A stretch of DNA of 47,449 nucleotides from Natrinema gari JCM 14663 (GTDB lineage Archaea > Halobacteriota > Halobacteria > Halobacteriales > Natrialbaceae), in NCBI RefSeq assembly GCF_000337175.1, contig NZ_AOIJ01000060.1, forward strand, positions 1 through 47,449, given 5' to 3'. Shown here in pieces: positions 1-47,449 of the stretch; position 1 is the stretch's first letter, and every line of letters starts with the position of its first letter. Below the pieces are notes generated by a model, which saw only the letters and a list, made by a program, of their open reading frames with translations, was not told the origin of the DNA and did no database searches. The translations under genes and the position numbers were made by a program.

Positions 1-18
1 GATGTGTATAAGAGACAG
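1..18 (+). other. Nextera transposon adapter remnant
   Basis: The first 18 bases are GATGTGTATAAGAGACAG, the Tn5 mosaic-end sequence used in Nextera libraries lacking only its first A. They are not genomic. Genomic sequence starts at base 19. The reverse complement of the same adapter ends the contig. Confidence 0.97.
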
Positions 19-735
19 GTCGTCGGCTCGAACATCGCGAACATCGGACTGGTACTCGGGGTCGCCGCGCTGATCAAACCCCTGCCGATCGCGGACCAGG
101 TCATGCGGCGACACGTCCCCACGATGGTGCTCGCGGCAATCCTCTTGGTCGGGCTGGGTGCGAACGGTCGGATCGGTCGCCTCGAGGGGGCGTTTTTCCT
201 GCTCGTCCTCGGCGGGTTCACGGCCTTTTTGCTGTACTACGTTAACGCGGACCCAATGCCGTCGACGGACGATCCGGACGCGGGCGGCGGCGTCTCGCTG
301 CGAGACGTTGCGCTCGTGATTGGTGGGTTGCTCGCGCTCGTCGTCGGGTCCCGGTGGCTCGTGGCCGGCGGAACCGGGCTCCTGTCGGCGCTGGGGGTGT
401 CGGACTTCGTCATCGGGCTGACGGTGCTCGCGCTCGGCACGTCGCTGCCGGAGCTGGCGGCGTCGGTCGTCGGTGCCGTCCGCGGCGAAACGGAGTTCGC
501 GATCGGCAACGTCGTTGGCTCGAACATCTACAATATCCTCGCGGTCCTCGGCGTCGTGGCGCTGATCACGCCGATCGAGATCGCACCGGCGACGCTCCGG
601 TTCGAGCTCCCGATCATGGTCGTTTTTACGCTCGTGCTGGTCGGCATGATGGCATACGGCCGTCGGCTCAGCCGGCTCGACGGCGCGATCCTCATCGTCG
701 GCTACGCCGGGTTCGTCTATGCTCTCGTGCCCTGA
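19..735 (+). CDS. Sodium/calcium exchanger family protein, 5'-truncated
   Basis: This is the C-terminal part of an NCX/CaCA-family membrane antiporter, which exchanges Ca2+ (or another cation) for Na+ or K+ across the cytoplasmic membrane. The visible 239 codons start inside the end of the first alpha-repeat (GSNIANIGLVLGVAALI) and contain the whole second repeat with ALGTSLPELAASV followed by GNVVGSNIYNILAVLG, both hallmarks of the family. About seven hydrophobic segments are present. The N-terminal helices and the first ALGTSLPE motif are missing because the contig begins here. The apparent GTG start at base 4 lies in adapter and is an artefact. Family assignment is firm; ion specificity is not known. 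Confidence 0.9.
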   Translation, partial: VVGSNIANIGLVLGVAALIKPLPIADQVMRRHVPTMVLAAILLVGLGANGRIGRLEGAFFLLVLGGFTAFLLYYVNADPMPSTDDPDAGGGVSLRDVALVIGGLLALVVGSRWLVAGGTGLLSALGVSDFVIGLTVLALGTSLPELAASVVGAVRGETEFAIGNVVGSNIYNILAVLGVVALITPIEIAPATLRFELPIMVVFTLVLVGMMAYGRRLSRLDGAILIVGYAGFVYALVP

Positions 736-1048
736 GACGTCTCGTGAGGTAGTCCGGCAGTGGCCGATCCGAGCCACAGCGGCAGCGATGTCCCGTCTCG
801 AACGCCGCGGTCGTTGCATGCGGTCGCGAGTCGGTCAGGGCGCTCGAGAACCAGTTTGCTGTCCGTCGCGGCACGGCTCGGCCCGGTTGTCGAATCGGTT
901 CGATCGGCCGGATCGTTGCTCATTGCTGTCACTCACAGTGGACTGTTGTCACTCCCCACACTCGACAAAGCATGAATCACCGTCGCCGCGGTCTTTTAGC
1001 GCGGCTCCGAACCGGCGACGTTAACGGTCCCACCGTCCGAGCACGGAT
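736..1048. other. Intergenic region without recognised gene
   Basis: About 313 bp between the exchanger and dtdA. Short open frames exist on both strands, but none has haloarchaeal codon bias or a recognisable product. No tRNA-like fold was seen. A promoter for dtdA should lie near its 3' end, but only a weak AT element (cttttagcgc, about 990-1000) stands out. Confidence 0.5.
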
Positions 1049-2383
1049 ATGACCTCGCTCGCGATCGTCGAAAGTCGCGCCGACCGCGCCTCGGAGCACA
1101 TCTGTGAGCGACTCCGCGAGCGCGCGGACTGGACGGAACGGACCGATAACGCACGGTCGGACGCCGACGGCGGCGGCACCTATTATCGAACCGAAGGGGC
1201 CGAGCTCCGCTCGTTCGACGGGTTACATATCGAACTCGAGCGTCCGGCCGACGCCTTCGACTGTGACCCGGCGCTGCTCGTCTTCGCCTCGCGACACTCG
1301 GGCGACACCGGCCCGCTGCTGACCGGCCACTTCACGGGCAACTTCGGCCCCGCCGAGTTCGGTGGCGAGCCCGACGCGCTGGCAGCGGCCGCTCCGAACG
1401 CCCTCGTTCACCTGCTCGAGGCCTTCGACGCGTACGCGCCAGCGGAGTACGAGGTTGGCATGGAAGGGACCCACCACGGCCCCACCGACGTGGGCTGTCC
1501 GTCGCTCTTTGCCGAACTCGGCAGCGGCGACGACCAGTGGGACGACCCCGCCGGTGCCGACGCCGTCGCTCGCGCGATCCTCGACCTGCGCGGCATCGAC
1601 CCCCATCGCCCGAGACAGGTCGTCGGCTTCGGCGGCAACCACTACGCCCCGCGGTTCGAGCGGCTCGTCCGCGAAACCGACTGGGCGGTCGGCCACATTG
1701 CCCCCGACTGGGCGCTCGAGGCGATGGACCACCCGACGGCCCATCGCGACGTCATCGAGCGTGCCTTCGAGGCCAGCGACGCCGGGATCGCACTGCTCGA
1801 CGGCGAGTGGCCGGTTCTCGAGGAGACCCTCACGGATGTCGACTGTCGGGTCGTGAGCGAGACCTGGCTGCGCGAGGTCGACGACCGCCCGCTCGAACTC
1901 GTCGACGCGGTCGAGGCCGCCCTCGGAGCCGTTGGAGACGGCGTCCGCTTCGGCGATCGGCTCGCGGCATCGATTACCGTCGTCGACCTCCCGACGGCGC
2001 TCCTGAGGACCGCACAGGGGATCGATCCCGACCGCGTTCGGACGATCGTCGAGGCCCAAACCGTGGCGTTTACCACCGACAACGGCGGCAGTCGGGTCGG
2101 CTCGCGGGCGGCGCTCCCCGAAAACGACGCACGCGAGTCGCGACGCACGATCGTCGCGGACCTGGCCGCCGTGCTCGAGGCGAAATACGACGCGGTGCGG
2201 GTCGAAGACGACGCCGTCGTCGCCGAAGAGACGGCGTTCGATCCCGCGCTGGCCCGTCAGGCCGGCGTCCCGGAAGGGCCGAAGTTCGGCAGCCTCGCCG
2301 ACGGCGAGTCGGTCACCGTCGATGGGGAAACGGTCAGTCCCGAGAGAGTTCGGACTGAGCGGACGGATCGATTCCCGATCTGA
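1049..2383 (+). CDS. dtdA: D-aminoacyl-tRNA deacylase (DtdA/GEK1 family)
   Basis: Hydrolyses D-amino acids wrongly attached to tRNA, recycling the tRNA in the cytoplasm. The 444-residue product opens with TSLAIVESRADRASEHI and carries the family signatures EGTHHGPTDVGCPSLF and VVGFGGNHYAPRFERL, with the conserved histidines expected at the zinc site. It is much longer than non-halophilic archaeal DtdA (about 260-280 residues). The extra C-terminal third is acidic and, from memory, typical of haloarchaeal versions. The ATG at 1049 follows a short non-coding stretch. It lies 160 bp upstream of ftsZ1 on the same strand, and a promoter-like box before ftsZ1 suggests separate transcription. Confidence 0.88.
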   Translation: MTSLAIVESRADRASEHICERLRERADWTERTDNARSDADGGGTYYRTEGAELRSFDGLHIELERPADAFDCDPALLVFASRHSGDTGPLLTGHFTGNFGPAEFGGEPDALAAAAPNALVHLLEAFDAYAPAEYEVGMEGTHHGPTDVGCPSLFAELGSGDDQWDDPAGADAVARAILDLRGIDPHRPRQVVGFGGNHYAPRFERLVRETDWAVGHIAPDWALEAMDHPTAHRDVIERAFEASDAGIALLDGEWPVLEETLTDVDCRVVSETWLREVDDRPLELVDAVEAALGAVGDGVRFGDRLAASITVVDLPTALLRTAQGIDPDRVRTIVEAQTVAFTTDNGGSRVGSRAALPENDARESRRTIVADLAAVLEAKYDAVRVEDDAVVAEETAFDPALARQAGVPEGPKFGSLADGESVTVDGETVSPERVRTERTDRFPI

Positions 2384-2510
2384 TCGGCTCGGCCGACGAT
2401 AGTAAGCCGTTATTAGTCGACTCACTCCGGCCGAATACGGCGGTTCACTCGAACGGACACGTAAGACTCTATTAAGGTGTCAGACGGCCGGCTGACGTGT
2501 AGGGGAAAGG

Positions 2511-2520
2511 TAATTATGCT
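2511..2520 (+). promoter_or_regulatory. Candidate TATA box of ftsZ1
   Basis: The AT-rich TAATTATGCT lies 24-33 bp upstream of the ftsZ1 ATG at 2544, the usual spacing for a haloarchaeal transcript with a very short leader. It is preceded by the A/G-rich stretch GGGGAAAGG, compatible with a BRE. Confidence 0.5.
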
Positions 2521-2543
2521 CCATTGTTTAGACAGGGCCAAGA

Positions 2544-3716
2544 ATGGACTCTCTAATCGACGACGCGATCGACGAGGCCGAAACCGGGGAGGCCGCGGTC
2601 CCCGAGGACGCCGCGCCACGGGACGGACAGCCGTCCGACGGCGACGGGTCGGCCGGCCGACAGACAGGGACGATGACCGACGACGAACTCGAGGACGTCC
2701 TTCAGGACCTCCAGACCGACATTACGGTCGTCGGCTGTGGCGGTGCCGGCGGTAACACGGTCAACCGTATGCACGAGGAGGGTATCCACGGGGCGAAACT
2801 CGTCGCCGCCAACACCGACGTCCAACACCTCGTCGAAATCGACGCCGACACCAAGATCCTGATGGGCGAGGAGAAGACCGGCGGTCGCGGTGCCGGATCG
2901 CTCCCGCAGGTCGGCGAGGAGGCCGCCCTCGAGAGCCAGCAGGACATCTACGACGCCATCGACGGCTCCGACATGGTCTTCGTCACGGCCGGCCTCGGCG
3001 GCGGCACCGGCACCGGCTCCGCACCGGTCGTCGCCAAGGCCGCCCGCGAGGCCGGCGCGCTCACGATTTCGATCGTCACGACGCCCTTTACCGCGGAGGG
3101 CGAAGTTCGCCGAACCAACGCCGAAGCGGGCCTCGAGCGCCTGCGCGACGTAAGCGACACCGTGATCGTGGTCCCCAACGACCGCCTGCTCGATTCGGTC
3201 GGCAAACTCCCCGTTCGCCAGGCGTTCAAAGTTTCCGACGAGGTATTGATGCGCTCGGTCAAGGGCATCACCGAACTCATCACGAAACCCGGCCTCGTCA
3301 ATCTGGACTTCGCCGACGTTCGCACCGTCATGGAACGGGGCGGCGTCGCCATGATCGGCCTCGGCGAAGCCGACTCCGAAGCCAAGGCCGAGGACTCCGT
3401 CAAGACGGCGCTACGCTCGCCCCTGCTCGATGTCGATATCTCCGGCGCGAGCTCCGCGCTGGTCAACGTCACCGGCGGTAATGACATGGCCATCGAGGAG
3501 GCCGAAGGCGTCGTCGAGGAGATCTACGACCGGATCGACCCCGACGCTCGCATTATCTGGGGGACCTCGATCGACGAGAGCCTCGAGGGCAGCATGCGGA
3601 CGATGATCGTCGTCACGGGCGTCGAGTCGCCCCAGATCTACGGTCGGCCGGACGGCGAGGACCCCGTCCAGCCCCAGACGCCCGCACAGGGCGAAGACAT
3701 CGACTTCGTCGAATAA
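2544..3716 (+). CDS. ftsZ1: Cell division protein FtsZ, type 1
   Basis: Tubulin-like GTPase that polymerises at mid-cell to organise archaeal division. The 390-residue protein has a short acidic N-terminal extension (residues 1-55), then the nucleotide-binding [15 protein letters not shown] (about 62-76), the tubulin signature GGGTGTG (152-158), PNDRLL (from 211) and the T7 loop NLDFADV (253-259) needed for GTP hydrolysis. The C-terminal tail is short. The N-terminus [13 protein letters not shown] is the pattern I associate with haloarchaeal FtsZ1 rather than FtsZ2. No secE or nusG gene follows; the next gene is on the other strand. Confidence 0.96.
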
Positions 3717-3827
3717 TCGAGCCCGGTCGCGTCGGCGATTCGAGTCCCCAATTCCGCTCGCGGTCGTTTCTCTCGGTCGGCGGTAGCGCCACGACAGCTG
3801 CCGCTGGGGGGACACGTCGGTCCCTGC

Positions 3828-4460
3828 TCAACAGATCGGCTTCGGATCGACGCCGAGATCGTCCAGCGAATCGGCATACGCCCCGTAGGCGATGTCGATC
3901 ACGTCCTCGGCGACCGTCCGCGCCCGTTCCCAGTCGTCGCTGTCCGTATTGACGTCTCCGAGCCGCTCGACCGCTCGATCGCCCTGTGCAGCCGTTTCCT
4001 CCCGCAATTCCCGGAAGCAGTCGGCGCGTGTCGTCTCCCCTTCGTTGACGAAGAAACTGATTAACTGAAGGTGCGTCCGATCGGCGACCAACGCTCGTCC
4101 GACGAGTCCGCCCAGCCGAGCCGTCGTCGCCTCAAGCGAGCGAAGCGTCGCGTGCATCGGCCCCGCGTCCCCCGCGTCGACCTCGTCGTCCGCGAGCATG
4201 GCCGTGATCCGATCGTAGTGGTCGCGTTCCTGATCGCGATACTCGTCGAACATCCGGCGGACATCCTCGTTCGTTTCGTTGGTAACCCACGCCTCGAGCG
4301 TCTCCATCGCGGCCCGTTCGCTCCTCGCAGCGGTTCGGAGTATCCGTTCTTCCGTCAGGTCGGCGTCGGTAAGCGCAACGAGGAGTTTCGACGAGCCGAG
4401 GCGGTCGAGTTCGACGGCCATCGATGCTTCGATCGACTGCTGGAAGTCGGTAGCGTCCAT
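3828..4460 (-). CDS. Rubrerythrin-like (ferritin-like) protein
   Basis: A 210-residue, almost wholly helical protein that looks like a haloarchaeal rubrerythrin-family protein. Such proteins usually hold a di-iron site used in peroxide or oxidative stress defence. Visible ligand-like features are glutamates in ARSERAAMETLEAW and an ExxH motif in DQERDHYDRI. There is no C-terminal rubredoxin CxxC domain; the only cysteines are near residue 168 and at the last position. It is divergent from the rhodanese-MBL gene, with a gap of 34-82 bp depending on that gene's start. The fold family is moderately sure; iron binding is inference. Confidence 0.6.
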   Translation of the reverse strand: MDATDFQQSIEASMAVELDRLGSSKLLVALTDADLTEERILRTAARSERAAMETLEAWVTNETNEDVRRMFDEYRDQERDHYDRITAMLADDEVDAGDAGPMHATLRSLEATTARLGGLVGRALVADRTHLQLISFFVNEGETTRADCFRELREETAAQGDRAVERLGDVNTDSDDWERARTVAEDVIDIAYGAYADSLDDLGVDPKPIC

Positions 4461-4542
4461 ATCGGAACGACATTACGAAGCCTGTTGAACGTTAGTGACT
4501 GTTCAATCGACCACGACCATTACACACCTCGAGCACGTACCG

Positions 4543-5772
4543 ATGACCATGACCGATCGGAGCGACGCCGCCGATGCAGCCGACGAGACACCCTCCATTG
4601 CTCCCGACGCGCTGCCCGAACGGCTGCAGTCCGGCGATTCCATGACCGTCCTCGACGTCCGCGACCGCGACGAGTTCGAACGCTGGCACCTCACCGGCGA
4701 CGGGATCGAGGCCGTCCAGATCCCGCACATGAAGTTCATCCAGGCACAGGCCACCGGCGACGTACCCGATCTCGTCACCGACCTCGAGGAGCCGATCCTC
4801 GCGGTCTGCGGTCACGGCGAAGCGAGCGCCCACGCCGTCGACCTCCTCCGAGACGCGGGCATCGATGCGGCCAACCTCGCCGGCGGGATGGACGCCTGGG
4901 CCGATCTGTATCGGGTCCGCGAACTCGATGTCGACGCACCCGCGCGAGTCCTGCAGTACGACCGCCCCTCGAGCGGCTGTCTCGCCTACGCGATCTATAG
5001 CGGCGGCGAAGCGGCGGTGATCGACCCGCTACGGGCGTTCGCCGACCGGTACGACGCTGACACTACCGACCGAGACGCGGCACTCACGTATGCGATCGAC
5101 ACTCACGTCCACGCCGATCACGTCAGCGGCGTTCGCGCGCTCGCGGACCGGACCGACGCGACGGCGGTCGTCCCCGACGGCGCGACGGATCGGGGTCTCG
5201 CGTTCGACGCGATGACCGTCGAAGACGGTTCGACGAACCCTGCTTCGCACGCTCAGCAGGATGCTGTCGACGAACTACGAATCGGCGACGTGACGCTGAC
5301 CGTTCTGGCGACGCCGGGCCACACGACCGAATCGATCTCGCTGCGACTCGAGGGCGGCGATTCCCCGATCCTGTTTACCGGCGACACGCTGTTTCTCGAG
5401 GGGGTCGGCCGACCGGATCTGGAACGCGGCGACGACGGCGCGGCCGCTGCCGCCGGGCAGTTGTACGAGACGCTTCGAAATCGTTTGCTTGAGTATCCCG
5501 ACGAGACGACGATCGCGCCGGGCCACTACAGCGACGCCGCCGACCCGCACGAAGATGGGGCGTATGCCGCTCGGCTCGGGGCCCTCCGCGATCGACTCGA
5601 CGCGCTCTCGATGGACGAAGCCGCGTTCGTCGCGCACGCGACGAGCGACCTCCCGCCGCGGCCGTCCAACTACGAACGCATCGTCGCGGCGAACCTGGGA
5701 CTCGAGGACGTCGACGCGGACACGGCGTTCGAACTCGAACTCGGGCCGAACAACTGCGCGGTCGCGGACTGA
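4543..5772 (+). CDS. Rhodanese / metallo-beta-lactamase fusion hydrolase
   Basis: A 409-residue fusion likely to act on sulfane sulfur or persulfides in the cytoplasm. Residues about 22-125 form a rhodanese domain with catalytic Cys89 in AVCGHGEAS. Residues about 135-385 form a metallo-beta-lactamase domain with THVHADH (His188, His190, Asp192, His193), TPGH (His260), GDTLF (Asp281), and the GVGRPDL and APGHY motifs typical of ETHE1-like persulfide dioxygenases. A GTG at 4495 would add 16 residues but leaves only 34 bp to the divergent neighbour, so ATG 4543 is preferred; ATG 4549 is also possible. The domain order (rhodanese first) differs from bacterial dioxygenase-rhodanese fusions. Confidence 0.85.
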   Translation: MTMTDRSDAADAADETPSIAPDALPERLQSGDSMTVLDVRDRDEFERWHLTGDGIEAVQIPHMKFIQAQATGDVPDLVTDLEEPILAVCGHGEASAHAVDLLRDAGIDAANLAGGMDAWADLYRVRELDVDAPARVLQYDRPSSGCLAYAIYSGGEAAVIDPLRAFADRYDADTTDRDAALTYAIDTHVHADHVSGVRALADRTDATAVVPDGATDRGLAFDAMTVEDGSTNPASHAQQDAVDELRIGDVTLTVLATPGHTTESISLRLEGGDSPILFTGDTLFLEGVGRPDLERGDDGAAAAAGQLYETLRNRLLEYPDETTIAPGHYSDAADPHEDGAYAARLGALRDRLDALSMDEAAFVAHATSDLPPRPSNYERIVAANLGLEDVDADTAFELELGPNNCAVAD

Positions 5773-5850
5773 CGCCGACGGGTTCCCGTCAGGCAGTGCC
5801 GGCGCGCCCGCGCCCTGTCCGTGTGCCGATACCGTCGACGGCGGCTCGGC

Positions 5851-6186
5851 TCAGTCGTCGGCGGCCGCGCCGTCGATCGCGCCGGCGGCTTCGAGGTCGC
5901 CCTCGATGCTCGGCGGATACTCCCCGCGGTCGAGTTTCAGGTCCGACTGTGGCCGCGCCATACAGGTCAGCGCGTAGTTCTCGGCCTCTTCGTCGGTCAG
6001 CCCGCGGGCGGCGGGCTGGGTGACCTCCCCGTCGATAATCTCGGCCGAACACGCCAGACACATCCCGACTCGGCAGGAGTACTCCTGAGCGATGCCTTCC
6101 TCGAGACACCGACTCAGGATCGTTTCCTTGTCGGAGCAGGTGATCGTCTCACCCGTCCCGACGAATTCGATAGTGTACTCTGTCAT
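5851..6186 (-). CDS. 2Fe-2S ferredoxin
   Basis: A 111-residue plant-type ferredoxin carrying one electron on a [2Fe-2S] cluster in the cytoplasm. The cysteines are Cys38, Cys43, Cys46 (CRVGMCLAC) and Cys75 (ALTCMARP), the exact plant-type spacing. The fold fills residues 1-95, followed by a short acidic tail. It lacks the roughly 20-residue acidic N-terminal insertion of the main haloarchaeal ferredoxin, so it is probably a specialised partner. It converges with the rhodanese-MBL gene (78 bp between their ends), so they are not one operon. Its promoter shares a 13-base element with the FAD reductase gene at 6835. Confidence 0.92.
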   Translation of the reverse strand: MTEYTIEFVGTGETITCSDKETILSRCLEEGIAQEYSCRVGMCLACSAEIIDGEVTQPAARGLTDEEAENYALTCMARPQSDLKLDRGEYPPSIEGDLEAAGAIDGAAADD

Positions 6187-6211
6187 ATCTCTCGGTACGA
6201 CTGACCTCCCT

Positions 6212-6224
6212 AAAACGTTTTATG
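6212..6224 (-). promoter_or_regulatory. TATA-type promoter element with palindrome, ferredoxin gene
   Basis: On the minus strand this reads CATAAAACGTTTT, containing the perfect palindrome AAAACGTTTT, centred about 30 bp upstream of the ferredoxin ATG. The same 13-mer is found at the same distance upstream of the gene at 6835. Confidence 0.6.
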
Positions 6225-6273
6225 TGCCAGCGGACGCTGGCTTCGGCTGGCTCCCTCTACCCACGGGAGGCGG

Positions 6274-6612
6274 CTAGATTTCCCGAACGAACCTGTCCGC
6301 GATCCACCAGTCGTTGTCTAGCTTGTGCCAGTCGACCTTGTAGACCGTCGTTCCGTCGTCGTCGGCGATCGCCTGAACGTATCCTGCCCAGGAGTGGTTG
6401 ATCTCCGTCCACTCACCGCTTCTGTCGCTGTTCTCCCAACCAGGAGCGTAACCGAAGTCACCCCAGGCCTGAACTTGATCACCCACGTCGATCCCCCAAT
6501 CGGACGCACTGGCCGTGCCGACCGCAGCGACCGTACCGACACCCGCAGCGACCGTCGCGGCGGACGTTTTCAGCACGTTTCGTCGAGATCGCCCCTCATC
6601 GTTTTCGGACAT
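6274..6612 (-). CDS. Tat-exported small SH3-like protein
   Basis: A 112-residue secreted protein of unknown role. A twin-arginine signal is clear: SRRNVLKTSAATVAAGVG, followed by a small-residue cleavage region (TASAS/DW, about residues 36-37). The roughly 75-residue mature domain is rich in Trp and Gly (VGDQVQAWGDFGYAPGW, VYKVDWHKL, WWIADRFV), reminiscent of bacterial-type SH3 domains, but the match is only by eye. An ATG at 6642 would add ten residues in front of the signal; the ATG at 6612 places the RR motif at residues 10-11, so it is chosen. It is the gene upstream of the ferredoxin on the same strand, but the ferredoxin has its own promoter. Confidence 0.7.
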   Translation of the reverse strand: MSENDEGRSRRNVLKTSAATVAAGVGTVAAVGTASASDWGIDVGDQVQAWGDFGYAPGWENSDRSGEWTEINHSWAGYVQAIADDDGTTVYKVDWHKLDNDWWIADRFVREI

Positions 6613-6795
6613 TGCAACCGTGTAGTGAAACTCGGTAGCCATAAATTTAATCTAGAGAAAATTATGATATGAATCACGTCGTATCAGTCGGCTCGCGAGC
6701 CACGACTGCGAGTAAAGAACCGGGCGCATCACAACGTCGCGCTTGCTCCAACCCGAGTCCCCGCCGCGATCGACGCGGCACCACCGCGGACCGAC

Positions 6796-6808
6796 CATAA
6801 AACGTTTT
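6796..6808 (+). promoter_or_regulatory. TATA-type promoter element with palindrome, FAD reductase gene
   Basis: CATAAAACGTTTT, including the palindrome AAAACGTTTT (6799-6808), is centred about 31 bp upstream of ATG 6835. It is identical over 13 bases to the element before the ferredoxin gene. Confidence 0.6.
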
Positions 6809-6834
6809 CTTACCACGGCCTCCACACAGTTGAT

Positions 6835-8238
6835 ATGAGTACGCAGGAGCAGTCGGCCGCCACGACGCCGAAGACTCGGTCGCCGGACGCGGTCGTCGTC
6901 GGGGCCGGAACGGCAGGGTGCTACGCCGCAGCGACCATCGCACGGGCGGGGTACGAGGTCGTCATCCTCGAGCGAAAGGACGAGCAGGAAGCGGGACACA
7001 TCGCCTGCGGCGACGCCCTGAAGGGTGCCGACGCCTTCCCCGAAGCGATCCCGAAATCGAAACTCGAGCCGGCCTTTACCAACACGGATGTCGACCACGG
7101 CCGCTTCGAGATTCCCCAGGAGGACACCGTCCTCGAGATTCCGGTTCCCGGCGAACTCGCCGTCATCGACCGCTGGGAGTATGGCCGACGGATCATCGAC
7201 GGGGCCGAGGACGTCGGCGTCGACTTCCACTACGATACCGTCGTGAAAAACGTCGTCCAGAACGACGACGGTCGCGTCACGGGCGTCGAGGCGATCCGCA
7301 AGGGTGACCCGATCACGTACGCGGCCGACATCGTCATCGACGCCGCCGGCTCGCTGTCGGTGCTACAGGACCACGTCGACTTCTCGGACTCGACCTTCGA
7401 CACCAACGTCGACTACAGCCACTTCTGTTCGGCCTACCGGGAAATCGTCGAGGTCGAGGAGCCCGTCGAGTGGGACGACGCGCTCGTCTTCAAGCCGACC
7501 GAGCGCGCGGCGGGCTACCTCTGGTACTTCCCGCGGACCGAGACCGAGATCAATGCAGGCCTGGGCTTCCAGATGACCGAGGAGCCGATGCAACTGGTCG
7601 ACGACCTCAAGCGCGACCTCGAGACCCGCCCCGAGTTCGACGGCGCAACCGTCGAGGACAAACTCGGCGCGGCGCTGCCGACCCGGCGACCGTACGATTC
7701 CGCCGTCCACCCGGGGTACATGGCCATCGGTGACGCCGCCGGCCACGTCAACCCCACCACCGGCGGCGGCATCGCCGGGGCCGCCTACGGTGGCAAGTAC
7801 GCCGCCGAGCGGGCCATCGAGGCCCTCGAGACGGACGACTACGGGGAGGACGTCCTCTGGGAATATAACCAGAAGGTCATGGATCACTTCGGCGCGCGCT
7901 ACGCCGCCCTGGACGTCTACAACATCCTCTCGACGGCCGTCGATGTCGACGACCTGATGGGGCTGCTCGCCGCGATGCCCGGCGACAAACTCGCCGAGGC
8001 GCTGTACTCGGGCAGTGCCGATATCGGGCTCAAACTCAAACTCGAGTCGCTGGTCAAGAGCCGCGGCCACTGGGGCACCATCTGGAACCTCTACAAGACC
8101 AAGCGCCGCGCCGACGAACTCCTCGCCCACTACGAGAACTATCCGACCAGCCCCGAGGGACTGGCGGGCTGGCAGGACCGCCGCGACGAACTAATGGAGA
8201 GGGTCTACGAGACGACCGGGGCCGATCCAAAGTACTAG
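6835..8238 (+). CDS. Geranylgeranyl reductase family FAD-dependent oxidoreductase
   Basis: A 467-residue flavoprotein of the geranylgeranyl reductase / digeranylgeranylglycerophospholipid reductase group, which saturates isoprenoid chains of archaeal lipids or quinones. FAD-binding features are the dinucleotide fold VVVGAGTAGCYAA (about residues 20-32), the acidic strand end VILERK, the family motif HIACGDALKG and the second FAD motif AIGDAAGHVNPTTGGGI (about 300-316). Length and motif order fit the family. The substrate (lipid or menaquinone) cannot be read from sequence; haloarchaea carry several paralogues. The gene stands alone and its TAG stop runs straight into a long repeat. Confidence 0.85.
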   Translation: MSTQEQSAATTPKTRSPDAVVVGAGTAGCYAAATIARAGYEVVILERKDEQEAGHIACGDALKGADAFPEAIPKSKLEPAFTNTDVDHGRFEIPQEDTVLEIPVPGELAVIDRWEYGRRIIDGAEDVGVDFHYDTVVKNVVQNDDGRVTGVEAIRKGDPITYAADIVIDAAGSLSVLQDHVDFSDSTFDTNVDYSHFCSAYREIVEVEEPVEWDDALVFKPTERAAGYLWYFPRTETEINAGLGFQMTEEPMQLVDDLKRDLETRPEFDGATVEDKLGAALPTRRPYDSAVHPGYMAIGDAAGHVNPTTGGGIAGAAYGGKYAAERAIEALETDDYGEDVLWEYNQKVMDHFGARYAALDVYNILSTAVDVDDLMGLLAAMPGDKLAEALYSGSADIGLKLKLESLVKSRGHWGTIWNLYKTKRRADELLAHYENYPTSPEGLAGWQDRRDELMERVYETTGADPKY

Positions 8239-8640
8239 AACCGAAATTTTACGCTGCGGTCTGTCGCGCTGGCGGCTTCGCCACACAGCGCGACGGCCCT
8301 CTCGGTAAAATCTTCAAAAAAGCACGAAGCGCTCTTTTGGACAGCGAGGGACCGAAGGTCCCTCGAGCAGGCGGCGCGAAGCGCCGCCGACCTCGCGGGA
8401 TCTTCGATTCCGCTCAGGTTCGATCAAAAGCACTCTTCCTTCCCCTCCATTCGCTTCGTTCATTCCGGGTCAGTCGTCGGCCCGCTCGTTCGCTTCGCTC
8501 ACTCGCGGTTGGGTATTGGGCAACTGCTTGCCCTTCCCCGCTGATCGGAAACGTCGTTTCCGCGATGCTCGGAAGCGCTTGCTCTCCCGTAGGGTCGCGG
8601 ACTCCTCGCGATGTTCGGAGCCCACTCCGGCCAGTGAGCG
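8239..8640 (+). repeat. Hairpin-rich 3' intergenic repeat, copy A
   Basis: A non-coding block of about 400 bp directly after a TAG stop. It is colinear with 17351-17590: both start AACCGAA.TTTT.CGCTGCGG, then share CTCGG.AAAATCT, GACCTCGCGGGA, AAAGCACTC, TCGTCGGCCCGCTCG and GTCGCGGACTCCTCGCG in the same order. It contains many inverted repeats with GCGAAGC or GCTTCGC cores, such as GGCGGCGCGAAGCGCCGCC and GAGGGACCGAAGGTCCCTC. Copy A has extra segments compared with copy B. No open frame in it looks coding. Confidence 0.75.
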
Positions 8641-8771
8641 TTCGATCAACCCCTCTCGAGCAACCGACTATCACTCGATTACAGAGCCAATCGAGTCTAC
8701 TCTAATAGATCAATAACCGTGGCTATCCCCCCACGTCGTTATGGGATTCCGATTATCCTCTCGGTCAAATA

Positions 8772-8930
8772 ATGCGTTATGGTGGTGCAAGATCACACAC
8801 GACGGCGCGTACTGTCACTGTCGGCATCGCGGGCGGGATCGGACTCACCGGCTGTGTGGGGAGTGACAACGGCAAGGGTAACGACACGAGCGACAACGAG
8901 TCGGACGACGGAATGAGTGACGGTGAATGA
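8772..8930 (+). CDS. Small putative lipoprotein (52 aa)
   Basis: A short open frame (ATG 8772, TGA 8928-8930) with a lipoprotein-like N-terminus: basic segment, hydrophobic VTVGIAGGIGLTG, then the lipobox LTGC with Cys28. The remaining 24 residues are extremely acidic and polar (Asp, Asn, Ser, Gly), like the linker after the lipobox in haloarchaeal lipoproteins. The basic segment has single arginines rather than a twin-arginine pair. It may be a genuine tiny surface lipoprotein or the truncated front of a larger one. It lies downstream of repeat copy A and converges with the M48 protease gene. Confidence 0.4.
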   Translation: MRYGGARSHTTARTVTVGIAGGIGLTGCVGSDNGKGNDTSDNESDDGMSDGE

Positions 8931-8997
8931 CGCCTGCTGGGGTCACCAGCCGCGAACCTGCCGAGAGAACCAGCGGTAGGAAGTGGCAACGAATCAG

Positions 8998-10233
8998 TTA
9001 CCGTTCGTCGGTAGCAGCCCTGAGCCGCTCGATCCGTTTCTCGGTCGGTGGATGCGTCCCGAAAACTATGCGATAGACGAATCGCCGCGGTCTATCGAAA
9101 ACCCGCCGCTCCTCCCACGGCCGGGGGACGATCGAGAACGCGGCCACGGTGTGACGCTCGGATAGTTCGTCGTCGAACCGTCGCTCGCGGGCCCGCTCGA
9201 GCGTCTCGAGTGCACTCGCGAGCGACGCGGGATCGACCATGAGCGCGGTGGCACGGTCGTCGGCGACGCACTCGCGATGACGAGCGACGACGCTCACACA
9301 CCACCGGAATACGCCCTCCACCACCAATGGGATAGGACAGCAAATAGCAACAGCAGCACGTCGGTATCGTGCGAAAAACGCCTCCAGTTTCGCCGCCGGA
9401 ACCGAGATTGCCGAGCAGACAGTGGCGTCACGGCTCGCAACGTGTGCGAGTTCGTGGGCGAGAACGGCTTCGAGTTCGCGGTCGTCGAGGGTCTCGAGGA
9501 GTCCACGAGAGACGACGATCGTCGACGCGGCCGGCCGGTAGCCGACTGTCAGTGTCATCGGTCGTTTGATCTCGGCAATCCTGACGTTCGGTGTCGGAAC
9601 GCCTGCAGTACCAGCCAATCGCCCGACACGCCGCTGAAGGTCCGTTTGATCCGATTCGCAGGTCTCGTCGGTATCGGGAATCGATTCCTCGAGGAGTCGG
9701 AGCACCGCTGGCGTGCCGGACAGTTCGGTTCGGATAGACGATCCGACGTACGTGCCGACAGCCAAGACACTCAGGATGGCCGGAAACGCCAACACCGAAT
9801 CGGCATCCGGCTCGAGGTGGACGGTCTTCCCGAGCCAGAATCCCCCGAGAGCGACCACGGCAACGCCGCCGACTCCGAGGACGATTCCGTGAGCTCCGAT
9901 CCGGTCACGGACCGTGGTATACGTGACCCGGAGTTCGGCGGCGATCACGTCGGGCTCGAACACGAGATCGGGTGCAGATGCGACTCGAATCGCGTGAGAG
10001 CCGATGACCAAGAGACAGCAAACGAGCCCGACGCCGGTGCTGAGCACGGCAATCGAAACCGGATGAAGATCGGCGAGCAACACAGTGAGACCGAGGGTCG
10101 TGACGAGAGCCGCTAGAAGAAAGACACCGATGACGGCGACAGCGATCACGAGTACGACCAACAGCGCTACGATCCCGCTCGCGACGAGCAGTCGAGTCCA
10201 GTATCCGACTCGAGAGAGTGAGCGGTCGCACAT
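8998..10233 (-). CDS. M48 family metalloprotease with N-terminal membrane segments
   Basis: A 411-residue membrane-bound zinc protease of the M48 (HtpX/Ste24) clan. The N-terminal third has several hydrophobic segments (YWTRLLVASGIVALLVVLVI, then two more pairs). The zinc motif HELAH is at residues 260-264 in AVLAHELAHVASRD. The third ligand is probably the Glu of RHRECVADDRA. It ends with the M48 signature THPPTEKRIERL. ATG 10233 is chosen over 10299 because the extra 22 residues are low in acidic residues and lie over an AT-rich promoter-like stretch (10268-10288). A decayed paralogue lies directly upstream on the same strand, suggesting tandem duplication. Confidence 0.85.
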   Translation of the reverse strand: MCDRSLSRVGYWTRLLVASGIVALLVVLVIAVAVIGVFLLAALVTTLGLTVLLADLHPVSIAVLSTGVGLVCCLLVIGSHAIRVASAPDLVFEPDVIAAELRVTYTTVRDRIGAHGIVLGVGGVAVVALGGFWLGKTVHLEPDADSVLAFPAILSVLAVGTYVGSSIRTELSGTPAVLRLLEESIPDTDETCESDQTDLQRRVGRLAGTAGVPTPNVRIAEIKRPMTLTVGYRPAASTIVVSRGLLETLDDRELEAVLAHELAHVASRDATVCSAISVPAAKLEAFFARYRRAAVAICCPIPLVVEGVFRWCVSVVARHRECVADDRATALMVDPASLASALETLERARERRFDDELSERHTVAAFSIVPRPWEERRVFDRPRRFVYRIVFGTHPPTEKRIERLRAATDER

Positions 10234-10326
10234 CGCGTATCCGTTGGGATTGTTCGACCTTCTCGGATGCAGTATAAAAAGATTTTTTATTGTCAGCATG
10301 TCTCCGACCCAACCAACTGCGATCGA

Positions 10327-11011
10327 TCACCCGCCGATCGGTTCCCGAAGTCGGCCGATCCGCTTCTCGGTCAGCGGATGTGTTTTGAACATCTACCGAG
10401 CGATGACCCGCCGGGTCCGGTGGCAAAAGCGGTGCTCCTCCCACGGCGGCGGGACGATCGAGAACGCCGCCGCAGAGCGGTGTTCGCGCAAATCGCTTGA
10501 GGGACGACACTCGAGGTCGCGATCGAGCATCTCGGTTTGTGAGACGTGCGAATTCGTGAGCGAGGACGGCATTGAGTTCACGATCTGGCAGGAGTTCGAC
10601 GAGCCTCTGTGAGATGACGATCGTCGAGATCGACGGACGAGAGCCAACGGTTGCGGCGGTCGGAGTTGTCGTCGCACTAATTCGAACGGTCGGCGACGGG
10701 AGCCCGGCCTGTTGTATGAGCCGATCGACCCGCGTCTGCACTGGCTCCCGGTCGACGACGATCCCGGCCGCGAGTAGCCGGCGGAGGACGACCGCGAGAG
10801 ACCACCGGCAGACGACGGTGACGATGCCGACCAGCGAGAGCAGCACCGCAACGGCGAGCACGGTCTCGGCCGCCATTACGAGGAGCAACACCATGAGACT
10901 GGCGAGGACGAACTCGACTGCCAGCAGGATGCTCTGACTGATGATCGCGACACTGCAGGCGACGACCAGTCGGATCCAGAGCCCGACTCGAATGGGCAGC
11001 AGACGTCTCAT
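10327..11011 (-). pseudogene. Decayed M48 protease paralogue
   Basis: The first 170 or so residues (from ATG 11011) align by eye with the intact M48 protease downstream, through membrane segments and AVLAHEFARLTNRD. The zinc motif is HEFAR, so the second His is lost. After that point about 100 residues, including the third ligand region, are deleted and the frame shifts. The end of the family continues in another frame: AAAFSIVPPPWEEHR, then a TAG stop, then THPLTEKRIGRL and a TGA at 10327-10329. Three independent lesions make function very unlikely. The open frame reading on to 9905 is an artefact of the shift. Confidence 0.85.
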
Positions 11012-11139
11012 CGTTCGTTCACCCCGCCGAAATCGAACCGGACTGCTACGTCACCGTCGAGTAGATCGTGCACCCACTCACCGGCCGCCTACTTCCATCG
11101 AAAAATAAGCGAATTGACTCGAGGCGAAATCGCGGAGGG

Positions 11140-12417
11140 TCAAACGCCCTCGGCCCCGATCCGTTCGATCGTCCCCGTCAGCACATCGATCCCGTGGCCG
11201 ATGCTGGCCTCGTCGACATCGAACGTCGCGGTGTGGTGGCCGGTCGGGTGGTCGGTTCCGACGCCGATGTAGCAGGCCGTCCCGCCGTTTTCCTGCACTG
11301 CCTTCATCAGGAACGTCGCGTCCTCGCTGCCGCCGAGGTCGTCGCGCTCGAGGACGCGGTCGACGCCCGCTGTCTGGCCCGCCACGTCGGCGACGATCGA
11401 GGCGAGTTCCCCGTCGCTGGTCGCGCTGGGGGCCTCCGCGCCGGTCTCGAACGAGACCGTACAGTCGTGCATCTCGGCGGCGCTCCGGAGGACTCGCCGG
11501 GACCGTTGTTTCATGTACTCCATCAACTCGGTCGTCTCGCCGCGCACTTCGGCGACGACCCGCGCGTCGCCCGGGATGACGTTGGCGGCGCTGCCACCCT
11601 CGACGACGCCCACGTTGATCCGCGTCGCGCCGTCGTTGTGCCGGGGAATGCCATAGAGGTTCTGGACGGCCGTCGCCATCGCCTGCACGGCGTTGCGACC
11701 CTGTTCGGGGTGCCCGCCCGCGTGGGCCGGTTCGCCGGTGAACTCCGCATGGATGTGTGAGACGGCCAGAAAGCCGTCGATGCCGGCGACGATCTCGCCG
11801 GTCGGATGATCGAGCCCGATATGGACCGCGAGCAAGGCGTCGACATCTCGAATGTGGTCGCTTTCTGCCATCGCTTTCCCGCCGCCGACGACCTCCTCGG
11901 CGGGCTGGAAGAAGACTTTGAACGTTCCCGCGAAGTCGCTCTCGGCGATGCGCTCGAGCACGCCAACCCCGATCGTCGCGTGGGCGTCGTGGCCGCAGGC
12001 GTGCATCGCGCCCTCGTGTTCGGACCGAAAGCCGTCGGCGGCGGGCGCGTGGTCCGGCGCGTCTGACTCCTGCTGCGGGAGGCCGTCGATGTCGACCCGC
12101 AGCCCGACGGTCGGCCCCGCGCCGCGCTCGAGAACGGCGACGGCACCCGTGTAGCCGCCCGCGAGCCGCTCGAGAACGTCGTCGACGCCCGCCTCCCGCG
12201 CTCGGTCGTACCAGCGGGTCAGGTCGGCGTCGTCGGGGACCGCCAGTCGGTGGTCACTCGCAATGGCCTCGGGGCCGACGTGGAGGTCGGCGAGTTCGTC
12301 GCCGAGTCGGGACTCGAGTTCGGTGACGATCCGTGCGGTCGTATAGAATTCGCGCCAGGCGGGTTCGGGTCGCCGGTGTAGGGCTCGGCGCAACGAGACG
12401 AGGTCGTCAGCGGTCAT
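11140..12417 (-). CDS. M20 family amidohydrolase / aminoacylase
   Basis: A 425-residue metal-dependent amidohydrolase (M20D, IAA-amino-acid hydrolase / N-acyl amino acid hydrolase group) that cleaves N-acyl or N-carbamoyl amino acids in the cytoplasm. Visible features are LHRRPEPAWREFYTT at the N-terminus, MHACGHDAHATIG (CGHD at 141-144, metal ligands), an EEVVGGG catalytic glutamate motif and the lid-domain HAGGHPEQGRNAV. ATG 12417 is chosen because translation upstream to 12627 is Arg-rich shadow sequence. The uS10 paralogue gene lies 65 bp upstream on the same strand. The substrate is unknown. Confidence 0.85.
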   Translation of the reverse strand: MTADDLVSLRRALHRRPEPAWREFYTTARIVTELESRLGDELADLHVGPEAIASDHRLAVPDDADLTRWYDRAREAGVDDVLERLAGGYTGAVAVLERGAGPTVGLRVDIDGLPQQESDAPDHAPAADGFRSEHEGAMHACGHDAHATIGVGVLERIAESDFAGTFKVFFQPAEEVVGGGKAMAESDHIRDVDALLAVHIGLDHPTGEIVAGIDGFLAVSHIHAEFTGEPAHAGGHPEQGRNAVQAMATAVQNLYGIPRHNDGATRINVGVVEGGSAANVIPGDARVVAEVRGETTELMEYMKQRSRRVLRSAAEMHDCTVSFETGAEAPSATSDGELASIVADVAGQTAGVDRVLERDDLGGSEDATFLMKAVQENGGTACYIGVGTDHPTGHHTATFDVDEASIGHGIDVLTGTIERIGAEGV

Positions 12418-12482
12418 ATGCTGCCCTCGTCGGGAACGGTACAAAGGCCTGTCGACGGCCTGGCACGTACTGAGACCACCAG

Positions 12483-12818
12483 TCAGTTCCCGCGGCCCGC
12501 GCCGTGGATCTGCTCGACCTCGGCCTCGATGTGGACCGAGTCGGGAAAGCTCTGCGAGGCGATATTGCGCGCGAGGCTGTCGTGGCCGTGAATCTCGAGT
12601 TCGCGGGTGAAGACGGTATACTGCCACGACGAGAACTGGCGGTCGTCGTCGTCGTGGAGCCGACAGCGCTGGGGCACCGAGAACGTCTCGGGCGGGTGGG
12701 AGTGCGGGCCTTTCAGCGCGGCCCCCTTCCGTTCGGCGTTCGCTTTGATGTCGTCGACGATACTATCGAGGGCGGTCCGATCGCCGCTCTGGAGGGTGAG
12801 ACGGGTGACGAAGGTCAT
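12483..12818 (-). CDS. uS10/mL48 family ribosomal protein S10 paralogue
   Basis: A 111-residue protein with the S10 fold. TFVTRLTLQSGDRTALDSIV opens it, KGAALKGPHSHPPE matches the conserved loop that follows the first helix of S10, and SSWQYTVFTRELEIHGHD matches the long hairpin strand. It is not the standard archaeal S10 gene, which sits beside the elongation factor 1A gene; here the neighbours are an amidohydrolase and a Nudix gene. From memory, haloarchaea carry such a second S10-like gene of unknown role. It probably binds a ribosomal or nucleic-acid partner. Its start, ATG 12818, is divergent from the Nudix gene. Confidence 0.75.
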   Translation of the reverse strand: MTFVTRLTLQSGDRTALDSIVDDIKANAERKGAALKGPHSHPPETFSVPQRCRLHDDDDRQFSSWQYTVFTRELEIHGHDSLARNIASQSFPDSVHIEAEVEQIHGAGRGN

Positions 12819-13002
12819 GGCTGGTACTGTCGCATACGTCTACGGTGAGCGCGTAAAAACTTGCTGAGATGGCTCCTGCCGTGTCACCACTCCACGACCG
12901 CGGTCGATGGGATATCAGACACATGACACTCGAAGGCGGAATCAGTGTTCGTTGGACGAACAGTCCGATATTCTCTTAACGTCGCACCTATTAGCTGACT
13001 TA

Positions 13003-13443
13003 ATGGCAGTCGAAGCTACGAGCGCAGGCGCGATCCTCTTCCGCGATACGCGGGGCCGGCGCGAGTATCTTCTACTCAAGAGCCGCCCAGGCGATTGGGA
13101 GTTCCCCAAGGGCGGTGTCGAAGGAGATGAAGAACTACAGCAGACGGCGATCCGCGAAGTAACGGAAGAGGCAGGTATCGAACAGTTCCGACTACTCGAC
13201 GGCTTTCGCAAGGACTACGACTACGTCTTCGAGGCGAACGGCAAGACGATCCACAAGACCGTTCATCTCTTCATCGCGAAGTCGTTCGAGGCCAGCGCGG
13301 AACTCTCAAACGAACATCGCGACCTCCAGTGGCGCGATTACGAACAGGCGGTCAACACCGTCACGCAGGACGGCCCCCGGGAGATCCTTGAGGACGCCCA
13401 CGAATTCCTCGACGAACTCGAGGAGGAGGACGACGAAGCGTAG
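13003..13443 (+). CDS. Nudix hydrolase, Ap4A hydrolase-like
   Basis: A 146-residue Nudix hydrolase, closest in pattern to asymmetric diadenosine tetraphosphatases that clear Ap4A and related nucleotides. The Nudix box matches GX5EX7REUXEEXGU exactly: GGVEGDEELQQTAIREVTEE plus AGI. The preceding LLLKSRPGDWEFPKG is typical of the Ap4A group. ATG 13003 is chosen over an in-frame start at 12907 because the family begins with VEATSAGAILFR and the earlier codons look non-coding. The C-terminus is a run of acidic residues. It is divergent from the uS10 paralogue gene. Confidence 0.88.
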   Translation: MAVEATSAGAILFRDTRGRREYLLLKSRPGDWEFPKGGVEGDEELQQTAIREVTEEAGIEQFRLLDGFRKDYDYVFEANGKTIHKTVHLFIAKSFEASAELSNEHRDLQWRDYEQAVNTVTQDGPREILEDAHEFLDELEEEDDEA

Positions 13444-13541
13444 TCGAGCATGATGACCGTCGGCGTCGGTTCCGACAGGCCGGTCCCGTGTCGCGGACGC
13501 GACGTGACGGCTGGGACCGCGTTTCATACCTGGCGATAAGC

Positions 13542-13558
13542 CGGCAGCGCCGCTGCCG
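13542..13558. repeat. 17-bp palindrome between Nudix and DUF5787 genes
   Basis: CGGCAGCG-C-CGCTGCCG is a perfect inverted repeat about 100 bp after the Nudix stop. No T-run follows closely (the first is CGTTTTTGCG at about 13598), so a role as terminator is uncertain. Confidence 0.4.
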
Positions 13559-13626
13559 TCACTTGCACACTGATCGGTGCCGGCCGATCGAATAGCGTTT
13601 TTGCGCTCGCGTTCCAACGCCCCGCC

Positions 13627-14679
13627 GTGGACCCACACACTGCCGAGTTCGGGTTCGAGCTCCGAACCTGTCGGTGGGCCGAACGCGAGTGGCCGCCGGG
13701 AGCGGACCCCGCCGACGATAGCCACGCGATCGTCGTCGCCCGCCAACTCGGGACGAAGCGCCGCCTCTGGGATACCATCGTCCTCGAGTGCGACCCCGAG
13801 GGCCTGCGTCGCCGCGCTCGGTTCGGCCCCGGCCGCCTCGATAGCGACCTCCTGCACGTCGTCCGAAACGCCCCCGCGGAGTGGTGCTACTATCGTGACG
13901 CGCTTCCGGACCCCGGCTACCCGTGGCGGTACGTCCGCGAGTCGATCCACCGTGCCGACGACCGTGGCATCCTCGAGACCCGCAAGAACGGCACCCGCAT
14001 CGAGATCAGGCGCAAGTGGGTCTATCCGGACTGGCTCGAGCGGATCGTCGCGATCGAGAACAAGCCCGACTTAGACGCCAGCGCCGCCCGCACGCTCGCC
14101 TCGCAACTCGAGTACGACGTCGCCGTCGGGCTGGCCGACGCAGTCTGGGTCGCGACCGAGATGACGAGCGAGCGCGTCCAACCCGCCCTTTTCGAGGACC
14201 TGCCGATCGAAGCGGGCATCCTCGCGCTCGCGCCCGACGAGCTGACCGCCGAGGTCGCGTGGCACCCCCGCTCGCTCGCGGTCGACGAGCCGGGGACTCG
14301 CATCCTCGAGCAGCCGGCCGGCGGCGAGCGCGACGACTCCGCCGCCCGCTTCGAGTACGCCGACCCCAACTGGAAAGCCGACAAACGGCTCGGGATCGCC
14401 GAGCGCGCCTACGAACGCGGCTGGCGCTCGTTCGCCGACACGATGCGTCCCGACTGTCGTCACTTCCAGTTGCGCGCTCGAGACGCAACACAGGCGCTGC
14501 CGTACTGCGCCGCTATGGGCCGGTGCCAGACGGCCGCCGAGTGTGCCGGCTCCTGTGACGAGTTCGAACCCGAGCCACCGCTCTGGCGTACCCGCGGCTG
14601 GCCGATCGACGGCGGTCCCGGAAAACGGCTCCAGCAACTCCTTGCGGATCGTCGGCGGCGACGGCGGCCGGGGCTATAG
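13627..14679 (+). CDS. DUF5787-like protein, putative PD-(D/E)XK nuclease with Cys cluster
   Basis: A 350-residue protein I recognise as a haloarchaeal uncharacterised family (recalled as DUF5787). The GTG start at 13627 is the first codon before ELRTCRW. By eye it has a nuclease-like core: Pro134-Asp135, then Glu144-Asn145-Lys146 in IVAIENKPD, then QLEY (160-163) and a strand ending ADAVWVATE. Cys15 near the N-terminus and a C-terminal cluster (Cys294, Cys300, Cys306, Cys310, with Cys277 before it) resemble the iron-sulfur cysteines of Cas4/Dna2/AddB nucleases. If correct, it would be a DNA-processing enzyme. It converges with the DUF5797 gene. The family is known only as a DUF; the nuclease reading is inference. 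Confidence 0.7.
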   Translation: MDPHTAEFGFELRTCRWAEREWPPGADPADDSHAIVVARQLGTKRRLWDTIVLECDPEGLRRRARFGPGRLDSDLLHVVRNAPAEWCYYRDALPDPGYPWRYVRESIHRADDRGILETRKNGTRIEIRRKWVYPDWLERIVAIENKPDLDASAARTLASQLEYDVAVGLADAVWVATEMTSERVQPALFEDLPIEAGILALAPDELTAEVAWHPRSLAVDEPGTRILEQPAGGERDDSAARFEYADPNWKADKRLGIAERAYERGWRSFADTMRPDCRHFQLRARDATQALPYCAAMGRCQTAAECAGSCDEFEPEPPLWRTRGWPIDGGPGKRLQQLLADRRRRRRPGL

Positions 14680-14695
14680 GCTCCCGATCGCGGTG

Positions 14696-15199
14696 TCAGT
14701 CCGAGACGGCGACCTCGAGCTCCTCGCGCTCGACCGTCAGCCGGAACGTGGGGACGGTGCGGTACTCGACCTCGACGACGCCCTTCCGACGCAGACTCTG
14801 GAGCCCCGACCGGACGGCCTCGGCCTCGGGATCGACATCGTATTCCTCCCGGAGTTTGTGGAGCACCGAAACGACGCTCTCGGTGCGGTCCGTCGGCCCC
14901 GCCACCACCGCGACGATTTGCGCCTGTAACTCGGGCACGCGGATCTTGGAGGGGGTGCCGTCACCCTCGGGATCGCTCTCGATGCCCGGCTCGACGTCGA
15001 CCAGATCGGCCGCCTCCGCGGTCGCACGGATCAGGCTGTTGTCGTCCCGGAAGTAGTAGTCGCCGAGTTCGTCCTCGAGGTACTGGTGGACCTCGCTGCC
15101 GCTTTCCATCCCCCACCGCTCCTGGAGTTCGGAGTTCTTCGTCGGCTGTAGCTCCACCACGTCCGCCAACCGGTCCTGGGCCGCCTCCGAGAGCGTCAT
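14696..15199 (-). CDS. DUF5797 family protein, likely winged-helix regulator
   Basis: A 167-residue haloarchaeal protein, recalled as DUF5797. It begins TLSEAAQDRLADVVELQPTK, with ELQERWGMESGSEVHQYLE following. Two halves each look like small helical domains that could be winged helices: residues 1-65, and about 95-155 with VVSVLHKLREEYDV, LQSLRRKGVVEVEY and a strand pair. This suggests a transcription factor or nucleic-acid-binding role, which is inference. ATG 15199 is chosen because the upstream in-frame sequence to 15334 is Arg/Ser-rich and non-coding in style. It lies 131 bp downstream of the MFS transporter start-to-stop unit's end on the same genomic side but is read in the same direction as it. 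Confidence 0.7.
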   Translation of the reverse strand: MTLSEAAQDRLADVVELQPTKNSELQERWGMESGSEVHQYLEDELGDYYFRDDNSLIRATAEAADLVDVEPGIESDPEGDGTPSKIRVPELQAQIVAVVAGPTDRTESVVSVLHKLREEYDVDPEAEAVRSGLQSLRRKGVVEVEYRTVPTFRLTVEREELEVAVSD

Positions 15200-15330
15200 C
15201 GTCGAACCGTATGGGGATCCGGTACTTTTGCGTTGCGTCCCGCCGCGGGCCCGGCTCTCGTCGCCCCGACTCACTCGGTCGAACGGATCCGTAACGGGCC
15301 AGTCGGCCGTTGACGAACGGTTCCGACCGT

Positions 15331-16620
15331 TCACTCGCTTCCGACGACCGGCAGCGATCCCGTCGTCTCGAGCGTCTCTTCGACCTGCGTATAGACGAGT
15401 CCCGTCCCGATCACTGCGAGCGCGGTCCCGAAGAGGAACGGCATCTCGAAGCCGAACCCCACCAGCGCACCCGAGGAGAGCGGCCCGACGGCGATGCCGT
15501 AGCCGAAGGCCATCGTGAGCACCGACAGCTTCGATCCCGACTCCCCCTCGCCGGCGAGATCGCCGGCCAGCGCGAGCGACGGGGCAAACACCATCGCAGC
15601 GGCCACTCCCTGGAACAGCCGGGCGACGAACATCAACGACGAGGAGAAGAGAAAGCCCTGCACGAGCGTCGTCGGGATCAACAACGCCATCCCGGCCACG
15701 ATGAACGGGCGGCGGCCGTACCGATCACAGGCGCGCCCGATCGGCGTCTGGAGCGCGACCTGTGCGATGATAAACGCCGCGAACTGCAGGCCGAACCAGG
15801 TCGCCCCCTGCTCGAGGCGGGCGTTGACCTGCGGTTGGATGGTTGCGAACATCGCGATCGCGGTCGCCATGAACAGCGACGCGACGCCGAGCGTGAAGAT
15901 AGGGTCGAGTAGCGTGGGCCCCGACCGGTCGAAGACCGGAACCGAGAGGTCCGCGCCGGCGTTGGCCACCGTCGACGCGGGATCGGAAACGAGGACCGTC
16001 ACCATCACGTAGCTGATCGTCGCGGTGATGGTCGCGACGTAGAAGGCTGCCTCGAACCCGTCGACCGCCAGTCCGCCCGGGAGCGCGTACGGACCGCGAC
16101 TCACGACTGCGCCGGCCATCGCCGGACCGGCACCGAACCCGACCAGCCGGAACGTGTTGTAGACGCCCATGTTCCCGCCGCGGTCGCCGGCCGTCGCGAG
16201 TTCGTTCACGAGCGCGATCGACGCCGGGACGATAAAGGCGACGCTGACGCCTTGCAGTCCACGGATAACCAGGAGGGAGACGTACGTCTCCGCGACGACG
16301 TAGGCGACGTTGGTCAGGGCCAAACCGGCGAGGCCAACCAGAATAAACGGCTTGCGTCGGCCGAGTCGATCCGATAGCTGGCCGGTAAACGGCTGACAGC
16401 TGCTGTTGAGAAACCCGAACAGCGAAAGGATCACTCCGATGAGCATCGACTCGTCGAGCCCGAACGTCGTCCCGTCGACGACGCCGCTTGTCACGTACAG
16501 CGGAATGACGATGATCAGAAACGAGTTCCCAATCCCGTCCGCCATTCGAGCACCCGCGAGCGCGAGCACCCGCCGATCGACGACAAATGGTGCCACGATC
16601 CGATCGACGATGCCTCGCAT
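15331..16620 (-). CDS. MFS transporter
   Basis: A 429-residue major facilitator superfamily permease with about twelve membrane segments. The loop after the second helix has the MFS signature GQLSDRLGRRKPFILVG, and its pseudo-repeat in the C-terminal half is IGRACDRYGRRPFIVAG. The substrate is unknown; drug-efflux-type and sugar-type families both look like this. The start at ATG 16620 follows a TATA-like ACTATAATC (about 16645-16655) at the correct distance. The DUF5797 gene follows in the same direction 131 bp downstream. Confidence 0.88.
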   Translation of the reverse strand: MRGIVDRIVAPFVVDRRVLALAGARMADGIGNSFLIIVIPLYVTSGVVDGTTFGLDESMLIGVILSLFGFLNSSCQPFTGQLSDRLGRRKPFILVGLAGLALTNVAYVVAETYVSLLVIRGLQGVSVAFIVPASIALVNELATAGDRGGNMGVYNTFRLVGFGAGPAMAGAVVSRGPYALPGGLAVDGFEAAFYVATITATISYVMVTVLVSDPASTVANAGADLSVPVFDRSGPTLLDPIFTLGVASLFMATAIAMFATIQPQVNARLEQGATWFGLQFAAFIIAQVALQTPIGRACDRYGRRPFIVAGMALLIPTTLVQGFLFSSSLMFVARLFQGVAAAMVFAPSLALAGDLAGEGESGSKLSVLTMAFGYGIAVGPLSSGALVGFGFEMPFLFGTALAVIGTGLVYTQVEETLETTGSLPVVGSE

Positions 16621-17041
16621 CGTCTCCCCCTGCGGTGTCCCGGCCGATTATAGTTTCGAAGCGAAATAGTATTGATAGTGACAGTCCCGTTGCTCGTCGT
16701 GAAACGACGACCCCGTTGCACGGATTACCCATGTCGGCCGCGTCGACCCCGTCGTCGAGCGATCCCCCCCACCCGGTGCCGAACGCGAGGCCGGACCGCT
16801 CCTGTCGGCGGGCGGCGAGCGAAACTGGAGAGTGCTGTGCGAGCAACGCGGCAGCGACCGCCTCGAGCCGATGGACGCCCGCGCGTCGGAACACAACAGC
16901 GTTCTCTCGGGAGGCCATCGGCGAAGTTCCCGGTTGACGGGCCAAAAGGCCCCTCTCGTCCTTGCGGTGGGAAACTGTGTAACTGCGCAACGATCCTAAA
17001 CAGGTTCCTTAAGTCGCTCGGCCTCCGTAGCCCGGACAACG
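16621..17041. other. Intergenic region with two short hairpins
   Basis: About 420 bp between the divergent MFS and tfs genes. It holds the TATA-like element of the MFS gene at about 16645-16655, a perfect hairpin CGTCGT-GAA-ACGACG (16695-16709), a hairpin GGGCC-AAAA-GGCCC (16939-16952), and a weak TATA-like CCTTAAG at about 17008-17014 before tfs. An open frame on the minus strand (about 16650-16915) lacks convincing protein character. Confidence 0.5.
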
Positions 17042-17350
17042 ATGGAATTCTGCGACGAATGCGGTTCGATGATGAAAGCCGAGGACGGTCTCTGGAAGTG
17101 TGGCAGTTGCGGCTATACGGAGCCGAAAGGCGACGCCGACCAGTATATCGTCACCGACGATCAGGAGGCCAGCGAAATCATCGAGTCGTCCGGCGAGACG
17201 TCGTTGCCCGAAACCGACGCCATCTGTCCCGAATGTGGCAACGACCGCGCCCACTGGTACATGCAACAGATCCGGTCGGCCGACGAGTCCGAGACGCGCT
17301 TTTTCATCTGTACCGAGTGCGAACACAAGTGGCGCGAGGACGACAACTAG
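17042..17350 (+). CDS. tfs: Transcription factor S (TFIIS-like)
   Basis: Transcript-cleavage factor that rescues backtracked archaeal RNA polymerase. The 102-residue protein has an N-terminal zinc ribbon (FCDECG, WKCGSCGYTE), a linker, and a C-terminal TFIIS zinc ribbon (CPECGND, FFICTECEHKW). The acidic hairpin that enters the polymerase active site is seen as Ala-Asp-Glu in RSADESETRFF. Length and arrangement are standard. ATG 17042 lies about 32 bp downstream of a weak TATA-like CCTTAAG, suggesting a leaderless transcript. Its TAG stop is fused to repeat copy B. Confidence 0.95.
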   Translation: MEFCDECGSMMKAEDGLWKCGSCGYTEPKGDADQYIVTDDQEASEIIESSGETSLPETDAICPECGNDRAHWYMQQIRSADESETRFFICTECEHKWREDDN

Positions 17351-17590
17351 AACCGAACTTTTGCGCTGCGGGCGCGGCGAAGCCGCGCCCTCGGCAAAAT
17401 CTCGAGAGAGCGAAGCTCTCTCGGACCTCGCGGGAGCTTCGCTCCCGCTTAGCTTCGATGAAAAGCACTCCTCTCTCCCCTACGGGTCGGTCGTCGGCCC
17501 GCTCGCTCGCGGTCGATATCGGGTGACGGCCTGCCCTCCCCCGGATCGCGGACTCCTCGCGTTGCTCGGACCCGCTCTCGGCCACTGTTC
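17351..17590 (+). repeat. Hairpin-rich 3' intergenic repeat, copy B
   Basis: Starts immediately after the tfs TAG with AACCGAACTTTTGCGCTGCG and follows copy A (8239-8640) through the same ordered blocks, but is shorter. Inverted repeats include GGGCGCGGCGAAGCCGCGCCC, GAGAGAGCGAAGCTCTCTC and GCGGGAGCTTCGCTCCCGC. No coding potential was seen. Confidence 0.75.
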
Positions 17591-17629
17591 TCTCGAGTTA
17601 AACGCGTGAATTAAGTAAAGAGAACCGCC

Positions 17630-18430
17630 CTATTCGTTGCGAGCGATCGTCAGATAGCCGGTGTGACCGACGGGCGCGGTCGTGGGTCGCGAGCCCCGGT
17701 CGTCGAACTGCATCTCGCGTTGGATCGTCTCGCGAGTCGTGACGTGTTCGAGGCCGACATCGCGGGCCGTCCGTGCGACCTCGCGGGTCGACTCGATGAA
17801 GGGGCTGTAGACCGCGACGAACCCGCCGTCGACCAAGAGAGCCGGCGCGTGTTCGACCATCGCGGGCGCGTCGGCCGTATCGAGCGTGAGGACGTCGAAC
17901 GACGACGGCTCGAGGGCGTCGACCTCGTCGGTCACGTCGCCGGTTCGGACGTCGACGGCGTCGGCGACGCCGCCCAGCGCCATGTTTTCGCGGGCCACGT
18001 CGGCGAACTCGGCGTCCTGCTCGTAGGTCACGACCTCGGCCCCGGCCCGGGCCATCATGGCCGCGAGGACGCCGGTTCCGGTGCCAGCGTCGAGGACTCG
18101 ATCGCCGCCCGCGATGCCGGTCTCGCCGATGACGAGCCCGATGTCGCGGGGCACCATCGGCGCGCCGGTCCGCTCGAAGTGATGGAAGAGGTCCGGACCG
18201 CGCAGCCGGCGCACCTGGAACTCGTCGCCCAGATGCGTTTCGATGGTATCGCCCGACTGAACGTCCGTGGGGACCTCGAGCACGCCGAGATCGGTTCCCT
18301 GTTCGCCGCCGGGTTCGACGAGATACTCGCGGTCGCCGCGAACGAGCAGCACCGGGACACGGTCGCTCTCGCCCTCGGTCCCGGCGTCCGCGCTGTCGTC
18401 TTCGATATCGTCGCCGCTCACGCGAGTCAC
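17630..18430 (-). CDS. tRNA (adenine-N1)-methyltransferase TrmI-like
   Basis: A 266-residue SAM-dependent methyltransferase of the archaeal TrmI group, which makes m1A in the tRNA T-loop. The N-terminal region has a small beta domain ([21 protein letters not shown]), then [20 protein letters not shown], which is typical of TrmI, and the SAM motif [16 protein letters not shown] with the acidic VVTYEQD strand. The start is GTG at 18430, overlapping the nac stop as GTGA; a GTG three codons later (18421) is an alternative. It is the second gene of a nac-trmI operon. Translated sequence further upstream is nac read in the wrong frame. Confidence 0.85.
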
Positions 18431-18819
18431 TCGAGGGACTCGATCGCCGCGGCGAGGTCGCCGCCGTTGTCCTCGAGGGCCGCGCGGGCCTCGTCCTCGC
18501 TGACGCCGGCGCGCGTCGCGACGAGGTCGATGTCGTCGTCGGGGATCGACGAGCCGGCGTCGGCGTCGTCCGTACCGCCGCTGTCGTCGGCCGAGCCGGA
18601 CTCGACCTTCGCGGGCGAGCCGATGACCTGGTAGGTCTCCTGACCGCGGGCATCCATCTTCGTGACTTCGGCGTCGTCGAAGACGAGGTCGTGCTCGTCG
18701 GTCCGGATAATGACTTCCTCGGCGTCGATGTCCTCGACGTCGATGCCCATCTGTTCCATCATCTGTTCCATCTTGCGCGGGTTGAGCCCGCCGCCGCCTC
18801 CTCCGAACATACTCGACAC
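18427..18819 (-). CDS. nac: Nascent polypeptide-associated complex protein
   Basis: Ribosome-associated chaperone that shields nascent chains. The 130-residue protein begins [20 protein letters not shown] (after an optional MSS), as in archaeal NAC, then has the NAC domain ([31 protein letters not shown]), an acidic linker and a C-terminal UBA domain ([19 protein letters not shown]). Both ATG 18819 and ATG 18810 are possible starts. The downstream trmI gene overlaps its stop codon, indicating translational coupling. Confidence 0.93.
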
Positions 18820-18943
18820 GTGGCCACGGGTGACCTTTTAGTTTGTCGTTCGCTCGAGGGTGGGTGGACGAACTTCCGTCCGTCAGTGTCGGCGCGACCG
18901 CAGGCCGATTCGGTCGCACCGCCAATCGGTACAGCAGCCCGTC

Positions 18944-19801
18944 TCAGGCGTCGTCCGTTCGCGAGTAGTCCGGATCGAACAACTGTGCCGACGTCGGTTC
19001 GGGATCGCCCTCGGTGAGGTTGTACGCGGAGAAGTCCTCGACGCCGGCCTCGCGGAGGAAGTCCTCGTCGTAGACGCGGTTCCCGGTGAACGCGGCTGGG
19101 TCGCGGGCCAGGATCTCGAGGACCGTGTCCGAGACGATGTCGGGCGTGCGCCAGTCGTCTTCGGTCCCCATCTCGAAGTACCGGGTCGCGCGCGTGTCGA
19201 TCGCGGTGACCGGCCAGAAGGTGTTACAGCCGATCTCGTCGGCCGCCAGTTCCTGGGCCATCGACAGCGTCACGAACGACATGCCCATCTTCGACCAGGA
19301 GTAGGCGGCCGATCCCGGGGCGCGATCGAGTTCGACCGGCGGCGCGTTCGTCAGGATCCAGGCGTCTTCCTCGACACCCTTGAGGTGGTCGATGAACGCC
19401 CGCGAGACGAGATAGGTGCCACGCACGTTGACCTCGTTCAGGAGGTCGTAGCGACTCGCCGGCAGGTCCTCGACCGCTCCCATCTGGATGGCCGAGGCGT
19501 TGTTGATCACGATGTTGATCTCGCCCATCTCGTCGATCGCCTCCTCGACGGCCGCCTCGACGGCGTCCTCGTCGCGTACGTCCAACTGGATCGCGTGCGT
19601 CTCGACGCCCTTCTCGGCGCACTCCTCGGCGGTCTTGTGGATCGTCCCCTCGAGGTCCGAGTCCGAGTCGTCGACGGTCTTGCCCGTCGAAACGATGTCA
19701 CAGCCCTGCTCGGCGAGCGCGAGTGCGAGTTGCTTCCCGATTCCGCGCGTGGTACCCGTTATAAATGCGGCCTGCCCGCTCAGATCTGGTTGCTGCGGCA
19801 T
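18944..19801 (-). CDS. Short-chain dehydrogenase/reductase
   Basis: A 285-residue NAD(P)-dependent oxidoreductase of the SDR superfamily. The cofactor motif is TGTTRGIG (TGxxxGIG), with INNAS in the middle and the catalytic pair Tyr/Lys in AAYSWSKMGMS. The region that normally supplies the catalytic Ser reads ILTNAPPVELDR; in the similar HSDL2-like group this is ISPP, so Ser may be replaced by Ala. ATG 19801 is chosen over ATG 19816 because a TATA-like ACTATTAGGG lies 28-36 bp upstream of it. It is divergent from the HD-domain gene. The substrate is unknown, possibly an acyl or hydroxy-acyl compound. Confidence 0.85.
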   Translation of the reverse strand: MPQQPDLSGQAAFITGTTRGIGKQLALALAEQGCDIVSTGKTVDDSDSDLEGTIHKTAEECAEKGVETHAIQLDVRDEDAVEAAVEEAIDEMGEINIVINNASAIQMGAVEDLPASRYDLLNEVNVRGTYLVSRAFIDHLKGVEEDAWILTNAPPVELDRAPGSAAYSWSKMGMSFVTLSMAQELAADEIGCNTFWPVTAIDTRATRYFEMGTEDDWRTPDIVSDTVLEILARDPAAFTGNRVYDEDFLREAGVEDFSAYNLTEGDPEPTSAQLFDPDYSRTDDA

Positions 19802-19899
19802 TCGTGATCTAGACACAATCCCCCATCCCTAATAGTCCATTCAAACTCCCGGACTGACGATCGACGTTTTCAATCCCCGCCGGTGCGTGGGCGAGCGTA

Positions 19900-20514
19900 A
19901 TGGCCGACGAACTCGATGCCTTACTCGAGGCCCTCGAACTGAAAGACGAGCGCCGGACCGGATGGGTCCTCCGCGGGATCGACTCCCCGGAGTCGGTCGC
20001 AGCCCACACGTGGGGCGTGGCGACGCTGTGTCTGTGCTACGCCGACCGGGTCGACGATGTCGACCGGGACCGCGCGGTATCGATGGCGCTGGTCCACGAC
20101 CTCGGTGAGGCGCGGACGGGCGACGTTGCGACGCGTGCCGAAGACGGTACCCAGCGGGTCGACGGCGAGGAGAAAGTCGCCCGCGAGCGCGACGCGATCA
20201 CGGACCTGCTCGAGCCGTTCGACCACGACGACGAGTTCCGATCGCTCTGGAATGCATACGAGGCTCGGGAGACTCCGACAGCGCGGTTCGTCAAGGACAT
20301 GGACCTGATCGACAACTGTCTGCAGGCGCTCAAATACGAGCGCGAGCACCGGTATGACGAGACCGAGCGCAACGAGGCGTTCGACGAGTACGAGAACCTC
20401 GACGAGTTCTTCGCGACGGCCGCGCCCCGGCTTCGAACGCCGGTCGGCGAACGGCTGTTCGAGGCGGTCAAGACACGATACGAGTGTGAGATCGGGCGGG
20501 CGTGTCAGCTGTAG
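19900..20514 (+). CDS. HD domain protein, YfbR/HDDC2-like nucleotidase
   Basis: A 204-residue metal-dependent phosphohydrolase. HD motifs are His36 in SPESVAAHTWGVA, His66-Asp67 in LVHDLGEARTGD (with Glu70) and a later Asp in VKDMDLIDNCLQAL. The order and the E-H-x-W pattern match 5'-deoxynucleotidases of the YfbR/HDDC2 group, which remove phosphate from deoxynucleoside monophosphates. ATG 19900 fits the family start. It converges with the PUA gene, with only 12 bp between the stops. Confidence 0.83.
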   Translation: MADELDALLEALELKDERRTGWVLRGIDSPESVAAHTWGVATLCLCYADRVDDVDRDRAVSMALVHDLGEARTGDVATRAEDGTQRVDGEEKVARERDAITDLLEPFDHDDEFRSLWNAYEARETPTARFVKDMDLIDNCLQALKYEREHRYDETERNEAFDEYENLDEFFATAAPRLRTPVGERLFEAVKTRYECEIGRACQL

Positions 20515-20526
20515 CAGTCCCGTGAA

Positions 20527-21015
20527 TCACGTTTCCGCTGGCGCGCCCTCGCGGACGTTTACTGCCATCCCCGTCTCGAAGTCCCGGATCGCATCGGCGT
20601 CGAGCCGTGCCGTCCCGACCGCGAGCAACTCGCCGCGCTCGTGGACGACCAGTACCTCGTCGCCCGGCCGTATTTCGTCGCCGACCGCGAGGACGAACTT
20701 CGTGAACACGTTTTTCTCGTCGCGGACGAAGGGCTCGCTCTCGTCGTCGACGACGACGCGGTAGGCGGGCTCGGCGAGTGCGTCGTCGAGTCGGCGACCG
20801 CCCTCGAGGCCCAGCGTGAATCGGCCGTCGGTGCCAAAGGAAACGATCCGGCCGTCGTCGGCGTGGATCTGCTGTGGGCGGCCCGACGATGTCCGTTTGA
20901 CCGTCAGCGATTCGGCGGGCGGGAACAGCGCCGTGCCCGCGCCCGCCCCGAACTGGTAGTCCGCGATCGTTCGGAGCTGGGGCAGTCCCGCGCTCCCGTC
21001 TGGTGACTCGCTCAT
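20527..21015 (-). CDS. PUA domain protein, archaeosine-pathway-like
   Basis: A 162-residue protein with a C-terminal PUA RNA-binding domain (about residues 80-155: RRLDDALAEPAYRVVVDD, VFTKFVLAVGDEIRPGDEVLVV, LLAVGTARL). The front part (LPQLRTIADYQFGAGAGTALF, ESLTVKRTSSGRPQQI) resembles the domain that precedes PUA in archaeal tRNA-guanine transglycosylase and ArcS, so a tRNA-binding role is likely. No catalytic domain is present. ATG 21015 is chosen because the upstream in-frame sequence is Arg-rich and non-coding. Confidence 0.75.
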   Translation of the reverse strand: MSESPDGSAGLPQLRTIADYQFGAGAGTALFPPAESLTVKRTSSGRPQQIHADDGRIVSFGTDGRFTLGLEGGRRLDDALAEPAYRVVVDDESEPFVRDEKNVFTKFVLAVGDEIRPGDEVLVVHERGELLAVGTARLDADAIRDFETGMAVNVREGAPAET

Positions 21016-21207
21016 TGACCGGGCTTCGAGGCGGCGGGTCGAAAGCCCTTCGACCTGACTGTGTGGGCCGCTTTCGGCGTCCCCGCGGTGGGGTCCCGTC
21101 GGTGCCCGTGCACGGCGGTCCCGCCGGCCGACCCGTCGAATAACGGCCACCGAACCAGGAGAGAATGGTGACGCTTATACTATCCGATACGGTACGTCCG
21201 CTATCGC

Positions 21208-21396
21208 ATGGACGTCACGCAAATCGGGCTCGGGGCCGCCCTGCTCGTCATCGGTTCCTTGACGCTCGCCGGCCCCGCCACGCTCGTCACGGGGCCGTTC
21301 GTCTATCTCTTGACGGGCGCGACCCTGCTCGTCACGGCGTACGCACTGGTGATCGGCCTCTGGCAGCGCCGGCCACCGTACTCGAGTGCTCGGTGA
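21208..21396 (+). CDS. Small two-helix membrane protein
   Basis: A 62-residue hydrophobic protein. Two membrane segments are evident, about residues 5-25 (IGLGAALLVIGSLTLAGPAT) and 30-50 (VYLLTGATLLVTAYALVIG), with a short basic C-terminus (WQRRPPYSSAR). No recognised family. ATG 21208 lies about 25-30 bp after the AT-rich ACGCTTATACTATCC, a plausible TATA region, which supports a real leaderless gene. Confidence 0.6.
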   Translation: MDVTQIGLGAALLVIGSLTLAGPATLVTGPFVYLLTGATLLVTAYALVIGLWQRRPPYSSAR

Positions 21397-21534
21397 CTCG
21401 GCGTCCACCGCCCGATATACGGGTCGGGAGCCGCTCTCTCACTCGTCGTTCAAGTCGACCTGTCAGCCCGCCGTTCGCCGCCGTCATCCCCGCTGCCGGG
21501 GGTCAGTCGATGGCGATCGACAGCCGCGGCGGCC

Positions 21535-22032
21535 TCAGAGCAGGAACGTCTCGTGGCGATCGCCGAGGTCGAGGAACGAATCGGCGGCCTCGATGAGTTC
21601 CTCAGCTGTCGAGGACTCGAAGGCCATGACTTCCACGCGGACGCCCTCGTGGCGCAGGTGCGAGCACAGCCGCGAGAAGTCGCCGTCGCCCGTACAGAGG
21701 ACGATCGTGTCCACGTGATTCGCGAGCGTGACCGCGTCCAGGCTCATTCCGACGTCCCAGTCGGCCTTCTTGGAGCCGTCCGCGAAGGTCTTGATAGCCT
21801 TGATCTTCGGCTCGAAACCGATGTCGATCAGCGCCTCGAAGAAGCTCTCCTCCTCCGGCGAGTCGGCGCGGATGACGTAGGCGATCGCGCGCGTGAGTTG
21901 CCGGTCCTGAACGGCCTTCTCGAGCAGCGCGGAGTAGTCGATATTCCGGCTGTGTAAGCTTTGTGCGGTGTGATAGAGGTTCTGCGCGTCGACGAGGACG
22001 GCGACGCGCTGACCGGGATGAATTTCAGTCAT
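21535..22032 (-). CDS. NYN domain (LabA-like PIN) protein
   Basis: A 165-residue protein of the NYN/PIN nuclease fold. Conserved acidic residues are Asp15 in VAVLVDAQNLYHT, the central Asp of KKADWDVGMSLDAV and the pair in LCTGDGDFSRLCSHL. Together these form the metal site expected for an RNase. The C-terminal strand VEVMAFESSTAEELIEAAD is typical of the LabA/YacP group. ATG 22032 gives the usual length. It lies downstream of htpX in the same direction with a 74 bp gap. Its targets are unknown. Confidence 0.85.
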   Translation of the reverse strand: MTEIHPGQRVAVLVDAQNLYHTAQSLHSRNIDYSALLEKAVQDRQLTRAIAYVIRADSPEEESFFEALIDIGFEPKIKAIKTFADGSKKADWDVGMSLDAVTLANHVDTIVLCTGDGDFSRLCSHLRHEGVRVEVMAFESSTAEELIEAADSFLDLGDRHETFLL

Positions 22033-22106
22033 ATACTAGCATGTCGCGGGCGACCATAAAAAATCGCGGCGTTCGATCCTCCGAGACCCGCCCCGGGGGG
22101 CGGCGC

Positions 22107-22931
22107 TTAGCTTCGGAGTTTCCGAATGCGCTTTTCCGTCGGCGGGTGCGTCGCGAACAGCGTCTGCAGGAGTCCTTTCTCCGAATTGAAGATACACAGC
22201 GCGCTTACGCTGTCATCGACCTGTGATTCGCGACCCTCCGCACCCTGTGAAATCTTCTCGAGGGCGCGGGCTAGCGGGTCGCCGCTGCCGATGTACTGGC
22301 GGGCGTCCTCATCGGCGACGTACTCGCGGTACCGCGAGATGGCCAGCACGAAGACCATCACAAGCATCTGCGCGATGTTCGAGATGATCATGCCGACGAT
22401 GAAACTCCCGACGTTGCGCTCGCCGCCCATCATGTAGACCATGTAGGCGACCCAGCCGACCATCATGGCGATGGAACTGCCCAACACCATGGCGACGACG
22501 TCGCGGTTTTTGATGTGGGCGAGTTCGTGGGCGATCACGCCCTCGAGTTCGTCGCGCTGGAGGAGGCGGATGAGTTCCGTCGAGACGACGACGACGCCGT
22601 TACCTTTCCGACCGGTCGCGAAGGCGTTGGGGACGCCCATATCCATGACCATCAGTTTGGGCTTTTTGATGCCCATATCCCGACAGAGCGAGTCAACTGT
22701 CCGATGGATATCCTGATACTGGCCGTCTTCGGGCATCGGTTCGGCCCGTCTGGTCGCGGACCACGTCCCGATCTTGTACTGGATGACCGGCAACACGAGC
22801 AGTCCCAGGAGAACGAAGGGCCACGCACCGAAGCCGAACATCGCCAGGCCGAAGGCTCCGACGAGCATGTAGAACGCGAACAGGATCGAGCCGACGACCG
22901 CCATTCGCACTTTCAATCCGAAATCCGTCAT
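22107..22931 (-). CDS. htpX: Protease HtpX homologue
   Basis: Membrane zinc metalloprotease for quality control of membrane proteins. The 274-residue protein has two N-terminal membrane segments (about 8-30 and 37-52), the zinc motif HELAH at 135-139 in GVIAHELAHIKNRD, two further membrane segments (about 145-170 and 178-200), and the third ligand Glu in RYREYVADEDA. The C-terminus has FATHPPTEKRIRKL, the M48 signature. ATG 22931 is preceded by AATTTAT about 26-31 bp upstream, a suitable TATA element. This is the third M48 locus in the window. Confidence 0.92.
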   Translation of the reverse strand: MTDFGLKVRMAVVGSILFAFYMLVGAFGLAMFGFGAWPFVLLGLLVLPVIQYKIGTWSATRRAEPMPEDGQYQDIHRTVDSLCRDMGIKKPKLMVMDMGVPNAFATGRKGNGVVVVSTELIRLLQRDELEGVIAHELAHIKNRDVVAMVLGSSIAMMVGWVAYMVYMMGGERNVGSFIVGMIISNIAQMLVMVFVLAISRYREYVADEDARQYIGSGDPLARALEKISQGAEGRESQVDDSVSALCIFNSEKGLLQTLFATHPPTEKRIRKLRS

Positions 22932-23056
22932 GGGTGACTATAAGTAACGACTCGGGATAAATTACGCGGACTCGGATTGTCAGCCCCACCACATGATCGG
23001 GGACCGATCGGAGCAAAGACACAACTAATAAGTCGGATTAGGCCAGTCACCCGTAC
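22932..23056. promoter_or_regulatory. Divergent promoter region htpX / dap leader
   Basis: On the minus strand AATTTAT (about 22957-22963) serves htpX. On the plus strand ACTAATAAGT (23024-23033) is a TATA-like box that would start transcription near 23053-23057, more than 200 nt before dapA. That predicts an unusually long leader for a haloarchaeal operon. Confidence 0.4.
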
Positions 23057-23137
23057 ATGCGCCTCGCCGCTCACCCGACCGCCGGTTCCGTCGTGAGCGG
23101 CATCCGCCCTCGTTTTCCCAAACGTAAACGTGCGTAG
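23057..23137 (+). CDS. Candidate leader peptide upstream of dapA (26 aa)
   Basis: ATG 23057 to TAG 23135-23137 encodes 26 residues ending RPRFPKRKRA, with two AAA lysine codons and several arginine codons near the end. Lysine is rare in haloarchaeal proteins. A TATA-like box lies about 28 bp upstream of the ATG, the position expected for a leaderless transcript. Just after the stop are overlapping, mutually exclusive hairpins (23146-23171). The position before the lysine genes suggests attenuation-type control. No homologue comparison was possible, so it could be chance. Confidence 0.3.
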   Translation: MRLAAHPTAGSVVSGIRPRFPKRKRA

Positions 23138-23145
23138 GTGTGCTC

Positions 23146-23171
23146 GTTGCGGGCTGGCAACCCGTTTCGGG
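23146..23171 (+). promoter_or_regulatory. Overlapping alternative hairpins in the dapA leader
   Basis: GTTGC (23146-23150) pairs with GCAAC (23157-23161). CGGG (23150-23153) can instead pair with CCCG (23161-23164), and that CCCG can instead pair with CGGG (23168-23171). The three stems exclude each other, as in an attenuator. Stems are short (4-5 bp) and no T-run follows, so the evidence is weak. Confidence 0.3.
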
Positions 23172-23273
23172 GACGATTCGACCGCGCACGATCGATTCCA
23201 GTAACTACCCACCGATCGGAACCGAGACACCGCCGATCGTGGTGGCGACGCGACCCAAGAGACCACACGACAC

Positions 23274-24200
23274 ATGAGTTCAACTATCGACCTTTCGGGC
23301 GTCTTTCCGGCAATGTGTACGCCCTTCGACGATGCGGAGCGAATCGACTTCGAAACACTGCAGACCGATGCCCAGCGCCTCGAGGCCGCGGGCGTCGACG
23401 GACTGGTTCCCGTCGGCTCGACCGGCGAGTCGGCGACCCTGACCCACGACGAACACGTACAGGTCGTCGAGGCGGTCATCGAGGCCGTCGACGATGTCCC
23501 CGTCATCGCCGGGACGGGGTCGAACAACACGCGCGAGGCGCTCGAACTCTCCGAACGCGCCGCCGACGCGGGTGCCGACGGCTTGTTGCTCATCTCGCCG
23601 TACTACAACAAGCCCGAGCAACGCGGGCTACTCGAGCACTACCGAACGGTCGCGGACGCCGTCGACCTGCCACAGATCGTCTACAACGTGCCCTCGCGGA
23701 CGGGCCGGAACATCGAGCCCGACACCGTCGTCGAACTCGCGAGCCACGACAACATCGCGGGGTTCAAGGCTGCCAGCGGCGATCTGGGCCAGATCGGCGA
23801 GATCGCCGAGCGAACGGCCGACGAGGCGTTCGCCGTCCTCTCGGGCGACGACGCGCTCACCCTCCCGACGATCTCCGTCGGCGGAACCGGGACGATCAGC
23901 GTCGCGGCGAACATCGAACCCGAACGCACGTGCGCGATGGTCGGCGCGGCGCTCGACGGCGACTACGCCCGCGCTCGAGCGATCCACCACGAACTCGGGC
24001 CGCTCTTCCGCGAGCTCTTCGTCGAGACCAACCCGATCCCGGTCAAGGAAGCCATGCGAATCCGCGGCTATGGTCCCGCTCGCATGCGTTCGCCGCTCAC
24101 TCGACTGGCAGCGGAGCACCGCGCGGACCTCGAGGCGGTACTCGCCGATCTCGAGCGTGAGACGACGGGACTCGCCGACGCGGCGGAGGGTGACCGATGA
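23274..24200 (+). CDS. dapA: 4-hydroxy-tetrahydrodipicolinate synthase
   Basis: Condenses pyruvate with aspartate semialdehyde, the first committed step of diaminopimelate/lysine synthesis. The 308-residue TIM barrel has GSTGES (48-53), the catalytic Tyr138 in VYNVPSRTGRN and the Schiff-base Lys165 in IAGFKAASGD. Length is standard. The dapB ATG overlaps its stop by four bases (ATGA), so dapA, dapB and dapD are translationally coupled. It begins the lysine operon, with an unusual long leader upstream. Confidence 0.95.
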   Translation: MSSTIDLSGVFPAMCTPFDDAERIDFETLQTDAQRLEAAGVDGLVPVGSTGESATLTHDEHVQVVEAVIEAVDDVPVIAGTGSNNTREALELSERAADAGADGLLLISPYYNKPEQRGLLEHYRTVADAVDLPQIVYNVPSRTGRNIEPDTVVELASHDNIAGFKAASGDLGQIGEIAERTADEAFAVLSGDDALTLPTISVGGTGTISVAANIEPERTCAMVGAALDGDYARARAIHHELGPLFRELFVETNPIPVKEAMRIRGYGPARMRSPLTRLAAEHRADLEAVLADLERETTGLADAAEGDR

Positions 24201-24964
24201 CGACGCGAATCGGCGTCACCGGCGCGACCGGCCGCATGGGCCGGGAAGTGATCGCCGTGGCGACGGGCCGCGAGGACTGCGAGGTCGTCTTTGCCGTCAA
24301 CCGGGAGCCCGCCGGGGAGACCGTCGACGGCATCGAAGTCGAGCCCGCGGCCGAGTTCGAATCGCTGGTCGCCGATCGCGAGCCGACCGCCGTGATCGAC
24401 TTTACCGGGCCGGAGTCGGCCGCCGACTACGTCGCGGCCTGTGCCGACGCTGGCATCGCGTTCGTCACCGGGACGACCGGCTTCGACGACGAGGGCGACG
24501 AGGCGCTCGAGGCGGCCAGCGAGGACACCGCCGTCCTCCACGCGCCGAACTTCGCCCGCGGAGTCCAGGCGCTGGTCAACGTCGTCGGCGAGGCCGTCCG
24601 GAACCTGCCCGGCTACGACGTGGAACTCGTCGAAACCCACCACAACGCGAAGCGCGATGCCCCGAGCGGGACCGCCAACCGCCTGCTCGAGGAGATCGAG
24701 GCAAACGGCGACTTCGGCGGCCGCACGCACGGCCGCGAAGGCGAGGCCCCACGGGAGACGGGCGAGATCGGCGTCCACGCGCTGCGGGCGGGCGATATTA
24801 CGGGCGAACACGAGATCGTCCTCGCGGGCAACCACGAGGAGGTGCGGCTCACACACCGCGCCGAGGATCGCGGCGTCTTCGCCGCGGGCGCGGTCGACGC
24901 GGCGGTCTGGATCGCCGGACAGAAGGCAGGGTGGTACGACTTCGCAGACGTGATCAGCGAATGA
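24197..24964 (+). CDS. dapB: 4-hydroxy-tetrahydrodipicolinate reductase
   Basis: NAD(P)H-dependent reductase for the second diaminopimelate step. The 255-residue protein has the dinucleotide motif GVTGATGRMG at the N-terminus and the DapB catalytic signature ETHHNAKRDAPSGTA (about residues 143-157), with the paired histidines and the lysine. It overlaps dapA by four bases at its start and dapD by four bases at its end. Confidence 0.95.
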   Translation: MTTRIGVTGATGRMGREVIAVATGREDCEVVFAVNREPAGETVDGIEVEPAAEFESLVADREPTAVIDFTGPESAADYVAACADAGIAFVTGTTGFDDEGDEALEAASEDTAVLHAPNFARGVQALVNVVGEAVRNLPGYDVELVETHHNAKRDAPSGTANRLLEEIEANGDFGGRTHGREGEAPRETGEIGVHALRAGDITGEHEIVLAGNHEEVRLTHRAEDRGVFAAGAVDAAVWIAGQKAGWYDFADVISE

Positions 24965-25797
24965 GCGCACTCGAAACCGAAATCGGCGAACTGTGGGAGC
25001 GCAAGCAAAACGGCGATATCAGCGCCGAGAGCGCCGGTGAAGACGCGTACGCGACGCTCGAGGCCTTCCTCGACGCCCTCGAGTCCGGCGAGGTCCGCGC
25101 CGCCGAGAAACGGAGCGGCGAGTGGGAGGCAAACGAGTGGGTCAAACAGGGCATCCTGCTGAACTTCGGTCTTCGGGAAATCCAGCAGTACGACCACGGC
25201 GGAACCACGTACAACGACGTGCTGCCGCTTGCGGACGCGAGCGAGTACGGCGACCGCGGGAGCCGGAACACGCCCGACGGGACCGTCGTCCGACGGGGCG
25301 CTCACATCGGCTCGGACTGTATCATGATGAGCCCGTCGTTCGTCAACATCGGGGCCGCCGTCGGCGATGGCACGCTCGTCGACTCCTGTGACACGGTCGG
25401 CTCCTGTGCCCAGATCGGCGACAACGTCAAACTCGGCGCGAACACGCTCATCGGCGGCGTCTTAGAGCCGGTCGAGAACGCGCCGGTCATCGTCGAGGAC
25501 AACGTGTCGCTGGGCGCAGGCTGTCGGGTCACGAGCGGGTTCGTCGTCGGCGAGAACAGCGTCGTCGGCGAGAACACGCTCTTGACGCCCCGAATCCCCG
25601 TCTACGACCTCGTCGAGGAGGAAGTCCTGTACGGTGAACTGCCCGCCGATCGGCGCGCCTTTACCCGCTTCGTCGAGTCCTCGATCAGCGACCACGACCT
25701 CTTCGAGGGTGGCGCATACAAGCCCGCCGTCGTGGCGACCGACCTGGAAACGGAGACGCTCGAGGCGACCGAACGCGAGGACGCGCTGCGGGAGTAA
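24961..25797 (+). CDS. dapD: Tetrahydrodipicolinate N-succinyltransferase
   Basis: Transfers succinyl from succinyl-CoA to tetrahydrodipicolinate, the step that defines the succinylase branch. The 278-residue protein has an N-terminal helical part (1-95) and a left-handed beta-helix of hexapeptide repeats (about 115-215), with VNIGAAVGDGTLVDSCDTVG, AQIGDNVKLGANTLIGG and VIVEDNVSLGAGCRVT. ATG 24961 overlaps the dapB stop (ATGA), which fixes the start, although the frame stays open far upstream through dapA and dapB. An opposite-strand gene follows, separating it from lysA. Confidence 0.93.
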   Translation: MSALETEIGELWERKQNGDISAESAGEDAYATLEAFLDALESGEVRAAEKRSGEWEANEWVKQGILLNFGLREIQQYDHGGTTYNDVLPLADASEYGDRGSRNTPDGTVVRRGAHIGSDCIMMSPSFVNIGAAVGDGTLVDSCDTVGSCAQIGDNVKLGANTLIGGVLEPVENAPVIVEDNVSLGAGCRVTSGFVVGENSVVGENTLLTPRIPVYDLVEEEVLYGELPADRRAFTRFVESSISDHDLFEGGAYKPAVVATDLETETLEATEREDALRE

Positions 25798-25848
25798 TCG
25801 TCCATCCGGATTCCGCTGCTCCGCGCGGGGTGGCGTAACCGGTCCGCG

Positions 25849-26619
25849 TCAGGGCCGGTCGCGACCCTCGTCGTCGCTCGCGTGGCTCACTTCGATGCGC
25901 CGCGAAAGGCGAATAAGTAGCCAGAGCCCCGCCAGCGGTGCGAGGTACGTCAGCACGAAATCGATGCCACGTGACACTGGTGACGCGTCGTCATGGCCGG
26001 CCAGATACACGCGGTAGTACGTCCCGTTCTTGAGCTGGATCGTCGTTTTCGGGACATCTGTCTCGCCGTGTGCTCGAGCGTCGCCGCTCCGTGCGGCCTC
26101 GATGACGGGTGGCGACAGGTCGTCCGATGTCACGTGGCGGCTCACGGTTTCCAGCGCCTGATCGGGCTCGGTCCGCTCCAGGGACAACTCGACGCGATAC
26201 ATGCCGTCTTCCCGCTGTGCCGAACGATTGGCAACGTACGTCGGCTCGTATACGGCGTCGTCGATCCGGACGTATCGGTAGCGTTCGTCGATGGGGAGCT
26301 GCGTGTCGCCCGGATTGCTGGCGTGGACTCCCGTGGGGACAGTCGTGTTCTCGAGAACGACGCGCTCGAGTGCGCAGGGACGGACCTCCCAGGAGTCCGA
26401 ACAGGCGATTTCGTCGCTGATGGGGCCGGAGATCGAGTCGGTCGCCGTTGCGTATTCGATAGCCGTTCCGTTGGTCGTCACTTCGGCGCGCTCGTACTGA
26501 TAGACCGGGCCGCCGACCGGTAGTTGCGTGACCCAGACCGGTGCAGTGAGTAGCCCGAGCGCAACGACGACGAAACCGAGGTTACGACGGTCCGGTGTCA
26601 AGCGGCGGTCGGCGGGCAT
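25849..26619 (-). CDS. Membrane-anchored extracellular-domain protein
   Basis: A 256-residue protein of unknown role lying antisense between dapD and lysA. One membrane helix is near the N-terminus (about 15-33, GFVVVALGLLTAPVWV) and one near the C-terminus (about 222-240, FVLTYLAPLAGLWLLIRL). The roughly 185-residue domain between them is presumably outside the cell and has several N-glycosylation sequons (NGT, NTT, NRS, NGT) and two cysteines (CSDSWEVRPC) that could pair. ATG 26619 is chosen because it follows GGAGG about 10 nt upstream and a TATA-like ACTATTATT about 26-33 bp upstream. No family recognised. Confidence 0.65.
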   Translation of the reverse strand: MPADRRLTPDRRNLGFVVVALGLLTAPVWVTQLPVGGPVYQYERAEVTTNGTAIEYATATDSISGPISDEIACSDSWEVRPCALERVVLENTTVPTGVHASNPGDTQLPIDERYRYVRIDDAVYEPTYVANRSAQREDGMYRVELSLERTEPDQALETVSRHVTSDDLSPPVIEAARSGDARAHGETDVPKTTIQLKNGTYYRVYLAGHDDASPVSRGIDFVLTYLAPLAGLWLLIRLSRRIEVSHASDDEGRDRP

Positions 26620-26787
26620 CGAATCTCCCTCCTCAACACAGCACAATAATAGTTGGCTTTCCAAGGGATGCGTTGCCGACTGGATAGCGGTGTATCGTCC
26701 GCTGGTCGCCGTTCCCGGCGGCGACAGCGAACAGCAACGACGAACGAAACCCAAACGTTGAATTCTCACGGCCACGTGAGCACGATA

Positions 26788-28128
26788 ATGACTGACGTTG
26801 GGGAGTCACCACCCGTCCGCCGCCTCTCCGAGTGGGACGCGGCCGAACTGCGACCGCTCGCCGGGGAGTACGGCACGCCGCTGTACGTCCTCGACCTCGA
26901 GCGCGTTCGCCAGAATTATCGGCGGCTCGAGGCTGCCTTTCCCGACGCCGACGTTCTCTACGCGGTGAAGGCGAACGCGCTAGGCGACGTGCTGTCGACG
27001 CTGCACGAAGCGGGCGCTGGCCTCGAGTGTGCCTCCGCCGGCGAAGTACAGCGGGCGCTCGCGGCGGGTGCACCCGGCTCCGAAATTCACTACACGGCGG
27101 TTAACCCGCCCGCGGGCGACCTCGATTGGATCGTCGACGCCTGGGCGGACCACCCTGATCTGACGGTCACCGCCGGCTCCACGGACACGATCGACCGGCT
27201 GGCCGATCGGGGCTACGACGGACGCCTCTGCCTGCGCGTGAATCCGGGTATCGGCGCTGGCCACCACGAGAAGGTCGAGACGGGTGCGGCCGCGAAGTTC
27301 GGCGTCCCCGCCGAGCGCGCCGTCGACGTGCTCGTGGACGCAGCCGATCGGGGCTTCGACGTAGTGGGTATCCACGCCCACGTCGGCTCGGGCGTCTCGA
27401 GCAAGCAACGCGACGCTCACCGGGAGTTCGTCGCGCGGATGGGTGATCTCGCGCGGGATGTCGCCGGGGCCGTCGGCGGCCTCAAGTTCGTCGACATCGG
27501 CGGCGGCTTCGGCGTGCCCTATCGCGAGGACGAGACCCCGCTAGACCTCGAGTCGGTCGCGGACGCGACACGGGACGCGCTCGGCGAACTCGACGCGACG
27601 GTGACGATCGAACCCGGCCGCTACGTCGTCGCGGACGCGGGCGTGCTCCTCACGACAGTGAACACGGTCAAGGATGCCCGCGAGACGACCGTCGCCGGCG
27701 TCGACGCGGGGCTGACGACGTTGCTCCGGCCAGCGATGTACGACGCGTACCACCCGATTCGGAACCTGACTGCCGACGTGAGCGAGCGCGGCTCCTCCCG
27801 TGAACGGACTCCGCAGACCGTCGCCGGCCCCATCTGCGAGAGCGGCGACGTTTTCTGTACTGCCCGTGAACTTCCGAGAAGCGAACGCGGGGATCTCCTC
27901 GCGATCGGCAACGCGGGGGCCTACGGCTACGAGATGGCAACCCAGTACAACACCCGACCCCGACCCGCATCGGTCGTCCTCGACGACGGCGACGTGCGAC
28001 CCGCGCGCCGCCGCGAGACGATCGCCGACGTACTGCGGCCGGAACGCGAGGCGCTTCCCTCCGCGAGCGCGGATCGAAAGACCGACCACGACCGAGCGAC
28101 CGACACTGACAACGAATACGACCGATAG
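26788..28128 (+). CDS. lysA: Diaminopimelate decarboxylase
   Basis: PLP enzyme making L-lysine from meso-diaminopimelate. The 446-residue protein has the PLP lysine Lys61 in VLYAVKANALGD, the LECASAGEVQRAL motif, HAHVGSGVSS, the phosphate-binding FVDIGGGFGVPY, the EPGRYVVADAG motif and the catalytic GPICESGDVF. ATG 26788 lies 168 bp from the divergent membrane-protein gene; the in-frame stretch upstream to 26653 is that gene's promoter region and not coding. It is followed by dapF after 4 bp. Confidence 0.94.
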   Translation: MTDVGESPPVRRLSEWDAAELRPLAGEYGTPLYVLDLERVRQNYRRLEAAFPDADVLYAVKANALGDVLSTLHEAGAGLECASAGEVQRALAAGAPGSEIHYTAVNPPAGDLDWIVDAWADHPDLTVTAGSTDTIDRLADRGYDGRLCLRVNPGIGAGHHEKVETGAAAKFGVPAERAVDVLVDAADRGFDVVGIHAHVGSGVSSKQRDAHREFVARMGDLARDVAGAVGGLKFVDIGGGFGVPYREDETPLDLESVADATRDALGELDATVTIEPGRYVVADAGVLLTTVNTVKDARETTVAGVDAGLTTLLRPAMYDAYHPIRNLTADVSERGSSRERTPQTVAGPICESGDVFCTARELPRSERGDLLAIGNAGAYGYEMATQYNTRPRPASVVLDDGDVRPARRRETIADVLRPEREALPSASADRKTDHDRATDTDNEYDR

Positions 28129-28132
28129 CACG

Positions 28133-28963
28133 ATGAGTATCCCATTTCAGAAGTACCACGGCACCGGCAACGACTTTCTAATCATTCACGCGGACGAACG
28201 CGTTCCCGATCGGGGCGCGCTCGCCGAACGCGAGTGTGACCGGACCGACGGCGTCGGTGCCGACGGCATCCTCTTTCTCGCGCTCGAGGAACAGTTCAAC
28301 CCGCCACGCGTCGTGATGACGCTGGTCCAGCCCGACGGCGCGACGGCACCCATGTGCGGCAACGGCGCTCGCTGTGCCGCCGAGTGGGCGATGGATCGGA
28401 CGGGCACCGAGAGCGTGATGATCGATACCCAGGCGGGGACCCTCCGCGCCGAGCGTGACGGCGAGGCCGTCGTCGTCGAGATGACCGAACTCACGTTCGT
28501 CCCCGACGAGGTTCCGGTCGACGCCGACGAGCCGGTCCTCCGGGAGGAGATCGAGGGGCTCGAGGTCTCGGTCGTCAACACCGGCGTCCCCCACGCGGTG
28601 AGCTTCGTCGACGACGTCGACGACATCGATCTCGAGGAAATCGCGCCGCCGGTTCGCTACGCCGATGTCTTCCCGAAGGGGACGAACGTCTGCGTGGCCA
28701 GCCCGGACGGCTCGGGCGGGTTCCGCCAGCGAACCTACGAGCGCGGCGTCGAGGGCGAGACCGACTCCTGTGGCACTGGCGCGGTCGCCATCGCCGTCAC
28801 GGCGCGTCGTCTCGGACTGACGGACGCCGATCCGGTCGCCGTCAGCCCGCCGGGCGGCGACCTTCAGGTGAGCTTCAACGACCGCGGGCGACCGACGCTC
28901 GCCGGCCCCGTCGAACACGAGTTCGACGGCGAAGTGGCCGTCGAATCCCCGGCCGAGCCGTGA
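28133..28963 (+). CDS. dapF: Diaminopimelate epimerase
   Basis: Cofactor-free epimerase converting LL- to meso-diaminopimelate. The 276-residue protein starts IPFQKYHGTGNDFLIIHA and has the two catalytic cysteines, Cys75 in APMCGNGARC and Cys213 in TDSCGTGAVAIA. Length is standard. ATG 28133 comes 4 bp after the lysA stop. The stop overlaps the GTG start of dapE, so lysA-dapF-dapE read as one unit. The frame is also open upstream within lysA, but that part is a shadow. Confidence 0.95.
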   Translation: MSIPFQKYHGTGNDFLIIHADERVPDRGALAERECDRTDGVGADGILFLALEEQFNPPRVVMTLVQPDGATAPMCGNGARCAAEWAMDRTGTESVMIDTQAGTLRAERDGEAVVVEMTELTFVPDEVPVDADEPVLREEIEGLEVSVVNTGVPHAVSFVDDVDDIDLEEIAPPVRYADVFPKGTNVCVASPDGSGGFRQRTYERGVEGETDSCGTGAVAIAVTARRLGLTDADPVAVSPPGGDLQVSFNDRGRPTLAGPVEHEFDGEVAVESPAEP

Positions 28964-30153
28964 CGGACGCTGATGCAGCCACCGAGGCCGGGGGCACCGA
29001 CGCGTTCGATCCGATCGCCTTCCTCGAGACCGCGGTCCAGCACCCCTCCCACGAGAACGTCGACCCGATGCGAGAGCTCCTCTGCGAGACGCTCGCCGAC
29101 CAGGGGATCGAGCCCCGCGTCGACGAGGCCGGGACCGTCCTGGCGAGCCGCGGCCGATCGATCGAGGACGCCGAGACCCACGTCGTTTTGAACACCCACA
29201 TCGATACGGTCTCGCCACACGTTCCCTTCGACCGCGATGCGGACGCTCCGGAAGCCGACGGTGCCCCGGTCGTTCGCGGCCGCGGCTCCTGTGACGCGAA
29301 GGGGCCGCTCGCAGCGCTGCTCTCGGCATTCGTCGCGGTCGAACCGACCGACGGCCGCGTCACGCTCGCGGTCACGCCCGACGAGGAGGTCCTTTCGACG
29401 GGGGCCCACGCGCTCGTCTCGAGCGACGACCCGCCCACACGGGACGCCGACGCGGTGATCGTCGGCGAACCCACCGACCTCGATGTCTGTACGGCCGCGA
29501 AGGGACGGTTTCAGGGGACGATCCACCTGTCGGGGGCGAACGCCCACGCCGCCGAACCTGAGACTGGGACGAACGCCGTCGCCGCTCTCGAGCCGGTGCT
29601 CGAGGCGATCCGGACGTTCGGCGAGCGCGCCGACGCGCCGCCGGCCCACCCGCAACTCGGCGCGGCGACGCTGACCCCGACCGTCGTCGAGGGCGGCGAG
29701 GCGACGAATCAGGTGCCGGCCGACACCGCGTTGACCGTCGACCGCCGGAGCGTCCCCCCGGAGACGGCCGACGACTTCCACGAGGCGCTGACCGCGCACC
29801 TGCGGGCCGCCGTTCCCGACGACGTCGGCCTCGCGTTCCGGTTTACCGACCGGCCGACGCCGTTCCTCGAGGCCTGGGAGACCGACCCTGACGCGGCGGT
29901 CGTCGACGTCCTCGCGGATGCCTCCGGCGGCGCGGTGCGTCCGTTCACCGCGGCGACAGAGGCCTCCTACTTCGCGTCCGCGGCCCCGACGGTCGTCTTC
30001 GGCCCCGGCGTTCTCGCCGACGACGAGGGAGCCGTCGCACACGCCCCACGTGAGTACGTCCGCGTCGATGCCGTCCGCGAAGCGGCGCGGGCGCTCGAGG
30101 CGACGGTGGCCGAACTGCTCGGGGAGCGGTCCCCGCCTGGCCGTCGCAGTTAA
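28960..30153 (+). CDS. dapE: Succinyl-diaminopimelate desuccinylase-like M20 peptidase
   Basis: Zinc hydrolase removing succinate from N-succinyl-diaminopimelate. The 397-residue protein has the M20 ligands in LNTHIDTVSPH, GRGSCDAKGPLAAL and the catalytic pair Glu-Glu in VTPDEEVLSTGAH, with the lid domain around GRFQGTIHLSGANAHA. The GTG start at 28960 overlaps the dapF stop as GTGA. The annotation as DapE rests on the operon: with dapA, B, D, lysA and dapF it completes the succinylase route except for the aminotransferase, which ArgD-type enzymes could supply from elsewhere. Without that context, a general M20 peptidase would be possible. Confidence 0.87.
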   Translation: MTDADAATEAGGTDAFDPIAFLETAVQHPSHENVDPMRELLCETLADQGIEPRVDEAGTVLASRGRSIEDAETHVVLNTHIDTVSPHVPFDRDADAPEADGAPVVRGRGSCDAKGPLAALLSAFVAVEPTDGRVTLAVTPDEEVLSTGAHALVSSDDPPTRDADAVIVGEPTDLDVCTAAKGRFQGTIHLSGANAHAAEPETGTNAVAALEPVLEAIRTFGERADAPPAHPQLGAATLTPTVVEGGEATNQVPADTALTVDRRSVPPETADDFHEALTAHLRAAVPDDVGLAFRFTDRPTPFLEAWETDPDAAVVDVLADASGGAVRPFTAATEASYFASAAPTVVFGPGVLADDEGAVAHAPREYVRVDAVREAARALEATVAELLGERSPPGRRS

Positions 30154-30245
30154 TACTCGCTCCGGCTCGTATCCGTCACAGCCACGCTCCAGATACCGCC
30201 GAGCAGCCGTCCGTCCCGGCACGGTCCCCGGCAGATCGACCGCAC

Positions 30246-30251
30246 TTTTTT
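30246..30251 (+). terminator. T-run after dapE
   Basis: A run of six T (CGCACTTTTTTACCGG) lies about 95 bp past the dapE stop and 30 bp before the next gene. Archaeal RNA polymerase terminates at such oligo-T tracts, so it may end the lysA-dapF-dapE transcript; it could also be part of the next promoter. Confidence 0.35.
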
Positions 30252-30281
30252 ACCGGTCTTCCACCTGTCTCGAGACGAACC

Positions 30282-31184
30282 GTGGTCCCCACCATCGCCG
30301 CACTCTCCGTTCCGGTACGTACTGGCACCCCGACGCCGGCGAGCGCGTCGACCGCGCTCGTCGGATCGGCGCTCTCGCAAGCGGCGTCGGTAACGCTCGC
30401 CTGGATGGTGATCACCGTCGTCGCCGCGGCCGTCCTGTTGCTCGGGGCACCGAAAGCGATGCGCGGACTTCGTGATGACCTCGTTGCCGAGCCGGACACG
30501 ACGTTCGCTGTCGGATTTCTCGCCTTCTTCGGCGTGCTCGTCTGTTCCGGACTACCGCTGTTCGTCGGCACGTCACTCAAGCACTCGGGGCTGATCGCGG
30601 TCGGCCTGCTCGTGGCCACGCCAGGACTGCTCGCATGTATCGCGTTGCTGATCGGCGGCGGCTGCGTCGGCACCGTCGCCGTCGGCGATCGGCTCGGCGA
30701 CCGGCTCGGATCGGAAGCGCCGTCAGCGTGGCGGGCGCTCGGACTCGGACTCCTCGCACTCGGCGGCAGCCAGCTCGTCCCGATTGCCGGCACGATCGTG
30801 ACGATTGCGGTGGCGAGCGTCGGCAGCGGTGCGATCGTCAATCGCGGGACCGAAGCGTGGCGCGGCGAGCCGTTGCTCGGGGCGTCGACCGACGCTCGCA
30901 CCGATCGTCGGGCGGCTCGGTCGGTAGCGCCGTCGGAACGGGACCGATCGGAACGGCGTGCCTCGAGCGACCCCACCGACAGCGGCGAAAACGCGGACCC
31001 GATCCCGGCCGTGTCCGGGACTCGATCGACTGGAAAAGCCGACCGCCGCGGCGACGCGGCGTGGGGGCTCGAGGACGGTGAGCCGGATCTCGAGACCGGC
31101 ACTCGAGGGGCAGACGAGCGTCGTGGCACTGATGCGGTGTCGCGGGACGATCGTGGCGGCGAGCGCCGGGATGACGCGAACTGA
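30282..31184 (+). CDS. Conserved haloarchaeal membrane protein
   Basis: A 300-residue protein with about five hydrophobic segments between residues 30 and 190 (for example VTLAWMVITVVAAAVLLLG, VGFLAFFGVLVCSGLPLFV, GLIAVGLLVATPGLLACIAL and LGLGLLALGGSQLVPIAGTI). The 100-residue C-terminal tail is polar, disordered and rich in Arg, Asp and Ser. The GTG start at 30282 is the first start with good coding character. The pattern resembles the membrane part found after polymer-forming (bactofilin-like) domains in haloarchaea, but that domain is absent here. Function unknown. Confidence 0.65.
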   Translation: MVPTIAALSVPVRTGTPTPASASTALVGSALSQAASVTLAWMVITVVAAAVLLLGAPKAMRGLRDDLVAEPDTTFAVGFLAFFGVLVCSGLPLFVGTSLKHSGLIAVGLLVATPGLLACIALLIGGGCVGTVAVGDRLGDRLGSEAPSAWRALGLGLLALGGSQLVPIAGTIVTIAVASVGSGAIVNRGTEAWRGEPLLGASTDARTDRRAARSVAPSERDRSERRASSDPTDSGENADPIPAVSGTRSTGKADRRGDAAWGLEDGEPDLETGTRGADERRGTDAVSRDDRGGERRDDAN

Positions 31185-31234
31185 TCGATCGACGGCGGTG
31201 CGGCCACGCGTTTTCCGCCTCGCCGAAGGATCGG

Positions 31235-32065
31235 TCACGCGTAGGTCAGATAGTTCGTGAGATAGACGGTCGCGTTGAAACAGCCGTGGACTAGCGCGGG
31301 GACGAGCAGCGTCCCGCTGCATTCGTAGAGGACCCCGAAGTACAGTCCCAGCGTCGTTACCGTCCCGAGGCTGACGACGACTGCGCTGGGTTCCGACCCC
31401 ATGTAGACGGGTAGGTGGACCGCCCCGAAGACGAGCCCGGTCAACACCACTGCGACCGCCGTCGGGAACGTCTCTCTGAGCCGCGACTGGAGGACGCCCC
31501 GAAACAGGAGTTCCTCGCCGGGCCCCGTCAACAGGAGCGCGAGCGGAATCCCGAGGAGGAACAGGGCCGGATACTCCCGGCCGGCCTCGATCCCGGAGTG
31601 GGTCGTCCCCTCGCTGCCGCCGAGCGGTTCGATCAGGTCGACGACCTGCTGATAGCCGACGACCGCAACGAACGCGCCGACGAGGCCGACGACCACCCAG
31701 CCGAGATCCCAGCGGGTTGGCCGTCGGAGCCGGAGGAAGTCGACGATGAACGCCCGATCGAACCCGCGCCGGCGGACGATCAGATACGACACGGCGGTTC
31801 CGCCGGCCCCGACGACGTTGAACGCCACCGAGAGCCCGATCTCGTCGACCGTTTCCGTGCTGTACCCCAGGGCGGAGAGGTGACCGACCGTACCGATCCC
31901 CGCGGCCGTCCCGCTGAGATAGCCCAGCAACCCGACTGCGAGACAGACGGTGATCGCTCGGCCACCGCGCTTGACCCGTGACCCGATCCGCCGACGCCGT
32001 TGGCTCGAGGACACACGATCACGTTGCCGGGAGACACAAAAATAGGTACTGACACGTCGGGGCAC
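31235..32065 (-). CDS. CPBP family intramembrane metalloprotease
   Basis: A 276-residue membrane protein of the CAAX protease / bacteriocin-processing family. The motifs are the double Glu in GEELLFRGVLQSRL and the His in VFGAVHLPVYMG, set among about eight membrane segments. It is 23 bp downstream of purB on the same strand and may share its transcript. The start is uncertain: GTG 32065 gives an Arg-rich tail of about 35 residues before the first helix; internal GTG codons (for example 32035) would shorten it. The substrate is unknown. Confidence 0.8.
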   Translation of the reverse strand: MPRRVSTYFCVSRQRDRVSSSQRRRRIGSRVKRGGRAITVCLAVGLLGYLSGTAAGIGTVGHLSALGYSTETVDEIGLSVAFNVVGAGGTAVSYLIVRRRGFDRAFIVDFLRLRRPTRWDLGWVVVGLVGAFVAVVGYQQVVDLIEPLGGSEGTTHSGIEAGREYPALFLLGIPLALLLTGPGEELLFRGVLQSRLRETFPTAVAVVLTGLVFGAVHLPVYMGSEPSAVVVSLGTVTTLGLYFGVLYECSGTLLVPALVHGCFNATVYLTNYLTYA

Positions 32066-32088
32066 CGGCGATCGCCGTCGCGGCGATC

Positions 32089-33474
32089 CTACTCGAGGTC
32101 GTCGACTAACTCGCTCGCGACGCCGGTGTAGTCCGCCGGCGTCAGCGCGTGTAACTCCTCGCGAACGTCCTCGTCGACGTCCAGTTCGTCGAACATATCG
32201 CGGAAGTCCGCGAGCGTCACGTCTTTGCCGCGAGTCACTGCCTTGACGCGCTCGTAGGCGTCTGCCTGTCCCTCGCGCCGGAGGATGGTCTGGACCGCCT
32301 CGCCGATGATCTCGGGCGTGTCCGCGAGGTCGTCGCGCATGACCTGCTCGTTGGGGACGACTTTCGAGAGGCCCGCAGCGGTCTTGCTGTAGCCGATCAG
32401 GCAGTGGGCGAAGGCCCCGCCGATGTTGCGCTTGACCGTCGAGTCCGAGAGGTCACGCTGGAGCCGGGAGGTGGTGACATAGTCCGCCAGGAAGGTCAGA
32501 TCGGCGTTCGCTTTCGAGAGGTTCCCCTCGCTGTTCTCGAAGTCGATCGGGTTGACCTTGTGGGGCATCGTCGACGACCCCGTTTCGCCCTCGACGGCCT
32601 CCTGCCCGAGGTAGCGATCGGAGACGTAGAGCCACATATCGAGATCGAGGTCGAGCAGTACGTCGTTCGCGCCGCGGACAGCGTCGAACAGCGCCGCCAG
32701 ATCGTCACAGGGGTTGACCTGCGTGGTGAGGGACTCGAACTCGAGGCCCAGACCCGTGACGAAGTCCGCTGCGAACGCCTGCCAGTCAACGTCGGGATAG
32801 GCCGCGACGTGGGCCGCGTACGTGCCAGACGCGCCGCCGAGTTTCCCACGCAGGTCGTCGGTCGCCTGCCGGATGCGACCGGTCGCCCGACCCAGTCGCG
32901 CGGCGTAGACGGCCATCTCCTTGCCGAAGGTAGTCGGCGTGGCGGGCTGGCCATGGGTGCGCGCGAGCATCGGGAGCGCGCGGTAGTCACGTGCCATGTC
33001 GGCAAGGGTGTCTCGAACGTCGTACAGCTGTGGCAAAAGCACCTCGTTGACGGCGTCGCGGACGAGCAGCCGGTGGGCGAGGTTGTTCACGTCCTCGCTC
33101 GTCAGCCCGAAGTGGATCCACGGCGAGGCGTCGCTGTCGTCGGGGAGTCGGTGCCGGACGAAGTACTCGACGGCCTTGACGTCGTGGTTCGTCGCCTCGA
33201 ACTCGGCGTGGCCCTCCGTCTCGAGTTTCTTGATCAGCTGGGCGTCCTCCTCGGCGAAGTGCTGGTAGAGCCCTCGCAGGTGGTTCCGATCGTCGAGATC
33301 GAGTTCCAGCGGCGTCGCCTCGAGTTCCGCCAGCGCGATCAGGTACTCGACTTCGACGCGAACGCGGGCGCGCATGAGCGCAGCCTCGCTCGCGTACGGC
33401 GACAGCGGTGCGGTCCGGCCGTCGTACCGGCCGTCCAGCGGCGAGACGGCGTACAGGGCGTCGGTCTCGGTCAT
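32089..33474 (-). CDS. purB: Adenylosuccinate lyase
   Basis: Catalyses two fumarate-releasing steps of purine synthesis (SAICAR to AICAR, adenylosuccinate to AMP). The 461-residue protein of the fumarase/aspartase superfamily begins TDALYAVSPLDGRYDGRTAP and has ATNHDVKAVEYFVR, FGLTSEDVNNLAHRL, the catalytic-His region LARTHGQPATPTTFGKEMA and the signature GSSTMPHKVNPIDFENSEGN. ATG 33474 matches the family N-terminus; the nine codons before it do not. It is divergent from the purN-purH fusion gene, a logical pairing for purine synthesis. Confidence 0.95.
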   Translation of the reverse strand: MTETDALYAVSPLDGRYDGRTAPLSPYASEAALMRARVRVEVEYLIALAELEATPLELDLDDRNHLRGLYQHFAEEDAQLIKKLETEGHAEFEATNHDVKAVEYFVRHRLPDDSDASPWIHFGLTSEDVNNLAHRLLVRDAVNEVLLPQLYDVRDTLADMARDYRALPMLARTHGQPATPTTFGKEMAVYAARLGRATGRIRQATDDLRGKLGGASGTYAAHVAAYPDVDWQAFAADFVTGLGLEFESLTTQVNPCDDLAALFDAVRGANDVLLDLDLDMWLYVSDRYLGQEAVEGETGSSTMPHKVNPIDFENSEGNLSKANADLTFLADYVTTSRLQRDLSDSTVKRNIGGAFAHCLIGYSKTAAGLSKVVPNEQVMRDDLADTPEIIGEAVQTILRREGQADAYERVKAVTRGKDVTLADFRDMFDELDVDEDVREELHALTPADYTGVASELVDDLE

Positions 33475-33592
33475 ACTTGCCGTTGGTCCGGGCCGTCGCA
33501 AAAGCGTATCGATACCGTGACCCGTCCGAGACCACGAGCGTGCATACCTTTTCGATCCCGGTAGCTAATTCGACCGTAATAATACATGGATG

Positions 33593-33602
33593 TGTATATA
33601 TC
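33593..33602 (+). promoter_or_regulatory. Candidate TATA box of purNH
   Basis: GTGTATATAT in the divergent purB-purNH gap lies about 50-59 bp upstream of the purNH ATG at 33652. It would give a leader of about 20-25 nt. Confidence 0.45.
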
Positions 33603-33651
33603 GGCGCTCGAGACCGCAACCACTTTGCCGCTCGCGGGTGCGGACTAGACC

Positions 33652-35283
33652 ATGACGCGAATCGCCGGGATGGCCGGCAACCGAGGGCGCAACCTGTTGA
33701 ACATCGCCGACCGCGAACCGGGCGGAGCCGAGTTCGCCGTCGTTCTGACGACCGACCCGGACGCGCCGGTGCTCGAGGCCGCCGCCGAGCGCGACATCCC
33801 GACCGAGGTCGTCCCGCTCGGAGACGAACTGAGCCGCCGCGAGCACGAGGAGGCGGTACTCGAGGCGCTCAGCGACTACGAGTTCGACCTCGTCTGTCTG
33901 GACGGCTACATGCGAATCCTCTCGAATACCTTCCTCGACGAGGTGCCGACGACGCTGAACGTCCATCCCGCCCTGTTGCCGTCGTTCCCCGGCATGGACG
34001 CCTGGAGCGACGCGCTCGAGGCGGGCGTCTCGGTGACGGGGTGTACGGTCCACGTGGTCACGGATGCGACCGACGAGGACGGGGCGGTCGTCGAGGAAAA
34101 GGTCGACGCCGGGCCGATCGTCACGCAGGAGCCGATCCCGGTCTACGAGGGCGACGACGAGGACACCCTCAAAGAGCGCGTCCTCTACGAGGGCGAGTTC
34201 CGCGCCTACCCGCGGGCGGTCAAGTGGGTCGCCGAGAGCGCGGTGGACATCGACCTCGAGGCGGGCGAAGTGACGGTCGACGCCGATACCCCGACCGCGC
34301 CGGATTCGGCGGGGCTGCCCACCCGCCGACTCGTTTCGGACGACCGCGCCGACGAACTCCGCTACGGCGAGAACCCCCATCAGGACGCTGCGGTCTACGC
34401 CGACTACACCTGTGACGAGGCCAGCGTCGTCCACGCCGACCAGTTGAACGAGGGCGCGAAGGCGCTGTCGTACAACAACTACAACGACGCCGACGGCGCG
34501 CTCAACCTGATCAAGGAGTTCGACGAGCCCGCCGCGGCGGTCATCAAACACACCAACCCGGCGGGCTGTGCGACCGCCGATTCGCTCGCCGACGCCTACG
34601 AGAAGGCCCTCTCGACGGACCCGATGAGCGCCTTCGGCGGTATCGTCGCGCTGAACCGCGAGTGCGATGCCGCGACCGCCGAGCAGATCATCGACTCGTT
34701 CAAGGAGGTCGTCGTCGCACCCGGCTACACCGACGCCGCCCTCGAGGTCCTCTTCGAGAAGGATAACCTCCGCGTCCTCGACGTGGGCGAAGTGGGTGAA
34801 CGGACGGAGCGCTTTACCGAAAAACCGCTCGTCGGCGGGCGACTCGTCCAGGAGCGCGACCTGCAGTCGATCTCGGCCGCCGACCTCGAGATCGTCACCG
34901 AGCGCGAGCCGACCGACGCTGAACTCGAGACGATGGTCTTCGCGTGGCAGACCCTGAAACACGTCAAGTCCAACGGGATCTGCTTTGCGGACGGCACGGA
35001 GACGGTCGGCATCGGCATGGGGCAGGTCTCCCGCGTCGACGCGGTTCGGCTGGCGGCGATGAAAGCCGACGAGCACGCCGAGGGCAAGGACGCCGAGGGC
35101 GCGGTCATGGCCTCGGACGCCTTTTTCCCGTTCCCGGACGGGATCGAGGCGGCCGCCGAGGCGGGCATCGAAGCGGTGATCCAACCGGGTGGCTCGGTCA
35201 ACGACGAGGACGTGATCGAGGCCGCGGACGAACACGGCATGGCGATGGCGTTTACCGGCCAGCGGTCGTTCAGGCACGATTAG
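33652..35283 (+). CDS. purH: PurN-PurH fusion: GAR and AICAR formyltransferase
   Basis: A 543-residue bifunctional enzyme with two formyl-transfer steps of purine synthesis. Residues 1 to about 205 are a PurN-type glycinamide ribonucleotide formyltransferase, with LNVHPALLPSFPG (Asn103, His105) and a DEDGAVV motif (Asp143). Residues about 225-543 are the AICAR formyltransferase half of PurH, with LRYGENPHQDAAVY, the Lys-His pair in VIKHTNPAGCATA and IQPGGSVNDEDVIEAAD. The usual N-terminal IMP cyclohydrolase domain of PurH is absent, so another enzyme (such as PurO) must close the ring. The TAG stop at 35281 is followed by a displaced second copy of the gene's last codons. Confidence 0.92.
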   Translation: MTRIAGMAGNRGRNLLNIADREPGGAEFAVVLTTDPDAPVLEAAAERDIPTEVVPLGDELSRREHEEAVLEALSDYEFDLVCLDGYMRILSNTFLDEVPTTLNVHPALLPSFPGMDAWSDALEAGVSVTGCTVHVVTDATDEDGAVVEEKVDAGPIVTQEPIPVYEGDDEDTLKERVLYEGEFRAYPRAVKWVAESAVDIDLEAGEVTVDADTPTAPDSAGLPTRRLVSDDRADELRYGENPHQDAAVYADYTCDEASVVHADQLNEGAKALSYNNYNDADGALNLIKEFDEPAAAVIKHTNPAGCATADSLADAYEKALSTDPMSAFGGIVALNRECDAATAEQIIDSFKEVVVAPGYTDAALEVLFEKDNLRVLDVGEVGERTERFTEKPLVGGRLVQERDLQSISAADLEIVTEREPTDAELETMVFAWQTLKHVKSNGICFADGTETVGIGMGQVSRVDAVRLAAMKADEHAEGKDAEGAVMASDAFFPFPDGIEAAAEAGIEAVIQPGGSVNDEDVIEAADEHGMAMAFTGQRSFRHD

Positions 35284-35371
35284 AACCGCGAGCGAAGCGA
35301 GCGGCTTTTTGATCGAGAAAAAGGTCGATGCCGCGATGGCGTTTACCGGTCAGCGGTCGTTCAGACACGAC
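35244..35371 (+). repeat. Duplicated 3' end of purH flanking a small hairpin insert
   Basis: Positions 35244-35280 and 35335-35371 are 37-bp direct repeats with three differences. Both encode MAFTGQRSFRHD; the first is followed by TAG, the second by TGA, and the codon differences are all silent. Between them lie 54 bp starting TAGAACCG, the same start as the intergenic repeats, with hairpin CGAGCGAAGCGAGCGG and a T-run (gcggctttttgatc). Confidence 0.8.
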
Positions 35372-35427
35372 TGAGCGAAGCGACGGCGAACCAGACGTTT
35401 CGGCGACACTGACCGACAGCGGCCCAT

Positions 35428-35871
35428 TCAGTGTCCGATCCCTGGGACTCGGATGCGGCCGACCGTTCCGCCCAGCCAGTCGCCGACCCACGCGCCGATC
35501 ATGGCGAGGACGACGGCAAAGCCGACGCTGAGCAGTGTAAACGCGGCCGCGATCACGACGGTGAACGCACGAAACCCCGGCGGCGAGACCATTTCGGTGC
35601 CGATGTACAGCACCATGTCGCCGAACTGCCAGAGGACCGGCACCGCACCGATGATCCCGACGCGAGTCGCGACTCGAGAGCGGTCGGTCGCCCCCGATCC
35701 GTAGAGGTAGCCCGCCAGCAGGCCGGCGTAAAACACCGGTCCGAAATCGATCTCGGTCCCTGTCCGCACGTAGCTTGCGGTCGTAAACGGTAGCGCGGCG
35801 ACGCCGGCGACGAGCGCCACTCGCCACGCGTCGTCTTCGAGCAGGGATCGGAGGACCGGGGTGCGGCTCAC
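35428..35871 (-). CDS. DUF5518-like membrane protein
   Basis: A 147-residue haloarchaeal membrane protein, recalled as DUF5518. It has about four membrane segments: LVAGVAALPFTTASYV, FYAGLLAGYLYG, VGIIGAVPVLWQFGDMVLYI and FTVVIAAAFTLLSVGFAVVL. It ends with a Gly-rich tail (VGDWLGGTVGRIRVPGIGH). The GTG start at 35871 is chosen because a strong TATA box (CTATAAATA read on the plus strand, 35895-35903) is centred 29 bp upstream, predicting a leaderless mRNA. The long open frame upstream is a shadow of the glycerate kinase gene. Function unknown. Confidence 0.75.
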   Translation of the reverse strand: MSRTPVLRSLLEDDAWRVALVAGVAALPFTTASYVRTGTEIDFGPVFYAGLLAGYLYGSGATDRSRVATRVGIIGAVPVLWQFGDMVLYIGTEMVSPPGFRAFTVVIAAAFTLLSVGFAVVLAMIGAWVGDWLGGTVGRIRVPGIGH

Positions 35872-35894
35872 AGTCGTTGCTTGTTTCTGCCGAA

Positions 35895-35903
35895 CTATAA
35901 ATA
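35895..35903 (-). promoter_or_regulatory. TATA box of the DUF5518-like gene
   Basis: TATTTATAG on the minus strand, centred 29 bp upstream of GTG 35871. This spacing supports that GTG as both transcription and translation start region. Confidence 0.65.
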
Positions 35904-36049
35904 CAATCCATCGACACGACTGCCTCATCGTCGATGGCGGCCCATCGGACCGCGAGCGCTCGGTGGCGAGCGGGCCGTCACCGGTCGACCGCACGACGTG
36001 TCGCGGTCGATGCCGCGAAGCTATCAGGGCCGTCCCCGTTCGTGTGACT

Positions 36050-37393
36050 ATGATCGCGAATCGTGATCGCCTCGCCACGAGCGAGGCCCGCGAGATCGCA
36101 CTCGAGTGCGTCGAGGCCGGCATCGAGGCGGGCCATCCCCGAACGGTCGTCCGCGATACCGTCGCGCTCGAGGGTGAGACGCTCCGCATCGCCGACGCGA
36201 CGTACGACCTCCGCGAGTACGACACTCTCGTCGTCGTCGGCGGCGGCAACGCCGCGGCACACGTTGCCGTCGCGCTCGAGGTGATCCTGGGCGATCGAAT
36301 CGACGGCGGCGTCGTCGTCACGGACGATCCCGTCGAGACCGAGCGCGTGACGGTCCGGGAGGGTGACCACCCGATACCGAGCGAGCGCGGCGTCGACGCC
36401 GCAGACGATGTCCTCGCAGCGGCGGCCGCGGCCGACGGGGACACGCTCGTGCTGGCGGCGATCACCGGCGGCGGGAGCGCCCTCCTGCCCGCACCCGCGG
36501 GGGACCTCTCCCTCGACGATCTCCGGACGACCACCGACGCTCTGCTCGCCAGCGGGGCCGACATCGGCGACGTCAATGCGGTCCGCAAGCACCTCTCGGC
36601 GCTGAAGGGCGGTCGACTGGCGCGCCGCGCCGCCCCCGCGACGGTCGCCGCGGTGCTCCTCAGCGATGTCGTCGGGAACGACCCGAGCGTGATCGCGAGC
36701 GGCCCCGTCGCACCCGACACGTCGACGTTCGACGACGCGCTCGCGGTCTGCAAGCGGGACGGGATCGACGCCCCCGTCTCCGTCCAGGCTCGCCTCGAGC
36801 GCGGGGCAGCCGGTGAGATCGCCGAAACGCCCGGCCCCGACGACGCGGCGTTCGAGAGCGTTTCGAATCACATCGTCGCGGATGGCATGACCGCTCTCGA
36901 CGCGGCTCGCGATGCAGCGGCCGAGCGGGGGTACGAGACGATCGTTCTTTCCTCGCGCGTTCGCGGCGAGGCTCGCGACGCGGCCGCGACCCACGTCGCG
37001 ATCGCCGAGGAGGTGCTGGCGACCGGCAGGCCGGTCGCGCCGCCGGCCGTCGTGCTCTCCGGGGGCGAGACGACGGTGACGGTCCGGGGCGACGGGACGG
37101 GCGGCCCGAACCAGGAATTCGCGACGAGCGCGGCGCTCGAACTCGCGGCCGGTGGCGGCGTCGAGGACGGGGGCGAAATCGCGGTCGCTGCGGTCGATAC
37201 CGACGGCAGCGACGGGGCGACCGATGCGGCGGGCGCGCTGGTCGACGGGACGACCGTCGTCGACCCCGACGCGGCGCGCGAAGCCCTCGCGGAAAACGAC
37301 GCCTCTCCGTACCTCGAGTCCCGGGACGGGCTGCTCTGTACCGGCCCCACGGGAACGAACCTGAACGACCTGCGGGTCATCGGTATCGAGTAG
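36050..37393 (+). CDS. Glycerate 2-kinase (MOFRL family)
   Basis: A 447-residue kinase making 2-phosphoglycerate from D-glycerate, used in semi-phosphorylative sugar breakdown or glycerate use. Motifs of the class II glycerate kinase family are VVVGGGNAAAHVAVALE near the N-terminus, the glycine-rich ITGGGSALLPAPAGDLSLDD, VRKHLSALKGGRLA and VLLSDVVGNDPSVIASGP. The C-terminal MOFRL domain has VVLSGGETTVTVRGDGTGGP and AVDTDGSDGATDAAGA. ATG 36050 is chosen because the upstream frame is rich in Arg and Cys and lies over the divergent promoter. Confidence 0.9.
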   Translation: MIANRDRLATSEAREIALECVEAGIEAGHPRTVVRDTVALEGETLRIADATYDLREYDTLVVVGGGNAAAHVAVALEVILGDRIDGGVVVTDDPVETERVTVREGDHPIPSERGVDAADDVLAAAAAADGDTLVLAAITGGGSALLPAPAGDLSLDDLRTTTDALLASGADIGDVNAVRKHLSALKGGRLARRAAPATVAAVLLSDVVGNDPSVIASGPVAPDTSTFDDALAVCKRDGIDAPVSVQARLERGAAGEIAETPGPDDAAFESVSNHIVADGMTALDAARDAAAERGYETIVLSSRVRGEARDAAATHVAIAEEVLATGRPVAPPAVVLSGGETTVTVRGDGTGGPNQEFATSAALELAAGGGVEDGGEIAVAAVDTDGSDGATDAAGALVDGTTVVDPDAAREALAENDASPYLESRDGLLCTGPTGTNLNDLRVIGIE

Positions 37394-37429
37394 CCCGGAC
37401 ACGGCCCGGAACGACTCGAGCCGGCCGAC

Positions 37430-38290
37430 TCACCGCCAGTAGTCTCCGTCGGGCGCGAGCGGGTCGATCACGCGGCAGGCGTTTTTGGAGAAGGCACGGC
37501 GCAGCAGGTCTTCCGAGACATCGAGAGTCAGAATCTCCATGACAGCGACGTTCGGGTGACAGGCGGGTGCGCCGCTCCCGAAGAAGACGCGATCGGGGTG
37601 TTCCATGAGCGCCCGCTCGAGGTGGTCGCGATACCGGACGAAACTCGTCTCGAGATAGCAGTCGTCGTATTCGGCGAGCAGATCGATCATCTCGGTCATG
37701 AGCGACTGATCGAGCGGATAGCCGCCGAAACAGCCGACGACGACGGGAAACGAGCGCTCGAGGAGGACGTCCGCGAGCGTCTCGGGCGGGGCGTCGACGC
37801 CGCCGCGGACGATTACCGGCAGGCCGACATCGTCCAGAGCCGCGAGGACGTCGTCGTCGGGGTAGTCGTCGACGCCGGGGTCGAGGACGAACCCGTGAAA
37901 GCGGTCGTCGTACGCGTACTTCTCGATGTCTTCGGGGGACGTGTGGTAGTCCTCGCGACTGCTGACCGCGTTGCGCAGCCGGCCGGTCGCGTTCCGACCT
38001 GGCGTCTGGGTACCGTTGATTCGGGCGAAGGCGACGAACGGGCGGTCGACGCTCCGTCTGGCGACGCCGTTGTTCGGCGCGAGATAGCTCGTCTCCGCCA
38101 GCGCCGGCGGGAAGACGACCGACCGCGTGATCCCGGCCTGATGCATCTCCCGCTCGAGTCGTTCCGCCGTCATTGGTCGCCCCCCGTGGTCCCCACTGCC
38201 GTCCGTCGGCGGCAGTCGCGTCGAGACGTCGACGACGCGGAACCCGTGTTCCAACTCCAGCATCTTCCGAACCGTTTCGAGTCGATCCAT
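37430..38290 (-). CDS. Amidohydrolase-fold protein lacking metal ligands
   Basis: A 286-residue TIM-barrel protein of the amidohydrolase-2 type, judged from the strand and motif order: RVVDVSTRLPP at strand 1, LPVIVRGG, FPVVVGCFGGYPL, RVFFGSGAP and the C-terminal FSKNACRVI. In active members these read DxHxH, H, GHxGG and SD. Here the positions are Ser23, Arg25, Arg162, Cys187 and Gly240, so every expected metal ligand is replaced. It is intact in frame with normal haloarchaeal composition, so it is probably a conserved non-catalytic or re-purposed protein. It is divergent from the thermosome gene. Confidence 0.7.
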   Translation of the reverse strand: MDRLETVRKMLELEHGFRVVDVSTRLPPTDGSGDHGGRPMTAERLEREMHQAGITRSVVFPPALAETSYLAPNNGVARRSVDRPFVAFARINGTQTPGRNATGRLRNAVSSREDYHTSPEDIEKYAYDDRFHGFVLDPGVDDYPDDDVLAALDDVGLPVIVRGGVDAPPETLADVLLERSFPVVVGCFGGYPLDQSLMTEMIDLLAEYDDCYLETSFVRYRDHLERALMEHPDRVFFGSGAPACHPNVAVMEILTLDVSEDLLRRAFSKNACRVIDPLAPDGDYWR

Positions 38291-38377
38291 ATTTCCCTAC
38301 CGGCTCCGTCGCCGCCCGCCGTGGCGGTCGTTCACATGCGCAATCGCAAGACGGAGCGGCGGTCGGAGGGAAAGAAT

Positions 38378-38385
38378 TATATAGA
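38378..38385 (+). promoter_or_regulatory. TATA box of the thermosome gene
   Basis: TTATATAG, centred about 36 bp upstream of ATG 38418. It predicts a leader of about ten bases containing GTGAGGATC, whose GAGG could act as a Shine-Dalgarno site. Confidence 0.55.
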
Positions 38386-38417
38386 AGTGCTGACGACATG
38401 GTTAGTGAGGATCAACG

Positions 38418-39995
38418 ATGGCACAACAGCGACGCATGGGTGGGCAGCCCATGTTCATCATGAGCGAGGATAGTCAGCGAACGCAGGGTCGCGACGCGCA
38501 GTCGTCGAACATCATGGCCGGCAAGGCCGTGGCTGAGTCGGTACGGACGACGCTCGGACCCCGCGGTATGGACAAGATGCTCGTCGACTCCGGCGGGGAT
38601 GTCGTCATCACAAACGACGGGGCGACCATCCTGAACGAGATGGATATCGAGCATCCCGCGGCACAGATGATCGTCGAGGTCTCCGACTCCCAGGAGGAGG
38701 AAGTCGGCGACGGGACGACCACGGCTGCGGTGCTCGCCGGCAACCTGCTGGGCGAGGCCGAAGACCTCATCGAGCAGGACGTCCATGCGACGACGATCGT
38801 CGAAGGATATCACGAGGCCGCCGGAATCGCCCTCGAGGCGATCGACGAACAGGTCAACGAGGCCGACGTCGACGACGAAATCCTCCGGCAGGTCGCCGAG
38901 TCGAGCATGACTGGCAAGGGCACCGGCGGACTCACCGCCGCGTCGCTGGCGGAGACGGTCGTCGAAGCGATCCGCCACGTCGATACTGACGCGGGCGTCG
39001 CACGCGACAACGTCACCGTCCACACGCAGATCGGAGCCTCGTCGAACGCGACCGAACTCGTCCCCGGAATCGTCGTCGACGAGGAACCCGCACACGACGG
39101 CATGCCGAGCGCGGTCGAGGACGCGTCGATCGCCGTTCTGGACGTCGAACTCGACGTCCGTACGGGCGACGTCGACGCCGAGTACGCCATCGACTCGATC
39201 GACCAGCTCAACGCCGCCATCGACGCCGAGGAGGGCGAACTCGAGGGCTACGCCGAGACCGTCGCCGAGAGCGGTGCCGACGTCGTCTTTACGACCGAAG
39301 ACGTCGCCGACCGCGTCGCCAACGCACTCGCCAACGAGGGCGTCCTCGTCTTCGAGGGACTTGGCGACAGCGACGCCCGGCAGGTCGCCTCCGCGACCGG
39401 CGCACGCCGCGTCGGCGACCTCGACGATCTCGAGGACTCCGACTTCGGCTCGGCCGATCGGATCCACACGGAGACCTACGGCGACGACGACCTCGCGTTC
39501 GTCGAGGGCGGCGCAGCGGCCGAGACGGTCACCGTCTTCGTCCGCGGCGGCACCGAACACATCGTCGACGAACTCGAGCGCGCCATCGGTGACGCGCTCG
39601 ATGTCGTCGCGACGGCGCTGGAATCCGGCGAAGTCGTCCCGGGTGCCGGCGCGACCGAAATCTCGATCGCGGACAAGATCCGCGAGGAAGCCGCCGGTAT
39701 CGAGGGTCGCAAGCAACTCGCCGTGACGGCCTTCGCCGACGCGGTCGATATCGTTCCCCGCACGCTCGCGGCCAACACCGGCCGCGACCCCATCGACGTG
39801 CTCGTGGACCTTCGTGCCGCCCACGACGCCGAGGGCCGGGCCGGCCTGATCACCACGGGTGACGAGGTGACGATCGGCGATCCCTTCGAACACGGCGTCG
39901 TCGACCCTGCCGATGTCAAGCGTGAGGCCATCGAAAGCGCGACCGAGGCCGCCACGATGATCGCTCGCATCGACGACGTCATCGCCGCCGAATAA
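38418..39995 (+). CDS. Thermosome subunit (group II chaperonin)
   Basis: ATP-driven protein-folding chaperonin subunit. The 525-residue protein has the equatorial motifs [39 protein letters not shown] and GDGTT (97-101), the apical domain (about 200-370) and the C-terminal [15 protein letters not shown]. It ends DDVIAAE without the Gly/Met-rich tail of the main haloarchaeal subunits. That length matches the tail-less CCT3-type subunit known in Haloferax (about 524 residues), so it is probably a third, accessory subunit rather than ThsA or ThsB. The TATA box at 38378 and ATG 38418 fix the start. Confidence 0.95.
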
Positions 39996-40083
39996 CGTCG
40001 CTGCTCGCAGTTTTCGCTTCAAAACGCCCGCTTTCTTCGAACGCTTTCGTCCCGGTAACCATCATGATTAGCCGATAGTGTTA

Positions 40084-40095
40084 AGTGTTAACACT
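40084..40095. promoter_or_regulatory. Palindromic operator candidate before the HalOD1 gene
   Basis: AGTGTTAACACT is a perfect 12-bp palindrome 18-29 bp upstream of ATG 40113, overlapping the expected TATA position. A further AGTGTTA half-site lies directly before it (40077-40083). Confidence 0.45.
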
Positions 40096-40112
40096 CACCA
40101 GTTAGAAGTATT

Positions 40113-40484
40113 ATGTCCGGTACTGCTCCGCGAGACACACTGACGCCGATCGCCGCCACTGACGGCCGCACCGTCTACTACGACGACGATCGTGGCACCT
40201 ACCACACGTGGTGTGAGGACGGCGCGTACGAGCCGGTGAGTACGGCACTTCTCATGACCGTCTCGTCGGTGCTCGGGATCGAACCGGGCGATCTCGAGGC
40301 GCTCTCCGAGTGCGTCGAACCCGACGCGCTGAACGCCCTTCTCGTTCACTGGCGCGGTGCCGGCTCCCACGCCGGTGGCGGGTCGATCACGTTCACGTTT
40401 TCGCAGTGTGTCGTCACGGTCCGTGCCGATGGCGAACTCGTGATCGATCCGGTCCGGACACACGCCGGTCCGACCGGTGAGTGA
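40113..40484 (+). CDS. HalOD1 output-domain protein
   Basis: A 123-residue stand-alone HalOD1 protein. This haloarchaeal output domain is often attached to receiver or sensor domains. The front (residues 1-40) is a small strand-rich lead-in (VYYDDDRGTYHTWCEDGAYE). The HalOD1 core follows: VSTALLMTVSSVLGIEPGDL, LSECVEPDALNALL, GGSITFTFSQCVVTV and the final strand GELVIDP. The mode of action is not known. ATG 40113 is at the expected distance from the palindromic promoter element. It converges with the SAM hydrolase gene. Confidence 0.8.
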   Translation: MSGTAPRDTLTPIAATDGRTVYYDDDRGTYHTWCEDGAYEPVSTALLMTVSSVLGIEPGDLEALSECVEPDALNALLVHWRGAGSHAGGGSITFTFSQCVVTVRADGELVIDPVRTHAGPTGE

Positions 40485-40523
40485 TTCGGGGTTCCACCGC
40501 CGCGTTTCACCACCACTGAGCCG

Positions 40524-41342
40524 TCATGAGGGCGCTTCGAGGACGACCCGATCGCCGGGCGCGAGGCCGAACGCTTCCTCGCCGCGGCCCCGATTGACGT
40601 CGAGTTCCACGTACCCGTGGCTGCCGACGGTCGCGAGTCGGGCACCCGCGGACACGGCCGCGAAGGTCTCGACGGCCGGAACCGGGTCGCCGTTTACTAG
40701 GACCCGGGTCCGGCCGTCGAGGAACGATCCGGGAACGTTCGTGATCGCATTCCCGAACCCGTCGACAACCATCACCTCGCCGACTGCACGGTGCTCCGCG
40801 AGATCGGCCGTCGGAAGCTCGAGGTCGACCGTGATGGATCCCGACTCGAGACACATGAGCGAGCCGAGCGCATCGCTCTCGGCGTCGTGAACGGCGGCGG
40901 CAGCGGGAGCGAAGATATCCCGACCGTGAAAGGTCTTACTCCGCGGTGAGCGGTGGTCGTTCGACTCCGACGGTATCGTCGGCTCCACAGGACGGAGTTC
41001 GTCCTCGTCGATCACGTACGCCTCGAGTTCGCCGTCGTCGCCGCCCGCGAGTCGCCGCGCCGTGGGGCACAAAACGCCGTTGTCCGGGCCCACGAGCGTG
41101 TGATCGCCGGCACGGAGCACCAGCGCGGCCCGCTCGGTGCCGACGCCGGGATCGATCACGACGAGGTGGGTTGCCGGAGGGAAGTACGGCAACACCTCGC
41201 GAAGCCAGAACGCCGCCGTTCGAACGTCCTGCCGCGGAAAATCGTGCGCGATGTCGACCACTCTAGCAGCCGTCCGCTGTCCCAGTACGCCCTTCATCGC
41301 CGCCGGATACGGCGTGCCGAAGTCGGACGCGAGCGTAATCAT
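40524..41342 (-). CDS. SAM hydroxide adenosyltransferase (DUF62)
   Basis: A 272-residue enzyme that hydrolyses S-adenosylmethionine to adenosine and methionine, in the chlorinase/fluorinase family. Family landmarks are ITLASDFGTPYPAAMKG at the N-terminus, DIAHDFPRQDVRTAAFWL, VVIDPGVGTERAALVLR, the LVGPDNGVL motif and TFHGRDIFAPAAA. These contain the Asp, Arg and His of the water-activating triad. The C-terminal domain follows VDGFGNAITNV. ATG 41342 begins the conserved sequence; nine earlier codons do not fit. It is 83 bp downstream of nadM in the same direction, and SAM and NAD metabolism are plausibly linked there. Confidence 0.9.
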   Translation of the reverse strand: MITLASDFGTPYPAAMKGVLGQRTAARVVDIAHDFPRQDVRTAAFWLREVLPYFPPATHLVVIDPGVGTERAALVLRAGDHTLVGPDNGVLCPTARRLAGGDDGELEAYVIDEDELRPVEPTIPSESNDHRSPRSKTFHGRDIFAPAAAAVHDAESDALGSLMCLESGSITVDLELPTADLAEHRAVGEVMVVDGFGNAITNVPGSFLDGRTRVLVNGDPVPAVETFAAVSAGARLATVGSHGYVELDVNRGRGEEAFGLAPGDRVVLEAPS

Positions 41343-41425
41343 GATCGGCCATACGGCGTGAGCGCCCAAAGACGGCGGGGATTCGGCGGCGGTCGCTCTC
41401 GCTCGTCACCCGGGTTCGTGCTCCG

Positions 41426-41944
41426 TCAGTCCCCGTTCGAGTCCGAGTCGCTGACCATCTGGATGCGCTCGATCCCGTTCATCTCCTCGACGACATCGAC
41501 GACCGGTTCGGGGACGAGCGACTCCCAGTCGCCGCCCGTGATCATCCGCTCGCGGACCTCCGACCCCTCGAGGACCTCGCGGTTGAACATCGGCGACTGG
41601 CGGATCTCGATGTCGGCCTCGCGGAAGAGTTGGATCACGAGCGGATTGTTCGAGTAGGCCACGTCGAAGTCGGGACTCATGCTCTGGACGTGGCTGACCC
41701 ACACCGAGTTGCGTTCGAGGTCCTCGATCGGCACGGCGTAGGTGACGAGATCGAACTCGACGAGCGACTTCGTGATCATCATGATCCGTTCGCCCGCCGT
41801 AAACGGGTTCCGGACGGTATGCGAGTCGTCGGCGCTGCCGATCCCGAGGACGAGTTCGTCGACGTCCGCAGCGATCTGCTCGACCATATTCCGATGGCCG
41901 TTGTGAAAGGGCTGAAAGCGACCGATGTAGAACCCCCGAGTCAT
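41426..41944 (-). CDS. nadM: Nicotinamide-nucleotide adenylyltransferase
   Basis: Makes NAD from NMN and ATP. The 172-residue archaeal NadM has the nucleotidyltransferase motif GFYIGRFQPFHNGH, the SADDSHTVRNPFTAGERIMM segment and a C-terminal helix region (EVLEGSEVRERMITG, where the ISTxxR-type motif is replaced as in archaeal NadM). ATG 41944 sits directly before the conserved RGFYIGRF; a GTG nine bases further up is possible. It is divergent from lonB with a 285-bp gap. Confidence 0.94.
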   Translation of the reverse strand: MTRGFYIGRFQPFHNGHRNMVEQIAADVDELVLGIGSADDSHTVRNPFTAGERIMMITKSLVEFDLVTYAVPIEDLERNSVWVSHVQSMSPDFDVAYSNNPLVIQLFREADIEIRQSPMFNREVLEGSEVRERMITGGDWESLVPEPVVDVVEEMNGIERIQMVSDSDSNGD

Positions 41945-41953
41945 GCCGGTCAC

Positions 41954-42238
41954 TGCACGGGCGCGGCGCTTAAGGGTGGCGAGTTTACCCCAAGCCGAGC
42001 GGTCGCCATCCCAATCGATCCGTGCCGACGTTCCGCCGACCCTGACACTGCTCGACGGGGACTGATCAGGTAACTATATATTCCTTCTCGGGTAATACTG
42101 TATTAAACGAACCGGTCTCATCGGCTGCTTTCCGCTTTCGACCGCTGTTCCGCCCGGTATCACCGACTGACACCATCCTCCGCATGGAGAAAGTATATCA
42201 GTCGCAATCCCTTCGAACCAGATACCGAACAGAGTTCT
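41954..42238. other. Divergent nadM/lonB gap with extra TATA-like boxes
   Basis: About 285 bp. AAGTATATCA (42191-42200) is suitably placed for lonB. A second strong AT element, ACTATATATTCC (42074-42085), lies about 155 bp before lonB and 130 bp before nadM and is followed by the palindrome AATAC-T-GTATT (42094-42104). No open frame was seen. A second lonB promoter, a long nadM leader or a small RNA would each explain it. Confidence 0.4.
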
Positions 42239-44395
42239 ATGAGTAACGATACGAACGTTGACGACCCTCCCGAAGACGCCTCGGACACTGCTTCCGATGG
42301 GACCGACCCCGTCGAGCAGCCCGAGCGTCAGGGAGACCGGTCGCCGCTCGAGGAGGACGGTGACCGTCGCACCGACGTCGACGATCCGATCGACGAGTTC
42401 GAGCCGTCGTCCGACGAGGACGACGACATCGAGACCGTCGAGGACCTCGGGAGTACCGTCGAGGTCGATCCAGGCGTCGAGGTCGACGAGGAGATCGCCG
42501 AGGACGATCTGCTGGGCGGTCTGAAGATCGATTCGACCGAGGACATCGAAGTCCCCGATCGGCTCGTCGATCAGGTCATCGGCCAGGACGAAGCGCGAGA
42601 TATCATTATCAAGGCGGCGAAGCAGCGCCGGCACGTCATGATGATCGGTTCGCCGGGGACCGGCAAATCGATGCTGGCGAAGGCGATGAGCCAACTGCTT
42701 CCGAAGGAGGACCTTCAGGACGTCTTAGTCTATCACAATCCCGACGACGGCAACGAACCGAAGGTTCGAACCGTTCCTGCCGGAAAGGGAGAACAGATCA
42801 TCGACGCCCACAAGGAGGAGGCCCGCAAGCGCAACCAGATGCGCTCGATCCTGATGTGGATCATCATCGCCGTCGTTATCGGCTATACGCTTCTGGCAGG
42901 CGCAGAGCTCCTGCTTGGCATCCTCGCGGCGGGGCTCGTCTGGCTGATCTTCCGCTACACTTCCCGCGGGACCGATGCGATGGTGCCCAACATGATCGTC
43001 AACAACGGCGATCAGCGCGTCGCGCCCTTCGAGGACGCGACCGGTGCCCACGCCGGCGCACTGCTCGGTGACGTCCGCCACGATCCCTTCCAGTCCGGCG
43101 GCATGGAGACGCCGAGCCACGACCGCGTCGAACCGGGCGCGATCCACAAGTCCAACAAGGGCGTGCTGTTCGTCGACGAGATCAACACGCTCGACATCCG
43201 CACCCAGCAGAAGCTGATGACGGCCATCCAGGAAGGCGAGTTCGCCATCACGGGCCAGTCCGAGCGCTCCTCGGGCGCGATGGTCCAGACCGAACCCGTC
43301 CCCTGTGACTTCATCATGGTCGCCGCCGGGAACCTCGACGCCATGGAGAACATGCACCCCGCGCTCCGCAACCGGATCAAAGGGTACGGCTACGAGGTCT
43401 ACATGGACGACACCATCGAGGACACCCCCGAGATGCGGCGCAAGTACGCCCGCTTCATCGCCCAGGAGGTCGAGCGCGACGGCCGCCTGCCTCACTTCAC
43501 CGACGAAGCCGTCGAAGAACTCATCCTCGAGGCGAAACGCCGCTCGGGCCGCAAGAACCACCTCACGCTGCTGTTCCGCAGCCTCGGTGGGCTGGTCCGC
43601 GTCGCGGGCGACATCGCCCGCGCGGAGGATCGCGAGTACACCACCCGTGAGGATGTCTTGCAGGCGAAGAAACGCTCGCGCTCGATCGAGCAACAGCTCG
43701 CCGACGACTACATCGAGCGCCGCAAGGACTACGAGCTGCAGGTCAACGAGGGCGGCGTCGAGGGCCGCGTCAACGGCCTCGCCGTCATGGGCGAGGACTC
43801 GGGCATCATGCTACCGGTCATGGCCGAAATCGCCCCCGCACAGGGCGGCGGGCAGGTCATCGCCACCGGCAAACTGCAGGAGATGGCCGAGGAGTCGGTC
43901 CAGAACGTCTCCGCGATCATCAAGAAGTTCTCCGACGTCGATCTCTCGGAGAAGGACATCCACATCCAGTTCGTCCAGGCCGGCCAACAGGGTGTCGACG
44001 GCGACTCCGCTTCCATCACGGTCGCGACCGCCGTCATCTCGGCACTGGAGAACATCCCCGTCGACCAGTCGGTCGCGATGACCGGCTCGCTGTCGGTGCG
44101 GGGTGACGTCCTCCCGGTCGGTGGGGTCACCCACAAGATCGAGGCCGCCGCCAAGGCGGGCTGTACGAAGGTCATCATCCCTGAAGCGAACGAACAGGAC
44201 GTGATGATCGAAGAGGAGTACGAGGACATGATCGAGATCATCCCCTGTGCGAACATCAGCGAGGTCTTGGACGTCGCCCTGATGGGCGAGCCGAAGAAGG
44301 ACTCGCTGGTCGACCGTCTCAAGTCGATCACCGGGACGGCGTTCGATCAGGGCACCGTCGGCTCCGCCGGCGGGTCGAACCCGAGCCCGCAGTAA
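42239..44395 (+). CDS. lonB: ATP-dependent protease LonB
   Basis: Membrane-anchored archaeal Lon protease for regulated and quality-control proteolysis. The 718-residue protein has a long acidic N-terminus (1-100), Walker A GSPGTGKS (137-144), an insertion with two membrane helices (about 203-240) that anchors the AAA+ domain, Walker B GVLFVDEIN (about 308-316), and a protease domain with the catalytic dyad Ser590 in DGDSAS and Lys633 in GGVTHKIEAA. All key residues are present. The next gene starts on the base after the TAA stop (TAAATG), indicating co-expression. Confidence 0.97.
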   Translation: MSNDTNVDDPPEDASDTASDGTDPVEQPERQGDRSPLEEDGDRRTDVDDPIDEFEPSSDEDDDIETVEDLGSTVEVDPGVEVDEEIAEDDLLGGLKIDSTEDIEVPDRLVDQVIGQDEARDIIIKAAKQRRHVMMIGSPGTGKSMLAKAMSQLLPKEDLQDVLVYHNPDDGNEPKVRTVPAGKGEQIIDAHKEEARKRNQMRSILMWIIIAVVIGYTLLAGAELLLGILAAGLVWLIFRYTSRGTDAMVPNMIVNNGDQRVAPFEDATGAHAGALLGDVRHDPFQSGGMETPSHDRVEPGAIHKSNKGVLFVDEINTLDIRTQQKLMTAIQEGEFAITGQSERSSGAMVQTEPVPCDFIMVAAGNLDAMENMHPALRNRIKGYGYEVYMDDTIEDTPEMRRKYARFIAQEVERDGRLPHFTDEAVEELILEAKRRSGRKNHLTLLFRSLGGLVRVAGDIARAEDREYTTREDVLQAKKRSRSIEQQLADDYIERRKDYELQVNEGGVEGRVNGLAVMGEDSGIMLPVMAEIAPAQGGGQVIATGKLQEMAEESVQNVSAIIKKFSDVDLSEKDIHIQFVQAGQQGVDGDSASITVATAVISALENIPVDQSVAMTGSLSVRGDVLPVGGVTHKIEAAAKAGCTKVIIPEANEQDVMIEEEYEDMIEIIPCANISEVLDVALMGEPKKDSLVDRLKSITGTAFDQGTVGSAGGSNPSPQ

Positions 44396-45370
44396 ATGGC
44401 GCAGTGGGCGACGTTCATCGGCATCACCGGCGTCGTCCTCGCGCTCCTGCTCGTTTTATCGCATCTGACACAGTCCGCGTTTCCCGACGGCGATCCCGAC
44501 TCGAGCGACGGCGAACCCCGGGCGAACGCGACGACCGTCGCCGAGACGGTCGACGGGACGGATACCTCGCAGTCGCTTGACGCCGAGTCGGCGGCCGGTT
44601 CGGACGGGGACGAGCGGCCGGCCGTCGCGAGGGACAGTGAGTCGGCGCGAGACGATCGCTCCGCCGATACCCCGTCCGATGCCGCGGGCGATTCACGTGG
44701 TGTGTCGCTCGAGTCACACGGGCAGCGACGGCCGGCCGACCGCGGCGTCGATCCGGACTCGCTGTCGACCGGTTTGGTTCTCGCGAACGTCGCCTTCTCG
44801 CAGGGCCTGTTCGCGCTCGTATTACTCGGGGCCGCGGTCTACACTGCCGTTCCAGCCGCGGCGCTGGGGATCGAGTTGTCCGTCGCGTATCTCCGATCGG
44901 GGCTGCTCTGGGGGACGGCCGCCGGATGCGTCTTCTACGTCGCGAACGAACTCGCTGGGGCGGCGGCGACCCGCGTCGGATTCGACCACAACGAGGCACT
45001 CCGGGAGCTATTGTCTCCCGACTCGCTCGCGGGCTGGCTCGTCCTGTTGGTGGGCGTGCTCCCGATCATCGCCTTCTTCGAGGAGTTCCTCTTCCGGGCG
45101 GCGCTGATCGGCGTCCCCGCCGCCGCCGGCTACGGACTCTCGCCGTGGCTGCTCGCGGTCGGGTCTTCGATCGCGTTCGCGCTCGGCCACGGCATGCAGG
45201 GCTCGGTCGGCATCGTCGTCACCGGACTCCTCGGATTCGTCCTCGCGGCCGTCTTCATCGTCACCGGGAGTCTCCTGGTGATGGTCGTCGCCCACTACCT
45301 GATCAACGCCCTCGAGTTCGTCGTCCACGAAGGGATCGGTCTCGAGTGGGCGGCACCCCTCGAAGGCTAA
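44396..45370 (+). CDS. CPBP family intramembrane metalloprotease downstream of lonB
   Basis: A 324-residue membrane protein. One helix is at the N-terminus (about 5-25), followed by a roughly 90-residue acidic, Ser/Asp-rich linker, then about six to seven membrane segments. CAAX-protease motifs are FFEEFLFRAALIG (double Glu plus Arg) and IAFALGHGMQG (His). It begins immediately after the lonB stop, so the two membrane proteases are almost surely one operon. The substrate is unknown. A second family member lies at 31235-32065 but without the acidic linker. Confidence 0.85.
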   Translation: MAQWATFIGITGVVLALLLVLSHLTQSAFPDGDPDSSDGEPRANATTVAETVDGTDTSQSLDAESAAGSDGDERPAVARDSESARDDRSADTPSDAAGDSRGVSLESHGQRRPADRGVDPDSLSTGLVLANVAFSQGLFALVLLGAAVYTAVPAAALGIELSVAYLRSGLLWGTAAGCVFYVANELAGAAATRVGFDHNEALRELLSPDSLAGWLVLLVGVLPIIAFFEEFLFRAALIGVPAAAGYGLSPWLLAVGSSIAFALGHGMQGSVGIVVTGLLGFVLAAVFIVTGSLLVMVVAHYLINALEFVVHEGIGLEWAAPLEG

Positions 45371-45556
45371 GGGTCGTTGCAAGCACGATTTCGGTCTGCA
45401 GTCTGCACCGCGTTTTTCGTGCCGACCCCTCCGTCTCGCATGAGTTATGTCTCCCGGTGACCCTCGTCGTCTCCTATGAGTTCTGACACTGGTCCGACCT
45501 CGTATCGTGGGTCGCCCCGCCGTCGTCGGTACGGACAGTACGGCGGTCAACGGGTG

Positions 45557-45889
45557 TCACTGGTCTGCATCGTCACGATCAGGAACCGGGTTTCGCGCGG
45601 TAATCTCCTGTAGCTCCTCGCCTGATAGTAGATCCTCAACAGCAGGCGGACGGTCGGCCTCGGGACAGGCATCGTAGAGTACATCGACGAACATGTCGGC
45701 ACGTTCGATCGCGTGGGCCAGCCGCCGAGCGTCAGCCTCGGTGATGCGGTCAGCGTTCCGCGCCTTCTTTGAGGCTTTCTGGAACTCGTAGTAGAGGTTG
45801 GCAGCCGCTGCCTCCAACTCGAAGGACAGCAAGTCCCGACCAACCCCTGCGAGTGCCTGAATCTGATCATCATCGCTGTCGTCAGCCAT
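45557..45889 (-). CDS. Small acidic helical protein of unknown function
   Basis: A 110-residue protein with no recognised family. The middle is predicted helical (LLSFELEAAAANLYYEFQKA, then ITEADARRLAHAIERADMFV), reminiscent by eye of small helical bundle proteins; both ends are acidic. Its ATG overlaps the stop of the gene before it by eight bases (ATGGCTGA), so the two are translationally coupled. It lies in a short accessory-looking stretch with other small unknown genes and a transposon-like hairpin. Confidence 0.6.
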   Translation of the reverse strand: MADDSDDDQIQALAGVGRDLLSFELEAAAANLYYEFQKASKKARNADRITEADARRLAHAIERADMFVDVLYDACPEADRPPAVEDLLSGEELQEITARNPVPDRDDADQ

Positions 45890-46145
45890 CGAACTGGCCC
45901 TCCGCTGCGTCCCCTGCGATCACCGATCGTACGGCTGCCGTCGGGATCAAGACCCATACTGGCCTCGATGGAGTCAGATATCCATGGCGTCCGACACCGC
46001 TCCAGTCGTTCTCCTTTTCGATGCCCTTGACCTCGAGCGATCGGTCATTCATCTCGGCGATGACGAGACCGTTACTGAGGACGTCGAGGCCAGAACTGCA
46101 GTCCGTGTCGGCACGTTCTTGTGCCGCGATATTGGATTTCTTCAT
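45882..46145 (-). CDS. Hypothetical protein coupled to the next gene
   Basis: An 87-residue protein, no family recognised. Lysine and asparagine at the N-terminus (KKSNIAAQ) and lower-GC codons differ from the neighbours, hinting at acquisition. The C-terminal half has short strands (RPVWVLIPTAAVRSVIAG). The eight-base overlap with the downstream gene supports expression as a pair. An alternative plus-strand frame covers the same bases (about 45984-46271) but lacks a promoter and a recognisable product. Confidence 0.5.
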   Translation of the reverse strand: MKKSNIAAQERADTDCSSGLDVLSNGLVIAEMNDRSLEVKGIEKENDWSGVGRHGYLTPSRPVWVLIPTAAVRSVIAGDAAEGQFDG

Positions 46146-46260
46146 GCTTCGTGGAGCGCACGAAGCGCGGGGTCGGTGCCTTCAACACCGGCCTTACTTT
46201 CTGGGGCATCTCGCGCTTCCTGTTGCCAATTATGGGGTTCTTCAGATGCGGGAACGCTAC

Positions 46261-46268
46261 CATATATA
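46261..46268 (+). promoter_or_regulatory. TATA box deciding the start of the gene at 46299
   Basis: CATATATA lies 31-38 bp upstream of ATG 46299 but only a few bases upstream of the alternative ATG 46272, so it favours 46299 as the start of a leaderless mRNA. Confidence 0.55.
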
Positions 46269-46298
46269 CGAATGGCGCTGGAACCGGACAACCAAGAA

Positions 46299-46499
46299 AT
46301 GGCGAGGCGAAGAGCGATGCTCACGGACACCGAGCGTGAGTTGTTAGACGCCGATGAGAAGTCGGACCGGTACTATCAGGCAGTTTCGCGCGTCAGACGA
46401 AAGATCAACGAAGAGCTAACCGAGGATGTGCAGCTTCTCGAAGAGAACCATCCAGAGCTATTGACGGAACTGCGTGACGTGGTCTGTGAAGACGACTGA
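46299..46499 (+). CDS. Small charged helical protein, common haloarchaeal type
   Basis: A 66-residue protein starting ARRRAMLTDTERELLDADEK, then YYQAVSRVRRKINEELTEDV, ending in an acidic tail with a single Cys. The arginine-rich front and helical repeats suggest a nucleic-acid-binding or partner-binding role. I recall very similar small proteins in many haloarchaeal genomes and plasmids, without an assigned function. ATG 46272 would add nine residues, but TATA spacing favours ATG 46299. Confidence 0.7.
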   Translation: MARRRAMLTDTERELLDADEKSDRYYQAVSRVRRKINEELTEDVQLLEENHPELLTELRDVVCEDD

Positions 46500-46629
46500 G
46501 AACGTTCAGCGAAAACTGACGAGACGGGATCCAGTTTGAGAAACGAGCAGGCCATTGAGTGAATCGGGTGTGGTTCTCGCAGCCCTGCTCAGCGAAAGCA
46601 ATGACGTGCATTGAGACGAATCCGTCTTT

Positions 46630-46848
46630 TTGGCTCCTTCCCATCATGAAGGGATGGGATTTCCCGAAGGGGAGTTCAAGATTGCGCGTTTCCTCGCCTC
46701 TCAAGTACGCTTTCGCGTAGGGTGTTCAACGGTCGCCGTCCGGTTCCGACCCCGAGCGTGCGTTCCAGCGCGTACAGCCCGGTCAAATCCTCAATCGTGT
46801 CGGCTTCATCCACGGCTAAGGCCGTGGGCTTTCGCCTTGAACAATTGT
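46630..46848 (-). mobile_element. Possible IS200/IS605-type element remnant
   Basis: A non-coding block with features I associate with ends of haloarchaeal IS200/IS605 (IS1341) elements. On the minus strand AAGCCCACGGCCTTAGCCGTGG forms a perfect stem (46810-46827, loop CTTA), the kind of hairpin seen at tnpB right ends and omega-RNA 3' ends. A second inverted repeat TCCCATC-ATGAAGG-GATGGGA lies at about 46643-46663. No transposase frame remains. If real, it is a solo relic; the match is from memory. Confidence 0.35.
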
Positions 46849-46884
46849 AACAACTGCTAAGGGTCGGGAGTGGGTTGGTAGCGC

Positions 46885-47229
46885 ATGGAACTGCCTGCTG
46901 GATCGACGACCCGCTCTCGAGCGGTTACCGGCCTCATTCTGGGGTACTTCGCCGTGTTCGCCTACGCGACGATCACGAACGATCCGCTGGCGGCGACGGT
47001 TACGCAACTCGTCTTCGGAATCGTCGCGATCGCCGTGGGGGCGATGCTGTACGGGCAGCGGTCGGCACCGCGGACAGCGCTGACCGCGGCCGCGGGCTGT
47101 CTCGTCGCGGGCGGTGTGTTGACTATCGGTGCCGTCCTCACGCAGTCGGCCGTCGTCGACGGTCTCTCGTCGCTGCTGGTCCTTCTCGGACTCGGCTGCT
47201 ACATCTATGCGGTCTGGCGTGCGAACTGA
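46885..47229 (+). CDS. Small four-helix membrane protein
   Basis: A 114-residue hydrophobic protein with four membrane segments: AVTGLILGYFAVFAYATI, ATVTQLVFGIVAIAVGAM, ALTAAAGCLVAGGVLTIGAV and GLSSLLVLLGLGCYIYAVW. The N-terminus is short and polar. No family recognised; it could belong to a haloarchaeal membrane-protein family of unknown function. ATG 46885 follows a 45-bp gap after the transposon-like hairpin. It converges with the TRIC channel gene. Confidence 0.65.
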   Translation: MELPAGSTTRSRAVTGLILGYFAVFAYATITNDPLAATVTQLVFGIVAIAVGAMLYGQRSAPRTALTAAAGCLVAGGVLTIGAVLTQSAVVDGLSSLLVLLGLGCYIYAVWRAN

Positions 47230-47264
47230 ACGAGTACGGCAACCGATGGGCTTTCGGTCGTCGC

Positions 47265-47423
47265 TCACGCGCTCATCCGGAGCACTTGCGCCGTCGGGAG
47301 CGTCCAGCCGTAGGTGACGGCGGCGATGCGCGTTCCGACCGTCACCGCCGCACAGATCGCCGCGGCGACGCTGCCGGTGCCCCCCAGCAGGGTGATGACC
47401 CAGTACGTCCCGCCGCCGAGCAC
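47265..47423 (-). CDS. Trimeric intracellular cation channel (UPF0126) protein, C-terminal fragment
   Basis: The last 52 codons of a membrane protein cut by the end of the contig. It reads LGGGTYWVITLLGGTGSVAA, then a final helix ending AVTVGTRIAAVTYGWTLPTA, followed by a short tail and TGA (47265-47267). The pattern of a last helix ending R(I/L)xAVxxxWxLP is typical of TRIC/UPF0126 channels (K+-permeable membrane channels). Only the tail is visible, so the assignment is tentative. The 5' part lies beyond the adapter. Confidence 0.5.
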   Translation of the reverse strand: MLGGGTYWVITLLGGTGSVAAAICAAVTVGTRIAAVTYGWTLPTAQVLRMSA

Positions 47424-47449
47424 CTGTCTCTTATACACATCTCTGATGG
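47424..47449 (-). other. Nextera transposon adapter remnant
   Basis: CTGTCTCTTATACACATCT (47424-47442) is the reverse complement of the Tn5 mosaic end. The following CTGATGG matches the continuation of the original Nextera adapter. Not genomic. Confidence 0.97.

Follow-up and report, generated by a model that had tools for sequence, protein, structure and literature searches.

The DUF5787 proteins of haloarchaea are, as predicted from their conserved residues and modelled fold, probably metal-dependent DNA nucleases built on a PD-(D/E)XK core. This best explanation rests on conservation, on the order of the elements in the predicted fold, on a gene duplication and on a PIP-box-like tail in one of the two resulting paralogues; from these we infer catalysis, the binding of DNA and of PCNA, the metal and the pathway. 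The family member analysed here is encoded in a 47,449-nucleotide stretch of the Natrinema gari JCM 14663 genome (contig NZ_AOIJ01000060.1; the window), and the coordinates of its features are given in Table 1.

Table 1. Features of the DUF5787 gene in the window and of its conserved neighbours.
Feature	Position	Strand	Evidence
NUDIX hydrolase (PF00293), conserved upstream neighbour of A	12907-13443	+	16/20 divergent A loci, same strand
Gene for DUF5787 paralogue A (350 aa; starts with GTG)	13627-14679	+	Pfam match, kept GTG, third-position excess
Helix 1, residues 3-21: invariant Glu7, Glu11, Glu19; near-invariant Cys15 (13669-13671)	13645-13683	+	Alignment, AlphaFold2
Strands 1 and 2: invariant Arg39-Gln40, Arg46, Asp49 (13771-13773)	13741-13773	+	85/85; Asp 103/103 in B; strand 47-55
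Winged-helix-like insertion, residues 57-130, separating the Asp and ExK strands	13795-14016	+	AlphaFold2 secondary structure, pLDDT above 90
Y133-P-x-W136 motif, containing the non-conserved Asp135	14023-14034	+	Alignment
ExK motif (Glu144-Asn-Lys146), where strand 137-145 ends	14056-14064	+	85/85; AlphaFold2
Gln160-x3-Asp164 on helix 151-167; RecB motif-IV-like Gln, Tyr163 variable	14104-14118	+	Alignment, AlphaFold2
C-terminal Cys4 module, C-x16-C-x11-C-x3-C, putative Zn or Fe-S site	14455-14556	+	85/85, alignment
DUF5797 gene (PF19110), convergent conserved neighbour of A	14696-15334	-	17/20 A loci

The DUF5787 gene and its distribution

The open reading frame is present exactly as described in the original prediction (350 residues with a GTG start), and its identity as a DUF5787 protein was borne out by a match to Pfam PF19100 over residues 36-315 (E = 4.8e-122). 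Relative to a 91% identical orthologue, 15, 16 and 57 DNA changes fall at codon positions 1, 2 and 3, respectively, and this excess at the third position indicates that the frame is a real gene. The GTG start is retained by nearly all orthologues of the protein.

Of the 391 class genomes, 387 contain a relative of the query (375 of the 377 good genomes), and the four genomes without a DUF5787 match come from two families with small genomes. All 80 haloarchaeal genomes matched by the Pfam profile have two or more copies; the family is also present in a control genome, that of Haloferax volcanii. Beyond the haloarchaea the sole match at E <= 0.001 was discarded because the aligned part belongs to methionyl-tRNA synthetase, in its zinc-knuckle region. 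The viral contigs and phages searched contained no copy, and the plasmid collection contained one, on an 828-kb Natronorubrum replicon. Searches of NCBIfam, PADLOC and PHROGs gave no informative match, a sequence search of the PDB gave none with either the single protein or the profile, and the literature library searched contained no paper naming DUF5787 or PF19100 and yielded no biochemical or genetic data. Sequence and profile methods tie the family to no known nuclease.

Nearly every haloarchaeal genome encodes two DUF5787 paralogues: A, to which the window protein belongs, and B. The two groups are parted by a branch with a support of 1.0. Sampled members of each group span the haloarchaeal families, which indicates that the duplication is ancient and preceded the divergence of these families. 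Paralogue B of the source genome lies outside the window, at positions 9339-10334 of another contig, and carries the PIP-box-like tail described below; it is 93% identical to B of Natrinema altunense.

Conserved residues

Conservation was assessed in a main alignment of 85 homologues (62 A and 23 B; mean column identity of 45%) and in a larger set of 103 B proteins. The polar residues that are invariant across the 85 sequences include Glu7, Glu11, Glu19, Arg39, Gln40, Arg46, Asp49, Arg63, Tyr133, Glu144, Asn145, Lys146, Gln160, Asp164 and Asp171. The nuclease core had originally been placed at Asp135, Glu144 and Lys146. The latter two residues held, and together with Gln160 each is present in 85/85 sequences (62 A and 23 B). 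Asp135, however, is found in 50/62 A and 17/23 B proteins and is otherwise replaced by E, S, A, R or Q, and is therefore not the catalytic aspartate. Asp49 (85/85) is instead the likely catalytic Asp, judging from the alignment; this invariant acidic residue had been overlooked, as had Glu7, Glu11, Arg39, Gln40 and Arg46. In the larger B set, Asp39 (equivalent to Asp49 of A), Glu133, Lys135 and Gln147 are each present in 103/103 proteins.

The QxxY motif proposed for residues 160-163 did not survive the alignment. Gln160 is invariant, but Tyr163 is present in 31/62 A proteins and ranks below the leading residues in B, which are T, K, L and H, and the conserved pattern is Q160-x3-D164. Among the motif residues originally named, the Glu, Lys, Gln and four C-terminal Cys are thus invariant, while Asp135 as the catalytic Asp and Tyr163 as part of QxxY were both discarded because they are not conserved.

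Predicted fold

AlphaFold2 models of both paralogues were built on DUF5787 alignments (pLDDT of 88.4 and pTM of 0.87 for A; 92.1 and 0.90 for B). In the model of A, helix 3-21, which carries Glu7 and Glu11, is followed by strands 34-42 and 47-55, the second of which carries Asp49, and then by a third strand (137-145) with the Glu144-x-Lys146 motif, by helix 151-167 with Gln160 and by strand 172-178. The order helix-strand-strand(D)-[insert]-strand(ExK)-helix(Q)-strand recurs in the model of B. Judged by order along the chain, the predicted elements follow the alpha-beta-beta-beta-alpha-beta arrangement of a PD-(D/E)XK core, in which strand 2 bears the Asp and strand 3 the (D/E)xK.

The insertion, a helix-helix-hairpin segment that resembles a winged helix, comprises about 75 residues and is modelled as four helices (57-66, 73-81, 89-92 and 100-112) and two strands (116-121 and 124-129). 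The second-ranked PDB fold matches of A are winged-helix regulators, aligned over about 60-80 columns, and these presumably map to residues 57-130.

The PDB fold search gave no match at E <= 0.001. The sole nuclease with appreciable probability among the matches of A was the type IIS restriction enzyme PaqCI (probability of 0.84, E = 0.047), and there was none among those of B. The best matches in the viral library were MmcB-like DNA repair proteins (probability of 0.99-1.00, E of about 5e-4); these matches are weak in TM-score, which in this library does not exceed 0.30 for the query and 0.56 for the target. Herpesvirus UL24 proteins came far below, with low probability. We take the MmcB-like and UL24 proteins to be PD-(D/E)XK families.

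The MmcB-like family (PF06319), which comprises bacterial and phage DNA repair proteins with a PD-(D/E)XK-type core, is thus the best fold match of the DUF5787 model. Its profile, however, is unmatched by the 85 DUF5787 members, being absent from the 11 families hit at E <= 1, and had no match above the cut-off in 29 genomes of the class. The matched phage models, with 149-192 residues, are too short to accommodate the DUF5787 Cys4 domain and tail.

C-terminal cysteines

Cys277, Cys294, Cys306 and Cys310 are each present in 85/85 sequences (62 A and 23 B). The prediction of four to five C-terminal cysteines is therefore upheld for these four and not for the fifth, Cys300, which lies outside the invariant and nearly invariant columns. 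The N-terminal cysteine that had also been proposed, Cys15, is conserved in 84/85 sequences of the main alignment, including all A proteins, but its equivalent is missing from 7/103 proteins of the B set, among them those of Halonotius and Halorientalis. All seven retain the four C-terminal cysteines, and in one of them these are the sole cysteines of the protein. As Cys15 is dispensable in B and the C-terminal four are kept, the predicted metal site is most simply the C-terminal Cys4, and not a 1+3 staple as in Cas4, where one cysteine near the N-terminus and three near the C-terminus bind the cluster (PMC3466216).

A PIP-box-like tail in paralogue B

All 103 proteins of the B set end in Q-x-x-[LIMV]-x-x-[FWY], mostly as QSGLDRF. 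The motif is present in 0/62 A proteins, which have a basic tail, and in 0.4% of shuffled tails. The archaeal PIP motif is given as QXXhXXaa in a paper that also covers archaeal PCNA clients (PMC4929162). The consensus form of the B tail, QxGLDxF, is nearly identical to the tail of Fen1 from the source genome, which ends in VTQTGLDRWT. In the AlphaFold2 model the pLDDT of the B tail is below 50, which fits the expectation for a flexible PIP tail. The tail is the strongest functional clue that we have, and suggests that B is probably a PCNA-recruited nuclease. A likely role in DNA replication or repair is supported, and this feature of B strengthens it. The A/B pair with one PIP-like tail is new here.

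Two other archaeal systems share parts of this arrangement. NucS/EndoMS (PF01939), an archaeal RecB-type enzyme, resembles B in combining a nuclease-type core with a C-terminal PIP motif and acts with the clamp (PMC4929162). It differs in having an N-terminal OB/Sm-like domain and shows no profile similarity to DUF5787, in which the PIP-like tail is confined to B. The PCNA-binding repair factors NreA and NreB have a PIP tail, joined in many archaea by a Cys4 metal site, but they are unmatched by DUF5787 and haloarchaeal NreA lacks the Cys4 site (PMC4929162).

Proposed mechanism and alternative explanations

In the proposed mechanism, Mg2+ would be held by Asp49 and Glu144, to which Glu11 may be added, and Lys146 and Gln160 would position the scissile phosphate. 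The winged helix inside the core would grip duplex DNA beside the cut site, and the C-terminal Cys4, with Zn or a 4Fe-4S cluster, would stabilize the C-terminal domain. Paralogue B would reach sites of replication or repair via PCNA, through its C-terminal PIP box. Paralogue A, which lacks the PIP tail and has a basic one, would act alone or as the partner of B. More tentatively, A and B may be a haloarchaeal pair of structure-specific nucleases, each with a winged helix in the core and a Cys4 site and one delivered by PCNA, that serve a replication-coupled repair step to which no haloarchaeal enzyme has been assigned; A and B may do so as a heterodimer.

A more specific nuclease assignment was originally made, in which DUF5787 is a Cas4/AddB/Dna2-type enzyme with a RecB-type core and a 4Fe-4S staple formed by the N-terminal cysteine and three C-terminal ones. 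The ExK core, the Gln on the following helix and the cysteines near both ends of the chain, in matching order and with the N-terminal one nearly invariant, are shared with these enzymes. DUF5787 differs from them in that 75 inserted residues lie between its Asp and ExK, in the absence of QxxxY, and in the number and spacing of its cysteines: there are four invariant C-terminal cysteines rather than three, with spacings of x16, x11 and x3 compared with C-x2-C-x5-C in haloarchaeal Cas4, and the N-terminal cysteine can be lost in B, in one case leaving the C-terminal four alone. The 50 best PDB fold matches, for A as for B, include no Cas4, AddB or Dna2 structure. Comparison with the Cas4 and PDDEXK_1 profiles gave hhalign probabilities of 0.1-0.3%, whereas the control comparison of Cas4 with PDDEXK_1 gave 70% (E = 4e-5); with the insertion either kept or removed, there was no signal to Cas4, PDDEXK_1, Hjc or NucS. 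Three pairs of distantly related PD-(D/E)XK families that served as controls, Hjc-NucS, Cas4-NucS and Cas4-Hjc, likewise gave no signal, so that the negative result excludes closeness and not common ancestry. We therefore regard a Cas4/AddB/Dna2-type enzyme as highly improbable. The broader part of the proposal, a nuclease with a cysteine metal site, stands to the extent that a PD-(D/E)XK-type core and the cysteines are conserved family-wide.

Some PD-(D/E)XK relatives have lost catalysis, and DUF5787 could likewise be a non-catalytic DNA-binding scaffold, with the nuclease core a remnant and its function left to the winged helix and the PIP tail. Pseudo-enzymes, however, usually lose part of the active site, whereas Asp49, Glu144, Lys146 and Gln160 are invariant in both A and B, and we consider a scaffold unlikely. 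It is also conceivable, though very unlikely, that the nuclease acts on RNA or RNA:DNA hybrids and not on DNA. In most loci B is divergent from a cluster of aIF2-gamma, PIN-domain and RpoE-like genes, which would suit such a substrate. This cluster is, however, transcribed divergently, and its linkage to B may therefore carry no functional meaning; in addition, every B protein has the PCNA-type tail and A is located elsewhere.

A metal-dependent DNA nuclease is the reading that we prefer. Two copies of this unstudied family are kept in practically all haloarchaeal genomes, including that of the genetically tractable Haloferax volcanii. If B is indeed a PCNA-recruited nuclease, the haloarchaeal replication and repair toolkit has missed a core enzyme. 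The invariant residues and the PIP tail offer direct point mutants.

Neighbouring genes and other observations

The NUDIX hydrolase upstream of A is unusually conserved, with a mean identity of 88% across divergent haloarchaea. Its association with A, that of the DUF5797 gene and the neighbourhood of B are cases of linkage, and neither these nor the conservation of the loci proves a function.

Elsewhere in the window, two adjoining genes for M48 (HtpX-like) peptidases occupy positions 8998-11011 on the reverse strand. The second of these (9905-11011) has a partial family match and its frame seems to shift past the HEF.R motif, so that it looks like a decaying duplicate. A LonB-type archaeal protease is encoded at 42239-44395 on the forward strand.
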